Under the pieces are notes generated by a model. The model ran no database searches. It was not told the DNA's origin and saw only the letters and a list, made by a program, of their open reading frames with translations. Source: Providencia rettgeri (GTDB lineage: Bacteria; Pseudomonadota; Gammaproteobacteria; Enterobacterales; Enterobacteriaceae). Taken from it: a stretch of DNA of 64,000 nucleotides. Shown here piece after piece: positions 1-64,000 of the stretch (positions are counted from its first letter, which is position 1; each line of letters begins with the position of its first letter). Location of the stretch: positions 3,286,001 to 3,350,000 of the forward strand of contig NZ_CP017671.1 of the NCBI RefSeq assembly GCF_001874625.1. The letters run 5' to 3'. The translations under genes were made by a program, and so were the position numbers.

Positions 1-611
1 GGCATAATCGCTAAGCCATCTAGGCCATCCGTTAAGTTAACCGCGTTGCTAGTCCCGACAATCACAAAGTAAGTCAATAAAATATACAGCACACCCAGTT
101 GCGGCATAACATCTTTAAAGAATGGAACAACCAACAGTGTTGCTGGTGTGTCTTTACCAATCGCGTACATTGAAAATGCAACGACTAATGCGATAACGGA
201 TTGCCAGAAATATTTCCAACGCGCGATTAACCCCCGCGTATCTTTACGAACCACTTTGCGGTAATCATCAACAAAGCCAACAATACCGTAGCCGACTAAC
301 ACCAGTAATACACACCAAACATACGGATTATCTAAGCGAGCCCATAACAGTGTTGAAACTGTAATTGAGAATAAAATCAATAAGCCGCCCATGGTTGGCG
401 TGCCGCGTTTACTAAAGTGTGACTCAGGCCCTTCACTACGAACGACTTGACCAATTTGCATTTTTTGCAAGTAAGTAATTAGATGTGGACCCATCCATAA
501 AGCAATAGCGAGTGCTGTCAGCAAACCGACAATGGCTCTGAACGTCAAATAAGAAAAGACGTTCAACACGGAAAACTTGTGGACCAACATTTCGGCAAGC
601 CAGACTAACAT
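1..611 (-). CDS. mraY: Phospho-N-acetylmuramoyl-pentapeptide transferase MraY (N-terminal part)
   Basis: Transfers phospho-MurNAc-pentapeptide from its UDP carrier to undecaprenyl phosphate, giving lipid I at the inner membrane. Only about 203 N-terminal residues are in the window; the C-terminus lies beyond the left edge. The start ([10 protein letters not shown]) and the polar motifs [23 protein letters not shown] and [12 protein letters not shown], which carry the conserved Asp residues of the family, match enterobacterial MraY closely. Hydrophobic membrane segments alternate with these loops. Its ATG at 611 overlaps the last codons of murF by 7 bp, so translation is probably coupled. Identification is secure. 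Confidence 0.96.
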
Positions 612-1969
612 TCAAAGCACTCCTTTAATGCATTCACTACATCTTCCATCGCGGAGCTGCGTGAACCTTTAACTAAAATGGAAACAACATCATTCTGCTG
701 TGCTAGCGGAATTAGTCGGGACAATAAATCTGTTTTGGTGGTGAAGTGTTCACCGCACTCACTTAATTGGCTGATCAGCTCACTCAGTTCACCAACACTT
801 AATACTTTTTCTAAACCTGCTTGCTTAGCTGCGATACCAACACGTTGGTGACAATCGTGAGCGTAATCGCCTAGCTCGCCCATATCGCCGACAACCAGAA
901 TGCGATATCCCGGCATTTGTGCTAGCACATTAATAGCAGCAATCATTGAGCCATCATTTGCATTATAGGTATCATCGAAAACCACTTTATGCTCAGCTAA
1001 ACTGACAGGGTATAAGCGCCCCGGTACAGCTTGAGTTTTCGCCAAGCCATTTTTAATGTTTTCAAGGCTAGCCCCCACTGAAATGGCTAATGCACTCGCA
1101 GCAAGGACATTCGCAATATTATGCATCCCCGGAAGTGGCAATGTGATATCAGCACGCCCCACTGGTGTGTGTAAAACAAAATCCGTTGTCAGTTGCTTAA
1201 CTTGAATATCTGAAGGGTAAAAATCCACGTTAGCTTCTGGCGCTAATGAATAATACCAAACCGTCTGGCGTGGCTGAAACCGCCATTTATCACTGTAGCT
1301 ATCAAGATTAACAATCGCAGTGCCTTCTTCTGCCACACCTTGATAAATTTCACCTTTGGCCTTAGCAACCCCTTCAGGTGAACCAAAACCTGCTAAATGC
1401 GCCCCAAATAAATTATTCACTAGTGCCGCTTCAGGCTTCACTATATTCGTCGTATAAGCAATCTCATTGGGGTGATTGGCCCCCATTTCTATGACGGCAA
1501 AATCGTATTCGTCAGTCAAGCGAAATAACGTTAACGGAACACCAATATCATTATTCAAATTACCCGCGGTATATAGTGTTTTGCCCCGCTCTGACAAAAT
1601 TGACGCCACCATTTCTTTCACCGACGTCTTGCCAGAAGAGCCCGTTAAGCCAACAACTTTCGCTCGGCTTTGTTGACGTACCCACGCAGCCAGTTGCCCC
1701 ATAGCAATCCGAGTATCTTTCACGATGACTTGTGGGCAATCCACATTCAGTTTACGTGCTACCAATAAGGCTTTTGCACCCGCCTCAACCACCTGCTGTG
1801 CAAAATCATGGGCATCGAAACGCTCACCTTTTAAAGCAATAAACAAGCCGTTTTCTGGAATTTTCCGGCTATCCGTACTCACTGCGGTTAGCTGTAATTG
1901 GTTATCTGCCGTGCATTCAATCTGCCCAGCTGTAATTTGTGCTAATTGTGCAAGTGTTAGTGGGATCAT
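605..1969 (-). CDS. murF: UDP-N-acetylmuramoyl-tripeptide--D-alanyl-D-alanine ligase MurF
   Basis: Cytoplasmic Mur ligase that adds D-Ala-D-Ala to UDP-MurNAc-tripeptide, the last soluble step of peptidoglycan precursor synthesis. The 454-residue length is normal. The ATP-binding loop reads [13 protein letters not shown] near residue 107, followed by the ligase middle-domain signature [12 protein letters not shown] and the C-terminal DDTYNAND motif. The start codon overlaps the murE stop (TGATG-type overlap at 1966-1969) and the 3' end overlaps mraY, as in the standard dcw order. No irregularities seen. Confidence 0.97.
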
Positions 1970-3453
1970 GCGATTACCCCCAATAACCTTGCGACCGTTA
2001 AGCGGTCTGAATAATCCAATTTTCGCTGGCCGATAATTTGGTAGTCTTCATGGCCTTTACCCGCGATCACAATCACATCATCTGGTGAGGCTTGCAAAAT
2101 TGTACTGGTCACCGCCTCTGGACGGCCAGGGATAGCTAATGCTCGGCTTGAATCTAACAAACCCGCCATAATGTCATTAATAATGTCAATTGGGTCTTCA
2201 CTACGAGGGTTATCATCTGTAATGACTATTTTATCAGCCCATTCTTCCGCCGCAGCCCCCATTAGTGGGCGCTTGCCTTTATCACGGTCGCCGCCACAGC
2301 CAAACACGCACCAGAGTTGCCCTTTACAGTGTAAACGAGCCGCAGCTAATGCTTTTTCTAAGGCATCAGGTGTATGGGCATAATCAACCACCACTGTCGG
2401 TTTGTTAGGTGCACTAAATACTTCCATGCGACCACACACTGGCGATAATGAGGATGTTGTCGCCATCAGTTCGCCCAATGGGTAATCCATCATTAATAAA
2501 GTTGCCATCGCCACTAATAAGTTACTGACATTAAAAGCCCCCATTAATGGGCTTTCGAACACCCCATTCCCCCACGAGGAAGCAAAGTGGATCGTCGCGC
2601 CTTTATCATGGTATTCCACCTCTGTCGCAGCTAACCATGGGCCCTGCCAACCATTAGGTATTCGATTTTCCATCGTTACCGCACAGGCCTGAGGTAAACG
2701 CTGTAACCATTTCAACCCGACATCATCATCTGCATTAATGATTTGCGATTTTGTATTATGAGTAGAAAATAATAACCATTTTGCGGCTTCGTAATTTTCC
2801 ATATCACCATGATAATCAAGGTGATCACGGCTTAAGTTGGTAAATACTGCCGCATCAAATTGTAATGCAGCCACACGGCCTTGAATTAAGCCATGTGAAG
2901 ATACTTCCATCGCAGTTAAACTCGCTTTTTTATTTAATAATTGTGTAAGTTCAAGCTGGATATCAACTGCTGAGCCAGTGGTGTTTTCACTTGGCGTAAC
3001 CTGCCCTAATAGCCCATTACCCACAGTTCCCATTACGGCACTGGTTTCACCTAAGCCTTTTGCCCACTGCGCAATTAATTGTGTTGTCGTCGTTTTACCG
3101 TTTGTCCCAGTAACACCAACTAATTTCATTTTTGTTGATGGATGTTGGTAAAACTCACCAGCAAGTGCCGACAAGCGATTATTAAGGTCATGCAGATAAA
3201 TAACAGGTACGCCGTGGATAAAACGCACTTCGCCTTCTGCCGCTTCTCCCTGTGCCTCAGCAATAACAGCGGAAACTCCTTGAGCAATTGCTTGAGGAAT
3301 ATAGTGTCGACCATCCGATTGATGACCTTTTATAGCAATGAACAGATCGCCCGAGGCAGCCTTTCGACTGTCTAGTGTCATCTCACGTAGTGAGACTGGA
3401 GCTATGCTCACACCAAAAGGTGAGAGAAGATCACAAAGATTACGATCTGCCAC
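1966..3453 (-). CDS. murE: UDP-MurNAc-tripeptide synthetase MurE (meso-DAP adding)
   Basis: Adds meso-diaminopimelate to UDP-MurNAc-L-Ala-D-Glu in the cytoplasm. The P-loop [13 protein letters not shown] lies near residue 115. The DDNPRSEDP motif near residue 410 is the DNPR signature that specifies meso-DAP rather than lysine. The 495-residue length is usual. The start at 3453 overlaps the end of ftsI by 14 bp, and the 3' end overlaps murF by 4 bp, consistent with one polycistronic dcw transcript. Confidence 0.97.
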
Positions 3454-5206
3454 TTTTAACCTCTTTTTTGCTATTCACAATTTCGTTTTGTTCGTTCGGT
3501 TGTAATGCATCAGGTTCAATATTCATGAGTCGTAAGACCCCGCCCATAATTGAACCAAATATAGGTGCAGATACCGCACCACCATAATATTTGCCTGCAC
3601 TTGGTTCGTTAATTAACACCACCAATGCATAACGCGGATTACTGGCTGGCGCAACGCCAGCGGCGTAGGCTAGATATTTTTCGACGTAACGCCCTTCAGG
3701 ACCGACTTTTTTCGCGGTCCCTGTTTTGATTGCAATGCGATAGCCTTTAATGGCTGCACTTGCACCACCACCGCCTGGTAAAGCGACGCTTTCCATCATA
3801 TGAACCACTGTTCGCATAATCGGCTCGGGAAATACACGAGTCCCTGGAACAGGAGGGTCTACCTTTGTGATAGATAATGGGCGATAAATACCAAAACTAC
3901 CGATTGTTGCATAGGCCCGCGCAAGCTGTAACGGAGTTACCATTTGCCCGTAGCCAAAAGAAAAGGTGGCCCTTTCAAGATCAGACCACCGTGTTTTTTT
4001 ACTTGGGAATATGCCACTACTTTCCCCGACTAACCCCAGATTAGTCGGCTTGCCAAACCCAAAGCGGTTATACACATCCACCAGCTCTGTGGCAGGCATC
4101 GCTAACGCCAGTTTAGAAACACCAACGTTACTCGACTTCTGTAAAATCCCAGTGATTGTTAACTCTGCATAACGCCCAACGTCTTTAATTTCATGACCGC
4201 CAACACGATATGGATAAGTATTTATCACTGAGTTTTCTTTAATAATTTTATTATGCAACGCGCTCATGACGACCATTGGTTTCACGGTCGAACCCGGTTC
4301 AAAAATATCGGTAATAGCACGATTACGCATTGCATCCATTGGTGTACCAGCAAGGTTATTAGGGTTGTAGGATGGGCTGTTAGCCATCGCTAAGATTTCC
4401 CCTGTATGCACATCCACTAAAATTGCCACACCAGATTCGGCTTTATTTTGTTGAACACCACGAGTTAACTCACGGTATACAATAGACTGAATTCGCTCAT
4501 CAATACTCAACGTTAAGTTATGAGCTGCTTGGCTATCAACCGATGAGATAGTTTCGATAACGCGTCCATTACGGTCTTTACGCACGGTACGCTCACCCGG
4601 CGCCCCTTTTAACCAACGGTCAAAGCTTTTTTCGACCCCTTCAATCCCTTCACCATCAATATTTGTCACACCAAGCAAATGCGCGGTAACTGGGCCTGAT
4701 GGGTAATAGCGGCGGGATTCTTTACGTAAATAGATCCCTGGGATTTTTAATTTTTTAACGTAATCACCGATAGATGGATTAACTTGGCGCGCTAAATACA
4801 CAAAACGGCCTCTTGGATTGGCCGATATTTTGTTGGTAATTTGTTCCAGTGGTATCTCAAGTGCATCAGCGAGTGCTTTCCAGTGCTCATCATTGCTGAT
4901 CCCCCCTTTTTCAAACACTTCTTTTGGGTCAACCCAAATTGCATTAACAGGCACACTGACGGCGAGTTGGCGCCCTTCTCGGTCACTAATCATTCCTCTT
5001 GAGGTTGCCACTTCTTGCACACGCAAAGAGCGCATGTCGCCTTCTTTTACCAGTTTTTCTGGCGCTATAATTTGTAGATAAGCCACACGCGCCAATAAAC
5101 CAGCTAACGCTAAGACAATGCATCCACACAGCAAAATAAAACGCCAGCGGATAAAGCTGGTGCTTTCATCTTGTTTCTTATTTTTCGCTGTTTTCGGTGC
5201 TTTCAT
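3440..5206 (-). CDS. ftsI: Peptidoglycan D,D-transpeptidase FtsI (PBP3)
   Basis: Septal transpeptidase of the divisome, anchored in the inner membrane with its catalytic domain in the periplasm. One N-terminal membrane helix (about residues 20-40) is followed by the PBP dimerisation domain. The three penicillin-binding motifs are present: S306-T-V-K309, S358-S-N360 and K494-T-G-T. The 588-residue length matches the family. It sits 11 bp downstream of ftsL and overlaps murE, as in other enterobacteria. Confidence 0.97.
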
Positions 5207-5217
5207 TAGGGACCTTT

Positions 5218-5538
5218 TTATTGTTTAGAAACAATAATTTTTTCTTGTGATGGTTCAACTTGTACCATCTGTAATTTATCAATAGACAAACGTTCTATCC
5301 GGCTATGGCTCGCTAATGCATTTTCCTCAAGGATCAGATTGCGCCATTCAATATCTAGCGAGTCTTTCTCTTCGTAGAGCCTGTCTTTCGCAGCAGTTAA
5401 CAAACGTGTCTCATGTGCCGTGGTCACCACAAATATTGCACTAACAATAATTGCAGCTAATAAAATCAAAGGAACAACGCCATAACGGAATAAATCGCGC
5501 CCAATCACGCGTGCTAGGCTGTGCCTTTCAGGAACCAT
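5218..5538 (-). CDS. ftsL: Cell division protein FtsL
   Basis: Bitopic divisome protein that forms the FtsQLB complex and recruits and activates FtsWI. The 106 residues comprise a short cytoplasmic tail, one membrane helix (about 20-40, VVPLILLAAIIVSAIFVV) and a periplasmic coiled-coil-like stretch rich in Glu, Leu and Arg. Its ATG overlaps the rsmH stop (TAATG), so it is translationally coupled. Sequence is poorly conserved in the family, but position and topology make the call firm. Confidence 0.94.
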   Translation of the reverse strand: MVPERHSLARVIGRDLFRYGVVPLILLAAIIVSAIFVVTTAHETRLLTAAKDRLYEEKDSLDIEWRNLILEENALASHSRIERLSIDKLQMVQVEPSQEKIIVSKQ

Positions 5539-6491
5539 TATTGCCCCGCCTTTTCTGCAAAACGCAGCACAGAGCTACGTGCGCGTGGATTTTCGTTTAT
5601 TTCCCTATCTGAAGGCTTCATTTTCCCTAAGTCGCGCAATTTCGCAGCACCGAGTTCCTTTATTTGACTCTCCGTGAGGGGTATCCCCGCAGGTACAGTA
5701 GGCCCTTTGCTATTTTTGCGAATGAATCGTTTAACTAGCCTATCTTCCAAAGAGTGGAAACTAATTACAGATAAACGCCCATTTGGAGCAAGTACATTCA
5801 TCGCCCCCTCTAATGCCTGTTCAATTTCTTCCAATTCGCTATTGATATAAATACGAATCGCTTGAAAACTGCGGGTTGCTGGGTGCTTATGTCGGTCTTT
5901 CATTGGACTAACTTTGGCAATTAATTCAGCAAGGTGCCGCGTACGAGTTAATGGCTCTTCTTCTGGATTGTGATTACGTTCAACGATCGCCCTTGCGATA
6001 CGCTTAGCAAAACGCTCTTCACCAAATGTTTTAAGTACCCAAGCAATGTCATCTGCCTCAGCGTTCATCAGCCATTGTTGTGCTGACTGGCCTTTCGTTG
6101 GGTCCATTCTCATGTCTAATGGCCCATCACGCATGAAGGAAAACCCCCTTTCTGGGTCATCTAATTGCGGCGAAGAAACACCTAAATCCAACAAGACCCC
6201 ATCAACTTTACCCACTAAACCTTCTTCTTCTACGTAGGCTGCTATATCAGAAAACGGCCCATGTTTAATCATAAAACGAGGGTCATCAATACTTTGTGCT
6301 GCTTTTATGGCTTCTGGGTCACGGTCAATGGCTATCAATCGACCATGTTCACCCAGTTGGCTTAAAACCAGACGGGAGTGCCCACCGCGACCAAATGTGC
6401 CGTCGATGTATACCCCATTAGGCTGAATATTTAAGCCATTAACGGCTTCATCCAATAATACTGTTACGTGCTTAAATTGCTGTTGCGTCAT
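5538..6491 (-). CDS. rsmH: 16S rRNA (cytosine1402-N4)-methyltransferase RsmH (MraW)
   Basis: SAM-dependent methyltransferase for N4 of C1402 in the 16S rRNA decoding centre. The opening [13 protein letters not shown] and the SAM-binding GTFGRGGHS motif near residue 32 are diagnostic. Further on, [12 protein letters not shown] and the C-terminal [13 protein letters not shown] are also family signatures. The 317 residues are the usual length. It lies 2 bp after mraZ and overlaps ftsL by a base, within the dcw operon. Confidence 0.97.
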
Positions 6492-6493
6492 TG

Positions 6494-6952
6494 TTATAGT
6501 GACAAATCCTGTAAGCGGGCTGAAAGTGGTTCATTGGTAAGGCGTTCAGCGGCAATATCGTCATCCACTTGCTGATACCAAGTTTGTTCATCCCAAAGTT
6601 CAAATTTATTAATCTGGCCAACCAACATGACCTCTTTGGTTAGCCCTGCGTGTTGACGCAATGTACTGGCTAACAAAAGACGCCCCGCATTGTCCATTTG
6701 GCATTCACTTGCATGGCCAAGCAAAAGCCTTTGTACGCGCCGTTCTGCAATGTTCATGGTCGATAACCGAGAAAGTTTTTCTTCGATGATCTCCCATTCG
6801 GGTAAGGTATAAAGCAGCAGGCATGGCTGGTGAAGGTCAATGGTACAAACCATTTGCCCTTTTGATTCCTCGTTCAGCATTCCTCGATAACGAGTAGGCA
6901 CGGTTAAACGCCCTTTGCTGTCGAGATTAACCAGTGTTGCCCCACGAAACAT
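6494..6952 (-). CDS. mraZ: Transcriptional regulator MraZ
   Basis: First gene of the dcw operon, a 152-residue SpoVT/AbrB-like protein with two repeated DNA-binding halves. The start [23 protein letters not shown] and the second-half motif near residues 80-95 match the family. MraZ assembles into rings and represses the mra promoter by binding spaced TGGG repeats. Such repeats lie directly upstream (6981-7008), so autoregulation is likely. Confidence 0.96.
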
Positions 6953-6980
6953 ACCCGATTAAACCCCTTTTATTTCCAAG

Positions 6981-7044
6981 CCACCCACTTTACCCCACAA
7001 TTCACCACATATAAAGTTTACGAATGGTATGAAAACCTTGTCAA
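6981..7044 (-). promoter_or_regulatory. mraZ/dcw promoter with MraZ-box repeats
   Basis: On the minus strand a TTGACA -35 (7044-7039) is followed at 18 bp by TAAACT as a possible -10. Between it and mraZ the strand reads TGGTGAATTGTGGGGTAAAG and then TGGGTGG: three TGG(G) repeats spaced 10 bp apart. This is the pattern of the E. coli MraZ operator. The assignment of -10 is tentative; the repeats are clear. Confidence 0.7.
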
Positions 7045-7540
7045 GCCAGTCAGATTGAGCTTTAGCTTTATTTACAGAACAATTCAGAAAAAATAATGGC
7101 GGGTAAAATCTTACTGGGAAAGAAAATAAGAAATAACAGATTGATATAATTGACATATTTTATAGAACACAGTCTAAATAAACTAAATTATGATAATTTG
7201 ACTAAAAATCAAACAATTTGTTATAAGTCTGACCTATGTTTTATTTTTAATCCGTGCATCTCTCACCAATTTTTTGGGTTTACTTGGTCTTAAAACAACC
7301 ACTAATATATAATCACAGCAAAAACACCCCTGTAAAAAAATAAAACCATTATATTTCAACCCAATAAATAACTGTTTTAATAAACAGTATTAATTAATAG
7401 AAGATTTACAAACTAATTTTTTATAAAACAGTCAGACTCGAATTCTCACTCTAATCCGCTAATTTAGCTTTCACTGTTAAATGGTTAATAAATATTTTAA
7501 GATAATTCCCAAAGTTAAATATTTACCTATTTTTGCATAT
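7045..7540. other. Intergenic stretch between mraZ promoter and cra terminator
   Basis: About 500 bp of AT-rich sequence with no convincing ORF or RNA. A 65-codon frame at 6959-7156 lacks a ribosome binding site and spans the mraZ promoter, so I do not accept it. Nothing else seen. Confidence 0.5.
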
Positions 7541-7567
7541 AAAAAAAAGCCCCTACTGTGTAGGGGC
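7541..7567 (-). terminator. Rho-independent terminator after cra
   Basis: On the minus strand GCCCCTAC-ACA-GTAGGGGC forms an 8-bp GC-rich stem followed by eight T. It lies about 80 bp past the cra stop codon and separates cra from the dcw promoter. Confidence 0.88.
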
Positions 7568-7649
7568 CGTTATCTTACTCATTTTTGTGATTAACATCAC
7601 TCATTATCGCATAAATAATTAACTGTTCGGCTAAAGTTAAAGCGAGTAA

Positions 7650-8660
7650 TTATTGCTTACGACCTAAACTTCCACGACGACATAAATCACGACGAATACG
7701 GGTGACACCCGGTTCCGGTTTTTGTTTTTCATCTAGGCTGGCTAATACCAACTCTAAGATACGTTCTGCTATGTCTCTATGACGCTGAGCTAGGGAAAGC
7801 ACAGGGCACCCCAGAAAATCTAACAGTTCGTTATCACCAAAGGTGGCAATGACCATGTGTTCCGGTAAACGACCGCTGCGTTTAAGCGCAATATCAAGTA
7901 CCCCTTGTAGCAAGGAGAATGACGTCGTGAACAACGCATCAGGCATTTCATTACCACTATCAAGCCAGTGGGCAAAAACTTCCGCTGCTGAATCCCGTTC
8001 ATAGCTATTTGCATATAAATAATCAACTTGGCGAGGGTCTTCGTTCCATGCTTTACGAAAACCTTGCTCACGCAAATAGCTGACAGATAACTCAGGTAAT
8101 GCCCCTAAATACAATACCGATTCAGCTTTAAACTTACGCAATTCTGCTGAAATCATGAAAGCATCTTCTTGGTCATCCCCTACTACGCTAATAAAGTGCT
8201 CTTTTTCAAGGGCTCTATCGAGTGCAATAATAGGTAAAGAACGGTTTGCCCAGCGCTGGTAAAACGGGTGCTCTGGGGGTAATGCCGTTGAAACAATAAT
8301 GGCATCAACTTGCCGTTGCAGAAGGTGTTCAACGCAGCGGATTTCGTTGTCTGGTTGGTCTTCTGAGCACGCAATGAGTAATTGGTAACCACGCTGGCGT
8401 GCCTGCCTTTCAAGGTAGTTCGCTATACGGGTATAGCTGGTATTTTCCAGATCAGGGATCACTAACCCTATAGAACGGGTACGACCTGCACGTAAACCCG
8501 CCGCGACTGCATTTGGATGGTAATTGTGCTCTCTGACGACTGCCATCACTTTTTCTACAGTTTTATCGCTGACTCGATACTGCTTGGCCTTGCCGTTGAT
8601 CACATAACTAGCCGTTGTGCGGGAAACACCCGCTAGACGGGCTATCTCATCCAGTTTCAC
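7650..8660 (-). CDS. cra: Catabolite repressor/activator Cra (FruR)
   Basis: LacI-family regulator that responds to fructose phosphates and controls glycolytic versus gluconeogenic flux. I choose the GTG at 8660 ([20 protein letters not shown]): it matches the E. coli N-terminus and is preceded by AGAGG at suitable spacing. The open frame continues 13 codons further upstream without such support. The HTH is at about residues 3-22, with a hinge region and then a periplasmic-binding-protein-like ligand domain ([13 protein letters not shown] onward). It has 336 residues with this start. The neighbourhood mraZ-cra-ilvHI is as in E. coli. Confidence 0.95.
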
Positions 8661-8744
8661 GTTAACCTCTTTACAATTTTGGGAATAGCTCCGAGTCATT
8701 CGGAGCCTTAAACGCGAGTATTCTACCTTTGGAAGATAAATTTT

Positions 8745-9236
8745 TCATCGCATAATTTTATCACCACGTGAAACACCGACGATCCCTGAGCGCACAACTT
8801 CAACAATTTCAGCAACACCGCGTACAGATTCGATAAAAGCATCGAGTTTTTCGCTTGTTCCCGCTAGCTGAACGGTATAAAGCGTTGGAGTCACATCTAC
8901 GATTTGCCCACGGAAAATATCAGCACAACGTTTCACTTCATCACGCCCATAACCGGAAGCTTGTAGCTTCACTAACATGACCTCGCGTTCAATATGTGCT
9001 GACGCTGTTAGCTCACTGACACGCAAAACATCAACCAGTTTATGCAATTGCTTTTCTATTTGCTCAAGCACCTTTGCATCACCTTTAGTTTGGATGGTCA
9101 TCCGTGACAAGGTTGGGTCATCCGTTGGTGCGACGGTTAGGCTTTCAATATTATAACCACGTTGAGAAAACAGACCTATGACGCGGGACAAAGCACCTGA
9201 TTCATTTTCTAATAAAACGGATAAAATACGACGCAT
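8745..9236 (-). CDS. ilvH: Acetolactate synthase III small subunit IlvH
   Basis: Regulatory subunit of acetohydroxyacid synthase III; it binds valine and stimulates the catalytic subunit in branched-chain amino acid synthesis. The start [19 protein letters not shown] (ATG at 9236) matches E. coli IlvH, giving 163 residues; an upstream in-frame start at 9266 lies inside ilvI and is unlikely. An N-terminal ACT domain contains the [13 protein letters not shown] motif. It begins 2 bp after the ilvI stop, so the two genes are coupled. Confidence 0.96.
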
Positions 9237-9238
9237 GA

Positions 9239-10966
9239 TCAGGTCCTCTCTGTTTTGCTCAACCACATTTCATCCATTGCCCCACCACGGATTTGCATTG
9301 GATAGACGTGCTCAGTTTCATCAATATTAATATCAACAAATACTAACCGTTGATTTTCGTTCACCTCAACGAGGGCTTGTTGCAACTTGGTTTCAAGTTC
9401 ATCAGGTGAGGAGATTGAAATCCCCACATGACCATAAGCCTCTGCTAACTTAATAAAGTCAGGTAATGATTCCATATAAGATTGTGAATGGCGACCTTGG
9501 TAAATCATGTCCTGCCATTGTTTCACCATACCTAAGAAACCGTTATTTAAATTAAGTACGACAACTGGCAAACCATATTGCAGCGCGGTTGAAAGCTCTT
9601 GAATATTCATTTGGATGCTGCCATCGCCAGTCACACAAATAACCGTTGATTTAGGGTGTGCTAATTTCACCCCTAATGCAGCTGGCAAACCAAACCCCAT
9701 CGTGCCTAAGCCACCTGAGTTAATCCAATGACGTGGTTTATCAAAAGGGTAATATAATGCAGCAAACATTTGATGTTGCCCTACATCAGACGTGACATAG
9801 GCTTCCCCATTCGTTAAACGATAGATCATTTCAATCGCCTGCTGGGGCTTAACTTTTGTTGAGTTAGTTTCATAACGCAAACATTGTTTAGTACGCCATT
9901 GCGCTATATCTTTCCACCAATCTTTGAGCGCTTGGCTGTCTTGTTGTGATGATGTTTGCTCTAACTGACCCAGCATTTGTTTTAGTGTTAATTTGGCATC
10001 TCCGACAATAGGAATGTCCGCATTAACCGTTTTTGAGATAGACGTTGGGTCAACATCAATTTGAATGACCGTCGCGTTTGGACAGTATTTTTCTAAATTG
10101 TTGGTTGTACGGTCATCAAAGCGCACACCAACTGCAAAAATAACATCCGAGTTATGCATAACCTTATTGGCTTCATAGGTACCATGCATACCTAGCATAC
10201 CAACAGACTGCTGGTGAGTTTCAGGGAAAGCCCCTAACCCCATTAGTGTGGATACTACCGGCAATTGCAGTTTCTCAGCCAGTTCAATAATTTCTGCGGA
10301 GCAATTTGCATTGATGGCACCCCCACCAATATAAAAAACCGGTTTTTTTGCTGCGACTAGCTTAGATAGCGCTTTTTTTATTTGGCCTTTATGCCCTTGC
10401 AATGTTGGGTTATAAGAACGCAAAGAGACACTGTCTGGATAACGGTAAGCAAATTTTAAAGCCGGATTAACGGTATCTTTTGGAAAATCAATGACCACCG
10501 GACCCGGACGACCGCTGGCTGCAATATAAAAAGCTTTTTTGATTGTTTCAGGGATCTCTTGTGCATCTTTAATTAAAAAGCTGTGTTTAACTATTGGACG
10601 AGAAATCCCAACCATATCGCATTCTTGGAAAGCATCATTGCCAATTAGCGAACTAGCAACCTGCCCTGATAACACGACCATCGGAACAGAGTCCATATAT
10701 GCTGTCGCTATCCCTGTGATTGCATTCGTTGCACCAGGACCCGATGTCACAAGCACCACGCCGACATCCCCTGTTGAACGAGCGTAACCGTCTGCCATAT
10801 GCACCGCAGCCTGTTCATGACGCACTAAAATATGTTCTACCCCACCAACAGTGTGAAGTGCGTCATAAATATCTAATACTGCACCGCCTGGATAACCAAA
10901 CACGTGCTTTACTCCTTGGTCAATCAATGATTTGACGACCATTTCAGCTCCCGACAACATCTCCAT
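9239..10966 (-). CDS. ilvI: Acetolactate synthase III large subunit IlvI
   Basis: ThDP- and FAD-dependent enzyme making acetolactate or acetohydroxybutyrate for valine, leucine and isoleucine. The start [11 protein letters not shown] (ATG 10966, preceded by GGGGG at about 7 bp) matches the family; an upstream in-frame start at 11008 has less support. The catalytic glutamate is in [13 protein letters not shown] near residue 47, and the ThDP motif [17 protein letters not shown] lies in the C-terminal third. It has 575 residues. It forms an operon with ilvH. Confidence 0.96.
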
Positions 10967-11256
10967 GAGTTTGCCCCCAGACATTATTTGCAAGTTAAGA
11001 GGTATCAATTACCCCTTTATTTTTATCATTAAAATAGGTGAATTAGTGCTATTAACATATCGCTCCGGCTGAAACGAAGCAAACATCATTTTCAGCACCA
11101 AGTACATTAAACTTTCAGATAATCTTGAACATCAGTTGTTGGTAGGTAGATTGACTATATATGAAAAAAATAGGAGGTTGAATGACTAGTTTAGCTAAAA
11201 AAACAGTGGAATTTCCCTTCGCATTGTCAGTTGCAAAAATCACAAGGTTCATAAAC
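10967..11256. other. ilvI upstream region
   Basis: AT-rich spacer of about 290 bp between ilvI and the terminator of the next gene. In E. coli ilvIH is controlled by Lrp through several upstream sites; the AT-rich tract here would suit that, but I cannot assign individual Lrp sites by eye. No leader peptide or attenuator hairpin is seen. Confidence 0.4.
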
Positions 11257-11291
11257 AAAAAGCCACCCAAGTAAGTTAGCTTGAATGGCTT
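11257..11291 (-). terminator. Terminator after the acyl-CoA ligase gene
   Basis: On the minus strand AGCCATTCAAG and CTTGGGTGGCT form an 11-bp stem (two G-U pairs) with an 8-nt loop, followed by TTTTTG. It lies just past the stop of the ligase gene at 11307. Confidence 0.75.
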
Positions 11292-11306
11292 TAGTTTCTA
11301 TATCTA

Positions 11307-13139
11307 TTATTCTTTATACATAGTTTCAATTTCTAATTGGTAGCGCTCAGAAATAATTTTACGGCGCAACTTCAATGTGGGGGTTAATTCCCCTTGTTCC
11401 ATCGTAAAAGTAGTCGGTAATAAGGTAAAACGTTTAACTTGATGAAAATGTTCTACATTCTTTTGTAAGTCTTTTAAGCGGGACTCAAACAACGCCACAA
11501 TTTTTGAGTCTTTTAAGAGCTCTAAACGGTCACGATATTTCAAATTAATTGAATTAGCGTACTCTTCCAAACTGTCATAGCAAGGTACGATCAGCGCAGA
11601 AACAAATTTACGTGCATCAGCAATAACGGCTATATGTTCAATAAATTTGTCTTGCCCTAAAACGCCTTCAATCATTTGTGGAGCAATATACTTACCGTTA
11701 GACGTTTTCATTAAATCTTTCAGTCTATCTGTAATATAGAGGTTACCGTGGGCATCGATTTTCCCTGCATCCCCAGTTTTTAACCAACCATCAGATGTAA
11801 AAGTGTCTAAGGTCTCTATTGGCCGATTATAGTAGCCTTTCATGACGACAGGGCCTTTGACTTGAATTTCGTCATCTTTACCAATACGTACAGAGACTGC
11901 TGATAATGGTGTGCCAATAGACCCTAACGGGTATTTACCTTCTTCCCAGCAAGATACCGTGGCACAGGTTTCTGACATGCCGTATCCATATTTGATATCG
12001 ACACCTGCTGAAAGAAAAAAGGCAATCACGTCATCATCTAGACGAGCACCTGCTGCTGGCATAAAGCGAATTCGCCCACCTAAACCAGCACGAATTTTAC
12101 TCAATACTAGTTTATCTGCGAGAGGGAAAAGACCCCGGTTAAACAATGAAGGTTGGCGACCTTTTGCTATGGCATTGACGCGGCTTTTACCTAGCGAAAT
12201 TGCCCAGTTAAATAACCCCCTGCGTAACCACGGTTGTTTAGCCGCTTTACTTTGTACCGCGCTATACACTTTTTCATAGAAACGCGGTACCGCACACATG
12301 ACGGTTGGTTTAACATCGGCGAGAGCTTCACGTACATTGTTGGTATCGGTTAGATAAACATTTAAAGCCCCCACGTGCATCACATAAAAGCTCCAAGCAC
12401 GCTCAAACACATGGGAAAGCGGCAAGAAGCTCAAAGAAATATCATCCGCTGTTAATTTTAGCCGTTGGTCATGAAGGTACAATTGCGCCGCCATGTTGTA
12501 GTAGTCCAACATGACCCCCTTCGGCTCACCAGTGGTCCCTGATGTATAGATTATCGTAAATAAATCACTAAGATTATGCGCCGCAATACGGGCATCTAAC
12601 TCAGTTTGAAATTCAGGCTTAGCTTGAGACATAAATGCCGACAAATGCATCGTTTCTACGGAGCTACCGATCAGCTCCACGCTCTCATTCATCACGACAA
12701 TCATTTTTAACTGTGGACAAAGTGCTGGTAGCTGGCAAGCGACCTGATATTGAACGTCTTCCCCAACAAAAAGAATGTTGATATTTGCATCATTAACAAT
12801 ATAGGCTGCTTGCTCAACGCTACTGGTTGCATAAAGTGGAACGGTGACCGCCCTAATTTGCAAAGCCGCAAAGTCAACAAGCGACCAGTCCATACTGTTA
12901 TGAGCAAAGAGACCAATATTACCTTGCGTTGCAACTTGTAACGCCAAAAGGCGGCGAGAAATCGCAGAAGTGCGTTCACCAACCTCACTCCATGTTAACG
13001 AGCTTTGTTGCCCGCAATCCCATTGACTGAAAGCTATCCGGTTCGCTGACTCTTGTGCATTAATTCTGCTACGTAAGCGATTAACCAAGTGGTATGGATA
13101 TAGATTTTCAGTAATCAAAGTTAATTTCCTATCGGCCAT
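11307..13139 (-). CDS. AMP-forming long-chain acyl-CoA synthetase family protein
   Basis: ANL-superfamily adenylating enzyme of about 610 residues. The ATP motif TIIYTSGTTGEPKGV (about residue 190), the YGYGMSETCA motif and the SDGWLKTGDAGKID hinge are present. Length and motifs fit the FadD15/eukaryotic ACSL-like branch that activates long-chain fatty acids rather than classic FadD, so the substrate is inferred. ATG at 13139 is preferred over the TTG two codons earlier; neither has a strong ribosome binding site. It sits between ilvI and leuO, where E. coli has no gene, so this is a lineage-specific insertion in a conserved block. Confidence 0.85.
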   Translation of the reverse strand: MADRKLTLITENLYPYHLVNRLRSRINAQESANRIAFSQWDCGQQSSLTWSEVGERTSAISRRLLALQVATQGNIGLFAHNSMDWSLVDFAALQIRAVTVPLYATSSVEQAAYIVNDANINILFVGEDVQYQVACQLPALCPQLKMIVVMNESVELIGSSVETMHLSAFMSQAKPEFQTELDARIAAHNLSDLFTIIYTSGTTGEPKGVMLDYYNMAAQLYLHDQRLKLTADDISLSFLPLSHVFERAWSFYVMHVGALNVYLTDTNNVREALADVKPTVMCAVPRFYEKVYSAVQSKAAKQPWLRRGLFNWAISLGKSRVNAIAKGRQPSLFNRGLFPLADKLVLSKIRAGLGGRIRFMPAAGARLDDDVIAFFLSAGVDIKYGYGMSETCATVSCWEEGKYPLGSIGTPLSAVSVRIGKDDEIQVKGPVVMKGYYNRPIETLDTFTSDGWLKTGDAGKIDAHGNLYITDRLKDLMKTSNGKYIAPQMIEGVLGQDKFIEHIAVIADARKFVSALIVPCYDSLEEYANSINLKYRDRLELLKDSKIVALFESRLKDLQKNVEHFHQVKRFTLLPTTFTMEQGELTPTLKLRRKIISERYQLEIETMYKE

Positions 13140-13145
13140 TATCAA

Positions 13146-13481
13146 TATAAGTTGCTCGGTTTGCTCACAAGCACTTAGCTATCTTACAATTTCAGCTTAC
13201 AACTGTTAGCTGAATATTCGAAGTGTATCGACTAAAGGGAAGCGTGGAAAGCATTTATATGTAAATTTTTTGCAAATGTTATATGCACTACAAAACTCAT
13301 CATAGTTCTCACTATAATGAGTTAGTTATGCTGTTGTAGTGCCTATTCTGTTTTATAGGTAGTTTTTAGAAGGGAGATTAATCGTGCTTGTTAATACCCT
13401 TTAGCTGCATTGGCCTCACCCTGACAACTGACTGAAAACCATTACGTCTGTTCCTCTAGCTTTAGTTAACGCCCAAAATAA
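13146..13481. other. Spacer between leuO and the acyl-CoA ligase gene
   Basis: About 335 bp. A weak hairpin with CCTAT/ATAGG arms followed by GTTTTT lies near 13340-13370 on the plus strand, with no known gene upstream of it on that strand. Nothing else that I can support. Confidence 0.35.
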
Positions 13482-14450
13482 TTATGCCGCTGCCGCCTGC
13501 TCAGTTAGCCCTGCAATCATTTGGTTGAATTGAGACTTCATCCATTGGTGGCCTTTATCCCTTGCCGTTGACTCGTGCCACGTTAAATAACAAGGGCGTG
13601 TGTTATTTTCCCACGGTAATGTTAGCGAACGTAATTTGAATTGACCTGAGTAATGTTCAACCAACCATTTTGGTGCAAATGCCACTAAATCAGTTTGAGC
13701 AACAATATTAAGCACGCTGTTTAAATCAGTTCCTTGATAACTCACGTTGTCAGATAATTCAGTATTATAATAATAAGGCTTACTGAATGAGCCAATATTA
13801 TCCATAGCAACAATAGCATGACGCTCATTGTTTATTTCAATAGCAGAAATAGTATTTCCAATACGAGGGTGATGGTTTGATGCAACTAATACTAATTCAT
13901 CATCAAATAAAATTTGTTGTTGATATTCGGGTTTTTCGAATTGGCTATAGCCAAGGAAAAAATCTATTTCTTGATATTTTAATTGATGAGCAATGTTGTT
14001 ATCCATAAATGAATGAATAAAAATATTAATATTAGGTGATACTATTTTAAATTTCGCGACAATAATTGCAGCTAAGCGAATATCTAATGGAGAACAAATA
14101 GACAAATTAAACATTCGTTCGCTATCTTGTGGGTCAAACCCCGCGCCAGGTAATTCATTATGTACTAACTGCAACGCTTGCCTAACGGGGCCAAACAACT
14201 GTTTAGCACGAGATGTTGGTTGAATACCCCGACCATACCGAACAAACAGCTCATCATTAAACATGGATTTTAAACGAGAAACCGCATTACTTACAGCGGG
14301 TTGAGACATCCCTAAAACTTGAGCCGCTTTTGTCACGTTTTGCATCTGCATGACAACATCAAAAACCGTTAATAAGTTTAAATCAACATTACGCAAATGA
14401 ATATCACCATTGTCTTTTTTGGCTGTTAAAATCGTATCAAAATCAGTCAT
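13482..14450 (-). CDS. leuO: LysR-type regulator LeuO
   Basis: LTTR of 322 residues that antagonises H-NS silencing and controls stress, CRISPR and porin genes in enterobacteria. The N-terminal winged HTH is very close to E. coli LeuO (LRNVDLNLLTVFDVVMQ, AAQVLGMSQPAVSNAVSRLK, DELFVRYGRGIQPT), as is ARDKGHQWM near the C-terminus. The effector-binding domain is more divergent. The ATG at 14450 has GGAG upstream. It is divergent from leuL, as in E. coli. Confidence 0.93.
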   Translation of the reverse strand: MTDFDTILTAKKDNGDIHLRNVDLNLLTVFDVVMQMQNVTKAAQVLGMSQPAVSNAVSRLKSMFNDELFVRYGRGIQPTSRAKQLFGPVRQALQLVHNELPGAGFDPQDSERMFNLSICSPLDIRLAAIIVAKFKIVSPNINIFIHSFMDNNIAHQLKYQEIDFFLGYSQFEKPEYQQQILFDDELVLVASNHHPRIGNTISAIEINNERHAIVAMDNIGSFSKPYYYNTELSDNVSYQGTDLNSVLNIVAQTDLVAFAPKWLVEHYSGQFKLRSLTLPWENNTRPCYLTWHESTARDKGHQWMKSQFNQMIAGLTEQAAAA

Positions 14451-15154
14451 TTTTTACTCCACTAAATATATTTATCATTTTTCATTAATGAAAAGGCTCA
14501 TTCATCGAGAAAAAACCGACGAATATATAAATTCATTAAATATTATGTTTAAAACAACTTATAGATAATAAGTCATTTCGCTTTCCCTGCATTTATTAAA
14601 ACGACGTTTATATTATTTTACCCATTAATTAGATTCACAGTATAAATATCATTATTAAAACGTAAATATTCACTAAAGTAATGAATGATGGTTACTTATT
14701 AAGCGAACAATCACTCTCAGTAAAAATAATAAAACAATTTGTGAAAGAAATCATAATAAATCGTGTGTGAATTCAAGAAATATTCGCATTATCAGATTAT
14801 TTTTTAATTATATATTTATTAGATAATTAATTTAATTGAAAACCATCAGTGAACATGATTCATTTCCCTCTTTTAATCCATCACCCACATACAAAAACAA
14901 AGAAATAGTTAAAAAACAATAGATTACATGAATCAATCCGCACAACTATTTCACCAAAAGAATTTTACCCTTATTTCAGCCAGTAAATATAGGTAAAAAC
15001 GTCATATAAATTATAAAATTTAGTCACAACCCCTAGTTTTTAGAGGTAATTCATGATTGGTAAAAATATGTGAAAAATCTAAGATTGACATTAACCATGA
15101 GATCACGTATCAATAAATACAGTTAATTAAGCAACACAAGAGAGACAGTTTAAA
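14451..15154. other. leuO-leuL divergent regulatory region
   Basis: About 700 bp of very AT-rich sequence between divergent leuO and leuL. In E. coli the equivalent region carries H-NS/LeuO/StpA binding sites and relays supercoiling between promoters. The composition here is compatible, but single sites are not assignable by eye. No ORF worth calling. Confidence 0.5.
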
Positions 15155-15232
15155 ATGATGTTTTCTATCCGCCTACTAAGCCTACTACTACTCGCATTAA
15201 ACTTGCGCGGTATGCTTATGGACGGAAAATAG
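15155..15232 (+). CDS. leuL: leu operon leader peptide LeuL
   Basis: A 25-codon ORF (MMFSIRLLSLLLLALNLRGMLMDGK) lies directly before the attenuator. It holds the run Leu-Leu-Ser-Leu-Leu-Leu-Leu, with five of these leucines using the rare CUA codon, so ribosome stalling would sense charged leucyl-tRNA. AGAGA precedes the start. It is followed by the attenuator at 15258 and then leuA, the classic leu attenuation layout. Confidence 0.9.
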   Translation: MMFSIRLLSLLLLALNLRGMLMDGK

Positions 15233-15257
15233 CAAGACACTGTCCACAAACATTAAG

Positions 15258-15283
15258 AACCCGCGCAACCCGCGGGTTTTTTT
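15258..15283 (+). terminator. leu attenuator
   Basis: AACCCGCG and CGCGGGTT form an 8-bp stem followed by seven T, located 26 bp after the leuL stop and about 70 bp before leuA. Position and structure fit the leucine-responsive attenuator that terminates when leucyl-tRNA is plentiful. Confidence 0.88.
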
Positions 15284-15351
15284 ATGCCTGCGGCTTTAAA
15301 AGAACATAACGATTGGTTTAATAAAATAAAATTCGAGATGAGGAACACAAT

Positions 15352-18020
<2,669 letters not shown>

Positions 18021-18021
18021 C

Positions 18022-19425
18022 ATGGCTAAGACTTTATATCAAAAATTATATGACGCGCACGTTATTCGGGAAGTCGAAAATGAAACCCCGTTAATTTATA
18101 TCGACCGCCATCTGGTACATGAAGTGACTTCTCCTCAAGCTTTTGATGGGTTAAGAACTAAAAACCGCCCGTTACATCAGCCGAGTAAGACCTTTGCTAC
18201 TATGGATCATAACGTTTCGACACAAACAAAAGATATCAATGCTTGTGGCGATATGGCTCGCATCCAAATGCAAGAATTAATGAAAAACTGCCAAGAGTTT
18301 GGTGTGACTTTATATGATTTAAATCACCCATATCAAGGTATTGTCCATGTGATGGGCCCTGAGCAAGGGATCACCCTGCCTGGAATGACAATTGTCTGCG
18401 GTGACTCCCATACGGCAACACATGGAGCATTTGGTGCGTTAGCTTTTGGGATTGGAACTTCTGAAGTTGAACACGTTATGGCAACTCAAACGCTGAAACA
18501 AGCGCGTGCCAAAACCATGAAAATTGAAGTTGTCGGTAAAGCCCCAGCAGGGATTACAGCAAAAGACATCGTATTAGCTATCATTGGGACGACGGGTAGC
18601 GCAGGTGGTACAGGCTATATTGTTGAATTTTGTGGTGAAGCCATCGAAAATTTAAGCATGGAAGGCCGTATGACGGTGTGCAACATGGCTATCGAATTAG
18701 GTGCTAAAGCTGGGATCATCGCACCAGATGAAACCACCTTCAATTATATAAAAGGGCGCCAGTTTGCACCTAAAGGCCAACAATGGGATGACGCAGTCGA
18801 ATATTGGAAAACGTTGAAAACAGATGATGATGCTAAATTTGATAAGGTCATCACTATTCAAGCAAGTAGCATCGCACCACAAGTTACTTGGGGAACCAAC
18901 CCAGGGCAAGTTATTGCTATCAATCAGCCTATCCCTGCACCTGAGTCATTTGCAGACCCAGTTGAACGCGCATCTGCAGAAAAAGCGTTGGCTTATATGG
19001 GGTTACAATCAGGCATTAAATTATCAGATGTAAAAATTGATAAAGTGTTTATTGGCTCATGTACCAACTCACGGATTGAAGATTTACGGGCAGCGGCTGC
19101 AATTGCTAAAGGTAAAAAAGTCGCAGACGGTGTTCAAGCGATTGTGGTTCCGGGTTCTGGTCCTGTTAAAGCACAAGCTGAACAAGAAGGTTTAGATAAA
19201 ATTTTTATTGATGCCGGTTTTGAATGGCGCTTACCGGGCTGTTCAATGTGTTTAGCCATGAATAATGACCGTTTAAATCCAGGTGAACGCTGTGCATCAA
19301 CCAGTAACCGTAACTTTGAAGGTCGCCAAGGTCGTGCTGGTCGTACACATTTAGTTAGCCCAGCGATGGCTGCTGCCGCAGCGATTAATGGCCATTTTGC
19401 TGACGTTCGCGACATTCAAATTTAA
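18022..19425 (+). CDS. leuC: 3-isopropylmalate dehydratase large subunit LeuC
   Basis: Aconitase-family subunit that holds a [4Fe-4S] cluster; with LeuD it isomerises 2- to 3-isopropylmalate. The start [14 protein letters not shown] at 18022 is the family start. Cluster cysteines are in the [16 protein letters not shown] region and in [13 protein letters not shown]. The substrate motif [13 protein letters not shown] is at about residue 130. It has 467 residues. Confidence 0.97.
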
Positions 19426-19436
19426 GGGGAAAAGCA

Positions 19437-20039
19437 ATGGAAAAATTAATTACCCACGTAGGCATTGTTGCTCCTTTAGATGCCGCAAACGTTGATACTG
19501 ATGCCATTATTCCTAAGCAATTTTTGCAGAAAGTTACTCGTACTGGTTTTGGTCAACATCTGTTTAATGACTGGCGTTTTTTAGATGAAAATGGCCAGCA
19601 GCCCAACCCTGATTTTGTCTTGAACAAACCCGTGTTTAAAGGCGCAAGTATTTTACTGGCGCGTGAAAATTTCGGTTGCGGCTCTTCTCGTGAACATGCT
19701 CCATGGGCACTGACTGACTTTGGCATTCAAGTCGTTATCGCCCCAAGTTTCGCCGATATTTTTTATGGCAACTCGTTCAATAACCAATTATTGCCAATCA
19801 AATTAAGCGAACAAGAAGTGGATGAAATGTTTAACTATGTGAACAGCCATGAAGGTTGCCAGTTCACTGTTGATTTAGAAGCGCAAACAGTCACAGCAGG
19901 CGATAAAACGTATCATTTTGAGATTGATAGTTTCCGCCGTCATTGCATGATGAATGGGTTGGACAGTATTGGGCTGACGCTGCAACACGTCGACCAAATT
20001 AAAGATTACGAGCAGAATATCCCCTCTTTTATGCAATAA
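19437..20039 (+). CDS. leuD: 3-isopropylmalate dehydratase small subunit LeuD
   Basis: Swivel-domain partner of LeuC. It has 200 residues, starts [28 protein letters not shown] and carries the substrate-binding motif [16 protein letters not shown]. The gene lies 11 bp after leuC and is the last gene of the operon; a hairpin with a short T run follows at 20048. Confidence 0.97.
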
Positions 20040-20047
20040 ACCCGTCT

Positions 20048-20074
20048 CTACGCCTACTTCAGTAGGCGTAGTTT
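20048..20074 (+). terminator. Probable leu operon terminator
   Basis: CTACGCCTAC-TTCA-GTAGGCGTAG is a perfect 10-bp stem with a tetraloop, 9 bp after leuD, followed by only three T. The weak T run makes the terminator call less certain than the hairpin itself. Confidence 0.65.
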
Positions 20075-20120
20075 CACGATATAAAGTGGAACATCCCCTC
20101 ACTAACGCCGTAAAGCCTCA

Positions 20121-21800
20121 TCATTCAAGACGAGGAACATCTTCAGAAGGCTTAAACCAAGCAGATTTAAAATCAAACCAGCCAAAGGTATTCATGCGAA
20201 CGCCACGCATTGTGCGTTGACCTTGTAATTCAAGCCAATGATGAAAAATAGGATGGAAAATTTGTGAGTCAATTAAACTTTCACACCAAGATTCAACGTC
20301 TAATTGGTGAGTTCTCCATAAACAAAGTTCATTTTCCAGTGTATTTCCAAGACATTGACGTAATAGCGGCATTTCATATAGGGTAGCAAAAATTGAAAAC
20401 TCCAGTGGCTTAAAAAAGTTTGCCGTGGCTAACCAAATATCGCTTGGCGCATCCCCATTAAACCAATCATCATAATCAATAATATTGATGTTAAGCTCAA
20501 CACCTTGTGTTTGTAGCACCCTTTTCATAATTTGGCTTATCGCATAAAACTCATGGTGATGATGATAAAAGGTGACTGTCAGTTCAGTTAGGTCAGCAGG
20601 TTTAGGAAATAAAGTCAGCATTTTGCTATGGTGCCAATGTAATAACAAACCATAAGCAGGCGCCCAGTGACGCTGGTAAAACGGCTCGCAATGAGCAAGT
20701 AAGTTTACTGGCGTTAAAAAGCTGCATAGCCACTTGCGGACATCTTCACGTTGAGCAATTTCTGAACGCTGATCCATCAGCAAGAAATAGCACCCCTCCT
20801 CCATGCGACTTTCCAATGAATCATTGTGATGTGTATCGCCATCCATTTTTAATGTGGTACACACCATTTGCTCTGATAGCTCAGGAACCACCCATATAGT
20901 CACTTCATCAAGTAGCGCTCGATAGCCAAAATAGCGGTCAAAAGCCGAAATAGTCAGTTTTTGTGGCAAGTTTTTTTCAACTTGGTAAGGGCCTGTACCG
21001 ATAGGGCAACGACTAAAATTTTCTATACTTTCCCATTCTTTAGGTAGAATAGCGGCATGATGGCTACCTAATAACCAAGGCAACTGCTTATCGGGCTTGC
21101 TGAGGGTGATATCAATGACATAAGGCTGGGGAGACGACACAGATTGAATATGAGAAAAAAGCGGCCAGCAGCTTTTTAAGCGTAATAGTGACGAAATGAT
21201 ATCATCTACCACCATTTCTCTTCCATGGTGAAAGTAAATTGCGGGGCGTAGATAAAAGCGCCATCGAGTATCACTAATGCTCTGCCAGTGATGTGCTAAA
21301 CCATCTTCGACTTCCCCTTTTTCCTCATTTATATGGGTTAACCCATTAAAAATTTGGCTCATTAAGTGAATTTCTGAGCGACGCATTGGCGCACCAGGTA
21401 AAAGCGCCGGAAAATCACGATAATAGATAATGCGTAGTAAGTTTTTACCTTGCCGATAACTGCGCTCTAATTCAGATAGTACCATTTGACGAATAGTTTC
21501 TTTATCACCGACAAGAGCCACCAGCTTTTCTATACTTTCCTCTTTTAGTAATTGCTCAGCCTGCGCCTGCTGTAACTCTAAGCCATTTACATGGAAGATT
21601 AACGTAGAGCGTTTACCTCGGCCTGATTCTGCTCGCCAACTAAGCCAACCATTAGATTGCATATTATTAAGTAGTGTACGAACGTGACGTCTAGAGCAAA
21701 ACAAGGTATCTGCAATATTTTGCAGAGTAGTTTCACTATCTTGCCCCTGAAAGTGTTGCCAAAGGCGGATGAATTGGTTTTGTAAGCGTGAATTAGACAT
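20121..21800 (-). CDS. sgrR: SgrR-type transcriptional regulator of glucose-phosphate stress
   Basis: A 559-residue fusion of an N-terminal winged-HTH DNA-binding domain (about 1-110, with CSRRHVRTLLNNMQSNGW) to a C-terminal solute-binding-protein-like domain (PAIYFHHGREMVVDDIISSLLRLK onward). This is the SgrR architecture; SgrR senses sugar-phosphate stress and activates the divergent sRNA gene sgrS. It is next to leuD as in E. coli, and an SgrS-like RNA is visible divergently. The sugar exporter gene setA is absent here. Confidence 0.88.
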   Translation of the reverse strand: MSNSRLQNQFIRLWQHFQGQDSETTLQNIADTLFCSRRHVRTLLNNMQSNGWLSWRAESGRGKRSTLIFHVNGLELQQAQAEQLLKEESIEKLVALVGDKETIRQMVLSELERSYRQGKNLLRIIYYRDFPALLPGAPMRRSEIHLMSQIFNGLTHINEEKGEVEDGLAHHWQSISDTRWRFYLRPAIYFHHGREMVVDDIISSLLRLKSCWPLFSHIQSVSSPQPYVIDITLSKPDKQLPWLLGSHHAAILPKEWESIENFSRCPIGTGPYQVEKNLPQKLTISAFDRYFGYRALLDEVTIWVVPELSEQMVCTTLKMDGDTHHNDSLESRMEEGCYFLLMDQRSEIAQREDVRKWLCSFLTPVNLLAHCEPFYQRHWAPAYGLLLHWHHSKMLTLFPKPADLTELTVTFYHHHHEFYAISQIMKRVLQTQGVELNINIIDYDDWFNGDAPSDIWLATANFFKPLEFSIFATLYEMPLLRQCLGNTLENELCLWRTHQLDVESWCESLIDSQIFHPIFHHWLELQGQRTMRGVRMNTFGWFDFKSAWFKPSEDVPRLE

Positions 21801-21861
21801 AAAAGAGGAACTCCGGCAAAAAATGCATCAATTTTAATTTTCTAAAACCAAGCGATAATAG

Positions 21862-21960
21862 TTAGCAGTAAGTAGCTCGTTTGGTTTGCATATTGCTGAC
21901 CAACTCCCCCATTTAGAGTAATGGTGTTTTATCACCAAGCCGGTTCGCCGGCTTTTTTTT
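21862..21960 (+). ncRNA. sgrS: Compact SgrS-like small RNA
   Basis: Divergent from sgrR, a GATAAT box (21854-21859) is followed by about 100 bp ending in two hairpins. The first, GGTGTTTTATCACC, is preceded by AGAGTAAT; E. coli SgrS has GAGTATTGGTGTAAAATCACC at this place, the ptsG-pairing and seed hairpin region. The second, AAGCCGG-TTCG-CCGGCTT plus eight T, is the terminator. The RNA is far shorter than the E. coli one (about 227 nt) and I see no sgrT frame. The 5' end is inferred. Confidence 0.65.
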
Positions 21961-22736
21961 GCCCTGTTTTTTCAGGCTTCACTCTCTCTTCCAATCAGAT
22001 ACTTGTGTTCGCCCCCAAGCTACCTTCCCTCGTCATCTCGCTATGGCGCAAACTATTTAGAGGTTAGCTATTTGTGTATTATTTATTATCGATATAGTCA
22101 CAATTCTACACTTCACTTAAATAATTATACCGTAAGAAACTCACTGGCAAGTAGTCTTTGAAAAGTAAATCATTCATAGTTATAAACAGCCAAAGCCAAT
22201 AATATGGATGTTATTCACTTTTTCTGTGGATATCTATGTTAACAACCCTATGGTAATCAGGGTATATCCCCAGCGCCTTTTTTTATCAAAAAAAAACAGA
22301 AACTAATAAACATTGGTAAATCAATCAAATAAAATCAAAAACACCACTTTATCCACTGGTTAATTTTTTAACTAAATCGCTTAGGAGTCTAACTGAACAA
22401 AGATCAAACAACGAGGTATTTATCCACAACATATGCGCTTAACTCACTCGTTTTTTGTGATAAACTTCAAAAAAAACGTTTCGTCAAGCCTGTAAATGCA
22501 CACAGTGCTCCCTATTTTTAACAGTTATCCAGAAATCCTGTGGATAACCTAGTGCATGATCCTGTGATTATCTTGGGAGGAACTTTAATAACCTCTAAAA
22601 TCGTTTTTAATATACGTAAATAACTAATGATATTATCATATATTTCATATAGTTAAAATTTATAGCTATAAAGTGTTATACTCACCTCATTCAGCAATTT
22701 ATTTTTGTTCGTTTTTTACACACTAATACCCAAATC
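21961..22736. promoter_or_regulatory. DnaA-box cluster upstream of mutH, probable DARS2
   Basis: This AT-rich 776-bp gap holds TGTGGATAT (22225), TTATCCACT (22349), perfect TTATCCACA (22420), TTATCCAGA (22525) and perfect TGTGGATAA (22539). The last two face each other with a 5-bp gap. In E. coli the DnaA-reactivating sequence DARS2 lies in the intergenic region next to mutH, so a homologue is the natural reading. Only two or three GATC sites are present and there are no oriC-type 13-mers, so it is not oriC. The IHF and Fis sites of DARS2 were not resolved by eye. Confidence 0.65.
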
Positions 22737-23423
22737 ATGATGCCATTTATACCACCGCAACCACCTGAAAACGAAGCAACCCTTATGAATAGGGCTCAAG
22801 CACTCGCGGGCTATACACTGGGTCAGCTCGCTCAAATAGCCAATATCCCAATTCCCCCTAATCTTAAACGAGACAAAGGTTGGGTTGGGATGTTATTGGA
22901 GTATTTTTTAGGTGCCAGCGCAGGTAGCAAAGCAGAACAAGATTTCGCTCATATTGGTATTGAATTAAAAACCATCCCAATTGACCGCCACGGCGTTCCA
23001 TTAGAAACCACCTTCGTTTCTGTAGCACCATTAACGGGCAACAGTGGTTTAACATGGGAAAATAGCCATGTACGCCGTAAGCTATCGCGAATTTTATGGT
23101 TCCCAATCGAGGGAGAAAGACAAATCCCTCTTGCCCAACGGCGCGTCGCTAACCCCTTAATTTGGAGCCCTTCTCCTTTTGAAGAACAATTGCTACGGCA
23201 AGATTGGGAGGAGTTAATGGACCTCATCGTGTTAGGTAAAGTAGAAACCATTACGGCACGGCATGGCCAAGTACTACAAATTCGCCCCAAAGCAGCAAAT
23301 AATAAAGCACTAACTGAAGCGATTGGTGAATTTGGTCAACCAATCATGACATTACCACGTGGTTTTTACCTTAAGAAAGATTTCACTGCGCCTTTATTAG
23401 CGCGGCATTTTAATCTTGCTTAA
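22737..23423 (+). CDS. mutH: DNA mismatch repair endonuclease MutH
   Basis: Nicks the unmethylated strand at hemimethylated GATC sites once activated by MutS-MutL. It has 228 residues. The restriction-enzyme-like active site is intact: E55 region, D69 and E76-L-K78 in [15 protein letters not shown]. Two adjacent ATGs (22737, 22740) make the exact start ambiguous by one codon. Adjacent to ygdQ, as in E. coli. Confidence 0.96.
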
Positions 23424-23499
23424 CAACCCCCATCGCCTGTACCAAAGCAGACGATAAACAATTATCACTGTTTATTTATTTGATTTAGAAGGTACAAAG

Positions 23500-24231
23500 A
23501 TGTTTGAGTGGATATTGGACCCTAATGCGTGGATGGCACTGGCTACACTAACAATATTAGAAATTGTATTAGGCATAGATAATATTATTTTCCTCAGTAT
23601 TGTCGTCAGCAAGCTCCCTGCCCACCAACAAAATAGTGCAAGGCGCACTGGGCTGATAGCAGCAATGGTAATGCGTCTTGCGTTACTTGCCTCAATAGCT
23701 TGGTTATCACGACTCACCACACCACTTTTTAGCATTGCTGAGCATATGGTATCTGCCCGCGATTTAATCTTGTGTGCAGGAGGCATTTTTCTCATTTGGA
23801 AAGCTAGCCAAGAGATTTTCGACACTATTGAAGGGGAAGATGAGAATAGTTTTGCCAGTAAGCGCATTAGCTCATTTTGGGGGGCTATCGTACAAATTGC
23901 TTTGTTAGATATTATTTTTAGTCTAGATTCTGTGATCACGGCCGTTGGGCTGTCAGATCACTTATTCATCATGATGGCGGCGGTAATTATTGCAGTATTA
24001 ATTATGATGGTTGCCGCCAAACCTATTGGGGAGTTTGTTGACCGGTATCCGTCAGTGAAAATTTTAGCCTTATCCTTTTTAATATTAGTCGGTTTTACGC
24101 TGATACTCGAAAGCGTCCAAGTCCATGTATCAAAAGGCTATATTTACTTTGCTATGTTCTTTTCAATGGCAGTACAGGTACTTAATATTTTACGCAGTAA
24201 AAAATGGAAAACAAAACATCCCCCCCATTAA
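23500..24231 (+). CDS. ygdQ: TerC-family integral membrane protein YgdQ
   Basis: A 243-residue membrane protein with about seven hydrophobic segments. The TerC signature pair LEIVLGIDNIIFLSIV (near residue 20) and LLDIIFSLDSVITAVG (near 140) carries the acidic residues proposed to bind metal. TerC-type proteins are linked to manganese export and metalation of secreted enzymes; a role for YgdQ itself is not established. Follows mutH by 76 bp; possibly co-transcribed. Confidence 0.88.
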   Translation: MFEWILDPNAWMALATLTILEIVLGIDNIIFLSIVVSKLPAHQQNSARRTGLIAAMVMRLALLASIAWLSRLTTPLFSIAEHMVSARDLILCAGGIFLIWKASQEIFDTIEGEDENSFASKRISSFWGAIVQIALLDIIFSLDSVITAVGLSDHLFIMMAAVIIAVLIMMVAAKPIGEFVDRYPSVKILALSFLILVGFTLILESVQVHVSKGYIYFAMFFSMAVQVLNILRSKKWKTKHPPH

Positions 24232-24476
24232 CTTGATGTTCCAAGCGCTTGCTTTGCTGCCAAGATAGCCCCCTCAACGGCTTTCTTGGCCTGAGGGCTA
24301 TTTTTCCAACAACTTGAGCCTGTTAATGCGGCTCCTGAAATTAAAATTTCATCATAAGAAGCTTCACTTAATTGAGCTAATGAGCTAAACCCCATTTGCT
24401 CTAAGCGGCTTATCACCATGGGACCAACCCCTTTAACAGCCAATAAAATTTTCTTTTCTGACTCGGAAAATGCCAT
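24228..24476 (-). CDS. Small helix-hairpin-helix protein
   Basis: An 82-residue protein with a helix-hairpin-helix motif, ILLAVKGVGPMVISRLEQMG (residues about 10-29), of the type that contacts the DNA backbone without sequence specificity. The C-terminal half (GSSCWKNSPQAKKAVEGAI) resembles small 'pathogenicity locus/TfoX C-terminal'-like proteins. It converges on ygdQ with a 4-bp overlap of 3' ends. Function not known; the coding call is good because of the motif and the Shine-Dalgarno-like AGAGGG upstream. Confidence 0.75.
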   Translation of the reverse strand: MAFSESEKKILLAVKGVGPMVISRLEQMGFSSLAQLSEASYDEILISGAALTGSSCWKNSPQAKKAVEGAILAAKQALGTSS

Positions 24477-24639
24477 ATCACCCTCTTTATACTAATTACC
24501 CAATAATTATTTAAGCTAATATTTTGCAATTTACCTCTTTAATACTTTAAAATCGCAATTATAACAATGCCAGTTTGAATAATTATTAACTGACCTATCT
24601 TATCACCCAGCCCAAACTTGCTTTATCTTAGGAATTCAT

Positions 24640-25515
24640 ATGTATAACGTTCCAGTGACCAATCTACATCAACATACGATGACGTTAGCCGATGGCCGTC
24701 AATTGTGTTGGTTTGAATCAGGCCCCAAAACAGGTTTCCCCGTGATTTTTTGTACTGGAGCAGGTATGAGTGGCACATTGGGCTTTGGGTTAGATTTACT
24801 GCAACAATTAAATATTCGCTTAATTGTTCCTGAACGCGCAGGGCTTGGGGGCTCCACCTTCCAAACAAAAAAATCATTAAAAAGTTTTGCTATGGATATC
24901 CAAGCGCTTTTAAATGAGCAATCTATTGATACCTTTTCTGTAATTGGCTTTTCCCAAGGTGCGGTCTTTGCGATGGCCATTGCCTATTATTGCCAGCCAA
25001 ATTCACTGTCTATTGTTTCTGGGCAAGACCAATTTGAATACCCAGATACTCGCGCAAAATTAACGGCCGATGTTGTGAATATGCAGGAACAAGCGCTTAA
25101 TACGCCTGATAATTTATCCGATTGGCTACTTAAGAATGTAACAGGAGAGTGGCTATTAGCTTTTATCCTCAATTGCAGTGCAGAAATAGACCAACAACTG
25201 TACAATGAAGAACAATTTCTTGCAGCCTATACAAGTTGTATTCAGCGCGCTTTTGCTCAAGGTAACCAAGGATATGTACAAGACTTATTAATCACCTTGC
25301 AAGAATGGGGCTTTACCCCTGAAAATATTCAATGTCCTACCTCCTTATGGTACGGCGAGTTGGATATGAGCACAGTACATTCCCCTGATTTTGGTGAAGT
25401 GTTGGCCAGCCGTTTTTTAAACTGCAACCGCTACTTATATCCTCAAGAAGGCGGTTCATTGCTTTGGACACAAGCAGACGCTATTTTAACTAATATTAAG
25501 AAGCAAGCCGCTTAA
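24640..25515 (+). CDS. Alpha/beta-fold hydrolase
   Basis: A 291-residue hydrolase. The oxyanion region FCTGAGMSG follows strand 3, and the nucleophile elbow GFSQGA (serine near residue 106) is typical of alpha/beta hydrolases. The late acidic residue is probably in WYGELDMST; a terminal catalytic His is not obvious, since the usual GH-type motif reads YPQEGGSLLW here. Substrate unknown. Monocistronic, convergent with budC across a shared hairpin. Confidence 0.8.
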   Translation: MYNVPVTNLHQHTMTLADGRQLCWFESGPKTGFPVIFCTGAGMSGTLGFGLDLLQQLNIRLIVPERAGLGGSTFQTKKSLKSFAMDIQALLNEQSIDTFSVIGFSQGAVFAMAIAYYCQPNSLSIVSGQDQFEYPDTRAKLTADVVNMQEQALNTPDNLSDWLLKNVTGEWLLAFILNCSAEIDQQLYNEEQFLAAYTSCIQRAFAQGNQGYVQDLLITLQEWGFTPENIQCPTSLWYGELDMSTVHSPDFGEVLASRFLNCNRYLYPQEGGSLLWTQADAILTNIKKQAA

Positions 25516-25522
25516 TGAAAAA

Positions 25523-25549
25523 AGCCGCGCTGAATAAATCAACGCGGCT
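25523..25549 (-). terminator. Terminator between hydrolase and budC
   Basis: AGCCGCGTTGA and TCAGCGCGGCT (minus strand) form an 11-bp stem with a 5-nt loop followed by TTTTTTC. Oriented to end budC; it may also slow the converging hydrolase transcript. Confidence 0.8.
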
Positions 25550-25580
25550 ATCAGTTCAATTTTGATATCACATATGTGAA

Positions 25581-26360
25581 TTAGCGATAAACAATCCCGC
25601 CATCAGTCAAAATTGATTGACCTGTAATATAATCAGAGTCATCGCTGGCTAAGAATGCCACTAAACCTGCTACATCATCAGGGGTTTGAGCACGACCCAG
25701 TGCGATACCCTCAACATATTTTTTGTAGGTTTCGCCTTTTGGTGCCCCAGTGATTTCTGCAAAGCGTTCGTCAATCTCAACCCACATATCTGTACCCACA
25801 ATACCTGGGCAATATGCATTCACCGTAATACCTGAACTTGCATATTCTTTTGCCGCCGTTTGAGTTAACGCACGAACCGCAAATTTAGTTGCTGAGTACA
25901 CACCTAACATAGCGAAACCATCGTGGCCTGCAATCGAGGAAGCATTGATGATTTTACCTTTATGCTTACGCTCTTTGAATTTCTCGCTAGCCGCTTGGAT
26001 GCCCCACATAGTGCCATCTACGTTAATTTTGAAGATTAAATCCATATCTTCTTGGCGAACATCAGCGATTGGCTTAACTTGAGCAATCCCTGCATTGTTG
26101 ATCATTACATCGAAACCACCTAACTCTGCTTCTGCATGAGCTACCGCAGCAAATACTTGGTCACGTTGACTGATATCTGCGGCAAATGTTGTCACTTTAC
26201 GACCTAAGGCTGCAATTTCTTTTGCAACATCTTCAAGTTTATCTTTTTTCAAATCCACCAGTGCGATATTGGCACCTTCTTTTGCTAAACGTAATGCAAT
26301 ACCGCGACCAATTCCTTGTGCCGCACCAGTAACTAAAATGACTTTATTATTTAACGCCAT
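25581..26360 (-). CDS. budC: (S)-acetoin-forming diacetyl reductase / meso-butanediol dehydrogenase
   Basis: Short-chain dehydrogenase that interconverts diacetyl, acetoin and 2,3-butanediol with NADH. It has 259 residues. The cofactor loop [14 protein letters not shown], the catalytic Ser in [10 protein letters not shown] and Y-S-A-T-K are all present. The C-terminal region ([17 protein letters not shown] and [19 protein letters not shown]) is characteristic of the BudC/Dar branch. No budAB genes adjoin it. AGGAGA precedes the ATG. Confidence 0.88.
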
Positions 26361-26876
26361 ACTGTTCTCCTACTGAATAATAGTCAAAATGACTAGTCCA
26401 CCATTAACAATAAGTTAGCAATAATAACAATAAGTTACAAAGTAAAGATTTTCTTCTGTCATTCTCTATTTATTAGATATATTTAACTATTAACTTGATA
26501 AATACTTTTGATTTTCCAAAGAAAAAGGGATAAATAATGAAATTCAAAGATGATTGTTAATAAAAATCATTATCAATATAATAAACAAAAAATGCGATTT
26601 CTTGTATTATGTTTAATTAATACACAATTAATTGAAATTTAAAATCGAATTGGGGCTCATACGTTTCAATTATTCTCTCAGTTCCACCCTGGCGTTTCCC
26701 TATATACCGATTAATGTTAACGATTTCAGTAACATTAATCTTCTTTGTCCCTGCAAGGCGAATAAATTTCACACAACAACACATTGTTTTAAACCAAAAT
26801 AAAAAGCAATAAGCCGAGTTTTTCCTGATTTAAAACCCTTTATTTTGAGGGCTCCATAGAAAAATGAGGGATAAAC
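26361..26876. other. budC-SDR divergent intergenic region with an 11-bp palindrome
   Basis: About 515 bp of AT-rich DNA between two divergent SDR genes. GATTAATGTTA (26709-26719) and TAACATTAATC (26730-26740) are perfect 11-bp inverted arms with a 10-bp spacer, arranged like a regulator operator. No regulator gene is adjacent. No other feature supported. Confidence 0.5.
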
Positions 26877-27623
26877 ATGCTACTCAACGGTAAAACTGCA
26901 ATTATCACTGGGGCATCTTCTGGTATTGGCCGCTCTATCGCAATAATGTTTGCTCAAAATGGAGCTTCAGTGTGCCTGACCGGTAGACGAAAAGCGGAGC
27001 TTAGCGAAGTGGCTAATGAGATCAATGCCACAGGAGGAACTGCAATTTATTATGCGGGAGATATCTGCTTAGAAGAGACACATTTCAACCTGATAAACCT
27101 AGTTTCAAAAGAATTTGGACGATTGGATATCGCTGTAAATAATGCTGGCATGGTAGGCCCAATGAAACCAGTAGCAGAGTTCAGCCTTGAAGAGTGGGTA
27201 CAGGTTCAAACTATAAACTCTACAGCCGCATTTTTGGGCGCTAAAAATCAAATACCTTTAATGGTTAAATCAGGGGGAGGGTCAATTATATTCACCTCAA
27301 GTTTTGTTGGTAATAGTATCAGTCTTCCTGGGATGTGCAGTTATGGAACAGCCAAATCCTCTTTACTGGCGTTAGCTAAAGGTATCGCGGTGGACTATTC
27401 AGATAAGAATATTCGGGCAAACGTCATTCTACCCGGTGGGGTAAATACCGATATGGCAGGCAACCAACAACAACGTGAATGGGCAGCAAATTTACACGCG
27501 ATGAAACGGTTAGCTGAACCTGAGGAAATCGCATCCTCCGCGTTATTTTTAGCATGTTCACTATCAAGTTTTATAACCGGAACATCATTATATGTGGATG
27601 GAGGCGTTTCCGTATGCAAATAA
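26877..27623 (+). CDS. SDR family oxidoreductase
   Basis: A 248-residue classical short-chain dehydrogenase: TGASSGIG at residue 11, NNAGMVG, the catalytic Ser in FTSSFVG, Y-G-T-A-K and the PGGVNTDMAG loop. GRRKAELSEV after strand 2 (basic residues) suggests NADP(H). The substrate cannot be told from sequence. The ATG at 26877 is preceded by GAGGG. Monocistronic. Confidence 0.85.
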   Translation: MLLNGKTAIITGASSGIGRSIAIMFAQNGASVCLTGRRKAELSEVANEINATGGTAIYYAGDICLEETHFNLINLVSKEFGRLDIAVNNAGMVGPMKPVAEFSLEEWVQVQTINSTAAFLGAKNQIPLMVKSGGGSIIFTSSFVGNSISLPGMCSYGTAKSSLLALAKGIAVDYSDKNIRANVILPGGVNTDMAGNQQQREWAANLHAMKRLAEPEEIASSALFLACSLSSFITGTSLYVDGGVSVCK

Positions 27624-27731
27624 GACTTGTTAGGAGAAAAAAGTTAATCCGTTTTAGGAAAAAATGAAAAACCAAACCGCAGCGCCATTTTAAATAAAAC
27701 CTCATGCAAGCATAGCATTGGTTCGCAACCT

Positions 27732-27760
27732 AAAAAAAGCCACCGAGTTGGTGGCTTTGA
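27732..27760 (-). terminator. Terminator after speB
   Basis: AGCCACC-AACTC-GGTGGCT on the minus strand plus seven T, about 20 bp past the speB stop. The plus-strand side has only three T, so the main direction is for speB. Confidence 0.82.
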
Positions 27761-27782
27761 TTCTAAAATAGAAATAAATACA

Positions 27783-28703
27783 TTATTCTTTAGATGCTTG
27801 GATATATAACATTTCCAATGCAATGGATGCCGCCGCTAATGCAGTAATCTCAGATTGGTCATAAGCGGGAGCCACTTCCACTAAATCCATACCCACAATA
27901 TTTAATGGCTGTAAACCGCGCAGCAATTTCAATGCACGGTCTGAGGTTAAGCCACCCACAACAGGTGTCCCTGTTCCCGGTGCAAACGCAGGGTCAAGAC
28001 AGTCAATATCGAATGTCAAATATACTGGCATGTCACCAACAATATCTTTAATCTGCGCGATCATGTCATCTACTCCACGATCGTTGACTTGCGCTGCATC
28101 TAACACTGTAAAACCGTTGTCACTATCGTGCTCAGTACGAATACCGATTTGCACTGAACGGGTTGGGTCAATTAGCCCTTCTTTCGGCGCATGATAGAAC
28201 ATAGTGCCATGATCATACTGGCTGCCATTACCATAAGTGTCAGTATGAGCGTCGAAATGCACTAATGCCATTTTACCAAAGTGTTTTGCATGAGCACGTA
28301 ACAGCGGCAGTGTCACAAAATGGTCACCGCCAAATGTTAAGCAACGTTTACCCGATTCAAGTAGCTTTTCCGTATGAGCTTGCAGTTTATCGCACATGTC
28401 TTGAGCATCACCGAAAGCAAACACAACATCCCCACAGTCAACCACCTTTAAACGCTCGGTTAATTTAAATTTCCACGGCCAACGATGGCTTTCCCATGCA
28501 AGATTAGTAGAAACTTGGCGAATTGCCGCAGGGCCATGACGACTTCCAGCGCGCCCTGACGTCGCCATATCAAATGGTACACCTGTGATCACCCACTGGG
28601 CATCTGAACTATAAGGTTGAAAATTCAGCGGAAAACGTAAGAAACCAAATGCGTTAGAAACCAGTGAATTATCAACTTGATTGCCTAAAGTACTATTAAT
28701 CAT
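27783..28703 (-). CDS. speB: Agmatinase SpeB
   Basis: Mn-dependent ureohydrolase converting agmatine to putrescine and urea. It has 306 residues. Metal ligands are in [18 protein letters not shown] and [18 protein letters not shown], as in agmatinases. In related bacteria speB lies directly downstream of speA on the same strand; here 11.3 kb separates speB from speA because of the ERIC tandem and the integrated element. A local promoter must now serve speB. Confidence 0.95.
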
Positions 28704-28854
28704 TTCTGTTCCTCAAAATGAACCTGCCTATTAGCAAGCCCTTTTAATATTCGATTCGAATGGTTTTTATCTAATTAACTTCGCACAGTATAAATAATAA
28801 ACAAATCATGTTATTTGCACAAAGTTATTATCTGCAATACTCTCAACTCATGCG

Positions 28855-28980
28855 CTAAATAGTTCGAGCTGTCGCTAGGCGGCAAACAAGGATATCTCGG
28901 GGAGCATACACAAGTATGTGACCCGAGTAGCCGAGTGCAGCCAACACCGCCACTCTACAAAATATAACGTGCATAATGCT
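28855..28980 (+). repeat. ERIC repeat, copy 1 of tandem array
   Basis: 126-bp unit beginning CTAAATAGTTCG with the ERIC core GGGGAGCATACACAAGTATG and GAGTGCAGCCAAC. Recognised by the core shared with the 127-bp enterobacterial repetitive intergenic consensus. Its inner palindrome can fold into a long hairpin. Confidence 0.88.
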
Positions 28981-29105
28981 CTAAATAGTTCGTGTTGTGG
29001 CTAGGCGGCAAACAAGAATATCTCGGGGAGCATACACAAGTATGTGACCCGAGTAACCGAGTGCAGCCAACACCGCCACTCTACAAAATATAACGTGCAT
29101 AATGC
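28981..29105 (+). repeat. ERIC repeat, copy 2 of tandem array
   Basis: 125-bp unit, nearly identical to copies 1 and 3, head-to-tail without spacer. Tandem ERIC copies are unusual; most are single. Confidence 0.88.
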
Positions 29106-29229
29106 TCTAAATAGTTCGTGTTGTGGCTAGGCGGCAAACAAGGATATCTCGGGGAGCATACACAAGTATGTGACCCGAGTAACCGAGTGCAGCCAACACC
29201 GCCACAGCACGAAATATGACGAGCATTAG
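29106..29229 (+). repeat. ERIC repeat, copy 3 of tandem array
   Basis: Third head-to-tail unit, ending in GAAATATGACGAGC. It abuts the displaced native speA 3' terminus at 29236-29249, so before the insertion the ERIC array lay directly downstream of speA. Confidence 0.88.
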
Positions 29230-29241
29230 ATAACTTATTCG

Positions 29242-29249
29242 TCTTCGAG
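29242..29249 (+). other. attL core
   Basis: TCTTCGAG, matching attR at 40043-40050. The outer flank TTATTCG (29235-29241) is the relict end of the native speA gene; the inner flank TACTATCAGTACTGG is element sequence. Confidence 0.85.
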
Positions 29250-29910
29250 TACTATCAGTACTGGATCCTAATCCAAAAAAATTAGTTATTACAATGAATT
29301 ATAATTCATACTCACATGCTAATGAGTTTAGTTTTACATGAATATTACATGATTATATCAGGCTCCAGTACTGATATGGTAGCGTTATGATAAGTACAAA
29401 ACTGAAGCTCAATGTGTTCTCGCGACAAAGTTACTTGCCTTTAGTACTCGAATTATTGAGAGTCAGGGGGAATATACTGATTTTATGAATACTTAAAGTA
29501 ATCCCTTACTGAAGTAAAAAATGATGTGGTTTTTATATCATTGAAGTAAAAGTTCAGTACTTAATATAGATAATTAGTAATGAAAATAAAAATAACTGAA
29601 TTATAAATTTATACTACTTTTAAAAGTAAAGTAATTGTATTCTTATTCTATTTAAATGAAATGCATAATAATTTAAATAGAACTTGAATTATATCCCCTC
29701 GGTATTGCTTTTATTTTATTGAGTTTAGAATTCAGTACCTTATGCTTGTTAATAATTATTTTACGATATTATCGTGATAAGAAAATTGATATGCAAGAAA
29801 ATTTATTTAAAGAAATTATGCTAAAAATGAAAATTATGCGTTATAATAAGGTCGTTAGAACGATTATTTGAGAAATGGTTTTATGTAATGAAATTATTTT
29901 CAGGAATGAT

Positions 29911-29939
29911 GTGAAAAATTTAAAAGCATGCGTTATAAT
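29911..29939 (+). promoter_or_regulatory. Candidate inward promoter at the inner edge of the left inverted repeat
   Basis: GTGAAA (29911-29916) and a perfect TATAAT (29934-29939) at 17-bp spacing. The repeat identity stops exactly at the last T of TATAAT. Because the repeat is duplicated in inverse orientation, the same promoter reads inward from both ends of the cargo arc. Confidence 0.5.
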
Positions 29940-30109
29940 TCACTCAGTACAGTTAGTTAAAAAAATTACTTTTAAGTAACATATTATTAAGTGAAATGCA
30001 TAATTAATAGTTCATGTGGTAACATGGATATGTGAAATTGATCTTATCATAAAGAATCAGATGGCATTTTAACAACACTATTTTTATAAAACTTTTATTG
30101 GAGGAATAT

Positions 30110-30163
30110 ATGAAAATAGAAACAAAATATTTAATAGCGAAATTACTCAAGGAGAAAACATGA
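30110..30163 (+). CDS. 17-codon leader ORF, translationally coupled
   Basis: Short ORF MKIETKYLIAKLLKEKT preceded by a strong GGAGGA at 5-7 bp. Its TGA overlaps the ATG of the next gene (ATGA), and its own AAGGAG codons form the next gene's ribosome binding site. This layout suggests a coupling or leader peptide rather than an independent product. No homologue known to me. Confidence 0.5.
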   Translation: MKIETKYLIAKLLKEKT

Positions 30164-30447
30164 TAGAACATAATCGTTATAATAGAAGAAGGAATAAAAT
30201 ACTTACAAATAGAAAAACACTAAACAAAAGCGTAAGAAAGAAGAAAAGATTAGATTCTATTTCTCTTACATATGAACAGTACCTGAATATTATAATCAGT
30301 GACATATCTTACTGTAGGATCTGTAATCTTCTTAAGATGAATATAAGTAAAGCTTTCTTTCGTGATCTGATTAGTAATAAAATCCCCGAATACTCGGGTT
30401 GGTATGCCAAAGCTAAATCTATGTATTCTATAAGGAAGTACATATAA
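30160..30447 (+). CDS. Small basic protein, possible DNA-binding
   Basis: 95 residues. The first 35 residues are very rich in Arg and Lys (RYNRRRNKI, SVRKKKRLD), followed by a helical region in which ICNLLKMNISKAFFRDLI could be a helix-turn-helix. It is the first full gene of the element's left side, behind the inward promoter and coupled leader. An excisionase, replication accessory or regulator role would fit, but I do not recognise the family. Confidence 0.65.
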   Translation: MIEHNRYNRRRNKILTNRKTLNKSVRKKKRLDSISLTYEQYLNIIISDISYCRICNLLKMNISKAFFRDLISNKIPEYSGWYAKAKSMYSIRKYI

Positions 30448-30544
30448 TACTTTTGATGTAATACATTTCAACATATAACTTTTACAATCTTTTTTGTTAG
30501 AAATGGATTGTAAAAGTTATTTAACGACAACAAGGATAAAAAAG

Positions 30545-31213
30545 TTGAATAAACTTAAATACGTATCTGCACCTTGTGGAGCAGGTAAAACGCATTACAT
30601 ATGTAATGAAATTAACAATAGTAATGATAAATTTTTAATTGTTCAATGTACTCAAGAACTAATACGAGATACAGCAAAAAAGATTAAAGATTGTAAACCT
30701 ATCACTACTGACTCAATATCTAATGGTAAGCGAGTTATTGATCATGTTATAGATTTCATGAATAGTCCAAGTAATAGAACACTAATCATTTCAGATAAAA
30801 CTTTTTTTAAAATACCTATAGAACTCTTATCTGGATGGGTTATATATTTAGATGACGTAACTAACTTTCATGAATTTAAATTAATAAATGAAGGTAACAC
30901 CAAGATAAAGGAAGTAATAAAAGATGAATTGATATGTAATATTAAAAACCTCGATGGTAGCGAAGAGTATATAATAGCAGATAGTAAATTAAAGTCGCAT
31001 GGAGATATTGTTAGTAATATTTCCAATGACTTTTCAATTATGAAAAACAATCATATTTTAATAATGAATAAGAGTTATTTTTTAGACTCGGATAAAACGC
31101 AATTAAGCATAACAGGTTTTAAAGACCTTAATAGATATGTTGAACTAGATATAACATTCTTTAGTGCTAATTTTGAAAACTCATTGATATATAAAAAAAC
31201 AAAAAAATTTTAA
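30545..31213 (+). CDS. Helicase-like P-loop protein, N-terminal half (zero frame)
   Basis: Begins at a TTG (30545) preceded by AAGGA, giving MNKLKYVSAPCGAGKTHYI; an ATG at 30503 has no ribosome binding site. Walker A is APCGAGKT, and the Walker B-like WVIYLDDV lies about 90 residues on, as in superfamily 2 helicases and origin-binding proteins of plasmids and phages. The frame stops at 31211 immediately after A AAA AAA TTT TAA. The -1 frame continues the protein, so this is either a programmed frameshift or a broken gene. Probable role: replication of the element. Confidence 0.65.
   Translation: MNKLKYVSAPCGAGKTHYICNEINNSNDKFLIVQCTQELIRDTAKKIKDCKPITTDSISNGKRVIDHVIDFMNSPSNRTLIISDKTFFKIPIELLSGWVIYLDDVTNFHEFKLINEGNTKIKEVIKDELICNIKNLDGSEEYIIADSKLKSHGDIVSNISNDFSIMKNNHILIMNKSYFLDSDKTQLSITGFKDLNRYVELDITFFSANFENSLIYKKTKKF
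31195..31213 (+). promoter_or_regulatory. Candidate programmed -1 ribosomal frameshift site
   Basis: In zero frame the sequence reads A AAA AAA TTT TAA (heptamer 31201-31207), the X XXY YYZ form used by dnaX and many IS elements, with the stop codon two codons later. A -1 slip leads straight into the open downstream frame. No clear downstream pseudoknot; AAGGA at 31216-31220 lies after, not before, the heptamer. Confidence 0.5.
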
Positions 31214-31962
31214 AAAAGGAAAACATTCAAAGCTTACTTACTAGAAAAATTCCTCTTAAAGATAGAATTAAGGTTTATTATTTTTCAGAAAAGATACAAC
31301 TCTCGAAAACCTGGAAGAAAAATAATCCTGAAAAACTAAAGAAAATATATAATTACTTGAATGATAAGCTTAAATATGAAGAATTTTATTGGACAAAAAA
31401 CAGAGCTGACATTCAAAAACTTAATGACGGTACAAAGATAAGCCCAGATCCTAGAGGCTTAAATCAGTATAGTAAGATTAAAACCTGTGTATGGCTTGCT
31501 TGCATGAGGCCATCAGATGTAGAAGCAACTCAATGTAAATTATTTTTTGAACTATCTATGGCAGAAGTTCATCATGCTAGAGAATATGAAAGTTTGCATC
31601 AGTTTGTACTTAGAGGGATATCAAGAGATTATAATAGTACTGAGATACAGACTGTTTATGTTTTCGACAAATTTCAGGCAAACTATCTCACTGATAATAT
31701 TGAGTATATAGATCTTGGCCTTGATGACGATGAATGTGCACTGAGAGGAAGACCAAAAGGCTCTACAAACAAAGAAAAACGTTTTACTCTTTCTAATACA
31801 AAAGCTAGCCGCTTCAGTCGCTGGAAAGCAAATAACCCAGAGCTTAATGTTTCGGAATTTAATAAATTTCTATCAAGCCAAATCAATAAAGATCTCAATG
31901 AAGAAGAAAGAAATGAAATGTACAATAAGTACGAGAAAGCAATTCAAAAGAAAAATAAATAA
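31201..31962 (+). CDS. Helicase-like protein, C-terminal half (-1 frame)
   Basis: Open from the slip site without stop to 31962; the first ATG in this frame is 31357, with no good ribosome binding site, supporting expression as a -1 fusion. It contains ARxYESLHQFVLRGISRDYNS and VYVFDKFQANYL, arranged like the late helicase motifs (Q-x-x-x-R) of origin-binding SF2 enzymes. An AT-hook, RGRPKGSTNKEKR, follows and would bind AT-rich DNA. The fusion would be about 470 residues. The repeat-rich candidate origin lies directly downstream. Confidence 0.6.
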   Translation, partial: KKILKKENIQSLLTRKIPLKDRIKVYYFSEKIQLSKTWKKNNPEKLKKIYNYLNDKLKYEEFYWTKNRADIQKLNDGTKISPDPRGLNQYSKIKTCVWLACMRPSDVEATQCKLFFELSMAEVHHAREYESLHQFVLRGISRDYNSTEIQTVYVFDKFQANYLTDNIEYIDLGLDDDECALRGRPKGSTNKEKRFTLSNTKASRFSRWKANNPELNVSEFNKFLSSQINKDLNEEERNEMYNKYEKAIQKKNK

Positions 31963-32215
31963 CCCTGCTCTTTGTCAGAAACACTATCAGACATTCAAAA
32001 TGTGTCATAAAAATAATCCCTATAATTATATAAGGGAATAAATTTCGGACATATCAATGAGGAAGGGCAATTTAAATTCTTTTTATTGCTCATTTAGTAA
32101 ACCGCAAGCTCGCTGCGGTGAGCTATGTGAGCAATAAAAGGAATTTATTGCGTGTCTAGGTCTCGCAAGAGACTAGACTCAGTTACCAAACGAATAAGAA
32201 TGTATATTATTTTTC

Positions 32216-32408
32216 TTCGCAGAAGATTACTCTCTTGGCGAGAGCAATCACTGGTATTTCTTCTTTTATTTCGTTTTTTTCGCGAAAAAAACTCATAACG
32301 AAAAAATACCTGCACTAAATCAGTACTGAACTAAAAAGTACTATTACTGACCTTAGAATATGCCCATGTCGAGCGTTAGCGAGTACATGGCTAAGTGAGC
32401 TAATTTAA
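32216..32408 (+). repeat. Long direct repeat, copy A
   Basis: About 193 bp repeated at an offset of 199 bp with only a few differences near the end. Each unit carries GATTACTCTC/GAGAGCAATC, a perfect 20-bp palindrome GTTTTTTTCGCGAAAAAAAC, CAGTACTG and CCATGT...ACATGG arms. Confidence 0.85.
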
Positions 32409-32414
32409 TTTTTT

Positions 32415-32607
32415 TTCGCAGAAGATTACTCTCTTGGCGAGAGCAATCACTGGTATTTCTTCTTTTATTTCGTTTTTTTCGCGAAAAAAACTCATAACGA
32501 AAAAATACCTGCACTAAATCAGTACTGAACTAAAAAGTACTATTACTGACCTTAGAATATGCCCATGTCGAGCGTTAGCGAGTACATGACTAAGTGAGTT
32601 AATTTAG
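32415..32607 (+). repeat. Long direct repeat, copy B
   Basis: Second copy of the unit at 32216. A diverged third partial copy (CTTAGAATATGCCCATGACG..., about 32620-32685) follows. Iterated units with internal hairpins recall plasmid origins, although the unit is longer than normal iterons. Confidence 0.85.
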
Positions 32608-32868
32608 TACTGGATTAGTACTGAACTGAAGAGAACTATCATCGATCTTAGAATATGCCCATGACGAGCTTTAGCGAGTACATGGTATTTCAAAGATTAT
32701 ATGACCTAATAACATTGATCGTTATCTCCTATTGATTGAATAGTTATCGATAGGCTTAATAGATTTTAACGATCGTTTTTGTTTAATTGATCGTTTTTAT
32801 CGATCAATATTTTAGAGTGTGATATAATTGCTTCAATTAAATGTAAAAATCTAATCAAGGAGAATTAG

Positions 32869-33489
32869 GTGCCTCAACTAATAGCTATTGTTATCACTAC
32901 ATTTTTAGCTGTATTAGTCTATAAAAAAATGTCTAGATACTTTAAGGGGAAAGGATTAGGCAAAGGTTCCATATTTTTTGTGGCTTTTATTCCGTCTGTA
33001 TTGTTATATATTGTAATGTATTCAGTACTTCATAATCTTACATCTCCTACTATCGTTCTTAAGTATAAGAATACAGATAATGAAATTGTATACTTAGAGT
33101 TTAATGATAAAGATCCATTAGAAATGTCACTTTATAAGAGTATAAAATCTTATCCTATTGGTAGTGTTGAATTTGCGAGAGCAGTTAATATATATTTAAG
33201 CTATGGAATAAGTTTGAAAGATTTTGATGAAAAAATTCGTCCAGATTGCCAAAAAGATTTTAATAAATTAAGTTCATGGTATGGTGAGCAAGTGAAGTAC
33301 TGGCAGCAATTTCCCGTGCATGTGCGAAATGTTGAAATACAAAAAGCATTGGAACTACTAACCAAAAAACAGAAAATAGTTATACCGAAAATGGAGGAGT
33401 GTTTCTATACTGAATCTCAAAAATTAACCAATCGCATCCCAAGAAACCCTGACGCTTTTAAATTTAAATATATGGCAACGACATTTTAG
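32869..33489 (+). CDS. Orphan membrane protein of the element
   Basis: 206 residues from a GTG start (32869) preceded by AAGGAG at 6-7 bp. Two hydrophobic segments, about residues 3-18 and 34-54, separated by a Lys-rich loop, suggest a membrane hairpin followed by a soluble C-terminal domain of about 150 residues with many aromatic and charged residues. I do not recognise the family. The next gene has the same architecture, so the pair may act together. Confidence 0.7.
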   Translation: MPQLIAIVITTFLAVLVYKKMSRYFKGKGLGKGSIFFVAFIPSVLLYIVMYSVLHNLTSPTIVLKYKNTDNEIVYLEFNDKDPLEMSLYKSIKSYPIGSVEFARAVNIYLSYGISLKDFDEKIRPDCQKDFNKLSSWYGEQVKYWQQFPVHVRNVEIQKALELLTKKQKIVIPKMEECFYTESQKLTNRIPRNPDAFKFKYMATTF

Positions 33490-33653
33490 TTGGATTTAGT
33501 CTGAACAATAGTTAGGTGGGTGTCAATACATTTTATTTAATTCATTAAATAATAAGATGATACAATTTAATTGATTAATATTTAACCAGTTAAAAACACA
33601 ATCTTATCTAATAACCACTGTTAATAGTCATTTAACATAGAATGGGGTTTTTT

Positions 33654-34214
33654 ATGAATCCGTTAGTACTATTTTTAATTAGTATGTTAATAGGAATATA
33701 TTGTTATATAAAGTTGAATAAATGGTGCATTAAAAGTAATATAAATGGATTTATTAAATATATTTTTTTGATTGGAATTAGCTTTATTGGATTTATACTA
33801 ACATTTGTAATGTTAGTATTGGTATTCAATACAAACAAGAATACAGAGAATAACATACCAAAAAATAGTTTGAATAATTCCAGTAAAGTCCCAGTATCTA
33901 GGGAAGTTGAGCGTTCGATAGTAAAAGGAAGCTCAGAATATGAAAAAGAAATATTTTATGTTGCTTACTGTTACGGCTACTCAACTGCGGTTCCGAATAA
34001 TCGAAAAATGGCTAAATTTTATAGTGAAAAATTTGATATATACTTTTATCAAGTATTAGAGCAAGCAGACAGGAATCCATATCAATTTATCTCATGGCGA
34101 GATGGAATGGTGAAATATAAAAATATAGGTATAAGATCATATTCTAGTAATAAAAATAAAACAGTAGATCAAAAAATGTGTGATACGTATTACGATCTTG
34201 CAGGTAATATATAA
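33654..34214 (+). CDS. Second orphan membrane protein of the element
   Basis: About 186 residues from ATG 33654, which has GGGG at 6 bp; an ATG four codons earlier (33642) lacks one. Two N-terminal hydrophobic segments (about 1-18 and 33-57) precede a soluble C-terminal part with CYGYSTAVPNNRKMAKFY and CDTYYDLAG. It shares topology and size with the preceding gene but little obvious sequence. Function unknown. Confidence 0.7.
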   Translation: MNPLVLFLISMLIGIYCYIKLNKWCIKSNINGFIKYIFLIGISFIGFILTFVMLVLVFNTNKNTENNIPKNSLNNSSKVPVSREVERSIVKGSSEYEKEIFYVAYCYGYSTAVPNNRKMAKFYSEKFDIYFYQVLEQADRNPYQFISWRDGMVKYKNIGIRSYSSNKNKTVDQKMCDTYYDLAGNI

Positions 34215-34334
34215 TAGTCTTCCAATAAATTAGAGTGAGTTGCATAAACTCACTCTTTACTTAAAGTAAAACCTTTGAATGCTATGATATCAATAGGATT
34301 TTCCTATATAGATATAATAAGTAAAAAAAATAAG

Positions 34335-34901
34335 CTATGTTTGTTGGTTAACTGATCGTAATTTCTTGACTCTAAAAACTGTAGCTCGACCACAATCACA
34401 AAGCTTAGCTATTTCATCAGCAGTATATTTTCCAGTTTCTAGCATTTCACCTATTTTACTATGCAGTACTGCATTTTTTTGTTTTCCTTTGTATTTTCCA
34501 GCCTTTTTAGCAATAGCAATACCTTCGTCTCTTCTAGATGCAATAATACCTCGTTCAAACTCTGCCACTGCTCCCATCATCGTCAAAATTAGCCTTGAAG
34601 CGGGAGAATTATCAAAACTCATGTTATTGTCTAAGAACCTAACAGTGATTCCTTTTTCTACTAACTCATCCACTAGCGATAAGAGTTCTTTAGTATTACG
34701 GGCTAATCTATCGATAGACTTTATAATGAGAGTATCACCTTCCCTTAAATGCGATAATAGTAATAGTAGTTCTGGCCTATCGTTAATATTTTTCCCTGAT
34801 ACTTTTTCTTGAATCACTTTGTTGCAGATAGGTTCAAGTACTGAAAGCTGCCTTTCTAGATTTTGATCTTTTGAAGAAACTCGAACATAGCCGAATATCA
34901 T
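34335..34901 (-). CDS. Serine recombinase (resolvase/invertase family)
   Basis: 188 residues. The catalytic domain starts MIFGYVRVSSKDQNLERQ with the nucleophilic serine near residue 9-10. IIKSIDRLARNTKELL and the conserved ASRLILTMMGAVAEFERGII helix follow, and then a C-terminal HTH (YTADEIAKLCDCGRATVFRVKK). Size and order match Tn3-type resolvases and Hin-type invertases. It lies inside the cargo arc, facing a res-like repeat set. It may resolve dimers or multimers of the circular form. It could also belong to an older nested element. Confidence 0.88.
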   Translation of the reverse strand: MIFGYVRVSSKDQNLERQLSVLEPICNKVIQEKVSGKNINDRPELLLLLSHLREGDTLIIKSIDRLARNTKELLSLVDELVEKGITVRFLDNNMSFDNSPASRLILTMMGAVAEFERGIIASRRDEGIAIAKKAGKYKGKQKNAVLHSKIGEMLETGKYTADEIAKLCDCGRATVFRVKKLRSVNQQT

Positions 34902-34912
34902 ATTAAGCCCTT

Positions 34913-34979
34913 TAGTATCATTTACTATACCAAAATGATACTAAATCATATAGATGGGATCAAGTACTAAATGATACTA
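34913..34979. promoter_or_regulatory. Res-like or operator repeats upstream of the serine recombinase
   Basis: TAGTATCATTT (34913-34923) and AAATGATACTA (34933-34943) are perfect 11-bp inverted arms with a 9-bp spacer, and AAATGATACTA recurs at 34969-34979. Three copies directly upstream of the recombinase start fit a recombination/autoregulation site. The divergent NACHT gene starts 113 bp further on, so the site may affect it too. Confidence 0.6.
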
Positions 34980-35092
34980 TTTTAGTTGAATTAGGCGGGT
35001 ATCATTAGGGAGTAGTTAAAAGACTACCATTAGAATAGTTATGAAAATCAAAACAAGCTATACTCATTGTTATTTGATTACAAGGAAAGAAT

Positions 35093-37360
35093 ATGAAACA
35101 AGAACATCTAAAAAAACTAGAATCCTTAGAATATGAAGTTAGGGATTTTCATCCTATACTTAAGCAACTATTTTCACGTTTACCATCAATAACCCAAGTA
35201 GAGTATAAGCAGGGGCCAAATGAAAAAGGGGCTGACTTTGTTTTAATAAAAAGAGATGAATCATTAGACGAAGAGCGATACATTGGCATAATTTGTAAAA
35301 TTGGTAAAATTACACAGTCAAATAGTGAAGTCGATAGGCAAATTGAAGAATGTCAATTATTTGAGAGATTCATTCAAGGTGCGGCAAAAAAAATCTATCT
35401 TAATGAAATTTGGGTTGTTAGTAATACTACTATATCTAGCAACGCTGAAGAAAAATTTTATCAAAAATATAAAAATACAAATATACGGTTTCTTAGTGGT
35501 GAAAAAGTTGTAAGTTTAATTACTAGGCATTATCCTGAGTTTTGGGATTATAATAGTGTTAACTTTGGTCAATACTTTTCAAGTACATTATCTTTAATGT
35601 CTAAAGGAAATGACTCTTCATTTTTTGGCCCTGTAGGGATTAATGAGTATATTGAGCAAAGAATAATAAAAGAATCATCAAAAAAACATAAACAAAAACC
35701 AATTACTTTATATAATGCAATTCAAAATGAGCGTTATATATTTCTTGAAGGTACTGTTGGATCAGGGAAGAGTACAATATTAAAACAGCTGATATCAAAA
35801 CTTCAAATTGATGTCGAAAAAAATGAAAACTATATGATACCTATATTATTTCAATATTCTGATATCATTACTAATAATTGTAGCATTGATGACTTAATAA
35901 AAAGCACGCTTAAATCCAATAATTTACCAGAAGATAAGCCATTGATTTTTATTGTGGATTCAGTCGATGAGGTAAATGAATCTCTCCCAGAAAGATTACA
36001 TAATTTCACAAATATTGTTAACTGTATATCAAAGCTAGATAATGTTAAATTAGTGGTAGCATCTAGAACAATGGACTCTGTTCAAGATTATGACCTTATT
36101 GATAGAATGTTTTCTAGATTTTCCATATTACCTCTTAGTATTTACCAAATAATAAATTTTGTAGATAAGATATGTAATGATATGGATATCTCAAACAAAT
36201 TAAAAAATGGGATAGAAAAAACACCTTTATTTAAATGTATACCACGGACTCCTATTAGTGCTATTTTATTAGCAAGAATATTGAAGGATGAAATTAAAGA
36301 GTTACCATCTACTATGACTGAATTATACTCTAAATATACGGAGATAGTACTGGGACGGTGGGATACTTCAAAAGGATTGTTATCTCAAATAGAATATGAC
36401 GTCATGAATAATATATTATTAGAGTTATCTAGTTATATGATGAAAAATTCTTTAACATGTGTTTCTATTTCAGAAATAAGAGATATTTATTTAAGTTATA
36501 TAGAAAAAAGAAAAATAAATATTGATGAGGATAAGCTTTTCAATCGCTTGATCTACAAAAATGAAATTGCCTTCGTAAATGAAAAAAATCAAACCTACAG
36601 CTTCATTCACCGCTCTTTTATGGAGTATTTTTATGCTGAGTTTATGAGGAAAAATAATTCAGCAATAATTGATGAAGAAATTTATGAAATTTATTGGTCA
36701 AATAGTTACTTTTTTTATTTTGGATTATTAAGAGATAGTGAAGAAACATTAACACTGGTTAATAATATCAAAGCTTCTTCTAATAGAACTAGATTTTTGA
36801 AATTGTTTTTTAATGGAAGTTTTTTGTTAGCAGCCTACTTAACACCATATAATAAGATTAAAGAGGGAGTTTATGATGCATTCATGGATGCTGGTAAGCT
36901 ATTAGAAGATACATTATGTGGAAATACTGATACCCCTTTAAATAATTTAACACCTATGTCCTTATTGTGCATTTTTACTAAATGTTTGAATAATAATTAT
37001 AGTTATGATTTTTTTAGAGAAGCATTAGAATATTCAATAGAAAGGATCTATAATTCTAGAGATGTGGGAGCATATGTTAATTATGCAAAATATTTTATTG
37101 CATCATGCCTTAATGAATTAGGGGACTCTGAATCATTTGATGACCTAATCCAAGATAAAGATTTAAATATATTAATCACTCTTGGAATTAGGCATAACAT
37201 TGAAGATTCAAATAACTCAAGTAAATCTGTAGATAAGTATTTGAAGAAACATTTTAAGACAGTAAGAAAAAACCCAATAATGAAAGACTACATATATTCT
37301 TTATATGAAAAGCCCACTCAAGAACTAACTGCTAATAATAAAATTGACATGAATAAATGA
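35093..37360 (+). CDS. NACHT/STAND NTPase with N-terminal nuclease-like domain (NLR-type defence candidate)
   Basis: 755 residues. The N-terminal 160 residues resemble a PD-(D/E)xK fold (ADFVL with D48, then IGIICKIGK with K69), but the expected acidic or Gln residue two before the Lys is Ile67, so catalysis is doubtful. The NACHT ATPase has Walker A GTVGSGKST (220-228), Walker B IFIVDSVDE (285-293), the sensor VVASRT and the winged-helix-end motif FIHRSFMEYFYAEF. The C-terminal 250 residues look helical with no clear repeats. Bacterial NACHT proteins (bNACHT) defend against phages by oligomerising on a trigger. AAGGA precedes the ATG. Confidence 0.85.
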   Translation: MKQEHLKKLESLEYEVRDFHPILKQLFSRLPSITQVEYKQGPNEKGADFVLIKRDESLDEERYIGIICKIGKITQSNSEVDRQIEECQLFERFIQGAAKKIYLNEIWVVSNTTISSNAEEKFYQKYKNTNIRFLSGEKVVSLITRHYPEFWDYNSVNFGQYFSSTLSLMSKGNDSSFFGPVGINEYIEQRIIKESSKKHKQKPITLYNAIQNERYIFLEGTVGSGKSTILKQLISKLQIDVEKNENYMIPILFQYSDIITNNCSIDDLIKSTLKSNNLPEDKPLIFIVDSVDEVNESLPERLHNFTNIVNCISKLDNVKLVVASRTMDSVQDYDLIDRMFSRFSILPLSIYQIINFVDKICNDMDISNKLKNGIEKTPLFKCIPRTPISAILLARILKDEIKELPSTMTELYSKYTEIVLGRWDTSKGLLSQIEYDVMNNILLELSSYMMKNSLTCVSISEIRDIYLSYIEKRKINIDEDKLFNRLIYKNEIAFVNEKNQTYSFIHRSFMEYFYAEFMRKNNSAIIDEEIYEIYWSNSYFFYFGLLRDSEETLTLVNNIKASSNRTRFLKLFFNGSFLLAAYLTPYNKIKEGVYDAFMDAGKLLEDTLCGNTDTPLNNLTPMSLLCIFTKCLNNNYSYDFFREALEYSIERIYNSRDVGAYVNYAKYFIASCLNELGDSESFDDLIQDKDLNILITLGIRHNIEDSNNSSKSVDKYLKKHFKTVRKNPIMKDYIYSLYEKPTQELTANNKIDMNK

Positions 37361-37380
37361 TTTTAAAATAGAAATACCCA

Positions 37381-37773
37381 TTAATTGGGTATTTCTATTT
37401 TATTTACTATTCTATAATTCATATTTAAAATCTTGAATGCTGCAAAATCCACATTTGGAATCGCTATAACAATTTTTTTTGCACCTTTTTGCCTTAGCCA
37501 ACAAGTTCTATGCCTACCATTCCATATGCTAAATTTATTATTAACCATTGTCACTAAAGGAACAAAAAAATAATTTTTATAAAACCATACATTTTTGGTT
37601 TTTTTTCTTAATTTAGACTGTACGTTTAGCTTTTCATATTTATCCATTAAATCATATACATGCTCTATTTTAACTCTTAGGTATATTACTTGTGATACAC
37701 AGTCGTTAACAAAAACTTTGTAAGTTTTCGTTTTCGTTTTCGTTTTTCTTTTTAGCATTTTTTTTATTTTCAT
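37381..37773 (-). CDS. Small ParB/sulfiredoxin-like protein
   Basis: 130 residues. The segment FSIWNGRHRTCWLRQKGAKKIVIAIP near residues 80-105 resembles the ParB/Srx-fold motif (I-x-D/N-G-x-H-R). The N-terminus is very basic with a Lys-Thr repeat coded by an iterated TTTTCG hexamer (37728-37752, plus strand). AAAGGAGA precedes the start. Oriented inward from the right inverted repeat, so the inward promoter there may drive it. Partition, nuclease or regulator roles are possible; identification is tentative. Confidence 0.6.
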   Translation of the reverse strand: MKIKKMLKRKTKTKTKTYKVFVNDCVSQVIYLRVKIEHVYDLMDKYEKLNVQSKLRKKTKNVWFYKNYFFVPLVTMVNNKFSIWNGRHRTCWLRQKGAKKIVIAIPNVDFAAFKILNMNYRIVNKIEIPN

Positions 37774-37947
37774 GGTTTATCTCCTTTGGATTTTAAAAAT
37801 TTGCGTTTTAATGGGGGTTAAATATAATTTAATTACTTAGTTAATATTATTTACTAATGAAGCCTATCGTAGGCACTAGTGGATAGTATCTAATAGATAT
37901 TATTTTAGAGTATTTATTGAAAATCAACATTTGGTTATTTCAACCAC

Positions 37948-38736
37948 ATTATAACGCATGCTTTTAAATTTTTCACATCATTCCTGAAAATAATTTCATT
38001 ACATAAAACCATTTCTCAAATAATCGTTCTAACGACCTTATTATAACGCATAATTTTCATTTTTAGCATAATTTCTTTAAATAAATTTTCTTGCATATCA
38101 ATTTTCTTATCACGATAATATCGTAAAATAATTATTAACAAGCATAAGGTACTGAATTCTAAACTCAATAAAATAAAAGCAATACCGAGGGGATATAATT
38201 CAAGTTCTATTTAAATTATTATGCATTTCATTTAAATAGAATAAGAATACAATTACTTTACTTTTAAAAGTAGTATAAATTTATAATTCAGTTATTTTTA
38301 TTTTCATTACTAATTATCTATATTAAGTACTGAACTTTTACTTCAATGATATAAAAACCACATCATTTTTTACTTCAGTAAGGGATTACTTTAAGTATTC
38401 ATAAAATCAGTATATTCCCCCTGACTCTCAATAATTCGAGTACTAAAGGCAAGTAACTTTGTCGCGAGAACACATTGAGCTTCAGTTTTGTACTTATCAT
38501 AACGCTACCATATCAGTACTGGAGCCTGATATAATCATGTAATATTCATGTAAAACTAAACTCATTAGCATGTGAGTATGAATTATAATTCATTGTAATA
38601 ACTAATTTTTTTGGATTAGGATCCAGTACTGATAGTACTCGAAGATGAGTAACCAGTACTGAAAGGTTAGGTGCTAATATAGTACCTAACCTTTATTTTC
38701 AATGTGTTATGTGAATATTCGCGTGCTGATGGTAAA
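37948..38736 (-). repeat. 789-bp internal inverted copy of attP
   Basis: Positions 37948-38645 are the exact reverse complement of 29242-29939, and 38638-38736 the exact reverse complement of 39952-40050; the two parts share the 8-bp core. Read on the minus strand it is right arm-core-left arm, exactly what circularisation of the element at attL/attR would create. It thus represents a second attP inside the integrated element. Confidence 0.95.
38638..38645 (-). other. Third att core, inverted, inside the element
   Basis: CTCGAAGA on the plus strand, the complement of TCTTCGAG. Flanked on both sides by CAGTACTG motifs at similar distances, as at the terminal sites combined. Confidence 0.88.
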
Positions 38737-38769
38737 AACTTAGCTATGTTGGAACAACATGGCTAAGTT
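38734..38769 (-). terminator. Integrase terminator
   Basis: Minus strand AACTTAGCCATGTT and AACATAGCTAAGTT form a 14-bp stem with a single mismatch and a 5-nt loop, followed by TTTTT. It overlaps the last codons of the integrase gene and the edge of the internal attP copy. Confidence 0.75.
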
Positions 38770-39938
38770 CGGTCAATTGCTTCTTTCATCAGAAAAATAG
38801 GCTCTTTCCCTCTGTATACGCTATCAGTCATAGTACTACTACTGTGACCAAGTATGCTAAACCTTATATGGTCGGGAAGGTCTGATATATCTCTTAGCCT
38901 ATCACTCATAGCGTATCGATAGTCATGTGGGCTATGCTTTTCATCTATTTTTTTAAATAGGTTTGCTACAGCATTAGATACTGGATTATGAACAGTCCAT
39001 GGAAATACAGGCTTCTCATTCATAATTCCGCTTTGAAGTAAATTTTTATGAATTGGTATAGTTCTTATACTACTTGAATTTTTAATCCTCTTACCATCCC
39101 TATCATTAACACTTATACAAGCTATTTTTTGTCCTTTATCTGCAATGTAGACATAATCCTGCTCTGTTAACTGTATACATTCGGTAACTCTCATACCTGT
39201 GTAATATAGTACCTGTATAAGCCACCACAGATGAGATTTGTGCTCTATAAGTTCAAGTACTTTTTTGTGTGATTCAGTGGATACTGAGATTCTAGGGTTA
39301 ATTTTTTTAATCTTCTTATATCCCATATTACTAAAAGGGTTTTTAGTAATATAATCCCTTTTATCAGCGGCAAAGCTAAAAAGAGCTGATACTTTCTTAA
39401 ACATGGATTGGCTAGAGAATTCAGACTTATACTTATTCTTTAAAGCTTTTTTAAAACTAGCTACCTTTGGTTTGTTAAATGATTGAATATCTTTATCACC
39501 ATATAGGCTAATTAAGTAATCAATCGCAGCCTTGTTACCTTTAAATGTTAATGGCCTCCATTCAGATTTCATTTCGTTGTACCACTCATCAGCAACTTGG
39601 CTAATTTTATGCCCTTTAGCTTGAAAGCGGCTATCATTCTGCTGTCTATTAGGTAAATTCCCGCTATTAATCCAATAAATGTAGTTTGCCTCTAAATGGA
39701 TCCCTTCTTCGATGAACATATCTCGCTCATTCATTAAATGTGCTCTGATCTCATCAAAATCAGTGCATTCTTTTTTTAATCGATGAAAAGTACTAAGTAG
39801 AATTTTTGAACGTTTATGAGCGATTTGTAGATCTCTAGTTCTCAAGTCAAATCGAATTAGCTTTCCTACATATGACTTTTGCCAAATATAATAACCACGA
39901 GAATTACATGAAATATACATGAAATGTACATGTGCCAT
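38763..39938 (-). CDS. Tyrosine-type site-specific integrase
   Basis: About 391 residues from ATG 39938, which has AAGGGG at 5-6 bp; the open frame extends to 39986 into the repeat. The N-terminal arm-binding region, SAM-like core-binding domain (ADEWYNEMKSEW onward) and catalytic domain are in the usual order. Catalytic residues visible: R in YTGMRVTECIQL, H-x-x-R in SPHDYRYAMS, the LGH in ILGHSS and the terminal tyrosine in DSVYRG. Its promoter must lie in the 99-bp repeat 39952-40050, next to attR. It presumably recognises the speA terminus. Confidence 0.9.
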   Translation of the reverse strand: MAHVHFMYISCNSRGYYIWQKSYVGKLIRFDLRTRDLQIAHKRSKILLSTFHRLKKECTDFDEIRAHLMNERDMFIEEGIHLEANYIYWINSGNLPNRQQNDSRFQAKGHKISQVADEWYNEMKSEWRPLTFKGNKAAIDYLISLYGDKDIQSFNKPKVASFKKALKNKYKSEFSSQSMFKKVSALFSFAADKRDYITKNPFSNMGYKKIKKINPRISVSTESHKKVLELIEHKSHLWWLIQVLYYTGMRVTECIQLTEQDYVYIADKGQKIACISVNDRDGKRIKNSSSIRTIPIHKNLLQSGIMNEKPVFPWTVHNPVSNAVANLFKKIDEKHSPHDYRYAMSDRLRDISDLPDHIRFSILGHSSSTMTDSVYRGKEPIFLMKEAIDRT

Positions 39939-39951
39939 TGGTGCCCCTTGA

Positions 39952-40050
39952 TTTACCATCAGCACGCGAATATTCACATAACACATTGAAAATAAAGGTT
40001 AGGTACTATATTAGCACCTAACCTTTCAGTACTGGTTACTCATCTTCGAG
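39952..40050 (+). repeat. 99-bp inverted repeat, right copy (attP right arm)
   Basis: Exact reverse complement of 38638-38736. It contains the att core, the last two codons and stop of speA, a hairpin that can terminate speA, a CAGTACTG motif and the upstream region of the integrase gene. Confidence 0.95.
39990..40026 (-). terminator. Element-borne terminator after speA
   Basis: AAAGGTTAGGT and ACCTAACCTTT form an 11-bp perfect stem with an 11-nt loop, followed by ATTTT on the minus strand, 10 bp past the speA stop. Because it is element DNA, it ends speA transcription and helps uncouple speB. Confidence 0.7.
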
Positions 40051-41940
40051 ATAAGTATACCCATACAACCCGTTCTCGAACTCTGCCACAAAATCTTTCT
40101 GTAGCTGCTCACTCAGCCCCGTCCCTTTAACTTGCTCAGTAAAGCTTTCTAATAACACTTCAGGAACCAGTTTAACGTATTGCAGCATATCAGCCACGGA
40201 GTCGCCTTCTTCACTTTGTAAGTAACGCACATTACCTTGGCTATCAACCCATACATCTATCGCAGCGGTATCACCGAATAAATTATGCATGTTGCCTAAA
40301 ATTTCCTGATATGCACCAATCATAAAGAAACCAATCATTGGTGGGTTTTCTGGGTCATAAGCAGGCATTGGCATGGTGGTTTCAACCCCATCGCCATCGA
40401 CATAATGGTCAATAATACCGTCAGAATCACATGTTATGTCTAACAATACAGCACGGCGGTCTAATGGTTTATCTAGCCCCTCAATCGGCAATACAGGGAA
40501 AACTTGGTCAATACCCCATGAGTCTGGTAATGACTGGAATAAGGAGAAATTAACATAGAACTTATCTGCCATACGTTCTTGAAGTTCATCGATTATTGGA
40601 CGATGAGCACGGTTACTCGGGTCCAAATCTTGTTGAATACGGCGGCAAATATTAAGATACAACTCTTCAGCCCATGCACGTTGAGTTAAATCTAAAACAC
40701 CATGTGCGTATTGGGTATGCGCTTCTTGTAAGTCAAACTGACTATCATGTAACCATTCACGCAACGAGCGGCTATTCCCTTGATGTTGCATCGATTCCCA
40801 TGTGTCCCACAATGAAATAAGTGAGCGCGGGGCATCTTCATTTGGTGGTGATGTCTTAGTAAATTCGTTGCGCTCTACACCAATCACATTGGAAACTAAA
40901 ACGGTATGATGCGCCGTTAACGCACGGCCAGATTCAGTGATAACCGTTGGGTGTGGTAACCCAAACTCTTCACAAGCATCACCAATAGCCCAAATCACGT
41001 TGTTAGCGTATTCATTTAAACCATAGTTAACTGAGCAATCAGATTGGGAGCGAGTCCCCTCATAGTCAACACCTAGACCACCGCCCACATCAAAACATTG
41101 AATATTGACGCCTATACGATGTAGTTCCACATAAAAACGCGCGGATTCACGAACACCCGTGGCAATATCACGAATATTTGCCATCTGAGAACCCAGATGA
41201 AAATGAAGCAGTTGCAAGCTGTCTAAACGACCTGCATTACGCAGGATTTCGACTAACTGTAATACTTGAGTCGCAGCCAAACCAAATTTGGATTTTTCAC
41301 CACCACTAGCTTGCCATTTACCAGACCCTTGCGAAGCAAGACGGGCACGTACCCCTAAGCGTGGAGTGACATCGAGGCTTTTAGCTTCTGCGAGTACCAT
41401 CTCAATTTCGGACATTTTTTCGATCACCAGATAAACTTTGTGACCTAATTTTTCCCCAATCAGAGCTAAGCGAATGTATTCACGGTCTTTATAACCGTTA
41501 CAAACAATCACTGTCTGTGTTTTGCCTGCATTGGCTAAAACAGCCATTAACTCTGCTTTAGAGCCCGCTTCTAGCCCTAATGGTTCCCCCGAATTGACTA
41601 AAGATTCAATCACACGGCGTTGTTGGTTGACTTTGATAGGATAAACAAGGAAATAATCCCCCTTGTAGCCATAAGATTCACGAGCACGTCTAAACGCCGC
41701 ATTTATTGAGCGAAGGCGATGCTGTAGAATTTGTGGGAAGCAAAACAAAGCAGGTAAACGTAAATGCTGTTGTTCTTCTTTGACCTCGTTTACAAGGTCA
41801 GCTAAATCAACAAAGGTGTCAGGGTTTTCAGGATTAGGGCAAACACAGACATTTCCGCGCTCATTCACCTGATAGTAACCACCACCCCAATACGCAATAT
41901 TGTAAGTCTGGCGCATTTTGCGAGCGATATTATCATTCAT
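40036..41940 (-). CDS. speA: Biosynthetic arginine decarboxylase SpeA
   Basis: PLP-dependent fold-III decarboxylase producing agmatine for putrescine synthesis. It has 634 residues, opening with the [14 protein letters not shown] region. The PLP lysine is in YPIKVNQQR (near residue 100), with HFHLGSQ and [10 protein letters not shown] following. It ends YTYLEDE; the last two codons and stop come from the integrated element but keep the native amino acids. Divergent from metK, as in E. coli. Confidence 0.96.
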
Positions 41941-42655
41941 AACAAACTCCTAATATGGAGGGGTGAGTGACGCGTTCTCCTTCCGATGCATGTAATTACG
42001 ACATGGCACGACAAGACAGTTATGTCGGGGAAACGGCAATACTCAGATTTTAATAAAAAGTGCTTAGAACATCTAAACAGTGACAATATACGACCTTAAG
42101 CTGACAAATTAATGACTCAGCCTCAAAGGTGTATTAGAGATGTGACGGTAACTTCGTGATGAAGTAAAGAATGACAGGAAAGTAAACGCCAATGTCACGC
42201 GGCGATCCGCAAATGACGGTTGGATACTGTTATTCAGTAGATTATGGTTCATTCCCCATTAACCCCCAATATAACTGTTTAACCCTTTAAAATTTCAATG
42301 TTGTAGCACTATTTTGGCAGGTTGACCTGTTGATTTAAGCTATATCACCTTGTTTTTTATTGAAATTCAAAAGTTTATAAACATTCCTGATAGATAGCAG
42401 GGATTTTATTTTACCTGCTGGTATATAACGGGAAATAACAACCATCCGTTACGGTCGCTGTTTATACATCTATTACGCTCAAAAAGCAAAACCAAAATAA
42501 CTAAATTGAGATAAAACTTTATGGGTCGTTGTTTTGTGCTCTAGCCGTTTTTTGTATAAATAGAGGTAGAAATTTTTGCTGTATGAGACTAAAATAGACG
42601 TCTAGATGTTAAAACATCCAATTATAAATCTGCGAATTCTTAAGGTATTAATCTC
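41941..42655. other. speA-metK divergent regulatory region
   Basis: 715 bp. Holds the speA leader and, at its right end, MetJ boxes before metK. A 13-codon frame (MHRKENASLTPPY) on the minus strand just before speA is too short and weakly supported to call. No RNA gene recognised. Confidence 0.5.
42596..42619 (+). promoter_or_regulatory. MetJ operator (three met boxes) before metK
   Basis: Three consecutive 8-mers, AGACGTCT, AGATGTTA and AAACATCC, lie about 37 bp before the metK ATG. The first is a perfect met box and the others match at most positions. MetJ with S-adenosylmethionine binds such tandem boxes, so metK is under product feedback. A TAAAAT box just upstream may be the -10. Confidence 0.8.
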
Positions 42656-43807
42656 ATGGCTACACATCTCTTTACTTCTGAGTCTGTATCAGAAGGGCAT
42701 CCAGATAAAATTGCTGATCAAATCTCTGATGCAGTACTTGATGCTATTCTAGAACAAGACCCGAAAGCTCGCGTTGCCTGCGAAACCTACGTCAAAACAG
42801 GTATGGTGATGGTTGGGGGAGAAATCACCACCAGTGCTTGGGTTGATATTGAAGAAATCACACGCAAAACGGTTCGCGAAATCGGTTATACCAGCTCCGA
42901 AATGGGCTTTGATGCCAATTCATGTGCGGTCTTAAGTGCCATTGGTAAACAATCACCTGATATCAATCAAGGTGTTGATCGTATCGACCCATCAGAACAA
43001 GGTGCAGGTGACCAAGGTCTTATGTTTGGTTATGCCACTAATGAAACTGATGTATTAATGCCAGCGCCAATTACTTATGCACATCGCTTAGTTCAACGCC
43101 AAGCAGATGTACGTAAAAATGGCACCTTACCTTGGTTACGTCCAGATGCAAAAAGTCAGGTTACCTTTCAATATGACAACAATAAAATTGTCGGTATTGA
43201 TGCGGTGGTTTTATCCACTCAGCATTCTGAAGAAATTCAACAAAAAGACCTGCATGAAGCCGTAATGGAAGAAATCATTAAACCTGTTCTTCCTGCTGAA
43301 TGGTTAAGTTCTGCAACTAAATATTTTATTAACCCAACAGGTCGCTTTGTCATTGGGGGCCCAATGGGTGACTGTGGTTTGACTGGCCGTAAAATCATCG
43401 TTGATACATACGGTGGTATGGCTCGTCATGGTGGTGGTGCTTTTTCTGGTAAAGACCCTTCTAAAGTCGACCGCTCCGCGGCTTATGCTGCACGCTATGT
43501 TGCAAAAAATATTGTGGCTGCAGGGCTTGCAGACCGCTGCGAGATCCAAGTTTCTTATGCTATTGGTGTCGCTGAGCCAACCTCTATTATGGTCGAAACA
43601 TTTGGTACGGCTAAAGTAGATGAATCGTTATTAATTAAATTAGTACGTGAATTCTTTGACTTACGCCCTTACGGTTTAATTAATATGCTTGACCTTCTAC
43701 ACCCAATTTATCAGCAAACTGCATCATATGGCCATTTTGGTCGTTCGCAATTCCCTTGGGAAAAAACGGATAAAGCTGAATTATTGCGCAGTGCCGCTGG
43801 CTTATAA
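42656..43807 (+). CDS. metK: S-adenosylmethionine synthetase MetK
   Basis: Makes SAM from methionine and ATP. It has 383 residues. Signatures: [20 protein letters not shown] at the N-terminus, [12 protein letters not shown] and [19 protein letters not shown]. Strong host-type codon pattern. Preceded by met boxes and followed by a terminator at 43834. Confidence 0.97.
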
Positions 43808-43833
43808 TTTATTTAGTTAATACCGTAAAGTAA

Positions 43834-43864
43834 AAAACCCATCTGCTAATGATGGGTTTTTATT
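43834..43864 (+). terminator. metK terminator
   Basis: AAAACCCATC and GATGGGTTTT form a 10-bp stem with a 7-nt loop followed by more T. The A run on the other side lets it also act for the converging YeeE/YedE operon. Confidence 0.85.
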
Positions 43865-43890
43865 GTCGATAATATCGTCATATAAATGGC

Positions 43891-44301
43891 TTAATTTTTT
43901 TGTGTAAATTGGAAAATTGCCATTCCTGCTATCATAGCTAATGTAAATATAACCCCTTGAGTAACCCCCATTCCTGTTAATAGCAAGGCAGGTCCTGGGC
44001 AAATACCTGCAAGCCCCCATCCAACACCAAATAACACGCTGCCCGTAATCAGCTTTTTATCAATTATTTGGTTAGTTGGTATTTGTAATGGACAACTCAG
44101 GATACTTACTCGTTTTCTTTTGATAAAAACATAGGAAACCCCACTAATCACCATTGCCACTGCCATTGTGACAAGTAAGGACGGGTCCCAATTCCCCGTA
44201 ATATCAAGAAAGGATAGAATTTTAGCCGGGTTTCCCATCCCCGCTATCACCAAACCTAAACCAAATAATATTCCTGATATCAGTGCAATTATAATTGGCA
44301 T
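43891..44301 (-). CDS. YeeE/YedE-family half transporter, second subunit (PmpB-like)
   Basis: 136 residues with four hydrophobic segments. It has the paired motif of half-size YeeE/YedE (sulfur-compound) channels: GLGLVIAGMGNPAKILSFLDI and GVGWGLAGICPGPALL, whose conserved Cys is thought to bind sulfur substrates. It starts 4 bp after the end of the preceding half-gene and lies in an operon with an ArsR-type regulator, so a thiosulfate or polysulfide transport role fits. Confidence 0.82.
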   Translation of the reverse strand: MPIIIALISGILFGLGLVIAGMGNPAKILSFLDITGNWDPSLLVTMAVAMVISGVSYVFIKRKRVSILSCPLQIPTNQIIDKKLITGSVLFGVGWGLAGICPGPALLLTGMGVTQGVIFTLAMIAGMAIFQFTQKN

Positions 44302-44305
44302 TCAC

Positions 44306-44742
44306 TTATCCCCTTAGCCCGTACTGGTTAGCAAGCGCTACGGTTACAAAAGCCACAAGCATAAAAATAATTACGGCAACAATGGAGCGACGAGAAAACC
44401 TCGACATACCGCAAATGCCATGGCCACTGGTACATCCCCCCCTAAACGCGTGCCAAAGCCAACAAATAGACCTGCTAGAATTAAAACTGGTACGCTAGCC
44501 GTAATATTTACTTCTGGCGTATAAGCAAACCAAGTGAATAACAACGGGGCAATCATCAATCCAATGATAAAAGCCGCCTTCCATGCCGTATCACCTTTTA
44601 TCGGTCTTAGTAAACCACCTAAAATGCCGCTAATCCCTGCTATTCGTCCGTTAAAAACTAATAAAATTGCCGCTGCCAACCCAATCAGCACGCCCCCTAT
44701 CGCAGCGGATATCGGGGTAAAATTAGCCCAATCAATCACCAT
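44306..44742 (-). pseudogene. YeeE/YedE-family half transporter, first subunit (PmpA-like), frameshifted
   Basis: Starts MVIDWANFTPISAAIGG at ATG 44742 (GGAG upstream). The frame as read ends early at 44371 with a nonsense tail after GFGTRLGG. Adding one G to the seven-G run at 44436-44442 restores [20 protein letters not shown] and the expected membrane helix down to a stop at 44306, 4 bp before the next gene. The essential GCTSGHG motif is therefore out of frame. This is a one-base loss in a homopolymer: a real mutation, a phase-variable tract or a sequencing error. Confidence 0.75.
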
Positions 44743-44743
44743 G

Positions 44744-45067
44744 TTAGTTCTCCTTTGCCGGGCAATAAAGTTGATATAACGTATTAAGTAGCGTGAATAG
44801 TTTTTCATCTGCTATTGCATAGTAAATGCGTTTACCCTCACGACGAGTTGTCACTAAGCCTTCATTTCGTAACACAGTCAGTTGTTGTGATAAGGTGGGC
44901 TGTTGGATACCCAGTTGTTCCTCTAATTCACTGACGCAAGCTTCCCCCTGTGTTAATTGGCAAAGTAGGATTAAGCGATCAGGATTCCCCAGTGTTTTTA
45001 ATAATGATGCAGTTTGTGTTGCTGCTTGCTTCATCGCAAAAAGCAATTCTTCTGGTGTATTATTCAT
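44744..45067 (-). CDS. ArsR-family regulator, BigR/SqrR-like
   Basis: 107 residues with a winged HTH (SELEEQLGIQQPTLSQQLTVLRNEGLV). Two cysteines, one in GEACVSEL before the HTH and one in LYCPAKEN at the C-terminus, are placed as in persulfide-sensing BigR/SqrR repressors, which form a tetrasulfide link. Metal-binding ELCVCDL-type sites are absent. It is the first gene of the operon with the two YeeE/YedE genes, so it likely represses them until reactive sulfur appears. Confidence 0.82.
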   Translation of the reverse strand: MNNTPEELLFAMKQAATQTASLLKTLGNPDRLILLCQLTQGEACVSELEEQLGIQQPTLSQQLTVLRNEGLVTTRREGKRIYYAIADEKLFTLLNTLYQLYCPAKEN

Positions 45068-45092
45068 ATAGTCACGTTAGTTATCTTTATTA

Positions 45093-45126
45093 TGTATTAT
45101 TATAATATATATTTTTATATAATAAT
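45093..45126. promoter_or_regulatory. AT-rich inverted repeat, candidate ArsR-type operator
   Basis: Upstream of the ArsR gene, TATTATTATA and TATATAATAAT arms flank a short A/T core. ArsR/BigR repressors bind similar AT-rich imperfect palindromes overlapping the -10 of their own promoter. Low complexity limits confidence. Confidence 0.4.
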
Positions 45127-45175
45127 CGTCAAATTTTACTTGTTTGCCTTGCTCACCTTCACGTATCCTTAACTT

Positions 45176-45709
45176 ATGAAAACGATTAGAGTCCCTATTT
45201 TTTTACAGCAACGAGTCATGAGCACCCTACGGGAAAAGCTCGCGTTGGCGGAACAAAAACTTGAACAAGCTTTTCCAGAACCCAAACTCAATTACAAACA
45301 ACGCGGCACAACAGCTGGTAGTGCTTACTTAAAAGAATGGGAAATTCGTATTAATCCAATATTACTAATTGAAAATACACATCTTTTCATCGATGAGGTT
45401 GTTCCTCATGAACTGGCTCACTTATTGGTTTTTAAGGTGTTCGGTCGACAGGGAATTGCGCCCCATGGCAAAGAATGGAAATGGATGATGCAACATGTGC
45501 TAGAAGTGGATGCAAACCGTACTCATCGTTTTTCAGTCGCAACAGTAAAAAGTAAAACCTTTAATTATACCTGTGCCTGTAAAACAACCCATGAATTAAC
45601 AATACGTCGTCATAACAAAGTGATGAGAGGTGAAAACCAATATTTGTGTCGTCGATGTGGGGAAATTTTAAAACCGAAGGAAGTTAGTGCCGCTACGGCA
45701 GAAAATTAA
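45176..45709 (+). CDS. sprT: SprT family zinc metalloprotease-like protein
   Basis: 177 residues. The HExxH motif is present in [13 protein letters not shown], with [11 protein letters not shown] following, and a C-terminal zinc ribbon ([10 protein letters not shown] and CRRCGEIL) completes the SprT/Spartan-like fold. It matches E. coli SprT along its length. In eukaryotic relatives this fold digests DNA-protein crosslinks; the bacterial role is not settled. Located near metK as in E. coli, though galP is missing. Confidence 0.93.
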
Positions 45710-45739
45710 CCTTCCGCCGTAGCAAATTCAACATGTCTC

Positions 45740-46810
45740 TTAAGCAAACTCCGTCATCACTAATTTGGCAATTTCGAAGTAGATAATCAAACCTGTGCCG
45801 TCAATAAAAGTCGCAATAAACGGTGCCGATACGACTGCTGGGTCTACTTTTAGTTTCTTTAATACCATTGGTATAATTGAAGAAACAATCGCACTCCACA
45901 TAGTGATAGCGACAATTGTTAAGCTTACAACAATCGTTACTTCGTGACCAACGCCTAAGATCCAAGCACGAATTAAAGCAGCCCCACCAATAGTGACAGC
46001 AACTAAAAATGAAGTAGAAACCTCTTTTTTCAGCACTGCACCAAGGTTACGTAAGCTAACTTCTCCCAACGCCATTGCACGAACTAGCGTTGACGTAATT
46101 TGAGTACCGCTGTTGCCACCAGTACCAATCAATAATGGGATAAAGAACGCAAGTGAAATTGCTGCTTCAAGTTGTTCTTCAAATGCTTTTAATACTGTCC
46201 CTGTATAGGCTTCAGCGACAAATAACATTAACAACCAAACTACACGTTTACGCCACAGTGTTACTGGACTAGTCGTTAAATAAGGCTCATCAAGCGGTGT
46301 CGTTGCGCCTTGTAACTGCGCATCAAGTGTATTCTCATCTTCAATCAGTTCTGCGATATCTTGCGGACGCAAAACACCCATTAATTTGCCAAATTGCACA
46401 ACAGGGATCATATCTAGACCACTATGGTTAATCAGGTCATAGACATCATGACGAGATTGTTCTGGTGCAACCGAAAAATAATTGTGCCGCATAATATCAG
46501 ACACTAATAAATCTTCTGGAGAAGCTAACAATGATTTAACTGAAAGAATTCCATTTAAATAATTGTCGCTATCAACAACAAATAAATAAGTCGGAATTTG
46601 TTCGCCATCAAGGTGTTCAATAAGGTTTTGTTTTACACAGGCGATTGAATCTGCGACAGAAACTGGTAGATATGATTGGCTCATATATGCACTAACAGTT
46701 GCGTCATCAATTTTAGGCTGCTGTGTATTGTGGTTTTTAAGGCGCGTGCCTTTCATCGCGGATTGAGCAATTGCAACTGCTCCCGCTTTGTTTTGAGAAG
46801 TGAATGTCAT
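45740..46810 (-). CDS. mgtE: MgtE-family magnesium transporter lacking the N domain
   Basis: 356 residues, against about 450 for typical MgtE: the N-terminal Mg-sensing superhelix is missing. A CBS pair is present (YMSQSYLPVSVADSI; DIMRHNYFSVAPEQSRHDVYDLINHSGLDMIPVV). Five membrane helices follow, containing PLLIGTGGNSGTQITSTLVRAMALGE and SAPFIATFIDGTGLIIYFEIAK with the pore and Mg-binding Asp. It is controlled by an M-box leader. E. coli has no mgtE, so this is a Morganellaceae-type Mg supply route. Confidence 0.9.
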   Translation of the reverse strand: MTFTSQNKAGAVAIAQSAMKGTRLKNHNTQQPKIDDATVSAYMSQSYLPVSVADSIACVKQNLIEHLDGEQIPTYLFVVDSDNYLNGILSVKSLLASPEDLLVSDIMRHNYFSVAPEQSRHDVYDLINHSGLDMIPVVQFGKLMGVLRPQDIAELIEDENTLDAQLQGATTPLDEPYLTTSPVTLWRKRVVWLLMLFVAEAYTGTVLKAFEEQLEAAISLAFFIPLLIGTGGNSGTQITSTLVRAMALGEVSLRNLGAVLKKEVSTSFLVAVTIGGAALIRAWILGVGHEVTIVVSLTIVAITMWSAIVSSIIPMVLKKLKVDPAVVSAPFIATFIDGTGLIIYFEIAKLVMTEFA

Positions 46811-46819
46811 TTTTTTAGT

Positions 46820-46859
46820 CCCTATTACTGTTGGTTACTCAAACAGTACTCAAATAGGG
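46820..46859 (-). promoter_or_regulatory. Expression-platform hairpin before mgtE
   Basis: On the minus strand CCCTATT pairs with AATAGGG and ACTGTT with AACAGT. The AGGG in the 3' arm is the likely ribosome binding site, 8-9 bp before the ATG. Mg-bound aptamer could favour this hairpin and block translation. No T run follows, so control looks translational. Confidence 0.6.
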
Positions 46860-46879
46860 GCGAAACCAGATGAGAGAAT

Positions 46880-47065
46880 GCAAAAGCTATCTCTTCGTCT
46901 CGGTTTTAGCACTATACAACGTATCCTGTATTGAGCAGGAAGTTACATGGGGATATACCTTCGGTCGATATATCCTGTCCTAATCTTGGGCGTCTCTCGA
47001 CGTCGTCAGATCAGTAACCTATGTTTGTATAGGAGCCTCGCCTAACGAGATACTGCACTTTGGAT
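46880..47065 (-). ncRNA. M-box (ykoK) magnesium riboswitch
   Basis: The minus strand shows the conserved M-box blocks in order: CGTTAGGCGAGGCTCCTATA (about 47045-47026), AACATAGG...TACTG, ACGTCGAGAGACGCC, ACAGGATATATC, and at the 3' side TAGTGCTAAAACCGAGACGAA. These match the ykoK leader family that senses Mg2+. It precedes an MgtE transporter, the commonest partner. A TATAAT box at 47080-47075 would start the RNA just upstream. Confidence 0.92.
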
Positions 47066-47080
47066 GCGGCGCGAATTATA

Positions 47081-47634
47081 CCCATTGATAAATTAATTAC
47101 TAGTCTCTATCTACGTTTTTTTACGCATAGTAAACTTATTGTTTAGGGTTTGTTTAAGTTTATATTTAATATAAATTCATCAAGTAACAATTTGTAAAAA
47201 ACAATAAATTATAATGTTTTTGTTATAAAAACATTATAATAAAACAGTAACCACATCAATAATAACCAAGAAAACAAAAATAACATTAAAGATATAATTT
47301 AATAAAATTAATTAAATTCACCCTTATTCCTTGCCTTACAGCATAAATATCAAAACCCATGACTCCAAGCATTATTAAATAAACCACTCACTCTTTATTG
47401 GTGTATCATAAATTACTAACACTAATTATTTGAGTGGTTTTTAAAACCAACAACAATCAAATTTAAAAATTAATTAGTAAGAAAATACACTTAAAGCGAT
47501 ATTTAATTCGAATATATTAACAAAAAATGAATTATTAATTCTTAATAATAATTTTTAGATGTCAATTCAGAATTAAATATCACTAGAATTATCTTAGAAT
47601 ATTTTCTAATTTATTTAACAGTGAAAGTTTTATT
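47081..47634. other. Intergenic region before the HEAT-like gene
   Basis: About 550 bp of AT-rich DNA. ACCACTCA (near 47382) and TGAGTGGT (near 47431) followed by TTTTTAAAA could form a long-loop hairpin. Nothing else supported. Confidence 0.4.
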
Positions 47635-47871
47635 ATGGATAAAGTAATTGTAGGTATGTTAACAAATTTAACATACAGAGTGAATGATGAAATAAAAATC
47701 GCAGCAATTTCAGCATTAGGCGATTTTAAAGCAACAATTGAATATCATGATGCCATCATACGCATCATAGATTTATGCCAAGACCCAAATAAAGAAGTCG
47801 CAGTTTCAGCAATTAATACATTGAGTAAATTGTCTGTTTATTTCATACATAGTCCAAAAATAGAACACTAA
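47635..47871 (+). CDS. Small HEAT-repeat-like protein
   Basis: 78 residues that read as two alpha-helical HEAT-type repeats: DEIKIAAISALGDFKATIEYHDAIIRIIDLC and then DPNKEVAVSAINTLSKLS. Such repeats mediate protein contacts. Length equals about two repeats, so it could be a scaffold fragment or complete small protein. There is no strong ribosome binding site (GTGAAAG region upstream). Function unknown. Confidence 0.6.
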   Translation: MDKVIVGMLTNLTYRVNDEIKIAAISALGDFKATIEYHDAIIRIIDLCQDPNKEVAVSAINTLSKLSVYFIHSPKIEH

Positions 47872-47970
47872 AAACCCTTATTATGCGTACGTTAAATTTA
47901 TATTATTTCGTATTGTGTAGCACTGCCCCATTATTTTTATAATGAGACAGCCTAACGACGTTAAATAACC

Positions 47971-48975
47971 TTACTCGATTTCAGTGTCGCCTTGTAATTG
48001 GCAGCTGCAGGCTAAAACATAACCTTCGGCAATCTCTGCTTCAGTCAATGTCATCGTACTGGATGTGGTGTAATTTCCTGATAATACCTTTGTTTTACAA
48101 CTACCACAGACACCTGCACGGCACGCCGCGATAACCGGCTGTTTATTTTGTTCTAATGCAGACAATAAAGAGGTACCAACTGGTACTTTAAAATTCACTA
48201 AACGCTGACGAATTTTTAATGTCAGAACATCTTCGCTATCAATAGCCTCTGGTTCGGTAGAAAAGCGCTCCATAAAGAATTGCTCAGCAGGGACGCCTAA
48301 ATTTGCAGCAAATTGCTGCGCATTTTTCATATATGGAACTGGGCCACATGTCATTACGATACGTGAATGAATATCGGGTACTAGTACTTTTAGTTTTTCT
48401 TCGGTTAAACGACCCTGTGCAACCTCCCCATTATCTGGAGTTTCAGCCATTACACACAGCTGTAGCCTATCTGGATATAATTGGGTTAATTGTTGCCATT
48501 CTTGTGCAAAAATGACTTGTTGGTTATCGCGAACATTGAATAATACTTTGACGTTTGCCTCAGGACGATTTGCCATTAGCCAACGAGTCATAGACATAAT
48601 CGGCGTCACGCCACAACCTGCCGCCAGCATTAAATATTGTTGGTTTTCTACATTAGCGCAAGTGAATTCCCCTTGAGCGGCTGAAAGCCAAAGGTAATCA
48701 CCCTCTTTAACAGAACGTGTGAGCCAATTTGACCCCATACCATCTGCTAATCGCCTGACTGTAATCGAAATAAAACGACTTTGCCCTGGTGATGATGAAA
48801 GAGTATAAGCACGCATGACCTCATCACTATTTTTAATACTAACCAAAGCATATTGCCCTGGTGAATACATATAGAAATCGTGATTAATAAGATTGATAGT
48901 CCAAACATCCGCTGTTTCTTGAATAATAGAATGAATTTGCATCCTATTTGGACATAAACTGCTTGGCATTGTCAT
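47971..48975 (-). CDS. hcr: NADH oxidoreductase Hcr
   Basis: Reductase partner of the hybrid-cluster protein. 334 residues: FAD-binding domain (MRAYTLSSSPGQ, RxYS-type), NAD-binding domain (AAGCGVTPIMSM) and a C-terminal plant-type 2Fe-2S domain with CRAGVCGSCKTKVLSG and a fourth Cys in ACSCQL. It lies about 80 bp downstream of hcp on the same strand; together they reduce NO and relieve nitrosative stress. Confidence 0.93.
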   Translation of the reverse strand: MTMPSSLCPNRMQIHSIIQETADVWTINLINHDFYMYSPGQYALVSIKNSDEVMRAYTLSSSPGQSRFISITVRRLADGMGSNWLTRSVKEGDYLWLSAAQGEFTCANVENQQYLMLAAGCGVTPIMSMTRWLMANRPEANVKVLFNVRDNQQVIFAQEWQQLTQLYPDRLQLCVMAETPDNGEVAQGRLTEEKLKVLVPDIHSRIVMTCGPVPYMKNAQQFAANLGVPAEQFFMERFSTEPEAIDSEDVLTLKIRQRLVNFKVPVGTSLLSALEQNKQPVIAACRAGVCGSCKTKVLSGNYTTSSTMTLTEAEIAEGYVLACSCQLQGDTEIE

Positions 48976-49052
48976 TGCTTCACTCCTTTATAGGGGGTCA
49001 CAGCCCCCTTCTCTCATATCGGTATTTTAAACGGGTTCAGTCGTCTTACTAA

Positions 49053-50705
49053 TTATGCAGGTAAAATTTCAGCGAGATCTTGCTCTACCGTGGTGATGCT
49101 ACGCATACCAAACTTCTCATTTAACACATTTAATAAGTTTTCGGTTAAGAAACCTGGGGCTGTTGGACCGGTATAAATATTTTTCACACCTAGCGCCAAT
49201 AGTGTTAATAGAATAACAATCGCTTTTTGTTCAAACCAAGATAGAATCAAGCTTAGTGGTAAGTCATTGATACCACACCCAAGTTTCTCTGACAGATTGA
49301 CCGCCAGCATGATTGCGGAATAAGCATCATTGCACTGACCAACATCCAATAAACGTGGTAAACCTTCTAATGTACCGAAGTCCAATTTATTAAAACGATA
49401 CTTACCACACGCTAATGTTAGGATCAGGCAGTCCTCAGGTACGCTACGTGCAAAATCAGTGTAGTAACTTCTTTCACCACGGCTACCATCACAACCCCCT
49501 ACTAAGAAGACATGACGCAGTTTTTTCTGTGCGACTAAATCAATCACCGCATCAGCAGCGCCTAATAAAGTTTGGCGTCCAAAACCAACCGTGATTTTGT
49601 GTTCAATTTCGGTATATGGGAACCCTGCTAGTGATTGTGCTTGCGCTATCATGTCAGAAAAATCATCACCAACTAAGTGTTTAGCTCCCGGCCAGCCGAC
49701 AATGCTGCGCGTCCAAATTCTGTCTTTATATTGCCCAACATCAGGGTCAATAATACAGTTTGATGTCATCAAAACAGGCCCAGGGAATTTAGCAAATTCA
49801 ACTTGCTGGTTTTGCCACCCACTGCCATAGTTACCGACGAGATGAGCATATTTTTTCAGTTCTGGATAACCATGTGCGGGTAACATTTCACCATGGGTAT
49901 AAATATTGATCCCTGTACCTTCTGTTTGCTCGAGTAACATTTTCAGATCTTTTAAATCATGGCCTGAAATCAAGATACATTTACCTGCAACAGGGCGAAC
50001 ATTAACCTCAGTTGGCACTGGATGACCAAACTCACCGGTTTCACCCGCATCTAATATTTCCATGATTTTAAAATTCATCAAACCAATTGCCATTGAGTTA
50101 TCAAGCAATTCATTCATGTCTGATGGCAACGTACCTAGCCAAGCCATAATGTTATGGTATTGGCCATAAACCTCATTATCATATTGGCCTAGTACATGAG
50201 CATGTTCCATGTAGGCCGCAGCCCCTTTTAAGCCATAGAGGCATAACATGCGTAATCCATGGATATCTTCGCCTACTTCTGCCTTATCGATATCCAAAGA
50301 GAATTGTGCTGCTTGTGCCTGTAAGGTAGGAATATCGGTACCGGCTAACTGCAAGTGGATCAAGGGGTGATTAAATACCACAGCACTATTTACTGACTGG
50401 CAGTGTTTAATTAATTTATCACGTAAATAAATAGCTTCGCGTGCATAACCAATAATACGGTCTGAATCAAAATTGACGTTAGTTAATGTGGAGAAAAATG
50501 CGCGTGGAGCAAAACTATCAATATCATGATCGATAATACCGAGTTCACGAGCCGTAACTGCACTGGCCGATAAGCTTTGCAATACAGCAACTAATAAATC
50601 TTGTAGGTCAGAAGTTTCTGCTGTTTTACCGCACATACCCTGCGCGTATGCACAGCCATTACCAGCTGGAGTTCTAATTGTTTGTTCACATTGCACACAG
50701 TACAT
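49053..50705 (-). CDS. hcp: Hydroxylamine reductase / hybrid-cluster protein Hcp
   Basis: Anaerobic NO reductase with a [4Fe-4S]-type and a hybrid 4Fe-2O-2S cluster. 550 residues, the same length as E. coli Hcp. The N-terminal cysteines C3, C6 and those of [13 protein letters not shown] bind the proximal cluster. Hybrid-cluster ligands are in [35 protein letters not shown] and GQCNDAYSA. Upstream NsrR- and FNR-like sites fit the known regulation. Confidence 0.96.
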
Positions 50706-50720
50706 GTTATTCGCCTCTTA

Positions 50721-50743
50721 AAGTTGCATTTCAAATACAACAT
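50721..50743 (-). promoter_or_regulatory. NsrR-like site before hcp
   Basis: AAGTTGCATTT-C-AAATACAACAT has the 11-1-11 inverted layout of NsrR operators; the left half is a near-perfect half-site. It lies 15 bp before the hcp ATG. NsrR, the NO sensor, represses hcp-hcr in E. coli. Confidence 0.7.
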
Positions 50744-50801
50744 TAAGATTACGCTCTTTATTAGAATAAAAAAGTGGAATTGTTAGCTATCTAACCATTT
50801 A

Positions 50802-50815
50802 TTGATCTACATTAA
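50802..50815 (-). promoter_or_regulatory. FNR-like site before hcp
   Basis: TTGATCTACATTAA matches TTGAT-N4-ATCAA with one mismatch. About 100 bp before hcp, consistent with anaerobic activation. Confidence 0.65.
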
Positions 50816-50828
50816 TGTTTTGTATGAA

Positions 50829-50843
50829 TGAGAACTATTATCA
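50829..50843. promoter_or_regulatory. Fur-like box in the hcp-clcA gap
   Basis: TGAGAACTATTATCA fits the 7-1-7 Fur pattern TGATAAT-N-ATTATCA with two mismatches. Which gene it serves is unclear. Confidence 0.4.
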
Positions 50844-51049
50844 ATACTAGAAGTATGATAAACCATCTGCTGCTGGCCTTAGTGTTTATTCATTATTTCA
50901 GAATGAATAAGCTGCCCTCATTTTATTTTTTGAAAAATAATCACTATTTATTCCAATATAATTTTCCTATGATAAGGTTTACTTTATCTCTTGCTATACT
51001 ATGAATGTAAGTTATTGTTATGTAATCACAAAAAGAGAATCAAAAAAAG

Positions 51050-52456
51050 ATGGCACAGGAAAAATTAACAAGTAAGTCCGTAATGAAATATCGTTTCGGT
51101 GTACTTAGACGGTTAAAAGAATCAGATAAGACTCCCATAAAGATCTTACTATTAGCCGCAATTATTGGCGCTGCCGTTGGGCTTATTGGCTCTCTATTTA
51201 TGTTAGGCACCACTTGGATCAGTAACTACCGTACTCAATCTGTTGGCGACTTAGTCATAGATAAATGGTTAGTTATTCCGACTATGTTTGCTGTCTCAGC
51301 TATTCTGGCAATGATAGGTTATTATCTTGTTAAACGTTTTTCCCCTGAATCAGGGGGCTCTGGTATCCCCGAAATCGAAGGGGCTCTGCAAGATTTACGC
51401 CCTGTTAGATGGTGGAGAGTCATCCCCGTAAAATTTTTTGGTGGCTTAGGAACACTAGGCTCTGGGATGGTATTAGGGCGTGAAGGGCCAACAGTCCAAT
51501 TAGGGGCTAATATTAGCCAGATGTTCTATGATATTTTTCGCTTAAAAGATAATGAATCTCGCCACACTTTATTAGCTGCGGGTGCAGCCGCTGGCTTATC
51601 AACTGCATTTAATGCGCCTCTTGCAGGGATATTATTTATTATTGAAGAGATGCGCCCTCAATTTAAGTACAGTTTAATCTCCATTAAAGCTGTATTCATA
51701 GGTGCAGTTACAGCCACTATTGTTTTTAGACTAATTAATGGGGAAGCCGCCTTATTAAATATCGGGCAATTTTCCTCAGCCCCCATGAACACACTTTGGC
51801 TCTATTTAGTTTTAGGGCTGTTATTTGGTATTGTAGGGATCTGCTTCAACCGTTTTTTATTATTTTTACAGGATAAATTTCTCGCCTTTTATCAAAATAA
51901 AATCTCTCGTTTCGTCTTAATGGGAGGGCTGATTGGTGGGGCTTTTGGTGCTATTGGTGTTTATACCCCTGAAATTGTTGGCGGTGGTTACTCGGTGATC
52001 CACCAAATGGTTGCAGGGCAATTTACGATTACCTTAATATTCCTCTTTTTTGCATTACGCTTTTTAACCTCAACAATTAGTTTTAGCTCAGGCGCACCTG
52101 GAGGGATTTTTTCTCCCTTACTCGCTCTGGGAACGTTATTTGGTGGTGTTTTTGGCTATGCTGTACTCGAACTATTTCCCCATTACCAAATAGAAGTGGG
52201 GACTTTTGCCATCGCAGGCATGGGGGCTTTATTTGCTGCAACGGTAAGGGCCCCTTTAACGGGTATCGTATTAGTTTTAGAAATGACGAATAATTATCAA
52301 CTTATCTTACCTATGATTATTACTTGTATCGGTGCCACTATGATGGCCCAGTTTTTAGGTGGCAGGCCCCTTTACTCCGTTATATTAGAAAAAACACTTG
52401 AGCGTAGTGCAAAAGAAGAGTCAGCAGCGAAAGCGACCATCCCCCCTTCTGCTTAA
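51050..52456 (+). CDS. clcA: H+/Cl- exchange transporter ClcA
   Basis: CLC antiporter of 468 residues that supports extreme acid resistance. Selectivity motifs [19 protein letters not shown] (gating Glu) and [14 protein letters not shown] are intact, and the inner proton glutamate is in [10 protein letters not shown]. About ten or more hydrophobic segments. Followed by a strong terminator. Confidence 0.95.
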
Positions 52457-52466
52457 CGTTAGCCAT

Positions 52467-52500
52467 AAAAAAACGGGTTGTTGAAACAACCCGTTTTTTA
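52467..52500 (+). terminator. clcA terminator
   Basis: CGGGTTGTT and AACAACCCG with a very short loop, bracketed by an A run and T6. The symmetry makes it work for the converging tehB gene as well. Confidence 0.88.
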
Positions 52501-52504
52501 TCAA

Positions 52505-53380
52505 TCAGATAGTTTTATCTTTTTTTGCAATTAGCGTTGCGAAATTAAGCTTAATTCGGTTTCCTTGTGCATCTGTGCGATGCAGATGACCTGGGTTTTC
52601 ATTATATTTTAAAATTTCCCAGTCTTGATAATAATGTTTTAATTCGCCTGGCTTCAAGAAACATTTAAAAGGAACTAAATCTAATGGAGCATCTGGTGTT
52701 TCAACAGCACAGACAATCACATTAATACCACCTGATAACGTATGCTGTTGCATGTTCGCCACCACATCCGCAATCTTTTCACGCTGCAAAAACATCAGTA
52801 CCACAGTAGAAATAATTAATTGATAATCATCTTGAATTTGGTGGCTATTAATATCGTAAATAGCAGTATGAATATTATCTATACCTGCTTGTTTTTTCAC
52901 AAAATCAATCGCTTGAATATGTTGCGGATTGATATCGACGGAAGTAACGTCATAACCTTGTAATGCAAGGTAAAAACTGTTCCTTCCACGACCAGAGCCT
53001 AAATCCAACGTTTTACAAGGGGCTGATAATTTATTTTCACATAAATACCGAACTTCTGAATGGGGGATCGTTAAACCATACTGCTTATAAAATTTAATTT
53101 CTGGTTGGCACAAAAAGGCGAGTTGGCATTCCATATCATCACTACAATTGGAAATACGATGCCAAATTTGTGGTTCGATTATTGGCGGCTGGTTATGAAC
53201 ATCAAAGGTGAAGTGCTGTTCGCTGCCATCTTCATTAAAAATGATAAAATCAAGAGAGCCTTTCAATACCTTTAACTGGGCGTATGTATCCTCTTTTGTA
53301 TTATGGCGCTCTTGAAACATGAGCGGTAAAGAGGTTTTATTCCAGACCGGCATGGTCTTGTAGCACACAAGTTCATTCAT
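52505..53380 (-). CDS. tehB: SAM-dependent methyltransferase TehB with N-terminal DUF1971 domain
   Basis: 291 residues from ATG 53380 (MNELVCYKTMPVW), matching the Haemophilus-type TehB start; an upstream start at 53401 is less likely. An N-terminal cupin-like TehB domain (about 1-85: EPQIWHRISN) is fused to a methyltransferase with LDLGSGRGRNSFYLALQG as the SAM site. TehB methylates tellurite/selenite. No tehA adjoins it; the physiological substrate is uncertain. Confidence 0.9.
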   Translation of the reverse strand: MNELVCYKTMPVWNKTSLPLMFQERHNTKEDTYAQLKVLKGSLDFIIFNEDGSEQHFTFDVHNQPPIIEPQIWHRISNCSDDMECQLAFLCQPEIKFYKQYGLTIPHSEVRYLCENKLSAPCKTLDLGSGRGRNSFYLALQGYDVTSVDINPQHIQAIDFVKKQAGIDNIHTAIYDINSHQIQDDYQLIISTVVLMFLQREKIADVVANMQQHTLSGGINVIVCAVETPDAPLDLVPFKCFLKPGELKHYYQDWEILKYNENPGHLHRTDAQGNRIKLNFATLIAKKDKTI

Positions 53381-53534
53381 ATCATCACCAATAAGTTGCA
53401 TTTTAAATACATCTTATACCGATAGCTTGAACACTGCAAAGCTTTCATTAATAAAACAATCAGGGTTTTGATACAAATCAACCGCCAGTCAGCACTAGCG
53501 GTTGCCCTATGATTCATTACCTAATAATAGATAA

Positions 53535-54614
53535 TTAATAACCTAATTGCTTAGCACTTAACCCTAAGAATTCAAATGGTTTTGTTACCACATAACTGTT
53601 GGTCGCATCCCCTGAATAGATATTGCTTTGCTCTACTCCTAAGTCAAGCTTTTTGACTTTCCCTGTTTCAGCAGAAAAATCAATTTTCTTTAAATCGGTC
53701 CAAAAAATATTTGGCGTTAATGCGGACTCGAAAAAGTAAAGTTGACGCTTATGATCCACCAAAGTACGCCAACGAGTTGATGATATCTCTGGTGAGTTTT
53801 CTGATGTCAAACCATATGGTACAGACACATTGCGAACGACACTAAAAACACTCGCTACCGCTTTGTTAGCTGTTGTTTTTTGAGGGATGGCGTTGATATA
53901 GAATTGGGCCCGGGCAAACCTGTCTGCTGAGCGGTTAGTTCCTGGTAACATCACTGTACCACCAATCCCTTGCCAATATTCCTGCATTGCTAATTGCTTT
54001 TCATAAATTGGTGAATTAGTCATCACTTGATATTTTCGATTGTGATGAATAACTTGCTTACCATCAATATATTCAATAATAGCGCTATCGCCACTAGCAT
54101 CTGATAAAGATAAATGTAAGGTCGCCAAACGATCTTGCCCTGGCACATTATCAGTAGCGACGACTAGCGGATTTTTTTCTAAATCAGCAACCGCTTCTTC
54201 GACCGTTGCATAGTTATCTAAAACATACTGTGCCCACAATGAAATAGACAATGCAGGTTGTTTATCGTCCACTTGAGGGTATTTTGATTCCGCTAGCCAC
54301 AAGAGATTTGCTACTAAGCCTTTTTCATTGACCCCATCAGTCGTCGAAATATCATAACCTGAAGCGATCACGCTACCGTATTTTGACTTCCATTGTAGAG
54401 AATTTGGCCCAGCAACCCCATTACGCTCCATTCCCCGAGGGAAAACCCAAAGATTGGTACCAATATCGTATTTCCAATCCATTGTTCTACCAGTCATGAT
54501 TTGCTCGTTGTCACCCAAGTAAAGTACCCGAGTACATGCTTGGCTCACCATAATAGGCATTGATATTGCTGCGATTGTCGCTAGTGCTACGATGCTTTTT
54601 TTAACAAACTGCAT
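53535..54614 (-). CDS. Periplasmic linear amide C-N hydrolase (choloylglycine/penicillin V acylase family)
   Basis: 359 residues. A signal peptide (residues 1-26, ending SQA) precedes Cys27-Thr-Arg, so cleavage exposes the N-terminal cysteine nucleophile of Ntn hydrolases. MTGRTMDWK, GVNEKGLVANLLWLAES and the late MTNSPIYEKQ and NRSADRFARA motifs match the PVA/bile-salt-hydrolase family. Gram-negative members often act on penicillin V and acyl-homoserine lactones; the substrate here is inferred only. Confidence 0.88.
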   Translation of the reverse strand: MQFVKKSIVALATIAAISMPIMVSQACTRVLYLGDNEQIMTGRTMDWKYDIGTNLWVFPRGMERNGVAGPNSLQWKSKYGSVIASGYDISTTDGVNEKGLVANLLWLAESKYPQVDDKQPALSISLWAQYVLDNYATVEEAVADLEKNPLVVATDNVPGQDRLATLHLSLSDASGDSAIIEYIDGKQVIHHNRKYQVMTNSPIYEKQLAMQEYWQGIGGTVMLPGTNRSADRFARAQFYINAIPQKTTANKAVASVFSVVRNVSVPYGLTSENSPEISSTRWRTLVDHKRQLYFFESALTPNIFWTDLKKIDFSAETGKVKKLDLGVEQSNIYSGDATNSYVVTKPFEFLGLSAKQLGY

Positions 54615-54742
54615 GCCATCTCCAAAATAATCAAATTAACGTACTATAAGCATAGTATACAGATGGATATTATTTAGTCTTACTAGATAAAAAATAAAAT
54701 GAGATATGGATATAGTAAGAAATACAATAAATGATAAACGTT

Positions 54743-54774
54743 AATGGCACTTCTTTGTATCAGTGCCATTTTTT
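54743..54774 (+). terminator. Orphan plus-strand terminator
   Basis: AATGGCACT and AGTGCCATT form a perfect 9-bp stem with a 10-nt loop and six T. Both neighbouring genes run on the minus strand, so it matches no annotated transcript; see findings. Confidence 0.7.
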
Positions 54775-54786
54775 ACAGTGAAAAAA

Positions 54787-55560
54787 CTAGTTATTTACTG
54801 AAGAAAACAAAGAACGTAATAATGCTGCTTTTTGTTTGTTATCTGGGATAGCTAATATTTCATCATAGAAGCTAATCGAAATACGACAAGCTAATGCAGG
54901 CGATTTTTTACCCGCTTGTAAATTGCCAAGAATTGCTGTATCTGCACCATATTTTGTAGAAAGTTCGCTGGCTAGTTTAGTCAACATCTCAGTATATTCA
55001 GCAGGTGACATTAAAGCTTGCTTCGTACCCGCTTCACTCGAAATTAACAGTTCATTCGTTGCTTGAATTTGCTTTAATAATACTACTTGGCTTTTTTGGG
55101 GTGGGATAATTTCCGCCGTCTCTCTTAAATGTGGGAAAAGAGAATAAAAACATGTTTGCCCTGTTGGGTCTTCTTCTAATAAGATTTTAAGATAATCATT
55201 CACTTTACTGGTGAAATTAATAACAGAATCATCAGAGGCGTATTCCATACGCTCCAGCACCAGTTTCATTACGCTGCCAACAACCTGATCAAATAATTGA
55301 CGACGCAGGTCTTCATTCGTCGGGTCATATTGTGTAATAAGGTGCTCAAAACTTTGGTAGGTCTCAGGGCTTATTTTCTTTACTGTGGCAATTATCGGCA
55401 ATTCTTTTTCAACTTGAGCAAGTGCTTCTGAATGAATAGCACTATTATTTTCAGTTGATAACACGTCATTATCTTTACTTAACCAATAAAAACCGAGCGC
55501 AAATGCAATAAAAATAATGCATACAATTAATGCGGTTTTACGTGAGTTATTTGTTTTCAA
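54787..55560 (-). CDS. Uncharacterised membrane-anchored protein
   Basis: 257 residues: one N-terminal membrane helix (about 10-28, ALIVCIIFIAFALGFYWL) followed by a mostly helical, probably periplasmic domain with a Cys pair (TGQTCFYSLFP and ALACRIS). I do not recognise a family beyond enterobacterial hypotheticals. Monocistronic. Confidence 0.8.
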   Translation of the reverse strand: MKTNNSRKTALIVCIIFIAFALGFYWLSKDNDVLSTENNSAIHSEALAQVEKELPIIATVKKISPETYQSFEHLITQYDPTNEDLRRQLFDQVVGSVMKLVLERMEYASDDSVINFTSKVNDYLKILLEEDPTGQTCFYSLFPHLRETAEIIPPQKSQVVLLKQIQATNELLISSEAGTKQALMSPAEYTEMLTKLASELSTKYGADTAILGNLQAGKKSPALACRISISFYDEILAIPDNKQKAALLRSLFSSVNN

Positions 55561-55793
55561 AATTGCCCTGCCTTTTCTCTATAAAACGGATCACCACAAA
55601 TGCCGTCAAACTTGCCTATATCACCTAAACAATGAGATATATTGCCATACACCAAATAATAGTGTTCAAGACGATAACGTCCTATGCCTACTATTTTAGC
55701 TTGCATCGAAGCTGTCTAGCTATAGGAATAAAGGAAATTGCGAAATAAAGATAAGAGGGATTTAGTACAGAAAATAATTTAGTTATTCATAAA

Positions 55794-55830
55794 ATAAAAA
55801 ACCTCCGGAGCTTAGCAGCCCGAAGGTTTT
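55794..55830 (-). terminator. Terminator after yceI
   Basis: Minus strand AACCTTCGG and CCGGAGGTT (one G-U pair) with about 11 nt loop and TTTTTT following; it lies about 15 bp past yceI. Confidence 0.8.
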
Positions 55831-55842
55831 GAATAATAAAAC

Positions 55843-56421
55843 TTATTTAGTTTGAACGCCTTCAACAGAAATCAGCAGTTGTGCTTCTTGAGATTTAGGC
55901 CCTAAATCAGATTTAATATTAAATTCTTTCAATTTAATATTACCTTGGGCTTCAAAACCTGCGCGATATCCACCCCATGGGTCTTTACCTTCACCCATCA
56001 GTTTTGCATCTAAGGTAATTGGTTTTGTCACACCATTTAAAGTAAAATCACCTGTAATTTTATAAGTTTCACCGTCTTTTTTCACTTCTGTTGAAACGAA
56101 TTTCGCTTCAGGGAATTTAGCTGCATTTAAAAAGTCTGCGCTGCGTAAATGCTTATCACGCTCTGCATGGTTAGTATCAATGCTTCCCGTTTTAATCGTG
56201 ACTTCTACTTTATCTTTTGATGGGTCTTTTGCATCATAAGTGAAATTGCCATCAAAATCTTTAAAGCTACCATATACCCAGCTATATCCTAAATGCTGAA
56301 TACGGAATTCAATAAACGCATGTTGGCCTTGCTTATCAAATTGATATGTTTCTGCTAATGCAGAACCTGCGGTTAAAAATAAAGCACCAGTAGCCAGACC
56401 AAGAACCGTTTTCTTCAACAT
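55843..56421 (-). CDS. yceI: Periplasmic YceI-family protein
   Basis: 192 residues from ATG 56421 ([13 protein letters not shown] at 7 bp); the frame four codons upstream is less supported. A signal peptide ends at ALA (about residue 24). The lipocalin-like YceI domain shows [25 protein letters not shown] and [14 protein letters not shown]. These proteins bind polyisoprenoid or amphiphilic ligands and are base/osmotic-stress induced. Coupled to the upstream cytochrome b561 gene. Confidence 0.92.
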
Positions 56422-56434
56422 AATTATCTCCACG

Positions 56435-56992
56435 TTACTTATCGGGATTAAAACCCAACATTCTTTTTAATGTAATATCACGATCAAAAAAGTGATGTTT
56501 AAAAGCAGCAAAAGCATGTAAAACTGACAATAAAACTACAGCCCAAGCTAAATATAAGTGAATTTCACCTGCGGTATCCGCTTGTGTTGCAGCGCCAGTA
56601 AATATTGCGGGTACTTCAAACCAGCCAAATACACTAATAGGCTGTCCATCAGCAGTCGAAATTAAATAACCGCTAATCAAAATACTGAATAAAATAATAT
56701 AAATCAGCACCTGTGCAATCAAAGAGCTTGCTCTCGTTAATTTGCTATAACTTGCTAATGGTTTCGGTGGGGGAGAAATAAATCGCCAAATCACACGAAA
56801 TGCCATAACAATAAATAATAATATTCCTATACTCTTATGTATCTCAGGAGCTTGGTGGTACCAACTGTCATAATATCCCAGTGTCACCATCCATAAACCT
56901 AAAGCAAACATTCCATATACGACTATTGCGACCAACCAATGCACGAGCAACGAGATATGCCCATAACGGGTTGCACTATTTTTCCATTGCAT
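56435..56992 (-). CDS. yceJ: Cytochrome b561 family protein YceJ
   Basis: 185 residues with four membrane helices and the heme-ligand histidines in [16 protein letters not shown] and [25 protein letters not shown]. The nearby gene yceI is 13 bp downstream, the same pair as in E. coli. Likely passes electrons in the inner membrane; the partner is unknown. Confidence 0.9.
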
Positions 56993-57375
56993 GATAAAAA
57001 ACCATTTAGAGGTGAAGGTGATATCGTATTAACTAAGCCGTAATAATCATAAGGTGAAACTAATATTATTCCTATCCCTAAGTTAAACAAATAATTTGTT
57101 GTAGATATTCAAATACAATCAACATAATTAAAAATAGTTTACTATTTTGTTTTGTCTATATTTAATAGTAAAAGTTGAATAAAGATTCTTCCAGTTTTGT
57201 AAGCAATCGTAACTGGATAATTATATTTCCATTTTGGTTAATTTCAATTTGTTCTACCTTATAGCAAATAGATATAACCTTTTCTCATAAAAATAAAATT
57301 TGTCGGTCAGGCATTTTCCTTTTACATTGGTATTCTCCATTTTTACATTTTTAATTAACTAGCAGGTTAGACTCT
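56993..57375. other. yceJ-GST divergent intergenic region
   Basis: About 380 bp of AT-rich DNA containing promoters for both directions; no feature that I can define. Confidence 0.4.
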
Positions 57376-58005
57376 ATGTATAAACTTTGGATAGCGAATA
57401 AAAATTACTCTTCGTGGTCTTTACGTCCTTGGGTTTTATTAAAAGTATTGCAAATCCCGTTTGAAGAAAATCTGTGTTTTTTTGAAAATGGTAAAAGTAG
57501 CCATAACAAATTTAGTCGTTTCTCCCCAACGGGCTTAGTACCTTGTTTAGTTGATGACAAACTCACTGTTTGGGATTCTCTCGCTATTTGTGAATACATC
57601 GCTGAAACGCACCCTCAAGTATGGCCAAAAGATAACAAAGCAAGAGCTTGGGCTCGCAGCGCTAGTGCAGAAATGCATTCTGGGTTTACTTATCTACGCC
57701 AACAATGCCCAATGAATGTTGCGCTCAAAGCAACTACAGCGACGATTTCTTCCGAATTACAAACGGACCTAAACCGCCTTCAGCAATTATGGCAAGATGG
57801 GTTGAATCAATTCGGCGGGCCATGGCTTGCGGGCAATGAGTTTAGCGTTGTTGATGCTTTCTTCGCACCTGTAGCCTTTCGCATCCGTAGCTATCAGTTA
57901 CCAATAAGCCCAGCAGCACAACATTGGGTAGCCCGCGTTTTAGATTTACCGGCAATGAAAGAATGGCACGAAGCAAGTCTACATGAACCGAATATCGACC
58001 ACTAA
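57376..58005 (+). CDS. Glutathione S-transferase family protein
   Basis: 209 residues. The N-terminal thioredoxin-like domain has YSSWSLRPWVLLK (Ser-based active site as in zeta/YfcF-like GSTs), FSPTGLVPCLVDD and the glutathione-gamma-Glu site WDSLAICEYIAE. The C-terminal helical domain has the N-cap motif FSVVDAFFAPV. Substrate unknown. Monocistronic. Confidence 0.87.
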   Translation: MYKLWIANKNYSSWSLRPWVLLKVLQIPFEENLCFFENGKSSHNKFSRFSPTGLVPCLVDDKLTVWDSLAICEYIAETHPQVWPKDNKARAWARSASAEMHSGFTYLRQQCPMNVALKATTATISSELQTDLNRLQQLWQDGLNQFGGPWLAGNEFSVVDAFFAPVAFRIRSYQLPISPAAQHWVARVLDLPAMKEWHEASLHEPNIDH

Positions 58006-58143
58006 CCGATAAGATAGGGGCGCTTAGTTGTATTGCCCCCTAATTTATTGATTAGGAAAAAATCACCTGCACGAACATCAAAATTAAATATTAACCAATC
58101 TGATTAATATTCAAGCCATTACCCCTATTTTATAAATAAAAGA

Positions 58144-58764
58144 TTACAATCTTTCATCCCAAGGGTTAGCAGTCATTACATCGCCTGTAGGAGTATGTAA
58201 TGTAACTTGGTCGTTTTTAAACCATTCCGCTAACGAAAAGCCCCCTTTTGGGGTTTCAATGTGAATATCAATTGGGCAATACGGGGTATTTGCTTTAATG
58301 GCGAATTCGGCAAAATCTTCTTTTTGTTGAGGAGTTGAACAACGAATAACTACATCAAGGTCGCAGTCAGATAACATACTTTGAATATCGGTTGCCAAGG
58401 TATAGGCACAACTCCCCGTGACGCCCCACTGCCAAGGCCATTTATCCTGTGAGATTATCCATAACACCTGAACAGGTGGTAACGCGATAAACATAGAGCG
58501 TTGTAATTCAACTGAATTTGCTACCAAAGACTCTACATTCATAATATGGGTTATCGCTGATTTCTCAATTTGAGTCGTGACGCGTTGATGTGGTTTAATT
58601 CCCCGAATTGCGACCGTCAATTTATTATTGTCCGCTTTATCTCTATAAACGGTCAGTGGCAGCTTACTATTCCACTGTGAGGCAACCCATTCAGGAAGCG
58701 ATTCTACCGCAACATCATTATCATTGCCGACCCAAACAAAATCATGCGGATTAATTATTTGCAT
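58144..58764 (-). CDS. mdcG: MdcG-like phosphoribosyl-dephospho-CoA transferase
   Basis: 206 residues. WGVTGSCAYTLATDIQSMLSDCDLDVVIR carries the nucleotidyltransferase G-S-x(n)-D-x-D motif of MdcG/CitX-type enzymes, which attach the prosthetic group to malonate decarboxylase ACP. N- and C-terminal halves fit MdcG length. No other mdc genes are in the window, so its acyl-carrier target is not visible here. Confidence 0.78.
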   Translation of the reverse strand: MQIINPHDFVWVGNDNDVAVESLPEWVASQWNSKLPLTVYRDKADNNKLTVAIRGIKPHQRVTTQIEKSAITHIMNVESLVANSVELQRSMFIALPPVQVLWIISQDKWPWQWGVTGSCAYTLATDIQSMLSDCDLDVVIRCSTPQQKEDFAEFAIKANTPYCPIDIHIETPKGGFSLAEWFKNDQVTLHTPTGDVMTANPWDERL

Positions 58765-58972
58765 TTTATTACCTTTATGATTGCTATGAATGCTCCTTCT
58801 ATTATGCCTTTTTTACTGCATAAAAACAGAATTTACCTTTTAACCATGAATATCGTGCCATTAATTAACAATCTAGCCAGATATTGTTTTCTATCCTTGA
58901 AACATCAATGAGATTGCTATCTAATTACCTTAATAATTAATAAGTTAAGCTTCTATTTATGAGCGTCGTATT

Positions 58973-59941
58973 ATGAGAAACATCCCTGCTATTTACGATG
59001 GGTTCCTTTTTACCAGCTGCATGTTGTTTAGTGCAGTCGCGGCCTATCTGATTTTAGATGCGCAAGCAGCTATGTGGGCAGCATTTTCCACACTTTATTC
59101 TTTTAATCTGTTCAATGCTGCAAAAGAGTATAAAAATTATGCCTATACCGCTTTTTGGCTATTGATGATTTTAGTCGCCATATTTATAGGTGATACCCTG
59201 CGATTAAGCATGGCGTTTTATGTTTATCTCTTCGTGTTTTCTTTTATTTATTATCAGTTATATGGCACTGACCCTGTGATGGATTTAACCATGAAATTTA
59301 TGATTATCATGTCAACCATAGGGACAATTTTACCTGATATTTCTAGAAGCTTAGCGTTGGGCTTTATTATTGGAAGCGGTGTTACTTTAGTAACTTACTA
59401 TACCTTAAGCCACAAAATGACACGACATAGCATTATTACCGGTGCACTGGTTGAGAAAAATTTATTCACATTACATAAGAATATTATCCCGCGTTCCATG
59501 ATTTATGCTGTGGGGCTTTTATTAACATTAGCCATTCCTAGAATGCTCGACCTAGGTCATTTTTATTGGACATTGCTCACATTTGTATTTGTTTTACACC
59601 CCAAAACTAAGGGTATCATTCATATTACAGGGCAACGCGTTTTAGGGAGCCTTATTTCCGTACTTTTACTGTACCTTTTATTTAACACCCCTCTGATGCC
59701 TTATATTGGCTTATTTGCAATGGTGGTGTTCGCATTTCTCATGCCTATGAGCTTTCATCATGGCTACACTTTCATGACTTTTGTCGTTACCAGTTTAATT
59801 TTATCCGTTCTTGAACAAGTCATTTATTGGCGACACCCTACCTATGAATTATTATTTGACCGAGTCTTAGAGACCGCCTTAGGAGGTGCTATCGCTATTA
59901 TGACAAGTGTTATTTTAAAATTATTCAGGCAAGAAAAATAA
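58973..59941 (+). CDS. FUSC-type aromatic acid/efflux membrane protein (DUF2955-like)
   Basis: 322 residues with about ten hydrophobic helices in two groups, with a short polar loop near residues 155-170. The second group contains DLGHFYWTLLTFVFVLHPKTKGIIHITGQRVLGSLIS, resembling the G-x-x-x-x-R-x-x-G-x-x-x-G motif of FUSC/YccS/AaeB-like transporters. It lacks the large cytoplasmic domains of full-size FUSC proteins. Export of aromatic acids is a family inference. Confidence 0.72.
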   Translation: MRNIPAIYDGFLFTSCMLFSAVAAYLILDAQAAMWAAFSTLYSFNLFNAAKEYKNYAYTAFWLLMILVAIFIGDTLRLSMAFYVYLFVFSFIYYQLYGTDPVMDLTMKFMIIMSTIGTILPDISRSLALGFIIGSGVTLVTYYTLSHKMTRHSIITGALVEKNLFTLHKNIIPRSMIYAVGLLLTLAIPRMLDLGHFYWTLLTFVFVLHPKTKGIIHITGQRVLGSLISVLLLYLLFNTPLMPYIGLFAMVVFAFLMPMSFHHGYTFMTFVVTSLILSVLEQVIYWRHPTYELLFDRVLETALGGAIAIMTSVILKLFRQEK

Positions 59942-60138
59942 CTAAGGGGAATAAATCCTCAAAAAACAAGCATTGTTAAGTTTTGTCGAATCTCTAGGGT
60001 ACTTCACGAAATAAAAACTAACTAGATTACGTAATGAATAAGTCTGTTCTATACTTTGATAAGGATAAAAAACACTCAAGTCAGTAATTTTGGGATCATT
60101 ATTGATGCATTTCACATTCAAGTAACGCGAGGCTCAAA

Positions 60139-60780
60139 ATGAAAATATCCATCATTGGCGCAACAGGGTTTGTGGGTAAGGCCATCGTAGCTGAGGCGTT
60201 ACTCCGTCATCATCAAGTCACGGCTATTTCTCGTCACAGCAACCAATTGTCTCAACATGCGTATTTAATTACCGCATCTGGTGATATCACCGATGTTGCT
60301 TGGTTAACTTCTCGGCTCAAAGGGCAAGATGTCGTCATTAGTGCTTTTAATGGTGGCTGGCAAAACCCAAATTTATATCAAGATACCGTGGCAGGTAACC
60401 AAGCAATTTTACAAGCTGTACAAAAATCAATGGTAAAACGGTTTATCGTTGTCGGTGGTGCGGGGAGTTTAAAAACCTCTTCGGGTGTTGATTTAATTGA
60501 TTCTCCTAATTTCCCAACTGAAATAAAACCTGGGGCTCAAGCCATGAGGGAACTCAAAAGCCACTTACAATCTATCGATTCTCTTGATTGGACCTATGTT
60601 TCCCCTGCTGCGGTACTTGAACCAGGAGAAAGAACCGAAACATTCCGTTTAGGTGGGAGCCAGTTACTCATGAATGGCCAACACCCCGCAAAGATTTCCG
60701 TTGAAGATCTCGCTGTCGCCATCCTTGATGAAGCTGAACATGCACAATTTATTCGCCAACAGTTTACCGTTGCATATTAA
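60139..60780 (+). CDS. NAD(P)-binding atypical SDR
   Basis: 213 residues opening MKISIIGATGFVGKAIVAEAL, the G-A-T-G-x-x-G nucleotide loop of atypical SDRs. VVGGAGSL and WTYVSPAAVLEPGERTE are typical of the YwnB/BVR-B-like group. Often annotated as NADH-flavin reductase; substrate uncertain. Monocistronic. Confidence 0.83.
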   Translation: MKISIIGATGFVGKAIVAEALLRHHQVTAISRHSNQLSQHAYLITASGDITDVAWLTSRLKGQDVVISAFNGGWQNPNLYQDTVAGNQAILQAVQKSMVKRFIVVGGAGSLKTSSGVDLIDSPNFPTEIKPGAQAMRELKSHLQSIDSLDWTYVSPAAVLEPGERTETFRLGGSQLLMNGQHPAKISVEDLAVAILDEAEHAQFIRQQFTVAY

Positions 60781-60786
60781 ATTAAA

Positions 60787-60818
60787 TAAAAAAGCCGGTA
60801 ACTATATACTTACCGGCA
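60787..60818 (-). terminator. Terminator after iolB
   Basis: GCCGGTAA-N8-TTACCGGC stem with T7 on the minus strand, about 55 bp past iolB. It also lies behind the converging oxidoreductase gene. Confidence 0.82.
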
Positions 60819-60871
60819 AAATTGATAACAGATTTGGTGCTTACTTAACTTAATTCACGTATAACTTTCAC

Positions 60872-61702
60872 TTACTTTTCACGATGTTTTGCTGCATAAA
60901 TCTCACTATTAACCCAATTGTGGTCTTTTTCCCACGTAAATAACCATTTACGTGTTGGGCCAGCCATCACATTAAGGTAATAGTTGTCATAACCTGCCAT
61001 TGTTGCCATTGGGTGATACCCTTTTGGCACCATAACCACATCTTTGTTATACACCGCCATACACTCGTCTAATTCACGATCATCTGTATAAACACGCTGC
61101 ATACAAAAACCTTGAGATGGATTTAATCGGTGATAATAGGTTTCTTCCAAATACGTTTCATTTGGCTCGTTATCAGTATCATGCTTGTGGCTTGGATAGG
61201 AACTAGTACAGCCTTCATCCGTATAAACTTCCACCACTAACAAGCTATCTGCCGCTTTATCATCGGGTAAAATATTATGTACATAGCGTTTATTGTTGCC
61301 ATAACCCCGTTGCTCTGCCCCAATATCATCAGGGCCAATTAAGCGAGTTGGGTAAGTGCCCTTTCCTTTTGCACTGCAAACTGCGAGTTCCAATGCTGTT
61401 TCAGCTTTAACTTCAGCAAACTCTTGGGCTGTGACATAAACTGCATATGGTTTTTTACGTTCAAAAGGGTCCATGCGGTCGCCAATATTATCAAATGTTT
61501 GATTTGGCGTTTTAATCGTCGCTTTACCTGCCACTAGCACTAAGCACATTTCATTTTCACAAGCGGGTAAAGAAATCGACTCACCTTGTTTTAATTCATA
61601 AACATCAAAGTGAACATATCCCCAGTTAGCGATTTTCGGAGTGATATGCTGAGTTCGCTTATGTGCATCTGGAGCATGATATTTCGACAGTAATTTTGAC
61701 AT
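60872..61702 (-). CDS. iolB: 5-deoxy-glucuronate isomerase IolB
   Basis: myo-Inositol catabolism: isomerises 5-deoxyglucuronate to 2-deoxy-5-keto-gluconate. 276 residues of double cupin fold; metal-binding His/Glu in SYPSHKHDTDNEPNETYLEETYYH, then GFCMQRVYTDD and VPKGYHPMATM. Last of the iol genes seen on this strand, separated from iolE by an ERIC copy. Confidence 0.94.
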   Translation of the reverse strand: MSKLLSKYHAPDAHKRTQHITPKIANWGYVHFDVYELKQGESISLPACENEMCLVLVAGKATIKTPNQTFDNIGDRMDPFERKKPYAVYVTAQEFAEVKAETALELAVCSAKGKGTYPTRLIGPDDIGAEQRGYGNNKRYVHNILPDDKAADSLLVVEVYTDEGCTSSYPSHKHDTDNEPNETYLEETYYHRLNPSQGFCMQRVYTDDRELDECMAVYNKDVVMVPKGYHPMATMAGYDNYYLNVMAGPTRKWLFTWEKDHNWVNSEIYAAKHREK

Positions 61703-61827
61703 AATTTTCCTCTGACACTTTAAGATTGCCTACTAACACCTGCAATCTGTTTTATTGACCTGTGGCCATCACTCAAAATACAGCCATCTAACTTTTTAAT
61801 TCTTTTGAGCCTTTCGCTCTAAATACA

Positions 61828-61951
61828 CTAAATAGTTCAGTTTGTGGCTAGGCGGCAAACAAGAGCATCGCAGGGAGCATACATAAGTATGTGACCTGTG
61901 TGGTCGAGTGCAGCCAACAACGCCACAGACTGAAATATGACGACGATTTAG
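61828..61951 (+). repeat. ERIC repeat between iolE and iolB
   Basis: Unit CTAAATAGTTCAG to GAAATATGACGACG with the core GGGAGCATACATAAGTATG and GAGTGCAGCCAAC. Same family as the tandem array at 28855-29229. Its right end includes the iolE stop codon. Confidence 0.88.
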
Positions 61952-62841
61952 ATTAGCCTGGCTTCTTTGGCTAACCTATGTAAATTGTTATAGCCCAGTG
62001 TCGCGTAAGTCAACGGGTGGGCAATCGCTGGGTCTTGCTCCGCTTCTACCACTAACCAACCATTTTCGTATTGGCTATTTTTTAATACTTTAAAGACTTC
62101 TGGGTAGTTAACACAGCCATCACCGGGTACTGTAAACACCCCAGCTAACACTGCATCTAAGAAACTTGTTTTGCGGTTTTTAACATCTTTTAATACATCT
62201 GCACGCACATCTTTGCAATGCACATGATTAATTCGTTTTGCCCAACGTTTAGCGACTTCTACTGGGTCCGCACCTGCAAATGTTAAGTGCCCTGTATCCA
62301 GTAATAAGCCTACTTCATCACCGGTATGTTTCATCAGGTTATCAACATCTTCTGCTGACTCGATAACCGTCCCCATATGGTGGTGATAGGCGATTTTAAC
62401 CCCTTGAGATAAGGTATATTTCGCAAACTCAGTCAGCTTCCTGCCGTATTCTTCCCATTGGTCATTTGGAAATAGTGGTCGCATATGAACGGGTTTATTT
62501 TGATCGCCATGAATACAGTGAGTCACTTCGGCAAATACCATCACTTTCGCGCCTAAATCACGCAGTAATGCTAAGTGACCTTGTACCGCTTCAATTTCCT
62601 CTTCCACGCTGCGAGTCAACAATTCACCCGAATACCAGCCTGAAACCAGTTGTAAATCATGCTGTTTTATAATTGGCCCTAAGATTTCCGCTTTACGTGG
62701 AAACTTATTTCCTAACTCAAAACCAGCAAACCCTGCTTGACGACCTTCAGTTAAACATGTTTCTAGAGACGTTTCTGCCCCTAAAGTGGGTAAATCATCA
62801 TTGGTCCATGTCAAAGGGTTAATACCAAGTTGGATTGCCAT
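61948..62841 (-). CDS. iolE: myo-Inosose-2 dehydratase IolE
   Basis: Xylose-isomerase-like TIM barrel, 297 residues, opening AIQLGINPLTWTNDDLPTLG, the family start. Motifs FELGNKFPR, AYHHHMGTVIES and LLDTGHLTFAGADP with HVHCKDVR carry the metal ligands. Converts 2-keto-myo-inositol to a diketone. It lies 30 bp after iolC, in an operon; its stop is within an ERIC element. Confidence 0.94.
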   Translation of the reverse strand: MAIQLGINPLTWTNDDLPTLGAETSLETCLTEGRQAGFAGFELGNKFPRKAEILGPIIKQHDLQLVSGWYSGELLTRSVEEEIEAVQGHLALLRDLGAKVMVFAEVTHCIHGDQNKPVHMRPLFPNDQWEEYGRKLTEFAKYTLSQGVKIAYHHHMGTVIESAEDVDNLMKHTGDEVGLLLDTGHLTFAGADPVEVAKRWAKRINHVHCKDVRADVLKDVKNRKTSFLDAVLAGVFTVPGDGCVNYPEVFKVLKNSQYENGWLVVEAEQDPAIAHPLTYATLGYNNLHRLAKEARLI

Positions 62842-62871
62842 GATGAAGCTCCTGTGTAGGTAAGAGTAATA

Positions 62872-64000
62872 TTATTTACGCTGACGCCATAAGGCGATCA
62901 GATTTAAGTAATTGCTTTTTATTTTCTGAACCAGCTCGTCGTCATTGATTTCACCTTTCATCCACTCATAAGAAGGCTTACCAAATAAAGTACGACCAAC
63001 GGCAAATCCTTTTACGATTGACTTCCCAGCAGCGGCATTAAAGCCCGCTTGTAATTCTGCTTGTGGCGCATCAAGCCCTAGTAATACAACACCACGACAA
63101 TAAGGGTCACGCTCTTGGATCAATGCATCAACCTCATCCCAATTTTCTGCCTGTAGCGGTGGTAATTTCCACCAGTCTGGCTTGATGCCTAAGTTATAAA
63201 AACGTTTAATGGCTCGTAAATACAGCTCATCATTACGCTCCATATCAGCTGGTAATATTACTTCCAGTAATAATTCATGGCCTGATTGGCAGCATGCGCT
63301 ATACACCTCTTGAACGGTTTTCTCTTGCTCTAAACGCAGCGGATGATTATCTTCAGGGTGGAAAAATACTAAGCATTTCACGATATGCTCTTTCGGCCAG
63401 CTAATCAGCTGCGAACCAATATTGCCATGCTCTAAACATAGTGGTCTGGACGCTGGTAGCTCAATGGGTCGCCCTATCCACCAACCACGCCCTGTCACAT
63501 CATTCAAAACATCCTGACCAAAAGTGCTATCACACAATAAACCTGCTTTACCCTGTAAGTTTGCCTCTTCAGCTACTTCACGGCTGGCACGGAAAATCAA
63601 TTTTTTCAAATAAGGGATACATGAAATATCTGCGCCTGCATTACGTGCCATATCGACAAATTGGATCCGATGGTCAAACGCCATTACACATAATTCATCC
63701 CACTGAGTGCTACGTGATGTCACTCGGTGCAAGTGATTAAGCATTGGGTCGAGATCAGGACGCGGTACAGCCGCAGCGCGCTCAAGGTAGTTATCCAGTT
63801 CAACTTTCGTTGGCATCGCGGGCGCACAACCGTGGCGCGAAACAACTAATGCCCCACATGCGTTAGCAAAAGCGCAGGCTTTTTCCCAACCATCTCCATT
63901 CAAATAACCGCGTAATAGACCAGACATGAAGGCATCACCTGCACCTAATACATTAAGGACTTCCACCCTCACGCCATGTACTGTAATCCCTTCGTCTAAG
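62872..64000 (-). CDS. iolC: 5-dehydro-2-deoxygluconokinase IolC with DUF2090 domain (C-terminal part)
   Basis: Partial: the N-terminus lies beyond the right edge; the frame is open to base 64000. The visible start holds the PfkB sugar-kinase signature LNVLGAGDAFMSGLLRGYLNG, with the catalytic Asp. It is followed by a C-terminal DUF2090 (aldolase-like) domain of about 300 residues, from FDHRIQFVDMARNAG to VKGFAVGRTLFGKPS. This fused IolC form is common in Gram-negative inositol operons. Confidence 0.93.
   Translation of the reverse strand, partial: LDEGITVHGVRVEVLNVLGAGDAFMSGLLRGYLNGDGWEKACAFANACGALVVSRHGCAPAMPTKVELDNYLERAAAVPRPDLDPMLNHLHRVTSRSTQWDELCVMAFDHRIQFVDMARNAGADISCIPYLKKLIFRASREVAEEANLQGKAGLLCDSTFGQDVLNDVTGRGWWIGRPIELPASRPLCLEHGNIGSQLISWPKEHIVKCLVFFHPEDNHPLRLEQEKTVQEVYSACCQSGHELLLEVILPADMERNDELYLRAIKRFYNLGIKPDWWKLPPLQAENWDEVDALIQERDPYCRGVVLLGLDAPQAELQAGFNAAAGKSIVKGFAVGRTLFGKPSYEWMKGEINDDELVQKIKSNYLNLIALWRQRK

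Follow-up and report, generated by a model that had tools for sequence, protein, structure and literature searches.

An integrative element of Providencia rettgeri, inserted at the speA 3' end, carries a second, inverted attachment site in a layout like that of the yeast 2-micron plasmid

The 64,000-nucleotide stretch of Providencia rettgeri DNA analysed here (the window; contig NZ_CP017671.1, positions 3,286,001 to 3,350,000) carries, at the speA 3' end, an integrative element of 10.8 kb. In addition to the attL and attR junctions, the element contains an internal complete attP, so its circle would have two full attP sites, one inverted relative to the other. The layout looks like a working feature rather than an accident, because related elements in two other species keep it. 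That these are doubled-attP elements with flipping arcs and homogenised arms appears probable. The fuller explanation, which includes a use of the doubled site like that in the 2-micron plasmid, is given a probability of roughly 0.45. The features of the region are as follows.

27783-28703, minus strand: speB, host gene to the left of the element (open reading frame, named by resemblance)
29235-29249, minus strand: host-side scar of attL, the original last speA codons (same sequence at the empty site in L038)
29242-29939: A arm copy 1, at attL, beginning with the 8-bp core
30160-30447, plus strand: 95-aa reading frame with no clear family (open reading frame list, Pfam, PHROG)
30494-31213, plus strand: weakly helicase-like protein, N-terminal part (phrog_2467, of unknown function; Pfam ResIII at 22.3 bits, slightly short of the 22.5-bit cut-off)
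31357-31962, plus strand: C-terminal piece of the same gene (PHROG; comparison with L010)
32204-32685: long tandem repeats, two of 199 bp and a partial third copy
32714-32868: non-coding block rich in ATCGAT-type words
32869-33489, plus strand: 206-aa reading frame, putative membrane protein by eye
33642-34214, plus strand: 190-aa reading frame, putative membrane protein, resembling by eye 190-aa frames in L010 and L011
34335-34901, minus strand: serine resolvase/invertase (Pfam Resolvase, E 1e-37)
34913-35033: res-like site upstream of the resolvase
35093-37360, plus strand: NACHT STAND NTPase (Pfam NCH1 E 1e-36, NACHT E 3e-10)
37381-37773, minus strand: 130-aa reading frame with a GRHR segment
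37948-38645: A arm copy 2, inverted
37948-38736: internal complete attP (A arm, core at 38638-38645, B arm)
38638-38736: B arm copy 2
38662-38694, plus strand: terminator-like hairpin in B arm copy 2, 15-bp stem
38763-39986, minus strand: tyrosine integrase, 407-aa reading frame
39952-40050: B arm copy 1, at attR, with the core in speA as its outermost 8 bp
39994-40026, minus strand: hairpin in B arm copy 1, between speA and int
40036-41940, minus strand: speA (arginine decarboxylase; open reading frame and Pfam), the target gene

The insertion is real, since 20 of 24 genomes of the genus have speA next to speB, with a gap of 17-454 bp. The element lies between attL and attR, which have the core in common, and relatives have the empty site. 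The core falls in the final speA codons (Leu-Glu-Asp). The element supplies these last codons in a synonymous version, CTC GAA GAT GAG TAA, and the original end, CTC GAA GAC GAA TAA, persists as the scar at attL. A scar in another genome (G019), together with plasmid copies of the element, suggests that it has moved in the past.

Within the window, the A arms are inverted copies identical at 698 of 698 positions, and a longer pairing of 705 nt has two mismatches, at 29238 and 29241, neither of them on the element's side of attL but both in the host flank. The B arms are likewise inverted and identical at 99 of 99 positions. Repeats this long cannot be due to chance. The 8-bp core (TCTTCGAG / CTCGAAGA) is common to all three junctions, and the matches listed for the 789-bp attP in the strain's own genome lie at these three places only. 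Excision, computed from the sequence, gives a circle of 10,801 bp, and its new 789-bp attP is the reverse complement of the internal segment at 789 of 789 positions. In this circle, two identical inverted repeats with recombinase sites separate a cargo arc of 8008 bp from an integrase arc of 1215 bp. The original prediction had described an integrated element, two exact inverted repeat pairs meeting at one 8-bp core, an internal segment equal to the reversed attP of excision, a circle of this size with these arcs, and a resulting 2-micron-like layout; all of this was confirmed, the last point for the computed circle. The word AGTACT occurs six times in the internal attP against 0.25 expected (about 24-fold enrichment), which would fit arm-type integrase sites. 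It is not specific to attP, since the cargo arc shows an excess too, with 14 occurrences against 2.6 expected.

The integrase (Int) matches Phage_integrase above the cut-off (PF00589, 32.6 bits against 27.1) and the PHROG integrase family (E 8e-27), in addition to weak matches to XerC/XerD models, and it aligns with two relatives; no Flp model is listed at E values up to 0.1. Its true start is probably at 39938, giving 391 amino acids, as judged from the annotation of plasmid L004 and a preceding AAGGGG. A structure predicted from the single sequence had a mean pLDDT of 35, too low for use. It is the one tyrosine integrase among the nine element reading frames scanned, with no IntA and IntB pair.

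Elements of the same architecture occupy the same site in two other species of the genus (L010 and L011), in which inverted A arms flank a cargo arc and inverted B arms an integrase arc. The A and B arms measure 739 and 111 bp in L010 (arcs of 7974 and 1185 bp) and 689 and 111 bp in L011 (arcs of 8338 and 1185 bp). Both Int proteins are 60% identical to that of the window; the chromosomal elements compared number three, two of them from closely related species. Between L010 and L011, the integrase arcs are 97% and the A arms 93-94% alike, and the cargo is shared in part and largely different. The A arms differ between these two elements at 42 of 680 to 51 of 730 sites (6-7%). Inside each element, leaving aside the host-side attL bases, there are three differing positions at the inner edge and, in L010, one additional 9-bp repeat unit, whereas about 41-45 differences would be expected had the copies diverged as far as L010 and L011. 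The two B arms of an element, about 100 bp long, match each other exactly. Near-identity within elements and 6-7% divergence between related species indicate that the arm copies undergo homogenisation (concerted evolution). The recent or continuing exchange between copies that had been proposed from the perfect identity in the window is borne out by this comparison.

Int and both B arms are also found in 20 records of conjugative plasmids, in which one place covers at least 80% of 37948-40050. In the plasmid copies L004 and L005, other genes adjoin the same integrase arc, and the plasmid copies are without an inverted left A arm. In wider searches, Int was detected in 4 of 147 genomes of relatives (E 1e-30), 6 of 392 of the family (1e-25) and 2 of 394 of the order (1e-60), and beyond the window's genome, G003 and G014, the positive genomes are distant. 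Six phage records match Int, all at less than 60% identity. A near-match search of E. coli genomes gave no match. Pattern matches to the Int alignment numbered 33 in genome contigs and 23 in viral contigs, none of them confirmed, and a B-arm pattern had no match in either set; records near the window's genome may be excluded from these scans. Around distant Int relatives (28-34% identity), no long inverted att copies were present in the 20 kb examined for each of L012, L016, L017 and L018 or in the 38 kb examined for G765, stretches beyond which arms would be missed; L012 and L016 have one short imperfect inverted pair each, and G765 (Int about 34%) has direct repeats. Among the loci encoding relatives of the helicase-like protein or of a 939-aa protein of L011, L028 and L030 have no inverted pair, and L029 has 13 imperfect pairs (70-81%), none of att type.

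A relative with the arcs in opposite relative orientation had been predicted, and was found. The cargo arc of L010 is reversed with respect to L011 and the window, and the integrase arc is not; the contrast is one across species, with partly different cargo. Integration via the other attP would flip both arcs, and therefore one arc has been flipped or swapped alone. The integrase arc has the same orientation in all three chromosomal elements, and int starts next to one plasmid flank in 24 of 24 plasmid records, which probably go back to one insertion event, as all share one site. This constancy counts against frequent Int-driven inversion. The only arc seen inverted is the one with long (about 700-bp) arms, which also fits RecA-type recombination. 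Taken together, the comparisons indicate that recombination between the attP copies, or an exchange of cargo, does occur in nature.

How the doubled site is used can be explained in several ways. The attP copies might serve integration and excision only, with RecA equalising the arms and flipping the cargo, and Int uninvolved in inversion. This account, which falls short of even odds and still has a considerable chance of being right, agrees with inversion of the arc with 689-739-bp arms and not of the one with 99-111-bp arms, and gene conversion, unlike exchange at an 8-bp core, would explain identity over the full length of the arms. However, it leaves unexplained why a second full attP, B arm included, is retained across 40% Int divergence, and the B arms of about 100 bp are identical within each element too. 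It is also possible, at somewhat longer odds, that inverted att sites around the cargo arc let Int, or RecA acting in the arms, swap cargo in either orientation. The opposite orientation in L010 could come from such an exchange, because L010 and L011, at the same site, share their cargo only in part and their resolvase genes are more diverged (57 of 579 sites) than host genes (136 of 2829, p 1e-5) or the integrase arc (p 1e-9); the different genes beside the same integrase arc in L004 and L005 point the same way. Against this, the excess divergence depends on one gene and is only marginal relative to the A arms (p 0.02) or speB alone (p 0.01), no donor or intermediate was caught, and the lack of an inverted left A arm means that two-site exchange is not now visible in the plasmid copies.

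An expression switch, in which Int inverts the integrase arc, is unlikely. The integrated form would settle with int reading from the junction with host DNA, placed behind the B-arm hairpin and severed from the A arm, and the circle would rejoin A arm and int and turn the gene on. The uniform orientation of int in the chromosomal and plasmid copies would agree with a switch, as would the hairpin between core and int, whose 15-bp stem is kept in L010 despite sequence change. Yet a single orientation in few independent events may be due to chance or common descent, and the promoter scan (4 promoter-like sites against 12.2 in shuffled sequences) predicted none toward int in the A arm. Moreover, other elements achieve a comparable off-switch with one attP. 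A functionless chance duplication of attP is very improbable: the broken helicase-like gene of the window would agree with it, but the same layout is present in three genomes, and the arms are homogenised. An assembly artefact is likewise very improbable, given the same layout in two other species and the 20 plasmid records with int and both B arms.

The cargo arc bears on a possible replicating stage. The helicase-like gene, broken in the window, is a single open frame of 478 aa in L010. The 939-aa protein of L011 may be of replication type; it matched no replication family itself, and the PrimPol match of its relative in L030 (E 1e-4) is far under the cut-off. The resolvase gene is present in all three chromosomal elements (86-89% DNA identity in L010 and L011), as is the res-like site, which is also conserved at the left end of L004 and L005 and takes its name from its position and repeats. 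The tandem repeats correspond in L010 to an array of 163-bp period, and the adjacent non-coding block, about 74% conserved among the three, is a candidate regulatory or origin region. The NACHT STAND NTPase is probably anti-phage cargo; its antiphage matches are weak in PADLOC and far under the cut-off in NCBIfam. A frame resembling by eye the 130-aa one lies at the opposite end of the cargo arc in L010. The 206-aa frame has no Pfam or PHROG match, Rfam at gathering score gave no match in 24000-46000 of the window, and searches of solved structures gave weak, uninformative matches or none.

In the explanation preferred here, a plasmid-like element would use its own tyrosine integrase to enter the end of speA and would leave the encoded protein unchanged. 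Either Int acting at the core or RecA acting in the arms, or the two together, would recombine the attP copies and flip one arc relative to the other, and exchange in the arms would keep the copies equal. On this view, the doubled site is probably maintained by selection. Flp-type inversion is known from yeast plasmids as an amplifier of replication, and on this model a flip between the inverted sites of a replicating circle would make the forks chase each other, so that the element would be multiplied before re-integration; the resolvase and the res-like site would cut multimers back to monomers. Amplification in the circular stage would be the most likely use of the doubled site, albeit as a hypothesis held at less than even odds. 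The weakly helicase-like gene, the 939-aa protein and the resolvase with its res-like site speak for replication and multimer resolution, as far as sequence can tell, whereas the broken gene of the window and an origin that is only a candidate speak against. For lambda-type integrases, moreover, attP x attP is a poor reaction, which counts against Int-driven flipping.

The yeast 2-micron plasmid is a circle with two inverted repeats bearing tyrosine-recombinase sites, two arcs, isomers and a plasmid-encoded recombinase, according to the accessible text of PMC6594588 and PMC3147054, and the computed circle has in common with this Flp/FRT system the inverted recombinase sites, the two arcs and its own recombinase. 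It differs in being a bacterial, chromosomally integrating element with very unequal arcs and an Int that matches phage-integrase and Xer models rather than a Flp model; no Rep1/Rep2 partition families are listed for the nine reading frames scanned. Double rolling circle replication, in which inverted sites and a recombinase are tied to a replication mode that raises repeat recombination, is described in the accessible part of PMC3147054 for yeast 2-micron derivatives, and here the resemblance is one of layout. Strand-biased circularizing elements are also small, integrative and equipped with tyrosine recombinases and inverted terminal motifs, but, as far as the accessible text of PMC9345347 goes, they have two recombinases, IntA and IntB, and are bounded by 19-bp imperfect C/C' motifs, in contrast to the one tyrosine integrase and internal full attP found here. 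The open-access literature matches listed include no earlier report of a bacterial element with an inverted doubled attP. For Thermococcales (archaea), PMC5495485 reportedly proposes a tyrosine recombinase as the cause of inversions, which are large and chromosomal, whereas here the paired site lies inside one element. Integrative elements at the 3' ends of protein genes resemble the present one in attL and attR, an end-adjacent integrase, a restored target frame and probable defence cargo. To our knowledge, the usual circle of such elements has one attP, in contrast to the two inverted copies here. A doubled attP would break this usual assumption, and annotation tools may misread such elements, just as short-read assemblies may collapse them. 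It is conceivable, though rather doubtful, that a bacterial family evolved the 2-micron strategy independently of yeast, as a flip-amplified circle that integrates through either of two equivalent attP sites. If so, an integrase family with paired inverted, homogenised attP sites would exemplify convergence and offer a tractable model in a fast-growing host.

The window element is built on two pairs of inverted repeats, at the coordinates of the original prediction. Long A arms flank the cargo arc, short B arms flank the integrase (Int) arc, and A arm, core and B arm together form an attP.

29242-29939 and 37948-38645: A arms, inverted pair, 698 of 698 positions identical
38638-38736 and 39952-40050: B arms, inverted pair, 99 of 99 positions identical

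One 8-bp core is common to all three junctions. Computed excision confirmed the predicted circle of 10,801 bp, with an attP that repeats the internal 789 bp in reverse. A search of the same genome found no copies of the attP repeat beyond those already known.

The same layout is found in chromosomal elements of two other species of the genus, with Int proteins 60% identical to that of the window.

L010 (genome G014): A arms 739 bp, B arms 111 bp, arcs 7974 and 1185 bp
L011 (genome G003): A arms 689 bp, B arms 111 bp, arcs 8338 and 1185 bp

In five other genomes with Int 28-34% identical, long inverted repeats are absent from the 20-38 kb stretches, and the paired inverted attP trait therefore marks one clade as far as examined. 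Both B arm copies of the window contain a hairpin with a 15-bp stem (38662-38694 and 39994-40026), which is kept in L010 despite changed sequence and measures 12 bp in a B-arm piece of genome G019.

The predicted recent or continuing exchange between the copies is borne out by the two relatives. The A arms of L010 differ from those of L011 at 42/680 (copies of the internal attP, A2) to 51/730 positions (copies at attL, A1), about level with the host genes speA (78/1905) and speB (58/924). Within each element, only 3 inner-edge positions differ, host-side attL bases set aside, and the L010 copies additionally differ by one 9-bp repeat unit. Had the copies diverged as far as the elements, 41-45 differences would be expected, which argues that sequence has been exchanged between the A copies since the elements split. 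Alternatively, the inverted copy could have arisen anew in each element, but this is unlikely because the layout is common to both. The repeat run within the L010 A arm lies at L010:6267-6347.

A relative with oppositely oriented arcs had also been sought, and L010 is such a case. The window and L011 both have a minus-strand resolvase, with the replication-type gene at the A1 end. The cargo of L010 runs in mirrored order, with the int orientation unchanged; a 908-bp alignment (85%) runs from L010 A2, past its inner edge, to L011 A1 and its inner flank. Integration via the other attP would turn both arcs, so one arc alone appears to have flipped or been exchanged. Inversion in place and cargo exchange both fit. 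The resolvase, common to L010 and L011, differs at 57/579 positions, more than the host genes (136/2829, p 1e-5) and the int arc (33/1185, p 1e-9), and cargo exchange therefore has to be weighed alongside inversion in place. However, the excess is marginal when measured against the A arms (p 0.02), and likewise against speB by itself (p 0.01).

Among the cargo genes are a weakly helicase-like gene (30494-31962), broken in the window and a single open frame in L010, and a serine resolvase accompanied by a res-like site. The NACHT gene of the window and the NB-ARC/TPR gene of L011 are probable defence genes, as is that for an L010 protein resembling a nucleoid-associated anti-phage model (E 6e-60, under that model's cut-off). 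No PrimPol match was found for the 939-aa protein of L011 itself; its relative at locus L030 has a weak one. The 939-aa family occurs together with a related resolvase at locus L029, and the helicase-like family does so at L028. A replication-plus-resolvase module may therefore be common to different elements, and exchangeable. By eye, L029 additionally holds an apparent large serine recombinase.

The window element sits between speA and speB. In a genus-wide set of 24 genomes, with a single genome per species, the two genes are adjacent in 20 (gap 17-454 bp) and the element is present in 3 (window, G003, G014); in one (L044), the retrieved stretch stops at a contig end. The element replaces the speA end with synonymous codons. 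The old end is still in the attL of the window, and the same end is found at the empty site L038. The core reads CTCGAAGA in the window, whereas G003 and G014 have TTAGAAGA; each time it consists of the host's own Leu-Glu-Asp codons. G019, one of the 20 genomes without the element, carries an 83-85-bp B-arm piece (86% identical) at speA, which we read as the scar of an earlier visit.

L046:1430-1500 (G019): putative B-arm scar with hairpin, about 83-85 bp, end of speA, no element

Immediately outside the window element, the speA-speB gap holds three tandem 126-bp repeats (28850-29227; 90-95% identical to the first), for which no Rfam match at gathering score was found.

Int is also present, at 96.9-99.3% identity, in 24 plasmid records of Providencia, Proteus and Morganella, all typed conjugative. 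Both B arms are covered in 20 of them, and int is truncated in 4. Four loci were inspected. In L004 and L005, int is flanked by inverted 98-99-bp B arms with one adjoining A arm; L032 and L033 have a truncated int and the outer B arm only. L005 has a second partial A arm, diverged and in direct orientation (L005:9354-9650), which stops at the core position, like two insertions meeting. The int start adjoins the same plasmid flank in 24/24 records. This flank occurs in 40 plasmid records, 16 without this int; comparison with the two of these inspected (L031, L034) places the junction on the int side exactly at TCTACGAG, one base off the element's core. At its left end, L004 leads into a res-like site that the element likewise carries upstream of its resolvase, which suggests a later deletion by the resolvase.

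L004:3993-4082 and L005:5993-6082: res-like site, left end of plasmid copies, matching the site upstream of the element's resolvase

These left ends look as though the resolvase had joined the res-like site to a plasmid site.

In the Int alignment, Arg, His-x-x-Arg, His and Tyr occupy conserved columns; we take them to be the tyrosine recombinase motif. The word AGTACT occurs 6 times in the internal attP (0.25 expected) and is likewise enriched in the cargo arc (14 observed, 2.6 expected); we read the attP copies as putative arm sites. Two full attP, the common layout, homogenised arms and both relative cargo orientations form the sequence base for a mechanism. We infer that the second attP is under selection, and that the attP copies recombine via Int, RecA or both. 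A flip between the inverted sites might amplify the element's circle, by analogy with Flp and the yeast 2-micron plasmid, the model for flip-driven amplification (PMC6594588, PMC3147054). The int arc has the same orientation in every case seen, among few independent events, which counts against a busy Int-driven switch. This bias could arise if only the int-off orientation were stable in the chromosome.

This is an integrative element with an attachment-site architecture for which no earlier description was found among the matches listed from one open-access library. Unlike that of the 2-micron family, its recombinase matches integrase models of the phage type, and the nine element ORFs scanned yielded no recognisable partition gene. 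For these reasons it is not a member of that family, but by analogy it would work like one.
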